64,000 nt of DNA, from positions 620,001 to 684,000 of the forward strand of contig JAQJZZ010000021.1 of the NCBI GenBank assembly GCA_030077755.1, written 5' to 3'. Of the stretch, positions 1 through 64,000 are shown piece by piece. A model generated the notes under the pieces. It saw only the letters and a list, made by a program, of their open reading frames with translations. It searched no databases and was not told where the DNA came from. Source of the stretch: Filosporella fistucella (taxonomy: Eukaryota > Ascomycota > Leotiomycetes > Helotiales). Positions within the stretch are counted from its first letter, which is position 1. Each line of letters opens with the position of its first letter. The translations under genes and the position numbers were made by a program.

Positions 1-1858
1 GCTTGCGGGTACATCGGGAAAAAAGTCTTCAGAGTTTCGCACCAGTAATGTTGGTAGTGAAGCGTGAAGCTGGGAACGGAAGATAATTTGAGGACATTGA
101 GACATGCATGAGATAGCTTTTCCTCCAAAGTAATGGAGAGAGGCTTTCATCCAAGCATCTTGGTATGCCGAAATGAACCTTGCCCGGTCTGGGCCATCCT
201 CAATGAGGTCTAGAAGAAACTGAGTATCTGTCTTCACGGCGTCAACTCCACATTCTACTAAGAATCTACAGAACAATCAGTGTGTTCCTGATAAGTCTGT
301 GTGAATAGCTTATGCATTTCGCTCTTACCGATAGAAGTCACTGTAGAGGTCCTCTACATCCCCAGCATCCACAGCAACCATTGACCCTCCGCCGAGAAAG
401 CCCGTGTCCTGTTTCCTTAATGTTGTCGTATTGTAACGTTGTGCCAGAACACCATTGGGTGAAATACCATTCCAATATCCTAAGATCCCATGCCAAACTG
501 CGACATGCTTTATCCAAGGAAATCGTTCCTTGATTGTGGAAATAGTATGTTTCAAGCCACGAGGAAAGACTTTCTTGTCCGCCTCAAACTCAATCCACCT
601 GTGATGAAAATTGTCTGGTCCATAATCATCTATTGACTGCCAGTTGTCGTCTATAATTAAAGTGGGAAAATGTATTCCATTTTCATCCATGCTAGCTAGG
701 GCATTATATAGCTTCTCCTCTGTCAGATCCTGACCGAGCCCATTCCAAGTACAATATGCGAAGCTGTCGTACCAATCTTCCAGGATAATCGGTGAAGTAT
801 TGTTTCTTATAGCTTCAAGATCGCTATCAATGCCACTGAGCTCCTGCGCAGCAACCCCGCTGGCATGACTCATAACTGCTTCACTTGCGGCCTCGAAGGT
901 TTCTCCAATAGCTACAATCACACGTCCTTTACCAGGCGTCGCTTTCTCGTTCCTGGAAGAGATTATGAGATTTCCAGTAGCATCGGATTTAATAACAGTC
1001 AAAATATTGTCCAAGCTCAAAGCTAGAACGGCCAAGTGTAAGCCATCCTGGAATAACAAGGATACCAAAATAGCTTCCTCTTTCAGGTTTAATTGATGGC
1101 GACCTTGCCTCGGGCAAAGCCAAGGTCGGGACTCTCTTACAAGGCAGAACCACCGAACCATCTGAATTGGAGATCCCAGACATACATGAGAGAAAGCAGA
1201 TTGCTCTGTTGCTGCTGGCACGAGCGTCAAAATCTCCCATACTCGTGACGGATTATGTCCTTTTTGTTGTTCAGGAGCAAACTTTTCACATTTCGTTACA
1301 GATAACGGAGAATCCGAATTCTGAAAATAGTGAAGGAAGGACTTAGGAAGTTCTCCGTCATGTTGAAATATAATCTCGGCATCCCCAATTCCTGTTTCTG
1401 TGTGGACCCATTGCCACTCCTGGCCAGGTCTTCTGAATTTGACTGTGAAGAAGATGGAGTTATTTGTAGCCCATGACTTTTGTAAGGAAGACGTGTATTG
1501 TCTTGCAACTAGTTCACACGAGTCCGAATGCAGCTAGCAAGTATAAGCATATAGACTTCTTGGGTATGGGTTTTGGGAATGCTTCGATATCGTGGTGAAA
1601 CTCACTCGATGTATCCCGGTTTCTGTCTGTACCATGTTCAACTGCTTCCATGACGACTGTTCAGAATAACTGTGCCATAATGCAACTTCCCATGCCTCAT
1701 CAGGTTCTTTGAACATTAAAACGACATTTACATCGATCTAGAGTTTCATTAAATTTACAGAAGTCACGTCCTGGATAATATGAAGTATACCATACCCTGT
1801 CAATCTGGACGATTGTGGTCTGGCCCAATCGTGGTTCACATATTACCTCTGCAGACAT
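1..1858 (-). CDS. GH36 alpha-galactosidase / raffinose synthase-like (Sip1 family), 3' end outside window
   Basis: Predicted GH36 glycoside hydrolase acting on alpha-galactosides such as the raffinose family. Seen: exons 1858-1796, 1737-1606, 1533-329 and 265 to the left edge, 555 codons in one frame. Motifs are YCTWNGLG, DDNWQSI, KHVAVWHGILGYW and VKTDTQFLLD; the Asp of KTD (about residue 481) aligns with the family's predicted nucleophile. The start MSAEVICEPRLGQ gives a first exon that joins without loss of frame; no signal peptide is visible, so an intracellular enzyme is likely. Fungal members run to roughly 850-900 residues, so about a third is missing beyond the edge. The gene is divergent from an ankyrin gene and its promoter carries two CreA-like sites. 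Hydrolase versus galactosyltransferase activity cannot be decided from sequence. Confidence 0.88.
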
Positions 1859-1999
1859 AATTTAAGTGGAGTGATTTCACAAAGTGAGAAACAGGAATGA
1901 ACATAGAATGTTGGAAGTCTTCATATCGATTGACGAGTCAAGAGTGAAAGCAAGGTTTCGGGGCAGTAGGTAGTTGAGGTTATCTGCGACGGACTAAGG

Positions 2000-2023
2000 C
2001 CCCGCTCCCACTTGAACCCCCGC
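2000..2023 (-). promoter_or_regulatory. Paired CreA-type sites in the divergent promoter 1859-2435
   Basis: The 577-base gap between the GH36 gene and the ankyrin gene holds two GCGGGG sequences on the minus strand (2000-2005 and 2018-2023), both matching the CreA/Mig1 consensus SYGGRG. They lie 142-165 bases upstream of the GH36 start. The second overlaps a C5/G5 hairpin (2017-2033). Glucose repression of the glycosidase is inferred from the motif only. Confidence 0.4.
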
Positions 2024-2435
2024 CTTTTGGGGGCAAGCGCACCGCGACACAGGCTCAGGTACCTTCTTTGGGGTAATTCCAGGCTGTTAACAGTCTGATA
2101 GTACTCACCAACACTTACCTTCCTTGAACTTTGTATTTGAAAGTTTGTCAGAATCACAATATTTCCTCAGAAATTTGCGCCAAGCTTTACTGAAATAATC
2201 TCTTTCAATTCCAAATATGGGATCTGTCTGATAATCATGATCTCTGAAGATGTCGGGGCAAATCATTGCCTCCGCTTCAAAATGGCATGATTCTGGGATG
2301 ACTTTCATGCCAGCTCTGTGCAACAACGGCGAACCTTTCTGTCCAGCGTGTATGACTGGGTTGGATCCTTTATGAAGCCCCTGAGTCCTGATCGTGCAAG
2401 AATTCGCTTCAATCGACACTTTCCCGTTCAAAACT

Positions 2436-4885
2436 ATGGACCCGTTGTCAATTACTACGAGTGTCCTGACATTGGTAGCTGTGGCGAAGGAACTCTCCAA
2501 TGGCCTCAACAGGCTCGCATCGTTACCGGCAGCTTTTGAGTCGATTATAGCCTTGAACAATGAGGTTTCGGACTTTCTTCTGCTTCTTACGGACGTAGAG
2601 GCTGCGCTTACCGATTATGACATGCGAAACGATAGGCAATTGTTGAAAGCGTCGTTGGCAAGTAACTCAAAACGTGTTATGCCATACCTGCAGACTACAT
2701 GGGATCTGTTTTATGAATGCGGTAAGATCATAGAGCGACTGAACGCTCGCATAGTTGGGATTAAACGTGTGACAATGCTTTGGGAGCAAGATAATATTAG
2801 CAAAGCACAAAAGGGCCTTCGCGATGCTCGAAGTAGTTTAGTTGGTATCCTTGGACTTCTCACCTGGTGAGTCGATACAAAACATATCGAGTTGATTTCA
2901 AAGAAAAGTACATAATACTAATTTCCTGCTTCCCCCAGCAAGTCAACATTTCGAGTTGAAACTCAACTCCAGGAAGTGCAGTCACTCACCATGGAAACAA
3001 ATGCCTACGTCTCTCAGTCAATAAACCAGCAAAAGGAATTTTTTCAGCAGATTGTAGAGCGTCAAAGGAAGCACGAAACCCATCATCTGAAGGAGCAAGA
3101 GCGAGCCGTGGAACATGACCATGGAAACTCGGCTGACAATAAACTTCAACTGATCAAAGGACGGAGATATAGCGACTCGCCTGGCCAACTTTTCGGAGCT
3201 GCACACTTCAGTGCACTTCGCATGAGATTTCTTCGTCGGCGTAAATGCCATCCATGGTGCGCATGTCGTTGCCATACCCATAATCGTCTTCAAACACCAC
3301 AACTCTTCGAGCGAGTGATTGGCCAACTGTTTGTTGGCTATACTGGATTTCCCTCACTGACTGGGGCTTGCGATTTACATGACACCTGTCAGGGGACGGC
3401 TCAAAGCTTCATACAAATCAACTATTACTTCCCATCGTGGTTCCTTACCAGAGTCGTCACGTTCAGCTTGCGAACATCAGAGTTCGACAAGCCGGAATAT
3501 TCTCTCAGGATCCTCAATGTCCGAAACAAATTTGAGCCCATCTTCGTTGGCGCTGGGTCAAATGACGCTGCTCTAGTGCGGTCTTTGATTTCAAATCATA
3601 AGGCATCTGTGCTTGATGTGACTGATGGAGATGGTCATTCTGCTTTGCATTTGGCTGTCAAGCAAAGCAATGTTGATGCAACCAAGGCGTTACTCGAGAT
3701 GGGTGCCGAGCCCTACCTCGAAAATGCTACCCAAGAGTATGTAGGATTTTCAAATATCAGAAATTTGTTGACACTGGGAATAGGACACCCTATGATATGG
3801 CTTGGAGTACGATTTTATGCTTCCAAGATACTCCTAATGCAGCCGCCTGGCGCGTGGAAGAAATGAAAGCTCTATTTCCAAGTCTCGACTCCGTAGAGGA
3901 ACGGAGAAAGTTCACAAAAATCCATAAAATAGTCAATAAAATACTGTATTGCGACCTGGAGAAGGAACTTTGCCGAAGTAGAGCGCTGATCAATCAGGTT
4001 GATGCAGATGGTCGCACAGCACTGTCATATGCTGCTGCCCGCGGGGATCACGCTGCCGTGGATACTTTGCTACGATATGGAGCGGATCCCAACATTGCTG
4101 ATCGCATTGGACAGGGTCCATTACGCCAGAGCATGAAAGCGTTCGATAGCACATGTACAATGCTTCTACTGCGAGCAGGAGCGAAGGTTGATCACCGAGA
4201 TAATTGGGAGCAGACTGCACTGATAAGCGCACTTTTCCACCCGCGGCCTCTGCCTTTTGTTGCAACACTCCTCAATTTCGGGGCTGACGTTAATGTGGTT
4301 GATTATCAAGGGTCGAGTCCTCTGATGGAGGCTGTCAAGTCTGATGCGTCTGAAGCAATACGGCTTTTGATTCATCATGGTGCTGATGTCAATGTTGTGG
4401 ATTATGCTGGCATGAGTACACTGATACAGGCTATCCGGCATAACAGCCACGCAGCTTTAGAAGCATTATTGCAACCAGATACTCAAGTCATTCACTCGGT
4501 GTGCGACAATGACCAAAAGACTCTTCTCCATTGGGCAGCAGAAATGGGCGACATCAAAACACTTCAGATACTAGCTAAGACACCACTGAGAGGCTTGAGC
4601 ATTCAAGACAGGTCAAAAACGGGTCTCACAGCCATAGATATTGCTGAGAAGCGTCTAGCGATGGAAAATTTAATTCCTGAAAAAGCACCCAAAGGCTCTG
4701 AGTGGTTGGTAGCCTTTCGAGAACTGCTTGAGGCTATCCGGGTCCCGACAGCAAATCAGAGCCCCAAATCGATGAGCGAGAAAACGGATGATTCTAATGA
4801 CGCCTTTCAAGATGCACTTCAATCCTTGACTTTCGAGGAACTCGAAGATCTAGCAGAACAAGGATGTGTTCCACAGCGAGTGTGA
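2436..4885 (+). CDS. Ankyrin-repeat protein with PigL/HeLo-like fungal N-terminal domain
   Basis: Exons 2436-2866, 2939-3736 and 3784-4885 give 776 residues. The first ~140 residues (MDPLSITTSVLTLVAVAKEL and following) match the helical N-terminal domain common on fungal NLR-like and ankyrin proteins. A charged, Gln-rich segment follows (~residues 160-210). One ankyrin unit lies near 370-400 (DGHSALHLAVKQ) and a block of further units spans ~480-670 (DGRTALSYAAARGDHAAV, GADVNVVDYAG). No NACHT or NB-ARC P-loop is seen between the ends. Family knowledge links such N-terminal domains to self/non-self recognition and signalling; that role is inference. The second intron is only 47 nt but has a TTGAC branch-like site and restores the frame. 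Confidence 0.85.
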
Positions 4886-5359
4886 GGAAGATAAAAAGTT
4901 TTCTACGATCCAAAAATAATGACGTCCAACAGATGAAGCAAAAACCCTGGCGAAAACTATACCAGCTCAGACGAAATTCAGTCTGTGAAACACAGAGGAG
5001 GACGCCAGCTAGCAAGTATCATCATCACAACACCTCATAACTGCAGCCCACGGCCTTAGCATAGCTCCAGTTTTCGAAAAGAAGGAAGTAGAAAACATAA
5101 ATGAATTTATCAATACTCAGGTAACATTTGACTTATGCTCTTCGCTGGAGATATTGGCAGTGAGAGAGCTAGGAATATGAGAGGGAAGAGAATCGGTTGT
5201 ACGAGCAAAATATGAGGTAGTAAAATAATGGAAAAGTTACAGCGGGGAAATTTTGGTTTTGTCAAATAGGTATCCTTCATTGCAGCCCAAACGCCTTATT
5301 CCCTATCGATATGCCATGATTTAGTGCAGTAAAAGCTGAAAATTTTCTGATCATGCCCT
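4886..5359. other. Convergent intergenic spacer
   Basis: 3' flanks of the ankyrin gene and the first BTB gene. No coding or repeat signal seen. Confidence 0.6.
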
Positions 5360-6506
5360 TCAAGCAAAACTTGCAAGATCAAGTCCTAACAATTGCGCTT
5401 CATAAGCATCTACCTTGGAATGTATCCATGATTGTAGTCCATGTGCTTTAGGTAAAGGTGCCGCATAACTGGCTCTAACTGCAGAATCGCAGGTAGAAAA
5501 TATTTGTAGAGACCTGACTTGGTTCATTACCATTGCCGCAGATCTGTCAGGGTAGTGAGCCGGCGGTGTTGGATATAGTCCCATGGAAGAAGCGCTCTTC
5601 AATAATGTTCCAAGCATCATACCGTCACAACAGTTCCTCTTCTTGTTCAATTCCTCGCCTATGCTGAGATTGAAGCTGCTTGCACAGACACCCGGAGACA
5701 TGTTTACGGCCCCTCTTGTCGATATGAGTTTACCAATCAATTCTTGAAGGATGTCCAATGATCCTTTTATCGCCTTCTGCCGCTGCTTCTCCATATTCGC
5801 GATGAGGTGGTCAGCTAATGTTAACAAACCTTTAAAGGCTATACTTACCCAAAACAACATCTGGGATCGGCAGGTCCGGATCAGATGACTCTATTGGACC
5901 GCAACTATTTCGAACCAACGAGCGAGTGACCGATAGAAACTCTTCTGGTAATTTAAACACCCAAGCTACGGAAAGCCATTGATATGCAGTTAGATCGGGT
6001 GTCAGTCCCAAGGACTCATCTTTAGGAAGCGTTCCGTGTAGTCCAGGAAGCCATATCTCAAGAATGAGGCCGAATGAATCAAGCAATTGGTACTTGTCCA
6101 CTACTATAGAGAGCTTTGACATCGTGGCTAAGCTCACTCTGCGTGGAACACTCCTCGTATGGCCATGTATAATGTTAAGGATGATCCTGAACGCGTCGGG
6201 ATTGTCATCCGGAAGAGAGATTTCTACACTACCAGCGGACTTCAGAACCTCTCCTTCCTTGAAATTGCTATGTTGCAACATTGCTTTAAATACTGGTGAC
6301 GCTAACATCATATGCCTCGATGACACCAACATATGTATCTCCTTCCATTCTGTATCTTGTTTCGAATGTGGGGTGCAAGATGATTCCAAGTGGCTCGACT
6401 TAGTAGATTCAGTAGATTCGCCATCTGTTTCAGTCTCTAAAGGAGGGCATGAAAGGCGTAAACGTACGTCCCCTTCCGGATCGAACTTCACCAAGTCGAG
6501 AGCCAT
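5360..6506 (-). CDS. BTB/POZ domain protein A
   Basis: Exons 6506-5849 and 5814-5360, 370 residues. The protein opens with the FDPEGD stretch typical of this fungal BTB group, followed by an acidic Ser-rich linker. The BTB core is HMLVSSRHMMLASPVFKAML through the PDDNPDAF and VDKYQLLDSFG segments (about residues 65-170). The C-terminal half is family-specific, with the GTLLKSASSMGLYPTPP motif shared by the two paralogues nearby. The start at 6506 was chosen over an in-frame ATG at 6545 because the paralogues begin just before FDxxGDL. The intron is only 34 nt, short even for this genome, but both splice sites and the frame hold. BTB proteins usually dimerise or serve as CUL3 adaptors; no substrate can be named. 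Confidence 0.85.
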
Positions 6507-7011
6507 CTCTTCGGGACAGGATTTGAATGGGGAGCCCTGCCTCAATTGCTATATTAGCAAGCATGTCATGCACTCTGCTTTCAATCCTATTGTGGTTGAG
6601 TAGAATTCGTCTATGGTGGACAAACATCCGTTCGCATTGGGTGATTGAGGCTCATGGGCACTTGAGATAGGCTGGAGGGAGTTGATTTTAATGTGCTGCC
6701 ATATCTACGTCCTGTAAGCTTTTTTCCACTACAGAGAGAGCAAAGTACGTTACCTTCGAAGTTAAGTGAAGACGGTGGTGGACAAGGTAGTTGTAAGTAT
6801 TGCATGAGGTCAAAGCAAGATGGCATGCCTAGCTCGCGACTTCCCGAAGTTGACCCGAACCTTGACCTAGACATACCCCTCACAATTGACATAGCCTCCT
6901 ATCGTCACTATTTTGACAACAAACTTTGGTGTTTGACTGCCCTGCAAGGACTCTACGTATAGCTCTACCATTATGAGCATTCGACTTCATCCTATTTGCT
7001 ATCTGGTCTAA
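6507..7011. other. Divergent spacer between BTB-A and DUF3253 genes
   Basis: Presumed shared promoter. Short open frames here (e.g. 6611-6892 minus, 6693-6962 plus) lack any recognisable domain and overlap each other on opposite strands, so they are not called. Confidence 0.5.
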
Positions 7012-7323
7012 ATGGCGATTACATCAGGCGTTTCCCAGCTACTGCAACCTCACATAGACCGGCTTCTCAACTCCCGCGAGTATCCAAAGACAATCTGTCC
7101 GTCCGAGGTCGCGAGAGCATTGAGCCAACAGGAGCTTCACGCTGTGGGGTTTCAATCGTGGAGGGAGGCAATGAACGACATCCGGAAATTGGCTGCTGAG
7201 ATGAGGACAAGAGGAGAGGTAGAGGTCCTTCAGAAGGGCTCTGTTCTTGAAGGCGATATCGGTGATGAGCTTCAGAATGTCACTGGCCCAATTCGGCTCA
7301 GGAAGATACGACAAGGTGATTGA
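7012..7323 (+). CDS. DUF3253 domain protein
   Basis: Single exon, 103 residues. The segment KTICPSEVARALSQQEL, a WREAMNDIRKLAAEMR helix and the ending GPIRLRKI match the small DUF3253 family, whose members in bacteria and fungi are a compact winged-helix-like fold of unknown function. The length is normal for the family. It sits between two BTB paralogues; whether it belongs functionally with them is unknown. The start is the first ATG giving the family's short N-terminal helix (SQLLQPHIDRLL). Confidence 0.8.
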   Translation: MAITSGVSQLLQPHIDRLLNSREYPKTICPSEVARALSQQELHAVGFQSWREAMNDIRKLAAEMRTRGEVEVLQKGSVLEGDIGDELQNVTGPIRLRKIRQGD

Positions 7324-7970
7324 GAGGCGAATTTACTGAATACCAATATATTTGATTAGAGAAGGGGCGTACACGTCTTCTATGTGAGTACCTCATCCCA
7401 TCCTCGACTGCAGCAACGATATATGGAATGATTCCCATGTGTCTTTCTTCTATCTCCATCACATATGTACTGACTCGATCCCCTCTCACTTTCCGATTCT
7501 CTCTCAATGATTGACCATAAAGGAGCACGACAACGTATATAGCTTGCAAGGATTTGGATCAGAAATCGTGACCGAAAAGATAGACATAGGTATGACATCG
7601 AAAGGGTTCTTAAAAAAGACATCCTGAGGAAGTTCGATGCTGCAAACGTTTCTCACGATCTTTTATATCGTGTTCGATTCAAGCTACAACCATGCTCTGA
7701 AGTCAATCTGACTTGAAGTTCAAGCTCAATTCGATCTCAGAATGATCATTACAGTTTCACTTTCCCCTGCTGCCCGGGGACTAATCAGTCACGATATTAC
7801 AGTTTCTGAATCGAAGACTCTATCCTCTAACAGAAACGCACTCAATTTCTAAGTTGACGTTATCTCTTCCATTGCAAAGCCGTCTTCGCGGTCTTGCTAT
7901 TCCACCAACACCCCCACTAGCCTCGATTACTCTACCCTCCCTACCAAATCTTTTGTTTTCAAACCTAAAG
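7324..7970. other. Intergenic region upstream of BTB-B
   Basis: Pyrimidine-rich just before the BTB-B start. No gene recognised; presumed promoter. Confidence 0.5.
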
Positions 7971-9188
7971 ATGGCTTCTGAGACACAAATATTTGATCCA
8001 GATGGAGATCTGACCTTGATCCTCCCAACTGTAACGCCCCAATACGCCAGGCAAGCGCAGAAGCGAGAAATCGAAGAAGGTGAACTGTGAGTATCAATCG
8101 TGATTTTTAGCATAGTCTCTTCACCGTGGTCTTTCTCTTGAGAAATATTATGCCGTTGTAACTTTTTTGACCTGACCTGTCTGCAGGCGCCACAAGAAAC
8201 TAGTTCAATCTAAAAATATCCGCATGCTAGTCTCATCTAAGCACATGATGCTCGCATCTCCAGTCTTCAAAGCTATGTTGACTCATTCCTTCCGAGAAGG
8301 AGAATCTCTACGAGCAACCAGCAGGGTAGAGGTAGATCTTCCAGACGATGACCATTTTATTTTCACTATACTACTAGACATCATCCATGGTCGTGGTCGA
8401 CGAATACCTCGTCAGGTTTCCTTGCAATATTTTGCTATCATGGCATGTCCTGTCGATAAATACCAACTTCAAGAGACACTCGAGTACCACACGGAAGCTT
8501 GGGCTGCTAATTGCAAGGAACTCGCTACTTTGGAAACATTTCCAGCCCGCTGGTTGATCATCTCTTGGGTTTTTCGGCTGAAGGATGAGTTCACGGAAGT
8601 GACGAGACTGCTGATGACTGGTTTGCATGAACCTGATCATTGCATCCAAAACAGTGCTGAATATCACAACATCGATGTCCCTGTTCCAGATTTGATTATA
8701 GGTATGCCTCCATGCCATCCACCACTACGATGTGAAGGATACTTACTCATATGCGAATAGATACAATGAAGAAGCAGAGGAGCCACGCGGCTCAGATTGC
8801 GTATGGGATAGTGGACTCAATGATAACTCTATACCAAGGTTCAGTAGTCAGTTGGACTTGCTCGTGTCAAAAAGACGAGGTCCTTAGTTGCGAATCGCTC
8901 GTTCTCGGATCATTGCTGAAAAGCGCCAGGGGTTTCGGTCTTTGGCCAAAGCCCCGATTTCCATTAACAGACCCGCACTTACCTTCTATCAAACAAAGCA
9001 TGTTTAAGCTCAATGTCGAGTCTCGATGCCTGGAAAGAGCTCGCGAAGTTCATCGCCATATCATAGACGAACTCCGTGACAGAACCGATATAATGCTCAA
9101 TGGACTTAATCTGGACGACTTTCCATCGTCAGGAAAAAGAGTTCCTCGAAATAAGGAGTTGGAGGGGTTAATTCTTCTAGATTATTGA
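7971..9188 (+). CDS. BTB/POZ domain protein B
   Basis: Exons 7971-8086, 8187-8701 and 8761-9188, 352 residues. Exon 1 encodes the FDPDGDLTLILP leader and exon 2 the BTB domain, with MLVSSKHMMLASPVFKAML almost identical to BTB-A. Exon 3 carries the C-terminal LGSLLKSARGFGLWPKP motif. The exon 2/3 junction falls at the same place and phase (after a G that begins the codon following LIIG/VVLG) as in BTB-A and BTB-C, showing common descent by duplication. The first intron between leader and BTB core is absent in BTB-A. Function beyond protein-protein interaction is not predictable. Confidence 0.88.
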
Positions 9189-9489
9189 TATAACTGGAAA
9201 GTGGGTGATGGAAGGGCAGAGGTTGAGGTTATTACATCATGGATGGGCTAGAGTTTGGGTTTGTCATTACAAAGTAATCCTTCGAGAGGCTTCACACACT
9301 CGAGAAAATAAGAAAGTAGTACAGAAGCTCGATGCTTTTTCCCTTAATACGAATTCTTATTGAAATCCTGAATTGAATTGAATTTCTGATTCTGTTATTT
9401 AAAATTTCCTACCCCTATTCCTATCCCTCCGTTTCCCTCACCAATCCAAATCCCATCTCCCTCGAGCTTATATCCGCTCATGTTCCGTT

Positions 9490-9765
9490 CATATCCGCTG
9501 TAAAGGCACTGCAATTCAATATTTCAGAGCATCCAAGCTCACTGACTTTCTCCGACTCTCTCTTTCTCTGTTTCGTGTTGTCTTACGTACTGTTTTCCTT
9601 CCTTCCAGCTGTCTGGTTTCAAACTCGCCTTGAGTTAACCTTCATGCTTTTTCTGCTCATATTCGCTCTAAATGCAAAGCAATGCAAACGCAATGTCTCA
9701 GAGCGTCCAGGCTCATTTCTTCTTGTTTCTTTATGTATAGAAGTACTGTTCTTCCTTCCTGCTGA
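9490..9765. repeat. Imperfect direct repeat in spacer 9189-10035
   Basis: Two diverged copies about 155-168 bases apart, 9490-9612 and 9658-9765. Each runs from CATAT(C/T)CGCT through a TTTCAGAGC/TCTCAGAGC block and a (T/G)CCA(A/G)GCTCA block to GTACTGTT-CTTCCTTCC. The rest of the 847-base gap shows no gene; a CT-rich stretch precedes 10035. Confidence 0.5.
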
Positions 9766-10035
9766 TTTTATTCCTATCCCGATTTAACCTGGATGAATGC
9801 ACTCCTCTTTAGGAGGAAAGGGGCTCGTGCTCGCTGTGTCGATACTGGCTATCGGTCAGATATCTCGTTACTGGGCCATTTCCATCTGTAACTCATGTCA
9901 TCATTTCATTCGATCATTTCCTCCTCATCCATTTCCTCCTCTCCTTCTCCTTTTCCCAAGTTTCTCCCTCCCTCAGCTCTTTCCCCTTCACATTACCCTT
10001 CTCCCCATCCGTTCTCCTCCCTTCCAAAGCAAACA

Positions 10036-11219
10036 TTAATCAAAATCCTTCAAACTCAACCCACTCCTCCTAGTCTTAACCTTCGCAAGCGCACTACTAA
10101 TCTCCGCTTTCACACCATGACTACTACTACTCTGATTCGTGTACCCATTCTTGGCACAAAAACTCACGATCTTTATCTGATTAATCTCCGCCGTGATATC
10201 CATGAATGTAAGCCCCAAGAATGGAGCTTCAGGGGGCGGCCAGACGCCTAGACGTGAAGAGCTTTCTAGGAGAGAGCCGAGGAGAACGGCGTCGCAGGTG
10301 AAGCGGTGGGGTTCGTGGCGCGTGGAGGTGCAGCGGGGGGTGCCGCATTGGAGAATGTCGATGTATTTTGCGAGGATCTCGAAACAGCGGGATATGGCTG
10401 TTGTGCGACGGCGGTAGATGGCTTCTTTGGGGATGTTAGTGTTGTGTAAGAATATATTCTGAAATATGAAAATGGGAGAGAGATGGAAAGGACAACGGGA
10501 AACAGAAAAAGGATGCCAAAATGAGAATAGTCGTGGGTTACATACCAATTACCCTCTCAGGGATAGGTAATTCCTCCCTCAACTCAGTAGAATAACTATC
10601 CAAATCCATCCCATTACTCTCCCTCTCCGCAATCCTGGTCACATGATTGAACTCCGCTGGTCTCCTAAAAACCCACGAGATACACAACCACTGCATAAGT
10701 CCCGGTCCAAAGGTTTGCGGAATCGTTCCCCGGAGAGCATATATCCAACTCTCAGAAGCTTCTGCCATCGTAATCTGTAATCTATACTTATCCACGAGAA
10801 TGGCCAATGTAGTCAACATATTCAGATCGAAATTAGGCGGTAATCTTCCATGTTGAGAGCGATTATGGATGATACTCATGAGTAGAGCAAAACAATCTGG
10901 ATCATCGTCTGGGAGGGGTATTTCCACTTTGCCGGTTTTGCGGAGAGTGGTGCCTTCTAGGAACGAGTACTTAAGCATGGCGCCGAAGACAGGTGAGGCG
11001 GCCATGACACGTTTTGAGGAGACACATATAGGTATTTGCTCTACTCGCTCGCGAGAAGAGCTTTTGTATCCTCTATTTGATAATTAGATAAGATGGTCTG
11101 GTTGAGGTGAAAGGGGCTTACAATAGGGAACTTCCTCTCCTGGCATCCTTTTTCTTGTACCCTTGTAAGACAAAGGTGAGATCTCCTTGGAAATCAAAGT
11201 ATTGTGTTTTTGCCGTCAT
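10036..11219 (-). CDS. BTB/POZ domain protein C
   Basis: Exons 11219-11122, 11072-10546 and 10424-10036, 337 residues. Exon 1 encodes MTAKTQYFDFQGDLTFVLQG, the counterpart of the FDPxGDL leader. Exon 2 holds the BTB core (VMAASPVFGAMLKYSFLEG, PLPDDDPDCFALLMSIIH, VDKYRLQITMAEA). Exon 3 has the shared LLGSLLESSSRLGVWPPP motif. The second intron ends just after a CACTAAC branch site at AAAG|AAGCC, which is the only nearby acceptor that keeps frame. This is the most diverged of the three local paralogues. It faces BTB-B tail to tail. Confidence 0.85.
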
Positions 11220-14200
11220 GATTACAGATTTTTAGCTGGCTGTACCAAGCTCAAATCTAGGTTTGAGATTAAGATATGGAATGATCTATCCAGCTGTCGG
11301 ATGCACCACCTCAGTCTCCGTGGAGGATATATATACTCGAGTTTAGCAGCAGCGGTAATCGCATTTGGAGAAGCGCTTGAAGCAGCAGGTCGTACAAAGT
11401 ATCCGGGACAGTGTTTTTCTTCTGGTTTTAACTTGGGGACTGGAACCACAAAGCTGGGACAGACACAGGCAACGTAATTGGGACTCTGGGGTTCAACGGT
11501 CGGGGTTTTGTGATCTGAGATGGGGATTGGCGTTTCAATGATGGGACACCGTCTGATGATTCTGTTATGGATTGCTGGCCAACCAGGTGCTTCAATTAGC
11601 GGACGAGGGAGACTGAACACAGGGACGAGCCAACGGGATGCTGGATGAGTGTAGCGCTATAGCTAGCTAGTGAGAATAAGCTATAGGTTAGGGATATATT
11701 GTATCTTGGCCGGCAAGATGCAAGGCATGCAAGCAAGCAAGTGGCAAGCCAACACTACTCTGTACGAAAACGCAAGAAACTTGTGTAGTGTAGTGTAGTG
11801 GATATGATGCAGTGTAATGAGTAGCATCAAGCAAGAGATGCATGCGCGAAATATGCTGTTCGATATATCTGATTTATCGGGGGATAGCGGCGAGGCTGAG
11901 CCAGAGCGCTAAGGGAGAGTGGGGTGTGAGATGTGAGATGTGAGTTGAAGACGAATCGAGAATGTTCAGGGTGTGAGGGTGGTGGCCGTGGTCGTGGGAC
12001 CTGGTACTGGTGGGACTGCAACGGAGACTCTGTGCACGCGACAGCCAGTGAGTGAGGTCGAGAGGGCACGAGGTGTCTACTGTGTATGTGCAGAGCAGAC
12101 TCCCTGCTTCAGCTCCAAACAACGTCTGTGAGAGAATTATATCGCAGTCTTGGCCTCACTTTTACGAGATTAGGGAGAGGGATTGGTAGGTAGCAGCAGT
12201 CACTATTCTCTCTATATATACTCACGTGCGGCTACCGGCAATTCAGGGACGAGACGGACAAGCAAACGCCAGCACTCGGCGAAGCAGAGAGAGAAGCACG
12301 TAGGTTATCTAGTGAGTATTTCTATGCTTCATAGTGGAGTCTCTGTTTCTGTGCTAATCCATTGAGACACTGCTTACCAACTCTCAGCAAGTCTCTTTCT
12401 TGGCAGAAACTACTTCATATCTCTAGACTCCTTGGCGAATTCTTCTGTGCTTCCATATGATGTATCACAAGTGTATAAGAATAGCAACTGTTGTAAAGCA
12501 AAGAAGCATATTTGCTTGGTACGGGTACCTAACGAGGTCATACTAGTACCAAGCATGTACAAGTACTCTTGGTAACGTTAAGTGAAGACTGAACAGCCTC
12601 AGTGGAGCTGCTGAAGAGTGAGTGTGAAATGTGAGTGTCATCCGATTGCCAAGGTACGTCCTCGGCAGGCGGGGCCGGAGCGGGAGGCGGGGTCAAGGTC
12701 TTTGTGGCTTTCACCTTCGCCTTGAACCTTCAACTTTCAAGAGTCTGACCCTTATGAGTGCCGAGCTTAACCGTGAGATCTTCCGAGACTGAGATAGAGT
12801 TTCCCGGACTAATTTGTTCGAGTAATATTATATCAAAAACATTTGACCCAGCAAACTCTTCCAACTCCTCTCGTTCTCGACATAAGAATCAAGATATCCA
12901 CATATAAATTCAATGCCCCTTTCAAATCAGAATAGCTGCATGTGGCTCGGCCATACCTGTGGGACTTAAGGCGGGGAAAGAAGGGGCACTTCCTGCACAC
13001 CCCTCTTGGCCTGTCTGATCATTCGGTGTATATTTCAGCTGAGATCTACAATATGTAGCGACAGTGTGTCAGATGGTCCGACGACTCATTCCAATCGCTG
13101 CTCTATCCAAGTTTTCACGTGAAATCATCAGTCAATTCCCTCTCTTGGGATTATCGATTCATTTGCAGGGAGAGAGGGGTCAGCTGATGCATGGGCACGG
13201 AGCAGTTCATCATGCTGGAATTCTCTTGACTGTGACAGGTGTTTTCTTGGAACGAGCATCATTGGTTTGAACGAGAGATTTGGTTTTTGTTTGGAGGTCT
13301 TGGTGTTTCTAGCTGGGTTGCGAGAATAGACTAGATGCGGTTGGCTCAGGTACCAGTGTTGTACTTCGAAGTAGGTACCGGGGTGGCGGAGAGAATTAAG
13401 AGTTTGATGGCGTTCGAGTTGAAACTTTGTTTTGAAACCTGAGAATCCAGTATCTGTAGATATTTCAATAATGCTCTCATTTAATGGCATTCTGATATGG
13501 GTTTGTGATATAGCTGTTGGAAAGATAAGTTTCTCAAAGAGAGGTAGTATGTGACGCCGTGAAGTCAATAGGTAGAGGAAAAAACATCTATTAAAAGCAG
13601 GCATCTAATTTGATTTTTGGGAAATAGTAATACCATCTCACATTTCAAACATATATCCAAGTTGAAAAACGAGATATATAACACCTGAATACGTAATACA
13701 TCATAAATGTGTATTTTAAAAAGTCGAAGGCATCTCCACACAAAAGACATATCTTAAAATTTCAAAGAAATCCATCAATCCGTCGGATACCCCATACAGA
13801 TACCTCTTCCACCACCAATCCCAAAGGTATCCCCTCCACTCAAAATCAAAATAACACTTCCCTACCCAAGCAAATCACTCTCCCAAAACCAGCTGAAAAA
13901 TTATGAAAAAAATTCCCAACTCACACCCTTCTTCCTTCCTTGCACTATACTTATACAATTCACTCCCCTCTTCTAAACCTCTCAATACTCTCTCACACCT
14001 CTCTCACCCTCACTACCGAGAATCCAAATACATTACCCTTATTACCCATCGCCTCCAAGAAGCGGTACATATCCCGCCTGAATACCATACCCCGCTACCC
14101 CACCAATGAGCTTCCTAGCATATAGGGACAGGTGCATTTAATTTACGCCGAGGGAGGAAAAATTAATTTATTAGGGATTGAAGGGGAGAAAGAGATACGT

Positions 14201-14412
14201 TGCAAGAACTAGGTATATGGATAAGTGTGCGCGTGATGATGGGATGGGATGGGAGATAAGTTTTTATTCTTTGGGTGGTGGGTTTTGTGGATTTTGTTTG
14301 GTGCGTTGGAATTTATATCGCGAGGATTTATAAAGAGAGCTGTGTATTCTATCTTTTCGCTGAAATCGCATCACGTTGGAAAAACCAAGAGAAGGCAATC
14401 GGTAAAGAAATC
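11220..14412. other. Gene-poor interval with short tandem repeats
   Basis: About 3.2 kb without a recognisable gene. Visible features are a GTAGT-type tandem run at 11783-11800, a GAGATGT(GA) run near 11925-11945 and AT-rich sequence at 13600-13900. Open frames such as 11222-11620 and 13128-13604 (minus) have no domain, signal peptide or splice support. Confidence 0.5.
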
Positions 14413-14938
14413 ATGCCTTCTGTATATGTATACCGTACACGTACGTCTCTTTCTTCTCCCTCCTTCCTTCTAACGTTCATCAAAACTCGCTCTGCGACGG
14501 AATACTAACGCGAATAGATTCCCCACCTTTCTCCGAAAAGATATACCCCATCAGTTTCCTCGCCAGCGCATTGATTATCCTTGGTCTTGTGAGAGCCTGG
14601 GTGAGATGGAGAGGGGGGAGGATCATTAGTATTAAGAAGGAGAGTGGTGAGTGGTTTTATTCGAATTTATGTTGGTTTTTGGTTGGCATTGGATGGGAAG
14701 GGTAGAGTGAAGAGGTGAATAGGAGGAGATGAGGAACGAATTAAGTCAAAGAGGGGAATTGGGAGAAAATATTGAATGGGTGATGTGAAAATGGTAGAGA
14801 AGATGTTTGCATACGGCTGACAGGATTTGTGTGACAGGTGCTGGACCGGCGTTTTCTGCGGCGAGAATAGTCCATGCAAATCGACCTGGTGGGAGGATGG
14901 GATATGATTCGAGAGTGAGGTTTGATAAGAGTATGTGA
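14413..14938 (+). CDS. Small three-exon membrane protein, 85 residues, unknown function
   Basis: Exons 14413-14440, 14518-14646 and 14838-14938 sum to exactly 86 codons. Exon 1 encodes MPSVYVYRT, exon 2 HSPPFSEKIYP followed by one hydrophobic segment (ISFLASALIILGLVRAWV, ~residues 21-38) and a basic WRGGRIISIKK stretch. Exon 3 encodes GAGPAFSAARIVHANRP and a stop. Intron 1 has donor GTACGT and a perfect TACTAAC branch site eight bases before its acceptor; intron 2 is long for this window (191 nt) with donor GTGAGT. One transmembrane segment flanked by positive charge suggests a small mitochondrial or ER membrane protein. I do not recognise the family. No single open frame longer than a fraction of it exists, so ORF-based annotation would miss it. 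Confidence 0.58.
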
Positions 14939-15725
14939 TTGAAGGAATGGAATTCGGGTTCTGGCGTTGGGTTCGGAGTTGGATTGTTGATTTGATGGAA
15001 AGGGATTGGGGTGTCAGATGGGTAGATGTGCTTTAAGTTGACACGACGCAAGAGATATGTAGATATGATGAATGATCAAAAAATATATGCTTGCTTTCTT
15101 GCTTCGAGCACGTGCGATAATAATTTATATTCGAGGATCGCGAAAATCATGGCGTACTATACATGTTTCTGGTCGTACTCCCCTCTATCAGAACTCTTAA
15201 GATTAAAGAAGGTGGCAAGCATACCGATATTAATCATTTTCTGAAAAATGACCCTGACAACGATATTCTTAAGTACCTGCAAATGGCGTAGTCTTGCCAA
15301 CCTCTTGTTCACATTCCTCCAATGTCTGGGTTGATTCAAATGGCCTACAAGGCCTGAGAGTGAACTCTCTTCATCCAATAACAAAATCATTATTCCTCTC
15401 TGGGACAGTCCAGACATTCGACGGCTGGAATAACTAGTCTGTATTGGTCATTGTAATGAGGGTACATCCTGTCGTCTGGAAAGGCTTGGTAGATTGCAGG
15501 CAATCTTTCCTGGAAAAATCGTGGCAAATTCAGCTAGAGACGTCAAAAGTATAAGATTGAAAAGGGTGGAGACTGGATTCTTACAAAATCAAAGCATGGC
15601 TCGGCACAGGCTGACAACTTTCTCTGATTAATCGAGCGTCAACGTTGATTCTTTGAGCTTCCGCCTTCACATGTGTACATATGTCTTCAAAGCTTCGTCA
15701 GCCAATTATCTAAACTCGGAGCACT
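14939..15725. other. Intergenic, nothing recognised
   Basis: A 15157-15417 minus open frame (86 codons) overlaps low-complexity sequence and has no domain. No repeat or RNA gene seen. Confidence 0.4.
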
Positions 15726-16600
15726 TCACGTACTACTAGACTTTGCAGAATATGCGAAAGGATGGAGAAGACAGTCACGATAGAAGAACGTTTGATAAGG
15801 ATCCCCAACAATAGCTTCGAATTTGTCATCTGGAAATTCCATCTGATGGGCATCAACTACAGTGTGCAGCCAGTCGGGTAGATCATCCTGTGGGTCTCAG
15901 CAAACACCGAATGGAGTGGAAATGGGAGAGCCTGCTGGCGAGTGGAAGTCTTTGGATATTCATATAAGCCTCTTCAATCTTGGCCCTTTCCGCCTCGGCC
16001 ATATCCTTGAGATATGGATCGATATCCTGAAAACTTCCCCCAGAAACTTTAGCCAATCTTTTTTCTAGTTGCACTCCTTTAATGACTGAGCCTTGGTATC
16101 GTTCGTCCAAGTTATAGTCGCTGAACGCGGTATCCATGGGCTCCGAAAATTTCTCGGTATGCTCGTTCTCCTCCGGGGTCAAGTCAGGAGAAGTCCCCTG
16201 ATTTGGTTCTGCCCAGAGAGCAATGAAGCCATCATGAAAATAATCGACACGCCGTAGTGGGGTGTCATCGAAAAGAAGGTCGGAACCATCCCCAAAGAAG
16301 ACACTGTACCCTGCTATTGTTATTATAGGCCTCCTTCACCTTCCTGATAGTATGTGTCTCGACTTGAATCAATGGTAAGTAAAAAGCTTGACTTGCTCCC
16401 CGACTGACATCTCTAAAGCTGAAATGAAGGAAATCTTGGGTTCCGCAAAATCCTGGATCTTTCATCCAAGTAAAGATGGCAACCTTATACCACCCAACCC
16501 TTTGTTCATATCGAAGGTTTCGCTGAGCCAAGTGGTGAATGAGTCTGATGGAGGCAAGTTAGAGAACGTGCTGACCCCAGAGATTCGCTAACGGGGAATT
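15726..16600 (-). pseudogene. Possible decayed gene, minus strand, unknown family
   Basis: Protein-like minus-strand blocks occur in successive frames. One lies within 16307-15886, including MDTAFSDYNLDERYQG and ending SRLSHFHSIRCLLRPTG. A second, shifted by one frame, covers 15880-15726 (DDLPDWLHTVVDAHQMEF, then DPYQTFFYRDCLLHPF, stop at 15726-15728). Upstream, 16531-16265 is open in another frame. No standard-length intron joins the first two blocks in frame; only a 20-nt gap would be available. I therefore favour frameshift decay, with an unusual gene structure as the alternative. The plus strand is also open at 16388-16591, which weakens the call. No domain recognised. Confidence 0.3.
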
Positions 16601-16774
16601 CACTTCATGTTCCTATCCGTCATTATGGACTGAAATTTTCAATTTTCCCAGAACTTAATGGTGGAACCAGACAATTGAGAGTGACCGATCTGTAATAGTA
16701 ATGATAAACAGAAGACAACTGCCGATTTGCAGAAGTACAACGCGTCTGAGTTGTGCTATAATAGCTCGCGTCAT

Positions 16775-16780
16775 CACGTG
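16775..16780. promoter_or_regulatory. CACGTG E-box upstream of UTP15
   Basis: Perfect E-box 175 bases upstream of the UTP15 start. bHLH factors bind CACGTG in fungi; a role here is inferred from position only. Confidence 0.3.
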
Positions 16781-16940
16781 GTGTAGCTCTGCGGGGAAGT
16801 TTTAAGCCGACATCTAGTCCTTATTAGGTTTAAGTTCCGCGAAAAATAACCTCTGGAGTTTATCGCAGCGAACTTTTTTTTTGAGCTTGCCTTTGCGCTC
16901 CAAGTCTACAGCCCTTCAACAACAGCTTCAAATCCCGCCA

Positions 16941-16970
16941 ATGCCCAGTACAAAATGGCAGCACCCATAA
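16941..16970 (+). other. Upstream ORF overlapping the UTP15 start codon
   Basis: ATG at 16941 opens a nine-codon frame (MPSTKWQHP, stop TAA at 16968-16970) that spans the main ATG at 16955 in a different frame. Ribosomes starting here would bypass the main start, so it could dampen translation if the transcript begins upstream of it. Confidence 0.5.
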
Positions 16971-18553
16971 CAAAGCTTCAACAGGTGAGGCTCCCCAGTG
17001 GGCCTTCACCATTGACCCCAGAACAACAATACTGGAAGACCTTCAAATCCACTCAGAATGTCCCCTCACAGTCGCCTGTAACTCACATTTCATTCCCTCC
17101 ACCGCCTCTTAACGCACTTTTACCATACAACAATGACTATTTTGTCGTCACAGCTGGTACTCGACTGCAGATCTTCTCGATACGAACCCGAAAGTTGATA
17201 AAGACAATTACTCGATTTTCGGACATTGCGCATAGCGGAGAGATACGACGAGATGGCCGGGTTATGGTGGCTGGTGACGATTCGGGAAAGATTCAGGTGT
17301 TCGACGTAAACTCAAGGGCAATTCTAAAGACATGGGAAGAGCACAAACAACCAGTATGGACGACAAAATTCTCACCGACCGAGTTGACAACATTGATGAG
17401 CGCAAGTGATGATCGCACTGTTCGATTATGGGATCTGCCGAGCCAAGAGAGTACAACTACATTTGTGGGACATTCGGATTATGTTAGGACAGGAGCTTTC
17501 ATGCCAGGAACGATGTCAAATATGATTGTAACGGGAAGTTATGATGAGACTGTCAGACTTTGGGATCCAAGAATACCAAGTAAAGCTGCAATGATTTTCA
17601 AGCACGCTGCACCAGTCGAGTCGGTTTTGCCCATGCCGTCCGGCACGACTGTTCTAGCTGCGGCGGATAATCAAATTTCAGTCCTGGATCTGGTGGCAGG
17701 GAAGCCTTTACAAATTATCAAAAACCACCAAAAAACAGTTACGTCCCTGTGCTTGGCTTCGAATAGTACCCGACTTATCAGCGGAGGTTTGGATGGCCAT
17801 GTGAAAATCTTTGAAACCTCCGGATGGAATGTTGTAGCGGGATCCAAGTATCCCGCACCGGTACTTGCAGTCAATGTCATCAGCTCAGGAGCAAACCGAG
17901 AAGATAAGCACCTTGTAGTGGGTTTACAATCGGGCATACTTTCAATCAAGACTAGACTTTCCGGTCAGCAAAAGGTCAAAGAACGTGAGAGGGCAAAGGA
18001 GATGCAAGCCATGATTGATGGAACTCTAGAAGCTTATGACAAGAAGAACAAGAAACGTACTAGAGGATTGGAGAAGAAGTTGAGAGGATTGGATTTCGTG
18101 GGTGAAGGTGCAGATGTCATAATCGAGGGAAATGAAAAGAGGAAAAAGAAGCCAGAAACTGTCTGGGAGAGAGATCTTCGACAGGGCAGATATGCTCAAG
18201 CGCTTGATGCAGTCCTGGGTCAAGAGAATTCGTCAATTCCCGTTCTGACTCTTTTGACTGCTTTACGGCACCGAAGTGCTATGAGAACTGCTTTTCAAGG
18301 CCGCGACGAGAACACTGTGCAGCCAATATTCAAATGGGTCATCAAGCATATTACAGATCCTCGATATGTCAGCATTTGCGTAGACTCTGCGTTACTACTC
18401 CTCGATATTTACTCGGAACATATTACTGGATCCCGGGAGTTGGATCGAAACATCAGGACACTTCATAGAAGAGTGAGGTTGGAAGTGGAGCGGTCTCAGC
18501 AAGCATGCCAAACAAGTGGGATGCTGGAGATGTTGATGACGGGTGTGCCATGA
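16955..18553 (+). CDS. UTP15: U3 snoRNP component UTP15 (WD40)
   Basis: Intronless, 532 residues. UTP15 is part of the t-UTP/UTP-A subcomplex of the small-subunit processome, acting in the nucleolus in pre-18S processing and rDNA transcription. Seen: N-terminal SPLTPEQQYWKTFKS typical of the family, then a WD40 propeller (about residues 45-330) with repeats ending in IQVFD, VRLWDLPSQ, VRLWDPRIP and VKIFE. A basic linker of Lys/Arg-rich sequence (residues ~335-395) follows, then the UTP15 C-terminal helical domain starting ETVWERDLRQGRYAQALDAV. Length and order are normal for fungal UTP15. An overlapping uORF precedes the start. Confidence 0.95.
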   Translation: MAAPITKLQQVRLPSGPSPLTPEQQYWKTFKSTQNVPSQSPVTHISFPPPPLNALLPYNNDYFVVTAGTRLQIFSIRTRKLIKTITRFSDIAHSGEIRRDGRVMVAGDDSGKIQVFDVNSRAILKTWEEHKQPVWTTKFSPTELTTLMSASDDRTVRLWDLPSQESTTTFVGHSDYVRTGAFMPGTMSNMIVTGSYDETVRLWDPRIPSKAAMIFKHAAPVESVLPMPSGTTVLAAADNQISVLDLVAGKPLQIIKNHQKTVTSLCLASNSTRLISGGLDGHVKIFETSGWNVVAGSKYPAPVLAVNVISSGANREDKHLVVGLQSGILSIKTRLSGQQKVKERERAKEMQAMIDGTLEAYDKKNKKRTRGLEKKLRGLDFVGEGADVIIEGNEKRKKKPETVWERDLRQGRYAQALDAVLGQENSSIPVLTLLTALRHRSAMRTAFQGRDENTVQPIFKWVIKHITDPRYVSICVDSALLLLDIYSEHITGSRELDRNIRTLHRRVRLEVERSQQACQTSGMLEMLMTGVP

Positions 18554-19105
18554 ATTTATTAATTTCTTGTTTTGCATAGCGTGGGCGTTTGGTTGGAAAA
18601 GAGGCTGGATAATGGCCTGCTGTCAGCGTTGTATTGGCGAGGTTAATTATGGAGTATTTAGACCATGTCAATGAACGGAATTACTTGAGCAATGCCATAG
18701 CCCACCCAGCTGGAAGCCACATTCTTTCTTTTAGTATCTCTATCTCTGGCAACTGTGTTGTGACTATGGGGAGTACTCTTGGTTTGCTTGATGTTGCTGA
18801 GCAGGTTGGAAACTAAATACATTGACAATTGCTCCTTGACTCTCTGGAAGCCTCATACATACTTATTCAGACCTGCTAGTTGATCATTATTCAGGTCTAC
18901 ATACAAGAGCTGAAGAATTTTGAACAACATGCCCTATTTCACCTCTTTAGGTCGACTTCACTCATCGGAAGTAATACCCCGCAACCCCACACTTCCGTCA
19001 TCGGCCTCACAATGATGAGCTTCATCAACAACTATTTTCCATCCAGAGCTTCCAACGTGACACAAACCCCTATTTCCACATCCAATTCCATCGTTATACA
19101 GCATC
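18554..19105. other. Spacer between UTP15 and the SDR gene
   Basis: Presumed UTP15 terminator and SDR promoter. An upstream ATG pair at ~19012-19017 opens an out-of-frame reading frame before the SDR start. No other gene seen. Confidence 0.4.
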
Positions 19106-19951
19106 ATGGCCGACGTCGAAGCTCCCCCCATTTCCCGCAAAATGCACGATCTAACCGGCCAAGTCGTTCTCATCACGGGCACCGGCTGTGTAGGAACAGG
19201 CTGGGGAAATGGAGTCGCAATAGCTACTCTATTCGCACGTCAAGGAGCAATTATTTTCGGGTGTGATCTCTTTCTCGATGCCGCCGAGACCTCAAAATCA
19301 ATCATCTTGAAAGAGAATCCGAAGGCAGATGTTACAGTCATGAAAGCAGATGCTACATCCTCAACTTCAGTCCAAGAATTCGTCGATGCTTGTATGAAGA
19401 AACATGGACGCATTGATATCCTGGTTAACAATGTTGGGAGGAGCGAGCCAGGTGATCCGGCTAGTATTAGTGAAGAGACTTGGGATAAACAGATGGATGT
19501 CAATCTCAAATCTGTATATCTGACATCTCACCTCGTTTTGCCGATCATGGCAGCTCAAGCCGAGGGAGGAAACATCGTCAATATCTCTTCTGTTTCTGGA
19601 CTTCGGTATATTGGAAAGCCACAGGTTGCATATTCGACTACGAAAGCTGCTATTCTATCATTCACTCGTACGACAGCTGTCATATATGCGAGTAAAGGTG
19701 TGAGACTCAATACCGTGGTGCCGGGATTAATCAATACACCTTTGGTGAAAATGCTGGCAGATAAGTATGCTGGAGGTGATTATGAGGGATATCGGAAAGT
19801 GAGGGATCAGCAGGTTCCAACGGGGAAGATGGGAACTGCGTGGGATGTGGCAAATGCGGCTTTGTTTCTTGCGAGTAAGGAGGCTAGCTATATTACAGGG
19901 ACAGAAATTGTGGTTGATGGAGGATTAACTCAAAGTACGGGGAGAGCATAG
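19106..19951 (+). CDS. Short-chain dehydrogenase/reductase
   Basis: Intronless, 281 residues, classical SDR with NAD(P)(H) as cofactor. Cofactor site TGTGCVGTGWGNG (residues ~25-36) is a Gly-rich variant of TGxxxGxG. NNVG lies at 109-111, the catalytic Ser in NISSVSG, and the YxxxK pair is Tyr176/Lys180 (AYSTTK). The post-active-site VVPGLINTPLV and the C-terminal VDGG are present. The family covers steroid, sugar and secondary-alcohol oxidoreductases, so the substrate cannot be assigned. No obvious partner enzyme lies next to it: UTP15 is upstream, and the convergent neighbour is a mitochondrial ribosomal gene. Confidence 0.9.
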   Translation: MADVEAPPISRKMHDLTGQVVLITGTGCVGTGWGNGVAIATLFARQGAIIFGCDLFLDAAETSKSIILKENPKADVTVMKADATSSTSVQEFVDACMKKHGRIDILVNNVGRSEPGDPASISEETWDKQMDVNLKSVYLTSHLVLPIMAAQAEGGNIVNISSVSGLRYIGKPQVAYSTTKAAILSFTRTTAVIYASKGVRLNTVVPGLINTPLVKMLADKYAGGDYEGYRKVRDQQVPTGKMGTAWDVANAALFLASKEASYITGTEIVVDGGLTQSTGRA

Positions 19952-20512
19952 TAAGCCTGATAGTATGCATGTCGGCATTGCTCCTTTCTGGCTAGGTAGG
20001 GCGCCCTTGGAGTGAGGATCCGTAAGAGCCTGGAGTGGGAAGAAACGCTGGCAATGGCTCAGGAAAATAACGACAGCATGACTGCTATGGAAGTGAGAGA
20101 AGAATCTCAAGAACAGATGGCAGTCTAATGCCGAGAGATGAATGATAGAAGCCAAAGTTGCAGCACAGAGTAGAGCAATTAAGCTAGCAATGTTTCGAAG
20201 GTTATGCGTTTCTGAGCCGTGTAGTGAAGAGAGTGGCGTTTGTGAACAACTTCAGCTCCATCTTCAAAAGCTATTTATATGAGCACCAACAGCTCCAGCA
20301 CCTAGAAGGATAGCTAGAGACTTCTAGACCTGAAAGTTTTCATGGGTATTGCCGATCCGTTCTGCACAAATTTACCTTGACTGAAGGTGGCTGAGACAGA
20401 AAGGTAAACTTTTGCACTGACATAGAGTCATGTATTGCGCAATATATGGTATAAAACTTGAGATGTTGTCGAAATATGATACAATTGGATTCTACAGCTC
20501 ATCATACAAAAT
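19952..20512. other. Convergent spacer
   Basis: 3' flanks of the SDR and uL22m genes. No coding signal. Confidence 0.5.
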
Positions 20513-21585
20513 CTACCACGAATAGTACTGTCTTTGGGCAGTAATCGGTCTGTTTGGTAACTGCACCCAAACCTTCTTCTTTTGGTCCTTTTGAATCTTC
20601 TCATCATGCAGACGGATTCGAGTCTTTTCCTCCTTCAAAACCAATGATAAACCTGATGAATTAGCACGGATGTCAATCTCCACAGACAGAATACTTACTT
20701 GTCGAACGAAGCTTCATGATATTAATCTGACCTCTAGCCCTGTGATCTGCTTCTTTACCCCAGAGACCCTTTCCACACCATGCTTGATCAACGTAGAGTG
20801 TAGTTGGATCCGAAACCTTCACTCTCTTCTTGTCTTTTGTGATGATCTCTCTTGTTTCGAAATGTGATCCTTTCCCTATTCCAAGTCCCATACCTCTCCT
20901 CACGATAGCCTCGTTTCTCGCATGTTCTAGGTGTTCCCTGACATCCTTCGCAACCTTCTTCTTGGAGAATCTCATCTGCACAATCGCTTCCTCGACCGTC
21001 TTTCCAGCTATTTGCTTAGCCAATGGCACAAGCTTCTTGACCGAGGTTTTGAAATCGTGAGATTTGGCAAGTAGGACTCGTTCTTGTCGCTTTAATGCTT
21101 GTGTCTTTGACAATCGTCCTCGTTTCTTGATCTCCCTTATCACCATCTTCCTCTCCCATCTCTTTCTAATACCCGGTTGTGGATCCAATGCTGCTGCCAT
21201 AGCAGCTGGATTTCGAGCAGTGGCGCCGCTTGCACCAGTGGCTGTCAATTTTTCTTCAGGCTTCGGACCTGCTACGGCTTCATCTTCGAAGATAGATGAC
21301 GAGTCAAGACCACCAGGAGCAGGACGCTCTTGGGCAGCAGGTTTTCTTTTCAAATATTCTTCTGATAAGGGATTGAATTCTTTCTTCTCAGGCAGCTTCT
21401 TGCCTTGGGTTCTTTTCGGGAAGAATAAGAAGGTTCTTCGTTGAATGCTGGGGGTGAGGAAGCATAATGGCGACTGAGTGGTTGCCAGACTCGTAGCTGC
21501 ATCAATTAGCTACATCCTCATTACAATAACTATTTCAATACATACCACTCCTTAACAGGCGCTGCGATGGCAAGTGTAAACTCAT
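20513..21585 (-). CDS. MRPL22: Mitochondrial large-subunit ribosomal protein uL22m
   Basis: Exons 21585-21546, 21496-20699 and 20652-20513, 325 residues. The N-terminus (MSLHLPSQRLLRSATSLATT, then a basic FFPKRTQGKK) looks like a mitochondrial targeting sequence. The uL22 core contains AKQIAGKTVEEAIVQMRFSK, KDVREHLEHARNEAI and LYVDQAWCGKGLWGKEADHR. The C-terminal exon encodes LVLKEEKTRIRLHDEKIQKD and ends QYYSW. uL22m lines the exit tunnel of the mitoribosome. Both the targeting peptide and C-terminal tail lie in small exons outside the main open frame; each joins in phase. Divergent from PRP24 over a 325-base shared promoter. Confidence 0.93.
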
Positions 21586-21910
21586 CTCGTCGTTGTTGCA
21601 GCTCTCCTAAGCCTCAGCGAATCTTTTGAACGACAAACACGAAAAGACGGGAACTGGCATGTGCACGTGACTTGTCTCTCGGCGCCTGGAACGGACTTAA
21701 AAGTCCCCTAAATAGTAGCTTTCAAAAAAACATCAAGACAGTCGTTACCACCCCCGCGCATCTGCAAGTCATTTACGGCATTAAATTTTCGAGTTTAGGC
21801 TTTGAAATGGTAACGCAATTCCTGGACTATTTATTCGATCGGTCACCCCTCGAGACTGTACCGTGAAGAGCATCCCTCACCTTATCGAAAAGTTTCCTGG
21901 CTTCGCGAAC
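21586..21910. promoter_or_regulatory. Divergent promoter, uL22m / PRP24
   Basis: 325 bases between two divergent housekeeping starts. No single motif stands out beyond an A-rich tract near 21722. Confidence 0.45.
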
Positions 21911-24900
21911 ATGGCAGATCCAGTAGGAGAAGATGGATGGCTTGCGCTTGTTGATGAAGCAAGTAGGACTGCAGGTGATTTGGAGCAGCGCATAGGTGTT
22001 GTAGAGCTTTACAAACGCGCGATAGCTGCAGAGCCTTGGTCGAACAAGTTATGGTTGGCATACTGCGAATGGGTTTGGTCACTATACACGGATTGCCAGA
22101 ATGGCGATGCAGGTTGGCCAGAAGAGGAACAACTCTTGGGACAAGAATTATTTTCTTTGGAAGTTGCGCTGGATGTTTGGCAACAAGGCGCGCAGGCGAC
22201 ACAATACAGACTCAATGATAGCCATGAGTTGTGGAACAGATGGATTTCGATCGAGCTGGAACAGCTATCTAATGCCATCAACAGCACGAATATTGGGAGA
22301 GTTCGAAATCTGTTTCTGGATCGACTACAGACACCTCATTCTACTTGGGAGGAAACTTCCCAGATGTTCTCTTCGTTTGTGGGAAAATACGAGGAAGCAT
22401 CATACGAGACCATCATGGTTGAATCGACCAAACTGGCCAAGCCTGCGAGGGATCTCTATGAGTCTCGAGAGCCCCATGAACTGAAACTGCAAGCAGCAGT
22501 CAGGTCCGGAGAAAGAGATACTGTCAAGGCTGAAATGATGGACTATTTGCACTGGGAGCTTATGCAGACGATCAAAAAGACCAAGAAGGGTGTTCCAACT
22601 ACGCCTTTGATTCTTTGCGTTGCTCTATACGAAAGGGCATTATGCTCTACACCTTTGGGATTGGAAGCATCTGTATGGGAGGATTACGTCGTCTTTCTTT
22701 CGAATACGAAAACCGATAATCCCGAAGCACAAGTCCCAGCTGTTCTTCCAGTGATACAACGAGCTACAAACCACTGCCCATGGTCGGGAGTGCTCTGGGC
22801 TCGTTACATACTTTCTGCTGAAGCCGAAAGACTTCCCTTCCATACTATGGAGCAGATCAAGCATGCGGCTACCAACACTCGAGAGCTGGATCGTGATGGT
22901 ATGGGTAGTGTTGTGGAGTTCTACATCGCCTGGAGTGGCTATTTGAAACGTCTCACAATGACTGCTGGAGCTACCGATGACGATATTGACGTTGCTGAAA
23001 TGGGATTACCTACTGCGCTGGAAGATGTTCAACAGTGGGGAAAGCGACGGCATGGCAAGGATTGGAAAGGAGACCCTCAATTCCGAATTGAGAGAATATT
23101 CATCCAACACCTGACGCAGAAACAATCCTTTGAAGAGGCTCGAGGTCATTGGAGGAAGCTTGTGCCAACTCATGCGGATAGCTACGAGTTTTGGCAACAA
23201 TATTATCTCTGGGAAATGACTGTCCGTGATCCTTCACAACCACCAAAACATGCAACCGAGGTTTTACATCAAGCTGTGCTTCGGAGAAATATGGACTGGC
23301 CAGAGAAGATCATGGAAATTTATATTCGTCATTGCAACAATTACGAGGAAGTTAGTACTCTACTGAATGCTATGAGTCTCGTTCACCGAACCACGAAAGG
23401 CGTTATGAAGAGGCGTGAGAGAGAGGCTGCAGAGCAAGCTGCATTGTATGCTCCGCAACAAACTGAATTTAAAACAGAAGCCGAGCAAAGCGAATCGCCA
23501 TCTGGAGCTTCGAAGAGGAAGAGAGAGTCAGCTTCGGAAGATGCTGATGGGGCGGCAAAGAAGAAGATCAAGAGTGTGGATCAGGATGCCCTGCGGGAGC
23601 AGCACCTCAAACGAGACCGTGAGAATACTACCGTCCTCGTTGAAAATCTACCAAAGGAAGTCACTCAAAATAAGGTTAGGCAATATTTCAAGGAATACGG
23701 ACACATCAATAGTATCGCTATGAGATCTGAACCAGAATCTTCAACGGCTTTGATTGAGTTTCGTACCCCGGAAGACGCTCAATCTGCTCTCCTCCGAGAT
23801 GCGAAATACTTTGTCGATAAACAACTTCGAGTCACTGCTGGTACTGGCCTGACCCTTTTCGTTACCAACTTTCCGCCAACTACAGACGATGCGTATCTCC
23901 ACAAAATATTCAAGGATTGTGGCGAAATATTCAACATTAGATGGCCAAGTTTGAAGCACAATGCGCATCGCCGATTCTGCTACATATCATTTCGAACAAA
24001 GGAAGCTGCGGCAGCAGCTACACAACTCGATGGCGAGTCATTGGGAGGAATCTACAAGTTGAGTGCAAAGTATTCTGATCCAGCCAACAAGAAGGACCGT
24101 GAAGGTGCTATGGCCGAAGGTCGTGAAATTCACATCACAAGCTTAGACACTAGCATTAGTGAGGCTGAGCTGAAGGAGATCTTTAGCAAGTATGGAAAGG
24201 TGGAGAGAGCCAGAATTTTAACAACAATGAAGGGCGAGAGCAAGGGTGCAGCATTTGTTTCCTTTGAGAAGAAGGAACAGGCTACTGCTGCTCTTGAGAT
24301 GGATAAGACCAAGCTGAAGTCGAGAGTTCTTACAGTTGAAATGTCTGTTGGGAAGAACTTCAAAGCCACAGCTACAGTTTTGGGTAAAGCTTCATCTGCA
24401 TCACCTGCACCTGATGCAGATGGAGATTCAGCTATGTCACCTTCTCCTGCTCCTGATGGTCACCCCAATACTCATGCTCAACATGGTCCATCCCGTACCG
24501 AAATTACAAATCGAACGATGACGCTCATGAACATACCCGATACTGTCAATGATGCTCGCGTTCGTGCCATCGCGGAACAACATGGCGAGATTGTCAAATT
24601 GGTATTGAGACCAGATCATCAAGGAGCAATCATCGAATACGCTGATGCCGCATCAGCGGGACGAGCTGCTCTTGCTCTAGAAAACCATGAAATTGTGCCT
24701 GGACGAAAACTTCGCACTGGAGGATTGAAAGATCTTTTTGCAGAGAAGGACGAGATCAGGACTGATAGGATTCAGATTGGCCAAGGCAAGAAGGCAGCTC
24801 CAGCATTTATGCAGCCTACAGCTCCTATCCGGAGACCTGTAGCTGGTGGCAGAGGTGGTTTGGGAATGAAGCGAGGCTTGGGATTTGCAGCTCATAAGCC

Positions 24901-25015
24901 AGCACCTCCTAGCAAAGAGGATGCGAAAGAAGAGGTTAATGGAAATGGCACTGAGAAGAAGCCAAAAAGCAATGCCGATTTTAAGGCGATGTTTGTCAGT
25001 GGAGGAACACAATAG
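21911..25015 (+). CDS. PRP24: U4/U6 snRNP assembly factor PRP24/SART3
   Basis: Intronless, 1034 residues from ATG 21911; the frame is open upstream but has no earlier in-frame ATG. This factor anneals U4 to U6 snRNA and recycles U6 in the nucleus. The N-terminal two thirds of the first half are HAT helical repeats (e.g. AIAAEPWSNKLWLAYCEWVW, then LPFHTMEQIKHAA). A basic linker (KRKRES, KKKIKS) follows, then four RRMs: near 572 (TTVLVENLPKEV), 646 (LTLFVTNFPPTTD), 739 (REIHITSLDTSIS) and 868 (RTMTLMNIPDTVND). The C-terminal tail has the RGGLGMKRGLGF region preceding the Lsm-interacting end. Domain order resembles human SART3 in its HAT block and yeast Prp24 in having four RRMs, as is usual in filamentous fungi. 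Confidence 0.94.
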   Translation: MADPVGEDGWLALVDEASRTAGDLEQRIGVVELYKRAIAAEPWSNKLWLAYCEWVWSLYTDCQNGDAGWPEEEQLLGQELFSLEVALDVWQQGAQATQYRLNDSHELWNRWISIELEQLSNAINSTNIGRVRNLFLDRLQTPHSTWEETSQMFSSFVGKYEEASYETIMVESTKLAKPARDLYESREPHELKLQAAVRSGERDTVKAEMMDYLHWELMQTIKKTKKGVPTTPLILCVALYERALCSTPLGLEASVWEDYVVFLSNTKTDNPEAQVPAVLPVIQRATNHCPWSGVLWARYILSAEAERLPFHTMEQIKHAATNTRELDRDGMGSVVEFYIAWSGYLKRLTMTAGATDDDIDVAEMGLPTALEDVQQWGKRRHGKDWKGDPQFRIERIFIQHLTQKQSFEEARGHWRKLVPTHADSYEFWQQYYLWEMTVRDPSQPPKHATEVLHQAVLRRNMDWPEKIMEIYIRHCNNYEEVSTLLNAMSLVHRTTKGVMKRREREAAEQAALYAPQQTEFKTEAEQSESPSGASKRKRESASEDADGAAKKKIKSVDQDALREQHLKRDRENTTVLVENLPKEVTQNKVRQYFKEYGHINSIAMRSEPESSTALIEFRTPEDAQSALLRDAKYFVDKQLRVTAGTGLTLFVTNFPPTTDDAYLHKIFKDCGEIFNIRWPSLKHNAHRRFCYISFRTKEAAAAATQLDGESLGGIYKLSAKYSDPANKKDREGAMAEGREIHITSLDTSISEAELKEIFSKYGKVERARILTTMKGESKGAAFVSFEKKEQATAALEMDKTKLKSRVLTVEMSVGKNFKATATVLGKASSASPAPDADGDSAMSPSPAPDGHPNTHAQHGPSRTEITNRTMTLMNIPDTVNDARVRAIAEQHGEIVKLVLRPDHQGAIIEYADAASAGRAALALENHEIVPGRKLRTGGLKDLFAEKDEIRTDRIQIGQGKKAAPAFMQPTAPIRRPVAGGRGGLGMKRGLGFAAHKPAPPSKEDAKEEVNGNGTEKKPKSNADFKAMFVSGGTQ

Positions 25016-26405
25016 CTGTGCATTGCGCTGCATATTTGACTCTGAAAGAGTTCATGGTTTGGGATTTCAGGTCTTGTGTTTGTAGATCGTACTGTCTTCG
25101 ATTAGATGGGACATGGATAGTACATGACAGGCAAGCAATATTAATATGATGACTCTACCTATTGTAATAGGCTGGCTATTATGATACCCTTTTTCAATTT
25201 CTCAATGATCCATCTTATGTCATCCTGCTCGTTATATTTGAAAATGCCTCTTGATGCCGGACTCTCAATTCTGGACTCTCAAGTCAAGTACCTTCTCCCT
25301 GCAAGTGCAGATTTATCTTCATGTGCCAGTATTCTTTCCATCCTATAGAGTATCTTAGATGAAAATTTCGTCGAAGCTCATTTTTTCGCCCGTCAACACT
25401 GCAAACCGTCGAAAGTCGACAATTGGTCCCCTCCTACTGAAAACTACACCTTTGCCTCTCCGGATGCATCTTATTCTAACACCACTATCAAAAATTCCGT
25501 TTCTTACTTCAATAAGCTACATCCGAATACCAGCAGCAATACTACCAGAATAAGAGAACAGCTTTGCAGCGTCGTTCTCCTATTGTTTCTGCGCTATGCA
25601 AAGAGATTGTTGGTATTATACAGAGGGAGAGAGGTGGTTTATATACCCAAGGGGTATAGATGTTTCATACTGTGAATGATCATAAACGGTTGAATTCGCT
25701 TTATATGCTTGATTTCAGTAAGTAAGCCAACGGCGCGGAGTGCAGTTCATATTTGCCATTTTGAAAGGAAATTCCATACAGTAAACCTACAAAGACGAGG
25801 AGCGTACTCATCCATCCTACCTATTCACTCACTAACCACTCTCGCACCTTCGCTTTCAAGCTCTCAGAACAGGAAAGAGCTGTCTCGTTGATTCTCGCCG
25901 TCGATAAATTATAGTCTCACGCAGAATATTATTTATATCTCAACCATTCACAGATAACTTTTTTAAGCAACGTGACAAAAACCTCGACTTTCACTCCCGT
26001 TGGGCTTTCGGTGGGAGAACAGGGAGGGTGGGATGTAGCTACTCTGGGAGATGTCTTTCTTTCGAGGAGCCTTTTGGGGGTTTATACCTTCGTCGAGAGA
26101 TTTTGTCGTCGAACGGTGATGATAGTGGAGGGATGCGATTGTCGGGAGATGTGGCTAGAGATATATAACTTCCGTCTATAATTGTCCTGCCGAAGAAGGT
26201 CTCCGTGGAGAGATATCTTTATCTACTCCAAAGAACAACCTCGCTCCACAAGAAATTGAAGACATTGTCCTACCTAGCACACGCACACGTCAGATACCAC
26301 CAAATCATGTCCTCACATTCACACAACATACTAGAAAGACATTATACATGCCCAAAAACCATATATTCTACACTTAACCCTTCCTTCCAAGAACCCCTTC
26401 GAAAA
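25016..26405. other. Intergenic region, nothing recognised
   Basis: 1.4 kb between the PRP24 3' end and the 3' end of the membrane protein gene. Short open frames show no domains. Confidence 0.4.
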
Positions 26406-27302
26406 TCAAACCACACTCCCCGGTTCCAACGCCGGTTCCCTCGCCTTCCTCCCCACCTTCTCCACCAACCCTTCCTCCCTATCCCCATTCATGCCTCTCA
26501 TCTCCCTCCCATGCACCCTCTTAACTCTCTCTAACACCCAAAAATTATACACCCCAAACAGCACTCCACAAACCACCATCGCACTCCCCGTCACAATCGC
26601 CGTTACCCTCGCAATCACGCTCCAAGCTCCTTCTTGCTGCGCATACACATTGATCAATGTACTAATCAATCCCGCCAAACTGTTAAGACAACCGGGCAGG
26701 AAAATGCGATTGAGGAGCCAGACATAATTCGTGTGATGTAAGTAGTAGAGATATAGCATTCCTGAGGCGCCGATGCCGCAGCATAAGGAGGATATTACGA
26801 GGAGAGGAATATGTTTTACTGAGCGCAGGATTGTGGTGGCTGTTTCGGAGGAGGTGAATGTGGGGTTGTTGTCTAGTTTTTGGAGGGAGGTGAATGTTCC
26901 GGGGAAGATTATGAAGCCGGCTAGGAGGATCCAGGTCTGTTTTTTTTTCATTAGCCTATACTCACTTCAATCTTTCTTTCAATCTTGATGTCGGAGATGG
27001 AGATGTGAGGAAGAGGTGAGAGTGAGCAGGATACGTACGAAAAAAGCAGCTATTATGTTATGAAATCTTGGAATAGTATCGAGTGCTAATAACATATTCA
27101 TGTATCTCGTCTGTACACTATTCATCCTGTTCGGCACGCCTGGTCTCTGAGGCAATGCATGATCGCGTCCATTTGATTCATATCTCCTTGATGCTGATGG
27201 TGGAACATTTATTGTTGTTCCGCTGCGACCGAGTGGTCTGCTGTTATCTCTTTTTGAATTTGGAGGGTGAGAATTCAGAGGAAGAGTGGATGAACGAGGC
27301 AT
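26406..27302 (-). CDS. Fungal four-helix integral membrane protein, unknown function
   Basis: Exons 27302-27039 and 26936-26406, 264 residues. The N-terminal ~60 residues are polar, Pro/Ser/Arg-rich and probably disordered. RYMNMLLALDTIPRFHNII leads into the first membrane segment, which is split by the intron (IIAAFF|TWILLAGFIIFPGTF). Further hydrophobic segments are HIPLLVISSLCCGIGASG, FLPGCLNSLAGLISTLI and IVTGSAMVVCGVLFGVY. The tail is charged. The intron has donor GTACGT and a clear polypyrimidine-poor but in-phase acceptor. The architecture is that of a widespread but uncharacterised ascomycete membrane family; I cannot name a function. Confidence 0.75.
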
Positions 27303-28179
27303 TTTCGAGTAGAGCTGAGTTTGAAATTGATCTGATTGTCTTTCTGTGTATTGTGGTGCTCTTGAAGTTATTTTCGAATTCGTGGATTTCTTTGTCTAGA
27401 ATGTCAAATAATTGATAGTCGTGTTAATACAGTAAGTGAGTAATATCTCAATTCATGAATCAAATCGTATTTATGAATCATTCAAACAAAGCCTCATCAT
27501 AAGCATAAATATATCAAACAATCAAATAAATCCTCACCCATCAGTAACAGCAGATGACCCCTCCTAATACCTTATCTCCAAGAACCTCAAACCTGTTCAT
27601 CCCCCAGTCCATATCCCACCATCCATCTCTATCCATCTGTTCCAGTACCTTGTCGGCGCAGACCCCAAAGCTGGCCTTATATCCTCGCAGATCTCATATG
27701 TACTCCAATCGCCGCAGCCGTTTCAAGAACAGGTGAAGCGGCTGACTAGGGCGTCGCTTCCGCTTTATTGGTCCCGCCAGGTTTTGCACCCCTGGGGAGC
27801 CGCTGTGTGATGACGAGTTTGCTGTCAGGGGTATGAAAGCTGGAACTGTAAATTGTGGCTGCAACATGTGCTGATTTTGCCAGGTTGGAATGATTAATGG
27901 ATGGGGAGGTTGGATTATCATTCGATTTTCTGCTAAAGGAGATTTTAAATGTGGTTTAGTTGGTGTGATATATGAGTGCGGAAAAGGAATTTTGGAATTA
28001 CTTGCACGAAGGTTGATTTACGAGACTTTGAACATATTGGTAGTAGTATGTCATGCATTGCAATGGTATAAGCGTATTCAAACAACCTTCAAAACTCCTA
28101 CAAACCTCCTTCCTGATCCCAACTCCATCCCATGCCTGTACTCCAAAACAAGTATATCAGTATATCCCGCTCAGCCAAC
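27303..28179. other. Intergenic region downstream of MRC1
   Basis: Holds the promoter of the membrane protein gene and the MRC1 3' flank. No gene recognised. Confidence 0.4.
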
Positions 28180-31100
28180 TCATTCAAACTTCCCGCCGCC
28201 AAATAATCCACCAACCACTTTTCTCCGAGTCTGCGCCCCTTTGACCAACTTTTGTTCACGCCTCTTCTCAGTCTTTACCACAGCAGCTCTCCTTTCGCTC
28301 TCGCGTGCAAAATAATTAATACCACTGCTCTTACTGCCACCTCTTTTCACGCCATCATTTCCTGATCCACCAGCCATTCTTTCCGTGGCGGACATGCCAC
28401 CACTGACACTTGAACTGGTTGAAGACGCGATGCTGTTATTTGTAGTAGCTCTTCGCAACAATGGAGGTACTTTAAATCCAACAGTCGCAGAAGGAGCTGC
28501 GAAAGCTAGGCGAGTGCTGTTTGAGACTGTGCTTGAAGATGCTCGTTTTAGTGAAATACGATCGATAATTGCAACCTTAGTCCTGCGCAATGCAAAGGGA
28601 TCCCGATTCTCCTTGTCTTTTGACTTTCTTGTTCCCAAGTCCTCTTCACCCTCGATTTCCAAGTCATCCTCAGATTCAGAACCAGAATGAATGGCAGCGA
28701 CCAAGGAATTTGGCTCTTCAATGAGACTTGAGAGGGATTCACGAATTTCTGCTAGGTTTGATGGCCTCTTGACAGGATTCGTACGACGAAGATGAGGTGG
28801 TGCTCTTCGGCCCTCTTCAGCATCACCCGGATGCTTCCGCTTGGGAGGTCCCATATCAGTTGGCTGGCTGTTAGGCACAACTTGTTGAGACCCCTCCCCT
28901 TGAGATGTTGATTGCGAATCGGTCTCGTTCTCCCGTTCGACCAAGTCATCCAGAAAGCCCATTTCATTATCGCTTCCACGATCTTCAATAGCCCTCAAGA
29001 ATGCTTGTCTCTTTGGATTCTCTGCAATCTTGCCGATTCGCTCATCGGCCAGTAAAGCCTTGCGCATTTTGGCAAATTCTTTGCGTTTTCTTCTCTGCCT
29101 GGCTTCTCCGCCATCATCCGAGTCTGAGAGATCGTAATCTGCTCCTCTTTTGCGGCGCAGCATTCCATTCGTGATGTCCTTGTAAAGCTTCTCTACTTGC
29201 TTTTCATCGTTTGCTCTTTCCCGATCCCTGTAAAATGTCAGATAACTCATTCAATAATCATACAGCGAACTTACGCAAAGAAAGCCGCCAATTTGCTTTC
29301 GTCCACATCCTTCCCGGCTTCATCATCGATCATCTCCTTGACAAATGCATCTTCTTCACCTCCACTTTCATCATCACTAGCACCGCCCAAACCAGCATAC
29401 TCATCTTCAGATTCCTCAGCTTGCTCATGGACCATCTCTTTAGCCTTGCTTTTCTTCTTGTCAAATTCATCAACGATAACCTTCTTTTTAACTGCTTTCC
29501 GCATCACGTCAAACGCATTAGAGTTGAGATCTAAATCGTCCTCATCAGACACAACAGCTTGAGCTTCTCCTAGCTCCTCATCGTCCGAAAATGCAGCAAG
29601 TTGTGGGGCTCGGCGTCGTAGCTTCCCCTTCTTCTTGACGATTGGAGTTTCTTGCATCGTTTCAGGCTCTTCATTTGGTTGAAGCACAAGCGTCTCAACT
29701 GTAGAAGGTGGTACATCCACGAATCGACCTTTGATTGGCGTCATGTGAGCAAAACCAACATCTTGAGTGAGGTCAGGGAATTGAGACATCGGACTGTCCT
29801 GTACTAAGCTGTCAAATCCATGAATTTGAGACTGAGAAAAGTCCAATTGCATTCCTCCTTGGGTCATCGATTCGTTCGGTTGGGATTCAGGGATATATGT
29901 ACCCTGAGATTGACTCATGGCATTCATGTCCTGTGTGTCCTCTTCCATTGTAGGTATAAAAGGTGGGAGAGTGGGCGCGGGTAGTCGTCTCAGGAAATCC
30001 ATATTATCCCTCCCAGTTTCGACTTGCTGAGATTGAGAACCTGCATCTTGTGAGTTGAACATCTGACTCTCGTCCATAGTACCGGCAAAGATCTGTGTTA
30101 GACCCAGTCCAGCTGGCCCAGCTACCGTCACTCCTGGAATAAATGTTTTGGTGGCTGATCGAAGAACAGAGTTTGGAACCGCAGGAGATTCGCCTTGTTG
30201 CTGCGTAGGAGATTTGAACTGTGGGACTGATGGTGTTTGCAGGTTTTGTTGGGTAACTGGCTCTTCTTCATCCTCATCGTCTGAGATGATGTTCGATTTT
30301 CTGACTTTGCGAGGCACCCGAGTGATTGGGATCTGCTCCTCTTCGTCTTCGTCCACGTCCGCATCGGCTGCCATTTCATCCTCGATCAAGTCAGACTCCG
30401 TTTCATCATCATCAGTGTCATCCGCTTCGTTGTCGAAAAGTGGATTGAGGGCTTTCTCGTGCTCATCTCCATCCACATCCATCGCATTTTCATCGCCGCT
30501 CAAATCCTCATCTGATGGCTCTCCCTCGTCAGATCCAGAAACCGAAAGTTCCTCCTCAAGCTCGTTCTTTGGCGCCTCGTAATCCTCATCATCGCTGCTG
30601 TCTCCGAGAGGATCTGCCTGTCCACTCTCTTTGCGCTCTTTTTTCGCAGCCGCCTTCTCTCGTTTTGCAAGTTCTTCGTCTTGTCGTCGAGCAAGAGCAA
30701 ACATATCATCAAGTTCCGCTTGTTCTTTATTTCTCTCCTCGGATGTTTGTATGATGACGCCCTTAGCTTTCAGAGCTTGTAATCGCTCTTCCCTTTCACG
30801 AGTAGCTTGTTGTCTTGCACGCTGCTGTAGTGATAATTGAAGTTCTGATGTTGTCATTCCTGGTTTCTTATTTCTTCCGATATTTTGCTTGCTGGGAGAA
30901 GTGAGATGTGCTAGCATGCGTAATGTATGAAGTGATCGAGATCCGCCATCCTGTTTAGCTGGAATTTTGTCAAAAATCTTATCCAGTCTCTGCTTCAAAG
31001 CGGGTTTCATAGAGACAATTTCGAGATCGCTCTCCGAATCATCTATTGGAGAGATCTTCCTGTCAGCAACCCTTGGTGCTCGATCTTTGATAAGGCGCCG

Positions 31101-32369
31101 AGTAAGAACACGCTCTTTTGGGATTTCTGGTTCGGAAACATGCTCTTCGATAGCTCTACCTTTTCCATTATCAAGTCGTGGTGGAGGCGATGAGTGAATC
31201 TGGCTGAGGGTTTCCTCTAGAGCGGGAAGGCTGTTATCAATTGCTTTGTTTTCATAATGGGTCGATTCTGTTGCAACAGCGGGCAAAGCGGATTTTCCGA
31301 CCTGTGCTGGCGATACCGGTGAAGTAGGCGGTGTGTCTTTCATTTCAACATCGGAATGTGGTGCGGCAGAGCTAGAGCTGGTGGGCCTAGCAGGTTCAGG
31401 AGTATTGATTTCTCCCTTCGCAGTTCTGAAATTGAATTTTGCAAACAGGCTGGCCTTGGTAATCTTCTTCTTGGTGATAGCATTATGGGCTAGTTGTTGA
31501 TTTCGAATCAATCGTTGTGTTTCCCTGTTCATCTCCTCGATGGCCTTCTTGCTAGCTTTCCGAGCTGGCCGTGATTGTTGGGTAAGGCGATGTGCAGCTT
31601 CCTCATCGCTATTTTCCATGCCATCCTCTTCGTCAAGGACTTGTGCATACTTCTTCCGCTCTGCCGCTCGTTTGGCTTTTTCCTGTGCTTTCTCACCCTC
31701 TTTGGCCTTCAACTCTTGTCGTTTCTTTTCGACAAGGGCTAGAAAGCGGCTATCGGATCCAGGATGCTCTGGTAAGTTATCGGAGTCTGATCCTGAACTT
31801 GAAACTCTTGACATAGCGGATCCACGCGCCTGAGGGGACACAAATAGCCCTGGTGAAGCAGGAGCTTTGGATGGACTGGACTTGGGAGTCTCCTGGCGCG
31901 GTACGCGTACCTTTCGTTTTCTTGATAGTACCGGTAATTCATTGGCTTCGCTATCTTCGTCTGCGGTATTCGTAGGTTTGGGTGAAGAACTTTGTCGTGT
32001 AAAGAGTTTCTTTCGTTGCGGTGCCTGTCCGTTAATGGACTGACTATCTGAATCGGAGCCGGCTTTTCTGGCTTTCATCCTAGCTGCCAATCTGCCTTTA
32101 GGCCGGATTATTTCCTCATCCTCTGAATCACTGCCAGCAGCGTCGTTTGTAATATGTTCGTTTGCTGCTCCGATGGTACTCTTGGATGGCGATGTTTTCC
32201 TCAACAAACTCTTTATTCGCGTCCTTGCTAAGCCAGTGACAACTTCATCATCCGAATCATCGCTGAATGAAGCTAATAAAGCTTTAACTTTCGAATTTGG
32301 AGTCAATTGAGCTGGAGATGTCGTGCCGGATTCGCTGACGGCAGGTGAAGCTTCTCGAGATGAAGCCAT
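28180..32369 (-). CDS. MRC1: Replication checkpoint mediator MRC1 / claspin
   Basis: Exons 32369-29275 and 29227-28180, 1380 residues. MRC1 travels with the replisome, stabilises stalled forks and transmits the S-phase checkpoint signal. Seen: a highly acidic, Ser-rich, mostly disordered protein. It has many SQ/TQ dipeptides clustered in the middle (e.g. FNSQDAGSQSQQ, SQSQGTYIPESQ), the phosphorylation-cluster style expected of checkpoint mediators. The conserved MRC1-like block includes MRKAVKKKVIVDEFDKKKSK and the acidic DEYAGLGGASDDESGGEEDAF. A C-terminal ERIGKIAENPKRQAFLRAIED element is also present. The N-terminal KVKALLASFSDDSDDE is typical. The 48-base intron interrupts just after KLAAFFA. 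Divergent from the molybdate transporter; the promoter carries an MCB element. Confidence 0.92.
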
Positions 32370-32515
32370 TGTGGATATGAGATGGAATGTATGTTCAAAT
32401 CGATTTAATCAATCCATGAGAGATGGTTAGTAAACCATGGGGGAAGAATGATTGAAAGGTTGAGGTAATATAAGTCAGGAAGTGGTTGGGAGAGTTTTGA
32501 TATCAGACACTCAGA

Positions 32516-32530
32516 ACGCGTTCGACGCGA
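32516..32530. promoter_or_regulatory. MluI cell-cycle box (MCB) pair upstream of MRC1
   Basis: ACGCGT at 32516-32521, inside AACGCGTT, followed by a near-match GACGCGA at 32524-32530, about 150 bases upstream of the MRC1 start in the 699-base divergent promoter (32370-33068). ACGCGT is the binding site of MBF (Mbp1/Swi6), which drives G1/S genes. The rest of the spacer shows nothing else of note. Confidence 0.5.
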
Positions 32531-33068
32531 TTTGGGACGTGACACCCTGCTAGCTCAAGATTATACCCGAGGTTTGGCCGCCATGACACTTTAACGACTA
32601 AAACCACCTCACCTGACTCTGTACAAAATGCACAATGCAAAATGATATGCAATGCAATTTTAGACTCACTCTCAAATGAATTAATATAGCAATTTGTTTC
32701 TCCATATTCATTTCTTCAACAAGATCAAAGTTGTATTCAAATAGCTTCATTCTATAAGAAAATATCGCCGTATGCGCCCGGAGCGGCCCGCCCCCACCTT
32801 CCTTTTGACTAGCAATCCCGAATTACGACGATTCTCGTCCGAATGACCCCAACACCGTGAGACATACCTACAACTATAATCTTTTAGAATATTTCTCGCT
32901 TTTTCCTCCTCTTCTTATTCTTACTCCTCTTTTTGCATAATCTTAATAATCAGACTGTCAATATACTTAGACCCTGCTGTCCCATGGACAGCTCCCACCG
33001 TTTATCCTCAACTAGCCCTCTACGAACCTGATCAACAACCTCAACCTTCCCTCCTCCAACTTTGCGAT

Positions 33069-34531
33069 ATGCCATATGTAGCTATGGCATTGACGAAACT
33101 TCGCCATCTGCATGCTCATAATGTTGCGACTCTACGCAACTCACCTTTATCCGAGATCTCCGGCTCCCTAGGAGATCTGGGAACTTTACTACCGCTTATG
33201 ATAGCACTTGCTGTTAATAATTCCATTTCGTTATCAACAACTTTAGTTTTCTCAGGGCTGTGGAATATTCTCACCGGCGTTGTGTTTGGAATTCCTCTGC
33301 CTGTGCAGCCTATGAAGGTGGGGACGCCTTCATGCTTGGATAGTCACGAGAAACTAACATTATCCAGGCTATCGCGGCTGTAGCTATTGCGAGAAAATTC
33401 TCAATCGAAGAGACTGTTTCTGCTGGCTTCACAACGGCAGGTATTGTTTTCATTTTCAGCGTGACTGGTATGCTGAGGTGGTTCACCCATGTCATCCCAA
33501 CTCCGGTTGTGAAAGGAATCCAGGTTGGAGCTGGACTATCACTAGTGCTCTCAGCCGGTGGATCTCTTCTCCAAAATCTGGGATGGACTACCCCAAATGG
33601 CACCGATAATCTTATTTGGGCGTTCTTCGCATTCGTAGCTTTATTATTCACACAAAAACTACGTAAAGTCCCATACGCCCTCCTGATTTTCATTCTAGGT
33701 CTTATTCTCTCATTTTGCGTGGCTGGACCGCAAAACCTCCCGTCCTTCAAATTCTGGGCACCATCTACTTTTGTACCTTCTTGGGCTCAATTCAAAACTG
33801 GAGTTCTAGACGCAGGCCTTGGACAAGTACCTCTTACAACTCTCAACTCGATCATTGCGGTTAGTTATCTCTCCGCCGACCTTTTACCACACATACCTGC
33901 CCCCGGGGTCACAGAAATAGGCATCAGTGTAGCAGTTATGAACTTAATTGGTGGTTGGTTTGGTGCCATGCCCGTATGCCATGGCTCTGGCGGTCTCGCA
34001 GCTCAGTATAGATTTGGTGCACGTAGTGGCTCCAGTATCATTCTTCTGGGGGCGTTCAAGGCTCTGCTAGGATTGTTCTTCGGTGAGACACTTGTTGGAC
34101 TCTTGAAAGAATATCCGAAGGGATTGCTAGGCGTTATGGTACTTGCTGCTGGTCTTGAACTCGCAAAGGTTGGAGAGAGCTTGAATTATGGTGCTCGAGA
34201 TCTATGGGAGGCTTCAGAGTCCAGTTCGAACCAGACAGGAGGAGAAGGAGTCAAGGTCCAAAGACAACTTTCAAATGAAGAGAGGATGGAGAGATGGACT
34301 GTAATGTTCATGACTATTGGCGGCTTACTTGCTTTCAAGAATGATGGCGTAGGATTCGTGGCCGGCATGATGTGCCATGGTGTGAACCAGTTGTCGAAAA
34401 TACTGGCCGACAGGGAAGCGAGACGAGTAAGACGGGATGACGCGAGATCTAGAAGGAGAAGTAGACAGAGTACAATTGGGGAAGCAGGTGGCGAGGAGGA
34501 GCAGCTTTTGCTAGGGGGTGAGAGAGAGTAA
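33069..34531 (+). CDS. Molybdate transporter, MOT1 family
   Basis: Exons 33069-33317 and 33368-34531, 470 residues. High-affinity molybdate uptake or vacuolar export feeding molybdenum-cofactor synthesis. Signatures: SEISGSLGDLGTLLPLMIAL near the N-terminus and a second related half with the GGWFGAMPVCHGSGGLAAQY motif. VVFGIPLPVQPMK is split by the intron from AIAAVAIARKFS. About ten hydrophobic segments are visible, as expected of this SulP-related family. The C-terminus is Arg-rich then acidic with a dileucine-like EEQLLLGG, which could direct it to the vacuole. Plasma-membrane versus vacuolar location cannot be settled. Confidence 0.9.
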
Positions 34532-34743
34532 AGTAGACAAGATACCCGCATGAGATTCTGATTATCATGCATGAACAGAGCTGTTTCTGGTTTGTCCGCC
34601 TGATATAGCTTCACTGAGAATTCCAGAGACCAATATCAAGTTGGTGAAGTTATGAATCTTGGTCAAAGCAGTAATTCAGAGTTTATACTTCATATCTTGT
34701 AAACACGTCTAAAGAGATATGATAAACCATAAAGCAAAACACA

Positions 34744-36303
34744 TCACCACCCAGCCCTCCCATTGAACTTCCCACCTAGCAACAGATCCACACGCTCCTT
34801 ATACCTAACTCTCTTATGCACCGCACAACTACACCACAATAATCCTTTAAACGCATCCCTCTCTACCTTCAACGCACTTAACACCAGTTCCTCACCCTCC
34901 CCATCACCATATTCCTCATCGAACTCCATGATTTCCGTCCTCCACACGACCACATCTCCAATATGCCAATAAATCGGTTCCGGCAATGGCCATCTCACTT
35001 TCTCTTGCTGTGCAACAACTGCTCTTTTCTCGAAACTGAAACGGGGGAGAGACACTTCTGAGGGTTGTGAGGAAAGTTGGTTATCGGAAATGGGAGGGAG
35101 GGAGTAGATGGAACGGTATAAGTCGACCAAGGAACGGATGTAGGCTCCGTCAGCGCGGGGAACGAGATCGTATTCGTTTACTATGGAGAGGACTAGACCT
35201 TTGTTTTTAGAGAGTGGAGAAATGTGAGAGAGGACGTGGGAGAGGTTTGGGGTTGTGGTTGGTGGTGCCCCGAAGGAGATGTTGGAGAACTTGAGGGTGG
35301 GGTCTAGGAATTGTTAGATAGAGATTGGAGATTTTGGAAAGGGCACGGACAATGTGTTACTGCACGAGAGATGTATTTTGCAAAGAGCAAAGAAGCAGTT
35401 GCTCCTCCAGCAGAGTGGCCGGTGAATACCACATGCTCGATTTCGTGGTGGAGCATGATGGTTTTTAGTTTTCTTGCGACCAATGGATCTAGGTCTTCAG
35501 CTGCGTTCAGAAAGCCCGCGTGGGCATAGAATGGTTCTCCATTTGAGCTTAGTTTAGGCAGATTCTGCGGAATATCAGCCGTCAATCTTAGACGTGGCCA
35601 AACCTATAACCTACATCTAAGTGTAATTCCTTTCCTTCTCCATTGAGGTTAACCATTCGGTCAACTGTACTAGCAGTACCCCGAACGGCTACAATAACAA
35701 TTGGTGGAGCGGATGCGGAACCTGTATTTTCATCATTGGACTTAGAGACAAGATAAATCTCCGTAGCTTTTGTGGTGCCCGTGAAATTCGCACTAATAGA
35801 AGCAGCTCTCTCAAAACTGAAACCAGGCAGGGTGGGTGTCTTGTCTTCCTCATAGACTGCAGCGGCACATGCAAATGAGGCTGAGATAATTTCTGCGTCA
35901 TGACGAGAGCTGCAAGCATTTAGATTGAGCTCTGGCCGGTTACAAAGTAGACTTACCAGTTCCAAGGCTCGATATCTGAATTCTCAGCCTCCAAGTTACC
36001 GTTAGAGTAGTTTTCAGCCTCATTGTAAAGCCTCTTCAATTGTAGTTGCAATTGATCACTTGGCTCCTCTGTTCAAGGTGTCAATTAATTCGATCAGCGC
36101 AATCTACTAGCCTACCTACTTTCGCAATCAAATTGATCGAGTGCTACATCTAAGAGTCCTGAAAGTTCCGCAACTGCTGCAGAGCATCCTTGAGAATTAT
36201 CAATGAATGTAAGGCCTGAATTTGGGACATGAGTTGAAGTGACGAGTGCTGATTGGACGGAAGCCCGTACTTCGGGTTTCCTAAGATGCTTCAAGAAAGC
36301 CAT
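34744..36303 (-). CDS. Class 3 (alpha/beta-hydrolase) lipase-like protein
   Basis: Exons 36303-36120, 36068-35957, 35909-35615, 35564-35366 and 35303-34744, 449 residues. The nucleophile elbow FTGHSAGG places the catalytic Ser at about 248. Upstream strands VIVAVRGTAS and AHAGFLNAAE, and downstream ISFGAPPTT and VNEYDLVPRADGAY (candidate Asp of the triad), fit the lipase class 3 family. A final His candidate lies in PIYWHIGDV. No signal peptide is visible, so an intracellular lipase or esterase is likely. All five exons sum to whole codons. The fourth donor (C|GTGCAG) is non-consensus but is the only one in phase with a clear CTAAC-containing intron end. Confidence 0.85.
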
Positions 36304-36632
36304 GTTGAATAGTTTTCGCTTCGATTGAGAGTGGGTAAGAGGGATTAAATGATGCCAGACTTGTAGGCTTTCAGGCGCAGCCTCACCGAAGACTCAGCCA
36401 CCTGCGAGGTCGATCCATGCATGTAATCACATGATATCGCTCAAATCAACCTTGTCTGACAAGTTGGAGGATGAAATTGGAACTTTGCCCTTTTCTTGGA
36501 ATGCGGGAAAGGAAGCGCGTTCAGAAGGTGTTCGGCCTGCAGATGCGAAATTTGGTAATATGAAACTGTAGCCGAACTACGATTGCAAATATTCTTGATC
36601 CTACGAAGGATCATGCAACCGGTGACTCAATT

Positions 36633-36687
36633 GAGGAGGGAAAGGAAGGAAAAGAAAAGAAAAGGAAGGAAAGGAAAGAAAAAGAGG
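36633..36687 (+). repeat. 55-base pure purine tract in spacer 36304-36900
   Basis: Uninterrupted A/G run built of GGAAA and GAAAA units. The rest of the 597-base gap between the lipase promoter and the GRDP-like gene's 3' end has no coding signal. Confidence 0.7.
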
Positions 36688-36900
36688 CGGAGAGAATCAC
36701 AGCTTACAGGTCTCATACAATGCAGTGGCTGTCCGGTTTCACGTTTCACTGAGCCCGGTATCAGAATGGAGAGTGGTCGGATTGCTCTTTGATGAAGTAG
36801 TTATAACAAGGAATAGACCTGTAGGGATAAAACAAAAGCTCTTGAAATAGAAATGATATAAGATTGGGCTACGTAAAGAAACGCTGATGATTCAAGAAAA

Positions 36901-38434
36901 TCACCTAAAAGGAACAGGCTTCTTCGTCCGCCGGGCGACCTCCACAGCTCTGTAGAATGCAACATCATCACTCACCTGCTTTGCAATATCCTCCCAGTCT
37001 GGCTCTTTGCCTGCTTTCTCGACAGCTGATAGCAATGCCTCGCAGTCCCAGCATCCACAAACACTGTACTCTCTCCCAAATCTCATACGATATAAGGCTT
37101 TGGTGTCATGGAAACCAGTGTCAAGCTTGTCTTGTACAATACTATCGTCATGATTCACGAATTTCCCTGCAACTTCTTGTGTAGTCTTGAAATAGCTCCT
37201 GGCCGAACATTGATGTGTATGCCACACAAGATCAATATCGAGCGTCGGCACAAACATTGTAGTGGGATATAGCTTGAACAGAGATAGGAAGTTATTGTAC
37301 CGATCTCGAGCTCGTCGAATCGTCCCTTCAGCTGCAGGACTCCTGATCCAAACTTTATCCCACATTTTATCAACGAAGCCAGATTGGCGTACGACTGCGT
37401 CGACAAGTTCCTTCTGGCTTGTTGCGCCTGCAGTCGTGATGGAGTTCACAAGCGCTCGATCGGTATTCTTCATTCCATTCAGTGATTCGAACGGATCAGA
37501 ATCTTTCGTGAATTCGACGAGGCGCTTCCGAAGATCGGCATCGTAAATCTTCCACTGCAAGAGGCTTTGTAGCAGATCTGGAGCCAGTTGTGTTTTTGTT
37601 CGGAATGTTGAGGATGATTGTGGGGAGAGGGTAAAAGTCAAATCGTCTTGGATTATTCCTTGGTACTTTGGAACAGTTTAGCGTGTTTCTCTGAATTCTT
37701 AACTTTTCTGGTTTCCAACGGATCTTCCATATATTTCGTCATAGATTATTCACTTACAATCAATGCCCATGGGAAATCAAGCTTGTAAAGAAGCTTGAGG
37801 CCGTCCCCACAGCTCTTTCTATACCAACGCGGGTTCAGGAGGAACGAGTGCCAAACCATGAGAATGTCTACAACGATTAGACACCACGGGCAGAACAACG
37901 TCGGATGAACTCACCTAAGGGTGGCAGATTCTCATCCGTAAATTTGACACTTTCTTCATCCTCATAAATATCCGGGACTTTACTCCACCAGGTCAAAAAG
38001 CGCGCTGCCGCAAGGTTCAAGAACCGGGTCCATTTCGCCTGCTTTCGAGGTAGAAGAGTATCATCTTTCAGTGTTGTAGCGACTCCCTTCCTCGTCACGG
38101 TCTTTTTGTTTGGTTTAATGTCGAAGATCGTATCTAGTTCTTTTGATTCGACCACGGTTTGGTGCAGCTGGTAAAGAACAGCCAGAAACTCTAGATGTAC
38201 TGCGCATTCTGCTGTTGAAGGTAATTCGCCATTGATCTTTGGCTCGTCTGTCAGATCTTTGAAGAGTTCAGCAGATGGTATCACTGGCTGTCGCGTCTTG
38301 TCAGAGGTCGTCTTGTATGTGGGAGCAGTATAAAGGCTCTGGAGCCCAGTTATCGTCCCCGTCTTTTGACAGCTTGAGACCCTCTGGCTGGTACGATGAA
38401 GAGCATATCGGTCTGCAGCGACTTGAAGTGCCAT
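36901..38434 (-). CDS. GRDP-like (DUF1399) protein
   Basis: Exons 38434-37915, 37867-37758 and 37665-36901, 464 residues. The DUF1399 signature is clear: PPLDILMVWHSFLLNPRWY is joined across the first intron. The second exon ends FPWALI. The third contains VPTLDIDLVWHTHQ and a CWDCEALLSAV segment. Plant homologues are glycine-rich domain proteins (GRDPs) with roles in stress and development; fungal members are uncharacterised, usually annotated only as alpha-ketoglutarate-dependent or glycine-rich-like by similarity. The second acceptor (CCAAAG|TACC) was selected because it alone keeps phase 0. The molecular role is unknown; the repeated W-H-x-(F/H) motifs may bind metal (inference). Confidence 0.85.
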
Positions 38435-38868
38435 TGTCCATACTGAGGAGAGTCGTGAGCTTCATTTTAGATTTGTTATGGAAATACATGCTACAAGGCT
38501 GGGGCGGAGCTGTTGGATTGCACAAGCTGAGTCCCATGTTCTCAGCCTCACATTGGACAGTCCGTGAGGTAAAAGCAGCAAGCGGCCTTGACGCTGGCAA
38601 GGCACTTCGTGCAAAGCCCACCTCGGTGAACGCCCTGTTCGTGTTTAATAGCTCTGCTCCGTGCTGCATCAAGATGCACCAGCGAAATGTGGCGCCGATG
38701 CTGATGGCAATTTTGATTTCTGATTTCTGACTTGGAGTTTTTGGAAGTTAAATCACGTATTCCTACTCATTATCTTGTTGATGTTTCCGCATTTGTTTAT
38801 CAAAAACTTGTCGGAGTTGATGATCATACCATTCACGGCTCGTCGAATCTCGTTCTCAGATCGTTGCG
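38435..38868. promoter_or_regulatory. Divergent promoter between GRDP-like and membrane protein genes
   Basis: 434 bases separating divergent starts. No specific motif recognised; minus-strand frame 38301-38672 overlaps the GRDP start and has no domain. Confidence 0.4.
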
Positions 38869-39770
38869 ATGAATTGGGTCTTTAATAGAATCGTTTTTGG
38901 CATCTTTAGAGTCATCGCACATGGACCTTGTATTGCGCTCGCCGCGAATGCGGTTCCTATGTTTGTGAAGATTCGCAAGCATCCTCTACCACAAAACTTT
39001 CCTTATGGCAAGGAGATCTATGCCAGCCAAGGGATTACTGCGATTCTTGTAATATTAAATTCCCTGCAGTTTCTTACAAGTTTATTGAACAGCTGCTAAC
39101 ACTGGGCAGGCGACCATCTTGCCAGTATGGATGGCTGTCACTGGAATATGTATCCTCGCATCCGGTTCATTGAGAAAGAAGAAGTACTGGGTCCTCCCTT
39201 ATTGTATCCTTGATTGGGGAATGGTTGGAATGATGATCTTGAGCATCATATGGCAATCATGGTATTTGCCGACCACATCTGGCGCATGTTCGAGTTCCAG
39301 CATCTCGAAAGGGTGTTCCATTAAATATCGGAAATGGAACCTCACCGAAGCAGACCCGAGTTTGTTCTGTCAATTAGGAACCCAGGTGAACACTGATCCC
39401 CAGAAAGTTTGTAGACAGTTTCAACTTATTTGGATCTTGAATATATGTACCGTGTAAGTAAATTGTTATCCGGATTTGAAGATTCGCTCTAACATGCCTG
39501 CACAGCGGCCTTACTGGGTTTACAGCAGTATATCCCACAATGAGAGTCTCCATTCCATGGCCTATCGTATGGACTTACGGTTGGGTGATGTGGCATTTGA
39601 AATCAATTCGAAAAGTAGGAGGCATTTGGAAGTTTGTGAAGGGCCGGTGGAAGGCGAGACGTACTGCGCAAGGTGCCAAAATCCCCATATATCTTGAACT
39701 AGTTCTGACAGTGCTTTATAGATGTACACAATCAAGACTGGCGGCTTACACGAAAGGTGACGCTTTTTGA
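38869..39770 (+). CDS. Predicted multi-pass membrane protein, unknown function
   Basis: Exons 38869-39048, 39110-39453 and 39506-39770, 262 residues. Hydrophobic segments: IVFGIFRVIAHGPCIALAA, ASQGITAIL joined to ATILPVWMAVTGICILA, PYCILDWGMVGMMILSII, IWILNICTV joined to GLTGFTAVYP, and VSIPWPIVWTYGWVMW. A Cys-containing loop (SGACSSSSISKGCSIKY) lies between the middle and late segments. Both introns have good donors (GTAATA, GTAAGT) and keep phase. I do not recognise the family. The last 14 bases overlap the presumed start of the F-box gene, which raises the possibility that the 3' end is mis-modelled or that the two are spliced together. Confidence 0.6.
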
Positions 39771-40456
39771 TATCTTCAACGAGGATACGCACGGTCGTGC
39801 AGTGGCTTCTGTTGCCAAAACTCTTCACTATTCTGACATCGTCGCTCTCAGTTTAGTGTCTAGAGCATTCAATTCTGCCATATTTCCCAAACAACCAACC
39901 AAAGGTAGAAGAGAGCGCATCAGTCAGGCAGCTTGCGAGACCGGTAAAGAAGAATGCTGGAGTTGTGGTATGGAAATTTGCACAGTATGTCCAAATGCTC
40001 CAAGAAGTATCATTTGCTAATGGATGCTAGTCCTGTAAATTCGAGAAGGCAATTGCCACACCACGATCTACTACCCATATTCATTCCTGCGAGCCATATT
40101 GCTCGACTTGTTATTATAAATTTCTATGTCGCCGGTATGTCTCTGGGGCTCCCAATCCTGAGCGAGGTTACACGTACTATCGGCCGGCATGTCTATGCCG
40201 TGATACAACCCCAAAATTTCCAAAGGAGAGGGCAATCTGCAAGTTCTGTTATGCGTTGCCCGAAGGTGCTGCATTGGGCGTGAGAGAGGATCGAGAGAAA
40301 GCTGAAATGCGGCATCTGATAAAACAGCAGCTGAGATGCACAGCTTGTACGATGGGCTTGGCCAAGGCCGGCCAGCGATGGTGGGGTTGCTCTCTCTGTT
40401 CAAAAGAATGTGTCAGTGATTTTCATCCCGTGTGGGAGACTAAAAAGCTTCGATAG
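39757..40456 (+). CDS. F-box protein with Cys-rich C-terminus, 5' end unresolved
   Basis: Exons (at least) 39757-39984 and 40031-40456, 217 codons in frame plus stop. An F-box-like helix set, LHYSDIVALSLVSRAFNSAIF, is followed by a run of CxxC pairs: CWSCGMEICTSC, CEPYCSTCYYKFLC, CKFCYALP, CTACTMGL and CSLCSKEC. This is the usual layout of a large fungal F-box group thought to recruit targets to SCF ubiquitin ligases. No in-frame ATG exists between an upstream stop near 39706 and the F-box. A first exon must lie further upstream, inside the preceding gene, for example ATGGCCTATC around 39558 spliced to 39723. The 46-base intron is well formed. Confidence 0.65.
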
Positions 40457-40754
40457 CTATTTGATGTTGCCAAACAGTCAGCCTAACAATAGCCATTTTT
40501 TAATCCGAAGAGCCTTGCTTCACCGAGAGTGTAGTGACAGTTTCGTTTCAAAAGCGGCCATGGCAATAAAGTGCTGCACGGCAGGACCGCCTGATACGGG
40601 CGGAGAGGCGGAGCAACGCCACACGTACCACACAGCTGCCCGAACTCCATTCCCGCACCAAGATGAGGCTGAGAGCTTCTACTGTGTTTCTGCAGCCCAC
40701 AAACAAAAACAGAATGTTTGCAACTCTTCCTTTTCGTTTTGCAAGTCAAACATC

Positions 40755-43700
40755 ATGAGTTCAACTATGACATGTTTGCCTTTTGCGGCACAACTCTTTC
40801 CTGGGATTCGCGGCAAAGTTGCCGCGAGCGCACCACAAAGTAGTAACATTACCAAAGCACCGAATTTAGAATGGACAAAAATCGGAGGCCCGGTTCAGGA
40901 AAGTCTCACTCGTGAATTGGAGCAAATGTACTGGGATGGAGTGAAAAGAGAATTATTGCACATTCTACTCACGTTGCGAAAGTGGAGCCAAGCAGAGTTT
41001 GCGGAAACAACACTTGTTGATGAGAAAGATGACTTCATTCATGGATTTGATACGTTTGTGGATCAAGTTAGTGAAGATTCGCGAGATTTTGCTGCGCGAT
41101 ACGATGCGCGGGTGAGGAGATGGAAGAAGGGAGAGCAAATTCCCTGGGCAGCAGGGCTAGCTGATATGGGGAAAGATATGGATGCCGATTGGAAAAGCTC
41201 AAATATCAAGATGCAGATCAGAGACAATCTAGCAGGTGAGTATTATCATTTTACTACTTACCAATGTTAACATCGTGAAGGCAGGAAAGAATATAAGGTC
41301 ATCGAGAGGCGAGCTAGGATGCTGCTTCAGAGTGCTGGTCAGTGAAGCGACCAAAGTCTCAATGTATAGTTTATCTGGCTCACACATTTAGGATTCCTCG
41401 ATATCGACAAATTGATCGAATATCGTGCTCCTGAAAGGCTTGTAACGTTTTGGAAGAGACCGGCAGCCCCACAACGTCAGTCAGTCTCCACGGTGAATTT
41501 CTCACAGGGCTAATTGGCAGCAGTAACCTTAACGAATTTCGACGACACTTATATGCCCTCTTTCAGGTCACTAGAATGCTCAGAGTGTGAACACACCATC
41601 CGCGGTTGCATGTTTCAAAAAGTTCAGGCTGTCACTCTAGATGAAAAGGCAGCAGTCAGGAAAAGAGAAAAAGAGAATATCAGCTTGATCAATGTGTGCG
41701 AAAGCTGTTACAGAGACAACCATTATGGCGATCCAAATTTCACCAAATCGTACAAACACTGCATCTTGCGAGAGCACATTCACAAAGATGAAAGTCAATC
41801 AATCTGTCGCTGCAGCAATGTGCCTAAGATCGACTCAGAAGGAAGCTTGCGGAGTCTATTCCCAGTCGCCGCTGACGAAGACCATCGGGGCTCTGGGGAC
41901 ACTCGTGGGGTCAAGTGCGGTCTTCTCAATCTTGGGAGATTGAGTGCTGAAGCAAAATACCAAGGCATGCTCTCGAAACATGAAAAGCAAGTATCTTTGG
42001 ATGATCAGAAGCGACTCAATGATATCCAGAAAGAGAAGAGGGCAGAGAAAGAGGCGATGATGAATAGCTTGAAGCTGAAGGGCATGAAGACGATCAACAA
42101 GAAGAGTTTGGTTGATGAAAAGAATAGGGAAGCGGAAGGCGGACAGTCGACTGTGTGAGTGATCATCTTTTTTGATTTATTCGAGAATTCGACAATTCTA
42201 CCCATCACTGTTAGATTTCATTTAGTAAAAGTCTCCTGCTAACTTGAATTGAAGAATGGAAGAGGCGGAAGCAGACGAGGATGTCCCATTTTTCATGCGA
42301 AAATTTACGAATCGCTATCCCTTCGGAAATGTGCATGTTGCCTTGCGAGTTGGGCCATTGATTATCGAAAACGGGGTTGAGCAGTAAGTATAATACCTTA
42401 ATTCGGTTGAACCAAACTCATATATTATAAAGCGTCCGAGGTGCACTTATTACGAGTCGAGATCCTCCGAATCTGCAAGTTCTCCGCGATTCAGATCGTG
42501 AAATCGAATACAGTCTTGCCCTCAACGGAGACACAGAGCGCAATCTCCACTGCCAATATAGAACAGACAGAAAGCCTAAAAGATACAAAGCTATCATGAA
42601 ACAAGTCGTCGGAGGACTTTTCTCGGGTCTCTCAAACACCACCTTGGAGGACTTGATCGTTGCTGCACTCATTCGTGAAAGCGGACGAAATTTCGACAAG
42701 TCGCCTTCGGACGAAGAGAAATTGCTCGGTCGCGCGACAAGCAGACTTCACGCATTGATGAGACAACTCGTTGGCCCGAGAATTGAAGTGTATCTCCAAA
42801 GCGTCGCCTCCAAACTTTTGGACCCAGAAACCAACCTTCACTGGAACTTCCATTCTAACAACTGTCAGAATTTCTGCGACGCTCTCTTAGATAAAGAGCT
42901 CTTTGGATCATTGGTAGCGCCGGCATCTTTCGCACCCAAAGACATGGAAGATCCACTCTATCTTATGAGCTTCGTATCTCGTCCTAGCAGCTATGCTAAG
43001 GACACCGTGAAGAATAAATTCGACGTCCCATCGGGTCTCATCGAAGAGTATCTGCTCAAGTTCCGCTATGGTCGACACGACGAATCTGATGTCGTCGATA
43101 CCTTGCAAGAATATTGGTATGATTGGGGTGCCTTTGGTGGGCCAATCTACAAATATGGAGAAGTCTTTCCATGGGATTGTACAGAAGCATATGGTCGATA
43201 CCCCGCCATCTGCAATGATTGCAATATCTCTAAACACGTATGGGCATTTCCATTCGACTCATTCTCCATCTCGTCACTACATCTCACCAAAGACCGTAAC
43301 CACTACCCACCGATCGATCTAGAGAACCCGCATCCCATTACCGATCTTGAGTGGATGCAAAATCGTCTCACTGTCCTCTTAGCCCAAGATGTTCTCCTCA
43401 CAGCCGCTGTAGCGATGGCCAAAAGTCCCGCTTTCCACGAAGCCACTGCATGGCTTCATGACCACGAGAACCCGAAAGTGGACAGACTTAAATTAGGTGG
43501 CATACATCGAGCTCAACCTTTCAGTCATAGTTTTGAGCAAGGAAAATATCATCATTATTTCATTGCTGAATGGGCTCATTTTGAGCGAGCTGAGCAGATT
43601 CGCAGGTACGAGTTGCTCAGAGATGGGAGGGTCAAGCAACCGGATGTAGATAAAGTGCCAGCTGAGTTCAATGATGATAATAGCGGTGGATGTGGAGGGT

Positions 43701-43831
43701 GTGGAGGAGGAGGCGGTGGTTGTGGAGGAGGTTGTGGAACCGGGACTTGTGCTGTTTCTTGCTCTACCTGTAGCGGAGCAGCGGACGGCGGGTGTGGAGG
43801 ATGCGGAGGTTGTGGAGGGTGTGGAGGTTAA
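40755..43831 (+). CDS. Large protein with LRAT/NlpC-like papain fold and Cys/Gly-rich tail
   Basis: Six exons: 40755-41235, 41281-41337, 41392-41475, 41521-42154, 42255-42383 and 42433-43831, 927 residues, all junctions in phase. The N-terminal third is helical and unrecognised. Residues ~215-290 form a ZZ-like Cys/His segment: CSECEHTIRGC, then VCESCYRDNHYG, then CILREHIH, then CRC. The catalytic-looking part has FGNVHVALRVG (His ~446) and, far downstream, HSNNCQNFCDALL (Cys ~606). That His-before-Cys order is typical of permuted papain folds such as LRAT or PPPDE. The protein ends in a ~49-residue tail with 11 Cys in GGC repeats. Hydrolase or acyltransferase activity is inference; the two motif distances are longer than in LRAT. 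Confidence 0.72.
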
Positions 43832-44640
43832 AGGATTATTTCTAAATACTGCTAGTCCGGATGGTGCTGAGAATCCTTATTGTCTCTATCACAATATGAG
43901 AGTCTTGGGTCTTTTCTTCACCATTCATAATAATTCAATTTTTCCGTGAAAAGAGAGGTTTCTTAGTCTTCTCCACAGGTCAATGTAAATATCCTTCCTT
44001 GGAGGCCTTAGCTCTTGCTCAGATTCATCAAAATTTTTCCGAACTTGCACTTCGCATATGCCTACCTACAATTATTGTCTGAATTCCATGTTCCAATCCC
44101 AACGATCCGATATCTAGAATTCTATCCACGCATAAAGAGATCATCCGAAGAGCATTCCCGACCCACCGCACAGCCCACCAAAAATTCCTTCGGCACATGG
44201 AATAAACTTTTCATCTTCCTTGGCTTGTTTCATGCACATCATTAACTTTATTCACAGCAAGCAGATCTTGAAACAAAATCTTGCACCCCAGATTCCCTAA
44301 ATAAGGATGACCTTGCGCGATAAAGCCAATTATTTGGGATTGTTATGGAGATCTTTGGGGAGTAAAATGAAGCTAATTATGTACGCCATGCCTTCTTCAC
44401 TTAAAGCTTGTCATATAGACCTTATCTATAACTAACTTTCTGTGTTCTATTTCCGCTGGTGCAGTTGATTTTCAATCAGGGGCCGTAGTCCATGTGGATT
44501 CCGAGTGGGATGAATTTAAAATGGACGGTATATATCCTGGTTGTTCACTGCCAACTTACTCTTCCCTTTCCCCTCTGGCTTCCTCCATCAACTTGTCTTT
44601 CCAAGTCATTTGACCCTCATTTATAGCTCTATCATTCACC
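43832..44640. other. Intergenic, promoter of the SnoaL-like gene
   Basis: 809 bases. A TATA-like TATATCC lies near 44531, about 110 bases before the start. No gene recognised. Confidence 0.4.
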
Positions 44641-45257
44641 ATGCGTTTTTCCTTACTCTTCACACCTCTTCTGCTCTCCATATCCATCGGTAAACCTTTC
44701 CCTGCCCCCCCTCTTTCATTGGAAGAGGAAGCATTACTTCACTCTCGTCAAGCCGTCGTGAAGCCAATGCCATGTCAGCCGATATATGAAGCACTATCTC
44801 TAGAAGTGGCACAGGCACGATTCGATACGTTTGCAAACGCGTTCATTTACACTAAGAACATCACTGCTGCGTTTGAGTTTATTAGTGAGGGATACATCGT
44901 ATGTCTCTTCTTCGATTCTTCAATTTGCAACCCTCTACTCTTACTCTCAAGTATTCGATTTCTCTGACCACTCTCGTTCTTCAGAACCATAATCCGGCAG
45001 CTGAAAACGGATTTGATTCCGCTTGGAACATTCTTTCTCCCATATGGGCTCAACAAGTTATCACCCCACTTCGGACTAAGTTCAATGGGGCGTTTGGGTG
45101 GTTGAACTATGATACTGAGAGCTTTGGAGAAGTGGTTGATAGGTACAGGTGGGAATGTGGATGTATCGTCGAGCATGTGAGTTGAGGTTGTGACTGTGCT
45201 TTGAAAAACTTGTGCTAACTGATATAGTGGGATCAAGGAGAAGTGTTTCCTGCATGA
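44641..45257 (+). CDS. Secreted SnoaL-like (NTF2 fold) protein
   Basis: Exons 44641-44898, 44985-45176 and 45228-45257, 159 residues. A signal peptide is clear: MRFSLLFTPLLLSISIG, with cleavage predicted after about residue 17. The mature part has the SnoaL-like pattern: EFISEGYI joined to NHNPAAENGFDSAW, ILSPIWAQQVITPLRT, GWLNYDTESFGEVVDRYRWE and IVEHWDQGEVFPA. Family members in actinomycetes are polyketide cyclases; secreted fungal ones are common and uncharacterised. The two conserved Asp/His positions (D of VDRYRWE, H of EHWDQ) are kept. Proximity to the MFS/synthetase block is noted, but its separate promoter and orientation do not prove membership. Confidence 0.83.
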
Positions 45258-45763
45258 ATGATAGACTCTCATAGAGCCTACAATGCCGTTTCTCAACTAT
45301 GGCTTCAATTTGATACTTGACACGTGACCAAGAGACCCCCGCCATACCCCACACCATCGTTTGTCAGATTTATTCTCAGAAATTAGAGGTGAAGTATTTA
45401 TTCTTCAAACTCGTTCACTGCAAGGAAATCGCCGTTTTAAATCTACAATAGCAAGTTGTTATGGCACATGTCATTTGGTCCGGTAGAAATTGGGAAATGA
45501 GCCTGAATGCGAGTTGTGTGAAGTGTCATGATGACTTCACTGTCAAAAATACTGCAATTTACAGATCAAGAAATCTTTCGGCTTGCTCATAGTTTAATTT
45601 TGTCCTATATATTACATGAATTATTTTGATCAAAGTAACCTCCCTACCCTGGTTTCCACCTTAATACCAATGAACGTCAGTTGTTGTGATCATAGGAGCA
45701 ATTGTCAGGATATGAGTCATTGTATAGATAGCTAAAAATGTTTAGCAAGCGTCGAGAAAATAC
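45258..45763. other. Convergent spacer
   Basis: Between the SnoaL-like gene and the MFS gene 3' end. An open stretch after an ATTTTTAG acceptor near 45730 could be an extra terminal MFS exon; not called. Confidence 0.35.
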
Positions 45764-47861
45764 CTAGGGCATACTGTTACCTCCTATCACCCAAAAACTG
45801 CCCAGGTAGCACTGTTCAATTCGCAGTTTTAAAGTCACTGGTAAGGAATGGGTAAATGACGCGTCTGAAAGAACGTTCTTGATAATCTGCACAATGTCAG
45901 AACCTCAGATGCAAGATACCATTTCAGTCTTTAAGCTGTATCCGAGCTCACGTCTGGACTTACATCTTTGATTCCCTCGATATCAACCAGGCTCGCTTCC
46001 AAAGTATTCTTGAACCTCATCTGTAGTAATCCAGAGCCGATACTGATTCCCATAGCGATTCCAATCTGCTGGCTCATGTAATACATACCAATTGCAGTGG
46101 CCATATATTCCTTTGGAGCGGTCGTCGACAGACCAATAAATTGTGTTGAAGAAATGATCCCAGTAAAGAATCCTGCCAGAAAAGTTGCAGCAGCTGCTTC
46201 AAAGTATCCGATTGCGTGGGACCACGTCATCAGAATGAGTATAGATACGGCAATACTGAGGAACAAAGACACGAGAGATAGTTTCTTGTAGCCGCCCAGT
46301 CTGACAACCGCTTATATTAGTGGCAGTCCAGAGATGATGTGAGTTGTAACTAACGATTTAATAGCTTGACCGGCAACGAGGGCACCCAATGCGTTGCCTA
46401 TACTTGTTGGAATAATGTATGACCCAGCAGCTGCATCAGAGAGATCCTGGGTTCTCGAAAAGTAAGGAGCAATATGTGAGACAAACTAAGCCACCTTCAG
46501 TAGACGGACAATTAGTAACTAGTTGGAAAAACATACAGCATGACGACCACCAAGTATCAATAATTGAGCTAAACAGAAGATACCAACTTCTGTTTTCAGC
46601 AGCCATAATGGAATCAGTGGCTTGCGTCTGCCTGTATACATTTCTGACAAAATGAAAACGAGCACTGAGGATGAACCAATCAGAATGGTGCAAAGCACAG
46701 GAGCCTGGGTCCAGAGCTGAGTCCTCTTGAGATCGATGACAACGAGCAGGGAAGTGACTGCCGAAGCAAGGCTTAAAGCTCCAGGAAAATCAAAATTGCC
46801 GATACTGAAGCAATCAGGAAGATCACAGTCTCTTTCCGTACATTCTGGGCTAGGTGAACTCCCAGATATAACGCTATCATGTAGACTCCAGTAAATGAGT
46901 ACGCAGCAAAATACTGCAACTGGTACCTGGCATAGGAAAGACCTAGAGAGTCAGTACCGGACGCCAGGTAACCGAATTTTGACGGGGTACTCACCATCTC
47001 CAGCCTGCACTCCCAGTGATAAGGCCGCCTATAGGTCCACCAAGAGATATTCCAACCACGGCGGCAACATTGACGTAACTTCTGAGAATGGCAACTTCAG
47101 AAGGAGGAGCAAGATCTATTGCCAGTCAGACGGCACATTTTTCATTCAAGCAAATTTGCTTACCTGTAATGATGATGGAAGCAAGTGAAGTCATCCCCGA
47201 AGCTCCAAACCCAGCAATGACTCTGCCAATAATGACTTGCCAAAAGTTCTGACCAAGTCCACTGTATAAACATGTCAGTCCCAGTTCATCAGCTTCTCTC
47301 CAAAAAAACGTCAAGTGACAAGGTTCAGGGGACAATGTTGACCTACGAGATAGTACATCCAAGGCAGAACAAAGAGTAAGAAGTGATCAGCGGCCGAAGT
47401 CTGCCATATGTATCACTTAGTTGCCCATACTGAATAAGGTTAGTATTAATATTGTATAAATCCGACACCGCTTCCACCAAGCAAGCAGGATGCGATTGAT
47501 AGACGTACTAAAGGCAAAGTAACACAATATCCAATTGTAAAACTCGTCATCATCCATGATGCATTTCTCAGCTCATTGAATCGCGAAGCTACAGTCTCAT
47601 GAGTAGCCCATACTAGAGATGTATCTGCAGCCGCTAGTAGAATACCTGTATCCTCATCAGTTTGACACGATAATCATACAGGAGAAGTAGAGAATATCTA
47701 CCCAGTACTGCAGCTACAAGACCTATCTTGTCCCGTGACGAGAGCTTGAATACTCCCTTTGGCACAACCTTTCCATTCTCTTCAGGCCATGCCTGATCTG
47801 GATCGATTGCTTCTGGTGCTAGCAAGGGAGTTCTTTCAGTTGGCTCCTCTCGGGCCACCAT
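45764..47861 (-). CDS. DHA2-type MFS transporter
   Basis: Nine exons: 47861-47702, 47645-47509, 47429-47347, 47261-47164, 47115-46995, 46942-46537, 46485-46355, 46300-45964 and 45886-45764, 531 residues in one frame. The N-terminus MVAREEPTERTPLL carries a dileucine-like motif seen on vacuolar transporters. AADTSLVWAT, LYGQLSDTYGRLRPLI (motif A) and GRVIAGFGASGMTS (motif B) are followed by DLAPPSEVAILRS, GPIGGLITGSAGWRWSF (motif C region) and a second half with FVSHIAPYFSRTQDLSD. The pattern is the drug:H+ antiporter-2 group including vacuolar basic amino acid transporters. The exact C-terminus is unsure: the last exon could splice once more. It lies 889 bases from the synthetase-like gene on the same strand, so export of a small product is a reasonable inference. 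Confidence 0.85.
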
Positions 47862-48750
47862 CGTGGATGTTGCTGTCAGTACATGAATGAAATTAAGTGG
47901 GCAAGTGTGCTGAAAAGGATAGAGAGCCGTCAAGATATTCAAAATCAGCGGGCGTCATTGACCCTAGTCTAGATTAGCGTCACGACAAATGGAAACAAAA
48001 GACACATGGTAGATATTTTCTTTCAGCCTCTTCGATACTAGTACCCAAAAAGCTCTAGTGTGCAGCCGGATTGGAAGTTTTCTCGAAGAGAGACCATTCA
48101 TTTCTGCCCACGCGTCCACTCACATCGCCATTGTACGACCGTGTTTCAGCTCCGGGTAAAATTTTGAAAAAGTAGATCTGACATGTTTAAGAGTGTGTAT
48201 GTATAGAAATATGCTCTCTTCCTTGATCCCAGAAACTACCTCATTTGATGCGATGATGTTGTGATGCACTGCTCTTGAAAAGGTAAACCTGTAGGTGAAA
48301 CTTGCAAGACACTGGGAAAGAAGAGTCAGATATTTAGAGCATCCAAGCGACTGGTAAGCTCCATACCCAATCTACGGGAAACATGTCTCAGCCCAGCTGC
48401 TGAATGCAGCCACTCGCTCTTGCCGACTTTCCCGAATGTCTCATGTACCTTTTACCCCCAAGACACTTGCAAACTTTTGTCTCAAAATTCCGTTGTTAGA
48501 ATGGATCTTCATTGATGATCAATGTGGAATGTGGGTATTGAATGGGACAGGATGAACAGGAGTTTCAAAATCTTGAAGCTCCGTGAATTTGTGATGTGGC
48601 ACGAATTCGATCGTGCCTAGGCTTCCTCACTCCTTGAAATAATTTTCAAAGCAAGTTGGTTTAAAACAGTGATGGATAAGTTGTGGAGAGAGCCATGTAG
48701 ATCTCAGAGCTCTAAACTTGGTCGGCATCTTGACGATGGCGAATAGTCAC
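47862..48750. other. Spacer between MFS gene and synthetase-like gene
   Basis: MFS promoter side with a reversed CCAAT box next to a CGG triplet near 48066-48073. The exact CGG-N6-CCG element of the neighbouring divergent promoter was not found here. No gene seen. Confidence 0.4.
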
Positions 48751-50122
48751 TCATGCGTCATCTAAGTATCCATTCCGATCTGCAGCTTGCCACGCCTTGT
48801 CTCCAGCATATGCCACTCTTACTCCCTCGAGAAGAATATTTAATGCACTCCCTACACCCAGTTTCAATATCGTAGTATCCAACAGCCCCTGGTCAAGTCC
48901 CTCTTGAATCTCATCGTAACTGTGAAAGCTCACGGTCTTGCCATTGACTTCCACGCTGAACACAACTATTTCCTCCTTGTGTGCTAGCGAGCAACGTCTG
49001 GCTTTGAGCTCGGCAGCTGGAATCAATATATATCTCAGAATACCCAGAATCCCATTGGTGTCTGGATTATTCCCAGCCCATGGCGCCTCGGCAAGTTTTT
49101 GTACGACCACATCTGGGCTATCAAGAATACGAATCTTGGTATTTGAGGGATGTGAAGAGGACATCTTGGTTCCTAGGAGATTCAATAGCATCGTATTCAT
49201 CATCCTTGTGCGATTTCTGTAGCCGAGCTGTGGTAAGAAGTGGTCGGCGAATGCAAATATTTTTGCCTATAATTTCTCTCGTCAGTCTAAACGCTCACAA
49301 CACTGTAGACCCATGATCGTTTTCATGGCCAACTCAGGATGTGAGATTCTCAAGTGAGCAGTTTTCATACCTGATCTCTTCCACCCAGCTGCACATCAAT
49401 ATCTAATTGCTCTTCTGCCAGTGCTTGAAAGCCTGGCCCCAGTAATGGACTCAACATAGCCGGATTATAGCTGCCACCAGCTGCTTCCTTTGCTGCTTCT
49501 TCGGATACAATCGCACATAAGCGCCATTGATCCATCATGCATTTTTTGTCAAATTGGTAATCAGATTGTTGGATAAACTTTACTTGTGATGCCGGTACGC
49601 CAAGCGCTTGAAGTGTGGCTGCGATTGTGTACTTGTAATATTCCATGCGATATATGACCTGCTCCATCGGATGTTCGACATTGGTCATGAAAGAGTAAAG
49701 ATCAGCGAGCTTGATAGTAATCTATGAAACGTTTGAATATTCATAGCGATATTGACCAATAGAGGGAGAGCGAAGGAGGACCGACCTCGCATCCTGCATC
49801 AAGAAAATCGACGAGCTTCAGTAGAGGGATAAAATATCCGATATGTACTAGAGAATCTTAAACCAATAGGAAAGTTTCAAGATTATGAAAACCTACATTT
49901 CCCAGTTGGGGCCGTCACTGTAGAAGGTATGTCAGTACGGAGGAAGCGTAATCAATAGTGTTCTACAAACCTACTCCATGCGACTTTTGGATTTCTTTTC
50001 CCCTCCTCCAGGATGTGTTTCAGAATCTCAAGATTGCTGATATCTTCCGGCTCCAGACCTCGAGTGATCAAAGCCAGACGCTCCTCTGCCGTCATAACAG
50101 GTTGTGAGCCGGTGTTCCCCAT
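48751..50122 (-). CDS. Tyrosyl-tRNA synthetase-like enzyme with altered amino-acid pocket
   Basis: Exons 50122-49975, 49917-49897 (21 nt), 49847-49786, 49721-49371 and 49266-48751, 365 residues. Class Ic fold of the archaeal/eukaryotic cytosolic TyrRS type. ATP motifs are intact: APTGKLHIGYF (HIGH-like, His58) and TKMSSS (KMSKS-like, 228-232). GGRDQ keeps Gln194, and Gln176 is kept. The three tyrosine-contact positions are changed: Ala48 in VAWMTAPTG (Tyr in IYWGTATTG of normal enzymes), Gly172 in LLGPGFQAL (Tyr in LLYPGLQAL) and Ala179 in QALAEE (Asp in QALDEE). These equal human Tyr39, Tyr166 and Asp173 as I recall the family alignment. It is a paralogue unlikely to charge tyrosine, probably pathway-dedicated. 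Divergent from the oxygenase gene. Confidence 0.85.
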
Positions 50123-50369
50123 TGTAATATAGTCTTTGCTTAATTAGTATATTTAGATACGAAATGCAAGAGGCTTGTGGTTGAGGTAGTAGTATTTATC
50201 GTAGAAAAGAAATGACATGAAGCTAAGAATGGCTTTCAGAGACTTTGTTGACAGAATTATTCTATTCCAGATTCTAGGTCTCAATATGGGTCAGCCTTGA
50301 TAGGACTAGTTGAGACAATTGTCTATTCTCACAAGCCTACCATAGGTTCTGCTGAGACTTGTTGCCGCT

Positions 50370-50422
50370 CCAATAAGTGCTCGAATCAGCGGACGTCCAT
50401 ATAAGTCGTCGGGAGCACCCGA
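50370..50422. promoter_or_regulatory. Clustered motifs in shared promoter: CCAAT, GGACGTCC, CGG-N6-CCG
   Basis: The 488-base divergent promoter (50123-50610) contains CCAAT at 50370-50374, the palindrome GGACGTCC at 50391-50398 and an inverted repeat TCGGGAGCACCCGA at 50409-50422. The last contains CGG-N6-CCG, the spacing class bound by dimeric Zn2Cys6 regulators. They lie about 190-240 bases from the oxygenase start and 250-300 from the synthetase start. Co-regulation is inferred. Confidence 0.45.
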
Positions 50423-50610
50423 GCAGTAAGACACAACCACTTTGACCGAAGTGTACTCAAACCGTGCGCCATAAACCCAGCCACGTATGAAAAACAAGTC
50501 AAAGTTTTGGGATTCAATATCAGATATAAAAGCCCATTAATTCTCTGCAGAATCATCAAATACAAGATACGCAACCAAAACAAGCACTCACATTACATTT
50601 TCCTGCAACA

Positions 50611-51480
50611 ATGGAACAGAATAACGAACAGTCAGTCCCCACTGTGAACCTGACGACGATCTCTCTGTCCAAAATACGCCTCAACGACAAATCGGAGATG
50701 AGTTTGCTTTTACAAGCCGCTTCCAGCATAGGGTTCTTCTACCTTGATTTGAGAGATGATTCGACGGGAGAGCAGGTGCTGGCAGACTTACCAGCGATCT
50801 ATGGACTCATAGACACCTACTTTGGTCAGCCCTGCACCCTCAAGATCAATGATGCTAGAAAGGACATTCTTCCGTCCCAGGATCTGGGTTGGAAAGGGTA
50901 TGGAAGTACGGAAATGTTCGAGGTACAATGATCCGATTTCCCACTAATATTGCGAAGCTGACAGGAGTAATAACAGGCATCTCAGTATGAGATGATATCC
51001 ACTGGGACTTCGCATCTCCCACAAGCCTTTCAGGAGGTGGGCGAACAAGTCCTGCGATTCAGCGCCGCGTGTAACGATGCCTGCATGGTTGTGATCCAGA
51101 GTCTTGCTCCAGATATTGTGGCGCATCACCGCCTTGACCACCCAAGTGACACGGGTCTGAAGTTGATCACTGGCCCGACACTCGCGAAGAAGGAGGATAT
51201 GCCTGAGAACAAGCACACCGACAACGGGACGCTCACACTTCAATTCTACAATGAGTGGGGTTTGCATGCAGTCTCACCCGATACAGGCATTTGGGGCTTC
51301 ATCCCTCAGGTCGAAGGTTGCGCCGTCATCAATATTGCCAATTCGCTGCAGCAGCTATCGAATGGGAAATTCCACTCGCCCGAGCATCGAATAACGCAGC
51401 CATTTGACGGGGTGAGAAAGAGGGCGTATATCAGTTACTTTTTGAGGCCTGAAAACGAAGCTGTATCTGAGACAAAATAG
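50611..51480 (+). CDS. Fe(II)/2-oxoglutarate-dependent oxygenase (isopenicillin N synthase-like)
   Basis: Exons 50611-50922 and 50977-51480, 271 residues. N-terminal DIOX_N-like part (VNLTTISLSKIRL, SSIGFFYLDLRDD). The catalytic double-stranded beta-helix has KHTDNGTLTLQF (HxD, His184 and Asp186), distal iron His in FHSPEHRI (His241) and RKRAYISYF for 2-oxoglutarate binding (Arg253). At 271 residues it is shorter than the usual 320-350 of this fungal group, mainly at the C-terminus. Such enzymes hydroxylate, desaturate or cyclise in fungal secondary metabolism. The divergent promoter shared with the synthetase-like gene suggests that it acts on the amino acid or product that enzyme handles (inference). 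Confidence 0.9.
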
Positions 51481-54400
51481 CTTCAGGAAAATGAATGAGA
51501 GACATGGGTTTTGCCAGTCATCTATATCGTGATTGGTCAAAAACCAAGTGGCGTGCAGAAGAAGAAATAGCTAGACAAAGGATAGTAATTGGTGTCTGAG
51601 GCGGTGTCGTAATACACGCCAATACTCCTATACCAGGGTAATAATTGTACCAGCTACTAAAATATTTTATACTTAATCGAGTAATGCTTGGTTGAATCCA
51701 GTTTCCTGATTTGCTAAGATACCCTGACAATGGAGAAGCTGCCACAAACAAATTTACAATTATTTCCCCAAGTGACCATAGTAGCATCTTGGATGTTGGC
51801 ATGATCGAGAAAATATCCAAAAATCCTGGTCAAGATCGCGGGATAAAAACGATCATCACATGATACACACGTGATGATTGTTCCAGACCTCTGTCCCAGA
51901 AGCTTGTCTCAATCTTTGATAGCAACACAGTTTTGACTTCAAGTATTACTCTCTTTGATTATAATAGAACAGCTCTAGGTACCCAAATTGCAAAGTCGCA
52001 TCTTGTCATGGTTCCCTTCGTTTCATTCACTGGATTTTCGTTCACGCTCAATATCAGAGTCAAGGGCTCTGTACTTTGAAGTCAAATTAAACTACATTAC
52101 TCTGTGCGAAAATTAGCTATGAATATAATACTTAGTTCTTTTTAAGTATGATTAAGAGGGTGATTTAAGAATCAGTGGGTTTTCCGTCGGATGGTTCTAC
52201 TATTATAGGAATTTGTCGTGAGCAGCCGAAGCGGCCTGGAAATGCTGATTTGAATATTCTCTATACAAATAGTCACTAAGCTCTACAAACTGGGATATAC
52301 TTCATATTATATTGTGTAGTGAAGATAGGGTGACCTAAATCCAATCCACTTACAGTCGGCGACGGTGGCAAGAGGTGACGGTTGTCTCTGTTAACGACGA
52401 CACTTCACAGTAACAGACAGTCAACATTATTTCAAGACTCTACTATATCTTCAATGCTCTTTTGAAAAGCATTTGACAAAGTACGCCTAGCGCGCTACGC
52501 GCGGCATGTTTAATCGTGCTAATTTGGTGGACTCGTCTGAGGTGGAAAGTCGTGCATAGAGTTATCTCATTCTATGCCTCTGAGATCTTAAGAAACAGAA
52601 GATATTATTTGACGCCTCTAATTCTATAATAAGAATAGTCATTTTCATCTTTAACCCACAGTCCTCAGTAAATATTCGATGTCACCCCTCCCAAATCAAT
52701 TCGTGCAATTTATCTTCAACTTTCCTTTTTCAATGCCCTCTTTCCGAATGCAGCCACATTCAAGATCCCAATATGGGCAGCACTTCCCGTATAACTGTGA
52801 TATAAAAGCAGACTACAATCACATCAGCTCATAGAGGTCTTGAGCAGCTTACTGGCGCTACAATTGGCTTAGCGACTATTCCGAGCTCTTTCCAAGCTCG
52901 AATGGAGACACTGTTCCTTCCTTACCTATGGAAGTTTGTGTTAGTCTACATAGACGGTATCATCGTGCTCTCCACGTCTAGGTCTTAGTTCATACCATAC
53001 TGAAAAACGATGCCCATTTGACATATGCTGTTGGGTTTCTGAAATTGCTTTTGTTGTGAGGGGTTATATTGTTGAATAGTGTTCCCACGTCCAACTTACT
53101 CACGTTCATTAACCCGGAGGTCCATTAGTGTGTTCTTCACCAAATAGGTAACAATCAAGGGCGAAAAGGTTTGGGTGTAAGCCATGAACAGCTCTTCGGG
53201 AGTTGTACCAAGGAATTTGGGGTTCGAAGTCCCATTTCCTGAATGTTTTTGCAATTTCTTTTTGCCACTATCCGCAATTTTTCTTTTTAGAAAAGATTTC
53301 CTACTTGAGTGATCAAAGATAATGAGGGAAAGGCTGGGAGAATTGACGACGGTTGAAGAGTGACGACAATTAGGTAAACATTGACAACAATTCAACCATT
53401 AACACTTACCACGCCTTCACCCACCAACCACATAACTCCACACCTTCTCTCAAAACTCATCACAACTCACCCCCTCCCCTTGCCTTAAATTTTAAATCAC
53501 CCTTCGCATACAAAATTATCTCAAAACATGGTTCTTCCCTGAACTTACTCTGCCGACCTGGTTTTGATTTGTGAAGTCTAGGAACTGTTCCGATTTTGGA
53601 AAAGAAAAGGAGAGAATGGGAGAGAGGGTGAAAGTATCTATACGCCTCCACAGCAACCAAGCGCTGCATGAGGAAGTAAGCACTCTGGAAAATGGATGAA
53701 TAATCAAATGAGCGAGGTGTTCGAAATAATTGGTGAAAAATCGAATTCGAGGTATATCTGATTCTATGAATTGAGGGAATGTTAAATTTGAACTCTCACA
53801 AATAGTCATGCCTTCCACATCCCTAACTAGGAATCCAGCAATGACTCAAACGAGTATATAACCAAGACCTTGAACTCTACAATCGATCTCTCTAGAAAAC
53901 CACAAGGAAGTCGCTAGGGATCTTGCCGTCCGAGTATTCGGCACCAAGAGAACTATGATGGTTCATGATGGATCATCTTCTATCAATAAACCCCAGATGC
54001 AAACCCAGCAGGCTTTGAGCTTGAAAAACTTTCAAGGTATAGGTGAGACATTTTACAGTTGAAAAATCTGGATGAGAGTGTGATTTTCTGACCCTGGCGA
54101 AGTTGACGGTGGTGAAAGTTGACTAACGCTTTCTACCAGCCACACCTCAGGTAACAATTCCCGACACTCCTCATCCCTCATTCCCCATTCCTACTCTCCA
54201 GCAGCGATTCTGGAAGTTTCCTCCGGTCTAGTCTTCCAATGGATGAATATTGAGAGGTTTCTAACAGAGAGGGGGAGGGAAACTGGAATTGGAAGGAAGG
54301 AGAGAGGGAGGGAGGGGAGTAAGTAAGTGAATGATCAAATTTGTCAAAAAGAAGTGATATATGAAGGTGAGGTTTGCTGAGGGTAAATTGATATCGGCTG

Positions 54401-54567
54401 AGTAGAACGTAGTTCAGAAGGCGGCAGATGCAGGCCAAATATATCACAGAAGTCTAATAGAAAATTGTAATATATCTGTGGTTTGCTCTACTTATTCTAT
54501 CATATCGTACCCCCTCATCTATCTCTCTAATCTTCCCACCCCTATTCCATTCATACCATTCCCACAT
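51481..54567. other. AT-rich, gene-poor island
   Basis: About 3.1 kb without a convincing gene. A GC-rich patch with the perfect palindrome TAGCGCGCTA sits at 52488-52497 in otherwise AT-rich sequence. The minus-strand frame 53096-53395 (99 codons) ends at a good GTGAGT donor and is followed by plausible acceptors, but no splice choice gives a protein I recognise. CT-rich tracts lie at 53400-53480. No intact transposase or reverse transcriptase seen. Confidence 0.45.
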
Positions 54568-55946
54568 CTATAACTTTCCCTTCTCCGGCGCCCCTGGTCG
54601 TCCACCAAAACCCCATCTAATCTGATTCGCAACATTAATCTGCACCCCCAATTCCTCAGCCCAACTCCACACCAGTCCCGGATTCTTCTGAAACATGCGT
54701 CCCGCAAACACCGCATCTAATTCCTGGTTTCCTCTCGTATCTTTCTCGTTTCCTTTACCGGTAAGTAGTGCTTCGGCTTGAGTACCAGTAGTGATTGTTC
54801 CAACAGTGGTAACGAGTAATTTCGAGCCTACGCTCTCTTTGATCTTCTTGGCGAAGGGAGCTTGGTAGCCCAGACCAGGTTGGATTTTCTGTTGAGGGTG
54901 GTTACCTCCTGATGAGACATCGAGGAGATCGACTCCTCTCTCAGCAAGCAGATGTGCGAGTTTAACGGAATCCTCTACCGTCCAGCTTTCTCCCTTGAAC
55001 TCAGGGTTTGTGTCTAGCCAGTCACTTGCGCTCAAGCGCAGGAAGAGTGGCATATCCTTTGGCATTTCTTTTCTTGTTAATTCGACGATTTCGAGGGTAA
55101 GTCGAACTCGGTTCTCGAAGGAGCCACCATATTTATCTGTTCGGGTGTTGGAGACCGGAGATAGAAATTCGTGGAAGAGATAGCCGTGAGCATTATGGAT
55201 CTCGATAACGTCGAAGCCAGCTTTCAGAGCGCGCTTGACACCAGCCACCCAGGCTTTCTTCAAATCTTCAATATCCTGTTCGGACATAGCACTTGGCTGA
55301 GCATGATCATTGTTATAAGCAATTGCACTCGGTGCTTTAACGTTCTTGGGCCAACCTTTGACGTCTTCTGTAGCCAGAGCGCCGGCACTCAACCATGGTG
55401 CAACAGTACTTGCTTTTCTGCCAGCATGCGCAAGTTGGATAGCGATCTTCTGGCCTTGGGAATGTGCGAATTCGACAATTTTTGCGAGACCCCATTCGCC
55501 GGTAACATGATCATCTTTCCAGATTCCTGAATCTTCGGGGGTGATACGTCCTTCTGGCAGGACGGCTGTAGCTTCAATCATACTCAGACCTGGTCCACGC
55601 GAGATGATACCACCCAGATGGGCGAAATGCCATGCTGTGAGGTGCCCATCTTCAGCAGAGTATTGACATAGCGGCGAAAGAAAAATGCGATTTTGGAGAG
55701 CGAGGCCACGGATGGTAAGAGGTTGGAAGAGTTTGGGGATTGTTTTATTGTCCGGTTGAGGGTCGGATGCTGTGCCTGAAGGAGGAACTTGTGCGGGAGT
55801 GAAGTATGAGATCTGTTGCAAGTTAGAAACAGATCCATTCAGAGATATTGGACACAAGAACATACTCCCGGTGCAGCTTTATTAGGGATACCCTCTTCAT
55901 GTGCAGTCTCACCATGTTTTTGGGGGACGGCGTGATGTGTCGACAT
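54568..55946 (-). CDS. NADH:flavin oxidoreductase / Old Yellow Enzyme (YqjM-like)
   Basis: Exons 55946-55866 and 55812-54568, 441 residues. FMN-dependent TIM-barrel ene-reductase. Seen: LFQPLTIRGLALQNRIFLSP at the barrel start, the thermophilic-like SPLCQYSAEDGHLTAWH segment (Cys and Tyr that tune FMN), and IAIQLAHAGRKAS. IEIHNAHGYLFHEFLSPVSN supplies the substrate-binding HNAH, and LRLSASDWLD and VTTVGTITTGTQAE (phosphate site) follow. The start at 55946 (MSTHHAVPQKHGETAH) gives the typical NKAAPGISYFTPAQ leader across the intron. Natural substrates of fungal OYEs are alpha,beta-unsaturated carbonyls. It is separated from the oxygenase gene by the gene-poor island, so pathway membership is doubtful. 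Confidence 0.93.
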
Positions 55947-56639
55947 TTTGAAGTTGCAATTGGGATTCTCGAAGGGCAATTGAAGGGATAGAGACGAAGA
56001 GAGAACAATTGAGGAAAGTAAAGTATGGATAAGGGTTAGCTGCGCCCCCTTATATCTAAAACTTAGCCGGCATGATGTCACAAGTAAACAAAATTTACAC
56101 CTCTCTGATTGTTCAGCACCCTGTACCAACTACTGCCGGCAATTGTGCTACGGAAATAAATCCACAAATAACTGCCACTAGTGGCGTTAAGAAGTTTTCA
56201 AAAGGAGTTTTAAATGACTAGAAGGAGGTCTTGGTAGGTTTTGGTAGTTGATTTATAATCTGGATATTCCTGGATCCCTGAGAACGGGAGAGGACCAAAA
56301 ATGCCCCACTGGAGGGGTAATTCATTATCGTTATCTTAACGCCGATTCTAAGGTAGGTTTGGCGTATTGGAGCGTATTTGAGGAGAAGTCTCGGGATTGG
56401 AATCGTAAGCTATATCCAAATTCATGCGCTTGCATTCCAAATAATCTTTCGATCTCAGCTGCTTATAATGGGGCAAAGTGAAAGCTCAAACGGAACTTCA
56501 GATCTCTAATTACGATAGCAGGTCTATCTCGAAAACTTTTCATGTGGTATGTAACACCAAAACAGGAGCATGGGTGAGAGAAGAAATATGCCCACGGATA
56601 ACCCCAGCATCCTATGGCCAATAAGTCTCAAAAGACATA
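55947..56639. other. Spacer between GMPPA 3' end and OYE promoter
   Basis: 693 bases. No gene recognised; the 56248-56481 plus frame lacks a domain. Confidence 0.4.
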
Positions 56640-58114
56640 TTACATGATAACCTCGTTGGCGACATCCTATATCGGTTAGAAGGGACAAAACGAAGTGATG
56701 TGGAGCTTACCCTCTTCAACTCCTTGAACGGTAGGCAAACGCAGTTTTGCACCCGAACCTCATCACCAACACCACACTCCTTACCCAAGATAGTGATACT
56801 TTGAACCTTGACACCATTCTTGATGATGCTGGTTGTGTGACTGTTCACTGGTGTAGGTGTGCCCTCGACACGAGCCCATGCGCCGACTCTGCTATTCCAT
56901 CCAATAATAGAGTATAGAATGCACGCATCGTGTTTAATTTCAGAATCCTCCAACACAATTGACTCCTTGATTCTAACACCAGCACCAATCACAGCCCTCG
57001 GACCGATTGAAACATTTGGACCAAGCTTTGCAGTTGGATCGACGTGAGCGGTAGGATGAATGAACACAGGTGGCAAGATATTTCCAGAAGCTTTTGCAAG
57101 CTCCTTGGATCCAGTCTGCCATGCCTTTTGTAGGTATAAAGCATTGGCTGGGACAGCTGAGCCGGCAGTCTTAATTTGTCTCCAGAAATCCTTTGTCTCA
57201 TAGACGAAGAACTGCTTGCTATCTGCCAAGTCACTCAATATGTCCTGCTCCAATCGTAACACCTCATTCTTTGTCTCCTCATCATCGTGGAAAAAGGAAG
57301 ATTCGAGGTTTTCGGAAGAGGGGTATGAGACGAGACGAGGACGATCGGTACGCTTTTTGATGGCGCTTCGAATAGAAGGGAAAATAGTTTCGGTGGAGAA
57401 AAGGTAGACGCCGCAGTTGATAAGGTTCGAGATATGGGATTCGGGTTTCTCGACATAGTGGAGTACTCGACGGGTGTGTGCATCTGAGACAATGCAACCA
57501 AAGTTGCTGGCAGCATCTTCACTGACTCGTGTACCAAGGATGACAGCTTCAGCATCTCTATCCTCAAAGAGCTTAAGCATGTCATTCAATGGGAATGAAC
57601 AGCAGACATCAGCATTGAGAACGAAGAATCGTTCTGGCTTGCCTTTCAAGATGGCATCACGGAAGTGGTATAGTCCTCCAGCAGTTCCTAGAGCTTGGTA
57701 TTCGCGGAGGTATACAATCTTCAGGTGTGGGAATTCCTTTGAGGAGTCTTTGATGAAATCACGGAAGACAGATTCGTCGTAGTATCCAATCATGCAAACT
57801 TCTTGAATCGCGGGGACTTTGGCGATAGCGGTGAGGCAGTGCCAAACAATGGGGTGTCCAGCGACTTCAAAGAGGGGCTATAAGAGCTTGGTTAGACCCT
57901 TTCTATTACCACCGTGAAGAATGGAGTTGTACCTTTGGCAGATCCAAGGACAATGGTCTGAATCGAGTTCCTCTCGAAGGACCGCCAACCTGTTACCCTT
58001 GTCAATGGTTTCTCCTTACCATGTTCCACTTTTTGCGCTCACCAAAATGACGGCCTTTGTAGCAGCATGCGAGCCAGTTGCTGCCTTCTCTCTGAAGGGA
58101 ACTTGAAGAGACAT
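56640..58114 (-). CDS. GDP-mannose pyrophosphorylase-like protein, alpha type (GMPPA)
   Basis: Exons 58114-58043, 57989-57933, 57877-56711 and 56666-56640, 440 residues. Nucleotidyltransferase signature GGPSRGTRFRPLSLDLPK (residues ~26-43) is reconstituted across the first two introns. ALGTAGGLYHFRDAI and FFVLNADVCCSFPL follow. The C-terminal left-handed beta-helix has hexapeptide repeats (PVFIHPTAHVDPTAKLGPNV and following), and the ending KELKRDVANEVIM comes from a nine-codon last exon. In animals GMPPA is a GDP-mannose-sensing regulator of the catalytic GMPPB; filamentous fungi carry both forms. It supplies or controls GDP-mannose for glycoproteins, GPI anchors and cell wall. The usual C-terminal NEVIM-type end supports the short last exon. 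Confidence 0.93.
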
Positions 58115-59843
58115 TTTGAATATTTTGGAAATGTATTGTCTAAGGGTCTGGGAAGCAATGGAATTTAGAAAATGACACTTTGACCTCGTAACTTTTGGAG
58201 GCGGCAGTTTCCGTTCAGATCGAGTCCAGCATCTCCTGCCAAGCCAAGAATAGAATGAATAATCCCAGACCAATTAGACGATCACGTGGATGAAATGAAA
58301 TAGAGGTCCGTGCATTTGGAAATATGTACTCTACTCTGTTGTGCTATCGAAATGCTTCAATTCTGTCGCTTCCACAATCCGAAACAATGAGCATAAGTAT
58401 GCGGTGCTACATATGTCCCAGAAGAGACATGTGAGATATCAGCCTTTGAGTATCACAGCAACAAGACCACCCATTTGTCTAATATAGCACACGCGTTTTT
58501 GGAACGCGGTGTGAGTATTGTCAGAGATGGAACAGATGTCAGAAACCCGGAGGGGCTGGCAACATCATTTCACCAGTTATTGTCCGACATAAATGGTGTG
58601 TCAATTAATATTGGAGCTTGCAGGGACCAGAAGCCAGCCAAGAAAGCCATTTTGTGATCAAGATCTGAGCTGTGAATGGTATTCACAAACTCTCACGTTG
58701 TTCACATACAAATTTGGTGGCAGTTGCTGTGCAGGATGTGAATGTTTGCTCGACACTTCACACTGGGGCTGGGCAGCCCCCGAAACATCTACCCCGCTTT
58801 GACAGCTCCTTTGGTTTTAGGTGCGCTGTTTTTCGTCTGCTTTACTTCTCTTAAGTTTAACCATTCCTGATTACTTTTCGCTGGTGTTTCCCGCCAAATT
58901 TCAACCTCGATGTTGTGAATTTGGAGGACTTCGCGATGCCATTCACAAACCTGTCTTCCACACCGCCCGATTGACGGGCAGTGACCTCTCCTAGATACCT
59001 GAATTCTTTTCGATTGGTTCTTGATTTCCATAATTCCCTTGTAGTATGCATGCACTTTACGCGTCGGCTGCGATGTAATTTTCTTTCGCGTGAGATTGTG
59101 AAGGACAGTTGTGCGCAATTGAATGAATTGGACGTGATGATTCGTTGGCCAGGCTTGACTCTGGATACTAGGTCAGGTATAAAGTTAAGGATAGTTGCCT
59201 CAAAGTCAAAGGGGTATTTGTCAATTGCATTCTGTTTTGCTAGGCACTTGCTACTATTTCTGCAAGCTTTTGACGTTGACTTCCCGAAGCAAGAGTTTTC
59301 TCCCTCGCGAACATTTCACGTAGAACTCCAATATTTATGCCTAGTCCATCCAAGCCAAAACGCTTCCAACTCCTCTCCACAGCTGCAGTCAACCTCAATT
59401 CTCACATCTCCGCCTGCATAGATAAGCCAGCTACCAAGTTCGGCTTCGCTTTAGAGCCTTGTCAGCCCAGCTCTCTAATTCACCTCAATTAAGACCCTCG
59501 CCTCCATCTTGCAACACCTGCACATCAGTCTGCAGTCATTTGTTTCGCTTTTTGCTCTCCATCCATCCTTTTACAACTTTTCAAAAATCTCTCTTACATC
59601 ATTGATCTCGCCGCTTCGAGCCCTTGCCAGCAACTCCTCCGTTATCAAAGATCAGGTTTCAAGGTACAGTAAGCAAAGACCTCTCCTCCTCTACTACGGG
59701 TGGATCGTTGTGCGCTTGTTGGAAAAATCGCATAGTCTTCGATCGCTCGCATTGTCACCTCAATCAATCACAAGCTAACATTCTTTTTATTAGAACCGAC
59801 CATTCTCCCTGAGCCTGACAACTTCTCGAGCACCTGTTTGACC
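58115..59843. other. Divergent spacer, GMPPA / dynamin-like
   Basis: 1.7 kb. The last ~400 bases before the dynamin-like start are CT-rich (likely 5' leader). No gene recognised in the middle; frames such as 58981-59421 have no domain. Confidence 0.45.
58283..58288. promoter_or_regulatory. CACGTG E-box near a CCAAT box, GMPPA promoter
   Basis: Perfect CACGTG about 170 bases upstream of the GMPPA start, with CCAAT ~15 bases nearer the gene (~58270). Confidence 0.3.
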
Positions 59844-62800
59844 ATGGCGCGTCAAGATCGCGCTCTAAAGAGAGAATCAACCACCGCATTTGGAGGTCTT
59901 GCAACGCCGGCACAATCGTTCAAGAGTTCAAGTGCAACTCCAAAACGTGAGATCGAAGAGATCGTCGATTTGACTTCAGTCTCTGACATCGCAGAAGAGC
60001 CTGCATTTACATCCCATCACGGCCTTCCAGTCGTATCAGATGAAATGCCCACTAGTAAGCCCCCATCATTCAAATGATCATCAATCTAATTATCATAGGC
60101 TCTACACGTTCTCGTGCCCCTGGATCCTCACATCAAACTACACGAGCTCAACCAACACCTTTCGCCATGCCGCCCTCCCCTCAAGGTTTGGAATTCGTTG
60201 GCAAGAAGGTGAAGATATTGGTGGATGCTATTAGTGATCTTCAAAAGTTCGGACTCGAACAGGTTGCCCAGCTTCCTGAACTTGTGCTCGTTGGAGATCA
60301 GAGTGCAGGAAAGTCGTCGTTGATGAGTGCTCTCACGGAAGTACAGCTACCGCGAGACCAAGGTATCTGCACGAAATGTCCAGCAAACATCAAGACATCT
60401 CCCGCCGCCGAATGGTCCTGCACGGTGTCCCTTCAGCAATATTATCGCTATGAAAACCCTCATGGCAAGATGATTAGGCCAGAATCCGTCACGAAGAGAA
60501 ATCCGTTCCCTCCATGGGTCGAGCAAACTTTGGAAGTCAAGCCTTTTTTGACAATCAATGACAAGTCGCAGCTTGAGCACGCCATCAAGTGGGCTCAAAT
60601 TGCACTTCTCAATCATGATACAAACCATGAGGAGTTCATACCGAACATTGGTTCACGAGCACGCCCAGAGAGATTCCAGTTCGAGAAAGACAACACAGAG
60701 GCAAAATTTTCTCCAAACCTTATCGCAGTGGAGATCTCGGGACCTGGATTACCTGCATTGTCATTTTACGACTTGCCCGGCATTTTCAGAGTTGCACCAG
60801 ATCCCAAAGACCAATACTTGGCCAAAGTCATCGAAAACCTCGCTGTCGTACGTCTCATCTCCCTCTATCATTGTCCACACTCGTGCTTACCTTTTTACCT
60901 TGTAAATGTTTACTAATTATCTTATAGAAGTACATTCAACGTCCTTCGGCCCTCATTATCTGGACTTTGGCTATGAAAACCGACCCTAGCAACTCAAGCA
61001 CGGGAATGGTTATTCAAGATTGCAAGGCATCCAACCGTTGTGTGGGAGTGCTGACAAATCCTGATCATCTTCTCGCGCGTCATATCGAGTATGAGAAGGT
61101 GTTGAGAGGTGAGGCCCACATCGTTGGACATGGTTACTTTGTCACCAAGCAGCCGGGAGAGGATGCTTCGATAAAAGATGGACCCAACTACCACTCACAG
61201 GCTCGCGTCGAAGAGATGCAATTCTTCAACTCGAATGACCTTTGGACCGGCCAATGGAGTGAATTTCGAGAAAGATGCGGAACCACTGCTATTCAAAAGT
61301 TTCTTTCCACTGAGCTTGCTAGGCAGATTGCGGCAAGTATACCGAGCATCACTGAAAAAATCAACACTCGCACTCTTAGTGTGACTAGGGAGCTCGAGGA
61401 CATCCCAGATCTTCCAGACAGAAATGTTCAGCATACTGTCACCAGATTACTGGCAGAGTTCAGCTCCGAGGTTCGCAATGTCATGGAGGGTAATTCGAAA
61501 GTCAGGGATATCGAGAGCTTTCAGAACTTATGGACAAGGTTGGCAGACCAATTTCGGCAAACAATTCTGCACATCAAACCAATGATTCGCACCACCCATG
61601 AATCCGATAGATTCGATCCAGATGATGTAATCGACCTTATCTCTGATGATGAGGACAGTTCTCGGCCATCAACACCATCTACATCCCTCAAGCGATGGGG
61701 CTCGTTCTCTGATCAGCCGGCGAGTCGCAGAATCAAACATAACGTGGGGCCAATTCCATTTCATCTTGGCAACTCCAATGGACAAAACGGACACAGCAGC
61801 GTGAAGCGGGAAAATGGAGCAATGCATGCACCTGCGACACCTCGAGGAAGCGTGATAGCAAATCGCAAAAATCCACTGGCCCATACACATTTTGCTGATA
61901 TGGCGAATCTAGGCAAAGGATTTATCGATGTTGGAGCCATTCGCACTTACATTGCAAATCACCAACAGCCAGGTATGCCAGGAAGAGTTGCACCTGAGAC
62001 ATACAACCAACTTTGTATGTTGGCAGTCACTGCATGGGATCGTCCATTGAAGAGATTCATGGATGTCATGATTGGGATTCTACACCATCAATTGGATGAG
62101 CTGCTCCGCTTGTTTATCGGCAAGTACGAACAAACAGAGCTCTACAAAGCTGCTACCAAGCATTTGACGGAGTTTATCGACGAATTAGGCGAGCAGCAAC
62201 GACGAGCCGTGAATGACTTGTATGAATTGGAAACATATCGATTGTTTACGACAAATAATGTCACCATCCACGAGTACGAGAAAAAGGAACTTGAGGGACT
62301 TCAAGAGAGTCGACAATTGTCTCGCGCCAAAGCATATGTGGAGCGCCAACTTCGCAATGGCAAAGAGAAGAAGCTTGATGAGAATTTATCTTCAGAGGAG
62401 AGAATGAAGGAGATTGATCGCCGAGCTCGTCTGGTAATTGTCAAGTCTGATGTCTTAGGGCCAGATCCTTTTCAAAAGGAGATTGAAGTAGCAGCGTATG
62501 TCCGTGGGTATTACAAGACAGCCGCACTTCGATTCGTCGACAGTGTCTGCCTGAATGTCAACGGTGTTATGCTGCGGAAAATTCACGACAATATCATGTA
62601 CTTCCTGGAGGGAAAGCTTGGTGTTCTGTCAAGAGATGGTAAGCATTTCTATTTGACCGCTGCTTTTTGGAGAACTAACATTGTTTAGGAGAGGAAATCT
62701 GCCGTAATCTCATGGAAGAGGACTTCGCCATTGGCAACAGACGTCGAAAGCTGAAGCTCGAGAAGGAGAAATTGCTTGGTTTCGCAGCTCGTCTCCAAGC

Positions 62801-62975
62801 TCTGGTTGAGCAGATCGAGCAACCTGATGACGACGACGATACCTCAAGCGATCAGACTATGAATGACTTCAATACCAACGGTCACCACAATGAGGCTCAG
62901 CAAAACGCCATTGGCGATATCGAGATGGAGGATGATGGTGATGATACGATCGTCGCAGAGTCGATAATGGTCTGA
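59844..62975 (+). CDS. Dynamin-family GTPase with two SUMO-interaction-like motifs
   Basis: Exons 59844-60054, 60099-60847, 60928-62638 and 62689-62975, 985 residues. P-loop GDQSAGKSS at ~136-144, switch-I region with PRDQGICTKCPANI, DLPG (SFYDLPGIF) and a G4 motif reading LTNPDH (~363) instead of TKxD. A middle stalk and a C-terminal GED-like region (ERMKEIDRRARLVI, AAYVRGYYKTAALRFVDSV) follow. The Asp-rich tail ends DDDDDTSSDQ. Unusual insertions: residues 40-44 IVDLT in an acidic Ser context, and 554-563 VIDLISDDED within a disordered Ser/Pro loop of the stalk; both match SUMO-interaction consensus. No transmembrane or PH domain. Resembles fungal Mx/DRP-like proteins of uncharacterised location; the SIM-like motifs hint at nuclear or PML-like assemblies (inference). 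Confidence 0.88.
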
Positions 62976-63319
62976 TATTGACCTGTTTTCAACACTCGTT
63001 TTGTTCTTTTGCAGCTTTGATTTTTTTTCGCGGACTCATGTACAAAATTTCCATCGCGCATTTGCTTTTCTGGAGTACGAGGGACTTACTTGATGGGAGA
63101 AGAGGTCTCGGTCTTTGTATTTGATTGTGCTCCTGCCAGGCGGCGACTTGGCGTATTTCACGGTATCGAAAAAGGGGTGGGATACCTCATGTAATAGACA
63201 GACTTTGGTAATACAACAATAATGTCACTAAACTCGTAACCTCGAGAAAGAATTTGGTAAAACAACGACTTTAAATTCCATCACTAGAACAAAATAGTAA
63301 AACTCTCTCACACCGCCCC
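62976..63319. other. Convergent spacer
   Basis: 3' flanks of the dynamin-like and phosphatase genes. Nothing else seen. Confidence 0.5.
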
Positions 63320-64000
63320 TCATCCCGCATACGAAACACCCCCAACCCTCCCATTCCTCACATCATCTTTCCAACACACATACTCCCCTTTCTCCCTCCT
63401 CACTCCCCCAACCACCTCCCAAACCTCATACCCACACCTTTCCCAGATCTCAAGTTGTGTCCTGAATCCTGTATTAGGCATAACATCTTTTCTTCTCGTT
63501 GCAACGAATCTAAACGCTTCTTTTGCGGAAAGATGTTGATTTTTCATTACTATGAAGAAATATTATTTCAGATCTTCATACTTGAAGTTCCGAAGAGGTA
63601 GGGCGAGGGAAGGAGGGGGGCCGCAAAAGGGGGGAGAACATACAGAATCCCAAAACAAAAGCACAACTCCTCGAAAATCCAGCTTGGCAATGGATTAACA
63701 CCGCTCTTTCCCTCTTAATACTCTCTTCAATCACCTCACACACCTTTCCGAGGTATTTCAAAATATCTTCGTGAGATGAATCGGCTATTTCGATTGTTTG
63801 ATGCGTGATACCATGGGCTTTGTATTCTGTAAGTAAGGACATAGGAAGGGTTTCTGAGGGCGAGAGGAGGGAGATTATGTGTGTGATTTTGTGCGTGAGG
63901 AGGAGAGGGGGTTGCGTTGCTGCGGTGAGACTTGGGGGTGTGTTAGCTTGTTTTGGATGGGAGACATGGGGATGGAGAGAGGACTTACTTTCCGAGATAT
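63320..64000 (-). CDS. Dual-specificity protein phosphatase, 5' end outside window
   Basis: Exons from the right edge to 63989, then 63930-63644 and 63549-63320, all in phase. The first partial exon joins to give YLGNLTAATQPPLLL and ITHIISLLSP, the usual DSP beginning. The active-site loop is VLIHCQAGFSRSCAFVLGF, i.e. HCxxGxSRS with catalytic Cys and Arg present. The general-acid Asp is probable in EIADSSHEDIL. After the second intron, FLMKNQHLSAKEAFRFVATR completes the core. A C-terminal extension (LEIWERCGYEVWEVVGG and a charged tail) follows. It dephosphorylates Tyr and Ser/Thr, likely of kinases; the substrate is unknown. The N-terminus lies beyond 64000. Confidence 0.9.

Follow-up and report, generated by a model that had tools for sequence, protein, structure and literature searches.

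We propose that a protein of Filosporella fistucella resembling tyrosyl-tRNA synthetase (TyrRS) is a neofunctionalised adenylate-forming ligase, which would act on a substrate other than tyrosine and would not charge tRNA-Tyr; from its sequence we give this reading a probability of about 0.58. By sequence, the protein belongs to one clade in which the class Ic fold and the ATP motifs are retained and both the tyrosine contacts and the readers of tRNA-Tyr are lost. The gene is located in a stretch of 64,000 nt, here called the window (positions 620,001 to 684,000 of JAQJZZ010000021.1, referred to as contig 19 in the genome search). An earlier note on this DNA had singled out the gene as a TyrRS paralogue with an intact ATP site and three altered tyrosine-contact residues.

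Structure of the TyrRS-like gene

The gene occupies complement 50122..48751 and consists of five exons separated by GT..AG introns, which yield a stop-free frame of 365 amino acids (Table 1). In this spliced model, the numbers assigned in the earlier note to A48, H58, G172, Q176, A179, Q194 and K228 are exact, and its statement that the HIGY and KMSSS motifs are unbroken and Gln176 and Gln194 intact is borne out. Intron 1 (GTAGGT..CTACAG) interrupts the codon of residue 50, and the Met found there, at the position of human Gly41, hinges on that splice. A corrected splice pattern restoring Tyr/Tyr/Asp, which the note had considered, is ruled out because the three codons lie inside exons, that of A48 in exon 1 and those of G172 and A179 in exon 4.

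The window protein scored 105.9 bits against the Pfam domain PF00579 (cut-off 21.1) and fell below the cut-offs of both TyrRS models in NCBIfam, with 125.6 against 220 for the curated model NF006330 and 83.1 against 113.8 for TIGR00234. Three other members of the family described below also fell short of both cut-offs, whereas all three canonical controls passed, these being the TYS1 of the same genome (a partial frame) and two others.

Table 1. Positions within the window of the exons of the TyrRS-like gene and of neighbouring features.
Feature	Position	Strand	Remarks
TyrRS-like gene, exon 1	49975..50122	-	start codon at 50122; carries A48 (human Tyr39 position)
TyrRS-like gene, exon 2	49897..49917	-	TAPTGK loop
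TyrRS-like gene, exon 3	49786..49847	-	HIGY motif
TyrRS-like gene, exon 4	49371..49721	-	K81, Y86, shortened CP1 loop, G172, Q176, A179, Q194
TyrRS-like gene, exon 5	48751..49266	-	KMSSS 228-232, C-terminal domain, I327 (anticodon-reading Asp position), W353
Intergenic stretch, 488 bp	50123..50610	.	between TyrRS-like gene and divergent oxygenase gene; possible shared promoter
2OG-Fe(II) oxygenase gene	50611..51480	+	exons 50611-50922 and 50977-51480; 271 aa; spliced by eye
Probable MFS transporter gene	45931..47861	-	several exons; pieces match MFS_1 and TRI12, all under Pfam cut-offs
NADH:flavin oxidoreductase gene, old yellow enzyme type	54568..55863	-	PF00724, 190.1 bits (cut-off 27)

Other synthetase genes in the genome

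A six-frame search of the genome (45.8 Mb in 19 contigs) for the class Ic family recovered, on contig 7 (L002), a cytosolic TyrRS of canonical type whose three contact positions are Tyr, Tyr and Asp; this is the TYS1 whose presence the earlier note had asked to have confirmed. The same search yielded two TrpRS genes and, on contig 1, a TyrRS of bacterial type that is presumably mitochondrial, all named from their translated frames. When the window protein itself was compared with the genome, the best candidates scored gave five matches, of which four lay within its own gene and the fifth was the contig 7 gene. The idea that the window gene is the sole TyrRS of the genome was rejected on account of the canonical cytosolic copy on contig 7. 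Near a TrpRS gene on contig 19, a small frame on the plus strand (L004:3157-3285) encodes a short leader followed by tandem copies of YVGGGGCQVMR, a putative repeated small peptide.

Remodelling of the tyrosine pocket

The TyrRS of Methanocaldococcus jannaschii (Mj; the sequence used is identical to PDB 1j1u over 306 residues) was placed in the same alignment, in which its Y32, Y151, Q155, D158 and Q173 correspond to Y39, Y166, Q170, D173 and Q188 of the human enzyme and to A48, G172, Q176, A179 and Q194 of the window protein. The replacement of Tyr39, Tyr166 and Asp173 by Ala48, Gly172 and Ala179, as aligned in the earlier note, is thereby confirmed. In the Mj enzyme, the phenol hydroxyl is held by Tyr32 and Asp158 (PMC9499402) and the amino group by Tyr151, Gln155 and Gln173 (PMC11723616). 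Both hydroxyl contacts are absent from the window protein (Ala48, Ala179); of the amino-group contacts, Gln176 and Gln194 are present and Tyr166 has become Gly172.

The window protein also carries the changes L72K, H77Y and G41M, the last of which depends on the splice of intron 1, and it has lost three residues of CP1 and the anticodon-reading Asp308; none of these was listed in the earlier note. The earlier picture of concerted change at three residues, with no decay elsewhere, is therefore not supported in that form, in view of these additional changes, among them losses of tRNA-Tyr readers. The same holds for its suggestion that small replacements simply open the pocket: judged from the sequence, the pocket is remodelled and more than merely opened, as seen from H77Y, which is shared by the whole family, and L72K. 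Position 65 of the Mj enzyme, which corresponds to human 72, lies <5 Angstrom from the substrate (PMC11723616) and is altered in engineered TyrRS variants that accept bulky tyrosine derivatives (PMC9499402). In the window protein this position is Lys81, close to where the hydroxyl contacts were lost.

For the window protein alone, near-invariant columns were lost at 7 of 13 positions in the 5-Angstrom tyrosine shell and at 9 of 36 outside it, an excess that is not significant (Fisher p=0.062; p=0.106 with column 166 left out). Across the family, loss in half or more of the 27 members affected 8 of 13 columns in the shell versus 6 of 36 outside (p=0.004), and the enrichment persisted when the family-defining column 166 was removed (p=0.009).

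A clade of TyrRS-like proteins in filamentous ascomycetes

The alignment contained 160 rows, namely the 156 TyrRS-type matches listed, the window protein, the TYS1 of the same genome, and the human and yeast enzymes. The matches listed were the best 120 of 368 in one of two protein searches, both of which scored only the candidates sharing most words, and the family thus numbers at least 27 rows. All family counts rest on this one automatic alignment, and the comparison set includes few filamentous-ascomycete TyrRS sequences besides that of the window genome. We split the rows by human Tyr166 alone, which gave 27 rows without it and 132 with it; P0027, which has a gap there and is probably a further, 28th member whose gene model is faulty, was set aside and excluded from the counts. 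Since Tyr166 defined the split, its loss in 27/27 is not independent evidence; the members carry Cys (16), Thr (8), Val (2) or Gly (1) instead.

All 132 rows bearing Tyr166 also bear Tyr39 and Asp173. Within the family, Tyr39 is present in 3/27 and Asp173 in 4/27, so the window protein is not unique in lacking them (lost in 24 and 23 rows, respectively), and it is alone among the 27 in having Ala at 39 and Gly at 166. Gly41 is found in 11/27 members versus 132/132 of the others, and His77, present in 132/132 others, is Tyr in every family member. On the ATP side, His49, Lys222, Met223 and Ser226 are each conserved in 27/27 and Ser224 in 26/27; Gln188 is kept in 27/27 and Gln170 in 25/27.

The Leu72 position is Glu or Asp in all seven proteins of one subclade (P0004, P0005, P0007, P0012, P0062, P0011 and P0022), in which the Asp173 position is Gly, Ser or Ala. 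Elsewhere in the family it is Lys (the window protein), Leu, Val, Tyr or Phe, with one gap. Because a Lys in the window copy and an acidic residue in the seven-member subclade occupy the same place, the substrates probably differ between members, and the sequences suggest that separate subclades probably use separate substrates.

We also inferred a maximum-likelihood tree from 67 rows, comprising all 27 members and 40 of the 132 others, using an alignment from which the pocket and CP1-loop columns had been removed and in which columns 147 and 308 were retained. The 27 rows formed one clade with a support of 100/100, nested in Dikarya TyrRS sequences, and the window protein grouped with proteins from Lasallia, Glutinoglossum and Rhypophila. 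Among the matches listed, the relatives in the family also include proteins from Endocarpon, Ophiocordyceps, Purpureocillium, Hirsutella, Arthroderma, Aspergillus, Penicillium, Paecilomyces, Chaetomium, Mollisia, Xylogone, Orbilia and others. These genera are filamentous ascomycetes.

An AlphaFold2 model of the relative P0001 had a mean pLDDT of 91.3, and its best PDB match was yeast TyrRS 2dlc, with a TM score of 0.91 by target length and 0.81 by query length; as modelled, the TyrRS fold is intact in this relative, C-terminal domain included. In four members from Orbilia and Arthrobotrys (P0029, P0031, P0032 and P0108) the TyrRS-like part is fused to a GNAT domain (PF13302). A fusion of another kind was seen in P0107 from Cutaneotrichosporon, in which a TyrRS of canonical pattern is joined to a PF01259 domain, presumably SAICAR synthetase. 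Fusions of the TyrRS-PF01259 type are already known in relatives of Cryptococcus (PMC4301749).

Loss of the residues that read tRNA-Tyr

In eukaryotes and archaea, C1-G72 and G34 belong to the tyrosine identity set (PMC9976931). In the Mj enzyme, Asp286, which is said to be conserved in eukaryotes and archaea, contacts G34 through two hydrogen bonds, and Phe261 and His283 stack on the same base (PMC10135938). These residues align with human Asp308, Trp283 and His305. A literature search for residues that read C1-G72 gave nothing useful, and we take the CP1 loop and residue 147 (Mj Arg132) to be the readers of this pair.

Within the family, Asp308 is present in 3/27 members versus 131/131 of the others with a letter there, position 283 is aromatic or His in 0/27 versus 126/132, and a basic residue occupies 147 in 1/27 versus 132/132. 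Residues 153-155 of the CP1 loop, before Tyr166, are missing in 27/27 members; residue 154, for example, is absent from all 27 and present in 131/132 others. Counting the four tRNA-Tyr features together, 23/27 family members have none and 4/27 have one, whereas 125/132 of the others have all four, six have three and one has two. The window protein has Glu156 at position 147, lacks loop residues 153-155, and carries Ile327 and Asn302 in place of Asp308 and the aromatic residue at 283. Arg189 (Mj Arg174) is kept in 17/27 members and is Ala in the window protein. Since the lost features are specific to tRNA-Tyr, another tRNA could still be a partner; on the other hand, because they are lost as well as the tyrosine contacts, calling the protein a TyrRS that merely takes a different amino acid may be overly cautious.

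Genomic neighbourhood

The TyrRS-like gene is flanked downstream, on the same strand, by the probable MFS gene and on its other side by the divergent oxygenase gene, which scored 43.3 bits against PF03171 (cut-off 23). The old yellow enzyme type gene follows 3.1 kb past the oxygenase gene. The oxygenase has 19 database relatives, eight of them with a named organism, and the closest named ones include a protein from Chlorociboria, a leotiomycete. Between these eight holders and the named species of the TyrRS-like family there was no species in common, with Aspergillus species occurring in both lists. Conserved clustering is thus unsupported and we give the neighbourhood little weight; the sequences offer slight support for the view that the neighbours would suit a small-metabolite pathway, and the GNAT fusions are the stronger hint of a pathway.

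No core synthase was noticed by eye among the window frames of at least 110 aa, and ARAGORN in its bacterial setting, which an intron-bearing tRNA could escape, found no tRNA gene in the window. Other features of the window include a 411-residue frame at 42596-43831 that has no Pfam match and ends in a long Cys/Gly-rich tail. The segment 51500-54500 holds few genes and has a somewhat lower GC content (0.405 and 0.414 at 52-54 kb), and a short frame within it at 52806-52985 resembles, by eye, a remnant of a reverse transcriptase.

Proposed function and alternatives

According to the proposed ligase mechanism, the protein would bind ATP via its HIGH and KMSSS motifs and activate a carboxylic acid as the acyl-adenylate; the acid would not be tyrosine and is probably a non-standard amino acid. 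This substrate would be held by Gln176 and Gln194, the Tyr166 contact to the amino group having been lost, and the acyl group would be handed to an acceptor that is not tRNA-Tyr, for which a small molecule or a partner acyltransferase is the likeliest candidate. The position of Lys81 near the lost hydroxyl contacts leads us to guess, more specifically, that the substrate of the window copy has an acidic or polar side group. Conceivably, though this is weakly supported, the adjacent MFS protein exports the product and the adjacent 2OG oxygenase oxidises it. Selection for another substrate, as argued in the earlier note, agrees with the clade-wide loss of tyrosine contacts in proteins that keep the ATP motifs; that the substrate differs is the part that we infer. 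The ligase reading has points against it, since the C-terminal domain, which an RNA-free enzyme could be expected to lose, keeps its fold in the modelled relative P0001. For the window copy in particular, the long branch given below could mean relaxed constraint, and the excess of losses in the tyrosine shell was not significant.

The same C-terminal domain would be accounted for if the protein were still an aminoacyl-tRNA synthetase, one that has taken up another amino acid, pairs with a different tRNA or a less strictly defined one, and feeds a transferase of a secondary pathway. VlmL, which acts with VlmA, and the AspRS part of ErdS (PMC9437257) are precedents for the supply of aminoacyl-tRNA to such a transferase. 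The GNAT fusions of the Orbilia and Arthrobotrys members and the retention of Arg189 in 17 of the 27 would also fit, and some GNAT-fold enzymes consume aminoacyl-tRNA (PMC2922099). The near-complete loss of the tRNA-Tyr features and, in the window copy, the Ala at the Arg189 position speak against this explanation, and we consider it unlikely. We regard as less likely again a protein with a non-catalytic or regulatory role, able to bind ATP or a ligand, in the manner of HisZ among the relatives of HisRS (PMC9437257). Retention of the fold after loss of the tyrosine and tRNA-Tyr readers would be expected of such a protein, but the HIGH and KMSxS residues, invariant in the family except for Ser224 in one member, oppose it, as a non-catalytic binder would not need them.

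Decay of the window copy itself through relaxed constraint, whatever its relatives do, is suggested by a branch of 0.92 in the maximum-likelihood tree, compared with 0.19 for P0001 and 0.24 for P0002, by the Ala39 and Gly166 that no other member shares, and by the Ala at Arg189. However, the gene has an open frame over five exons with GT..AG introns and unbroken ATP motifs, and the protein retains 43 of 46 near-invariant columns, defined as those in which the other 26 family members show no more than one exception. Given this retention despite the long branch, we take the sequence of the window copy as a sign of fast but constrained evolution and think decay improbable, slightly more so than a non-catalytic role. 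The lowest probability, a very small one, goes to a spare TyrRS that resists a TyrRS inhibitor made by the fungus. An oxygenase gene and a probable exporter gene adjoin the TyrRS-like gene, and the genome also contains a canonical TYS1, as would be expected of such a system, but a resistant copy must bind tyrosine and tRNA-Tyr, and both sets of contacts are lost; the text of a study on resistance-gene mining in 50 Aspergillus species also contains none of four tRNA-synthetase terms (PMC6517689). The spare copy was for this reason rejected as the main reading, in line with the earlier note, which had argued against it and whose argument is strengthened by the finding that the loss of tyrosine contacts is common to a clade retaining the ATP motifs.

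Comparison with known systems

Cytosolic TyrRS shares with the TyrRS-like proteins the fold, the HIGH and KMSSS motifs, Gln170 and Gln188, and the window protein is 36 to 42% identical to the TYS1 of its own genome and to the yeast and human enzymes. Unlike cytosolic TyrRS, the family largely lacks Tyr39, His77, Tyr166, Asp173, the CP1 loop residues and Asp308, and the window protein and the three relatives scored fall under the curated cut-offs. The ligase that we propose would most resemble, in its general plan, synthetase paralogues that have left translation. For MshC, a paralogue of a class I synthetase, the proposed reaction is adenylation of an amino acid followed by its tRNA-independent transfer to an amine (PMC2922099). 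MshC has in common with the family a catalytic domain derived from an aminoacyl-tRNA synthetase (aaRS) with ATP motifs, but it is bacterial, derives from CysRS and has a known substrate (cysteine, in mycothiol synthesis), whereas the family is fungal and derived from TyrRS. A bacterial MetRS paralogue has a predicted role in the synthesis of peptide metabolites, with GNAT and 2OG-Fe dioxygenase genes among its associated genes (PMC2922099). It is likewise a class I paralogue with GNAT and 2OG-Fe oxygenase associations; it differs in being bacterial and strictly associated with cupins, whereas the 2OG oxygenase next to the TyrRS-like gene is a neighbour in one genome only.

SbzA, an IleRS-like aminoacyl transferase of SB-203208 synthesis, retains HIGH and KMSKS and uses Ile-tRNA (PMC6331615). 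It is similarly a class I synthetase-like protein with ATP motifs, but has kept the parent amino acid and Ile-tRNA, in contrast to the loss of tyrosine contacts and tRNA-Tyr readers from the TyrRS-like family. ErdS, a fungal AspRS-DUF2156 fusion, combines an aaRS module with an aminoacyl transferase (PMC9437257) and in this respect recalls the GNAT fusions of Orbilia and Arthrobotrys, although its AspRS part charges tRNA-Asp and its fused domain is DUF2156 rather than PF13302. Cyclodipeptide synthases have lost the HIGH motif and gained a conserved Ser (PMC2922099), unlike the window protein, which retains HIGY.

Laboratory-evolved Mj TyrRS enzymes are similar to the family in that the Tyr32 and Asp158 positions are altered. 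A variant for photocaged DOPA has ten changes, including the Tyr32Ala and Asp158Ala that correspond to the residues of the window protein (PMC9499402). Tyr151 is not among the replacements named there, whereas the family lacks Tyr151 and has Tyr for His70 in 27/27.

Significance

Repurposed aaRSs are a known kind of protein, and the TyrRS-like family probably works as an aaRS-derived ligase of this kind. The table of a 2022 review gives no function for a TyrRS paralogue and notes a TyrRS pseudo-dimer in trypanosomes, the function of which is unclear (PMC9437257). Among the papers listed by literature searches, judged by title and the start of the abstract, none seemed to describe this fungal family, which may be in print elsewhere, and no TyrRS paralogue of this kind appeared in passages about resistance-gene mining or about fungal aaRS catalogues.

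As a broader and distinctly tentative suggestion, which we hold with less than even confidence, filamentous ascomycetes could possess diversified, RNA-free acyl-adenylate ligases derived from TyrRS, with a changeable pocket (positions 39, 72, 166 and 173) as a natural counterpart of engineered TyrRS libraries. Each subclade would then have a non-protein amino acid or an aromatic acid of its own to activate, and the products would be small amides or esters of a metabolite class not yet described. If the proposed function is correct, proteins of this family that are named tyrosine--tRNA ligase in databases are misnamed and may be overlooked by genome miners. The family would also represent natural solutions at the positions that engineers alter for loading unnatural amino acids, and the stepwise conversion of an essential translation enzyme to another function would become a testable question.
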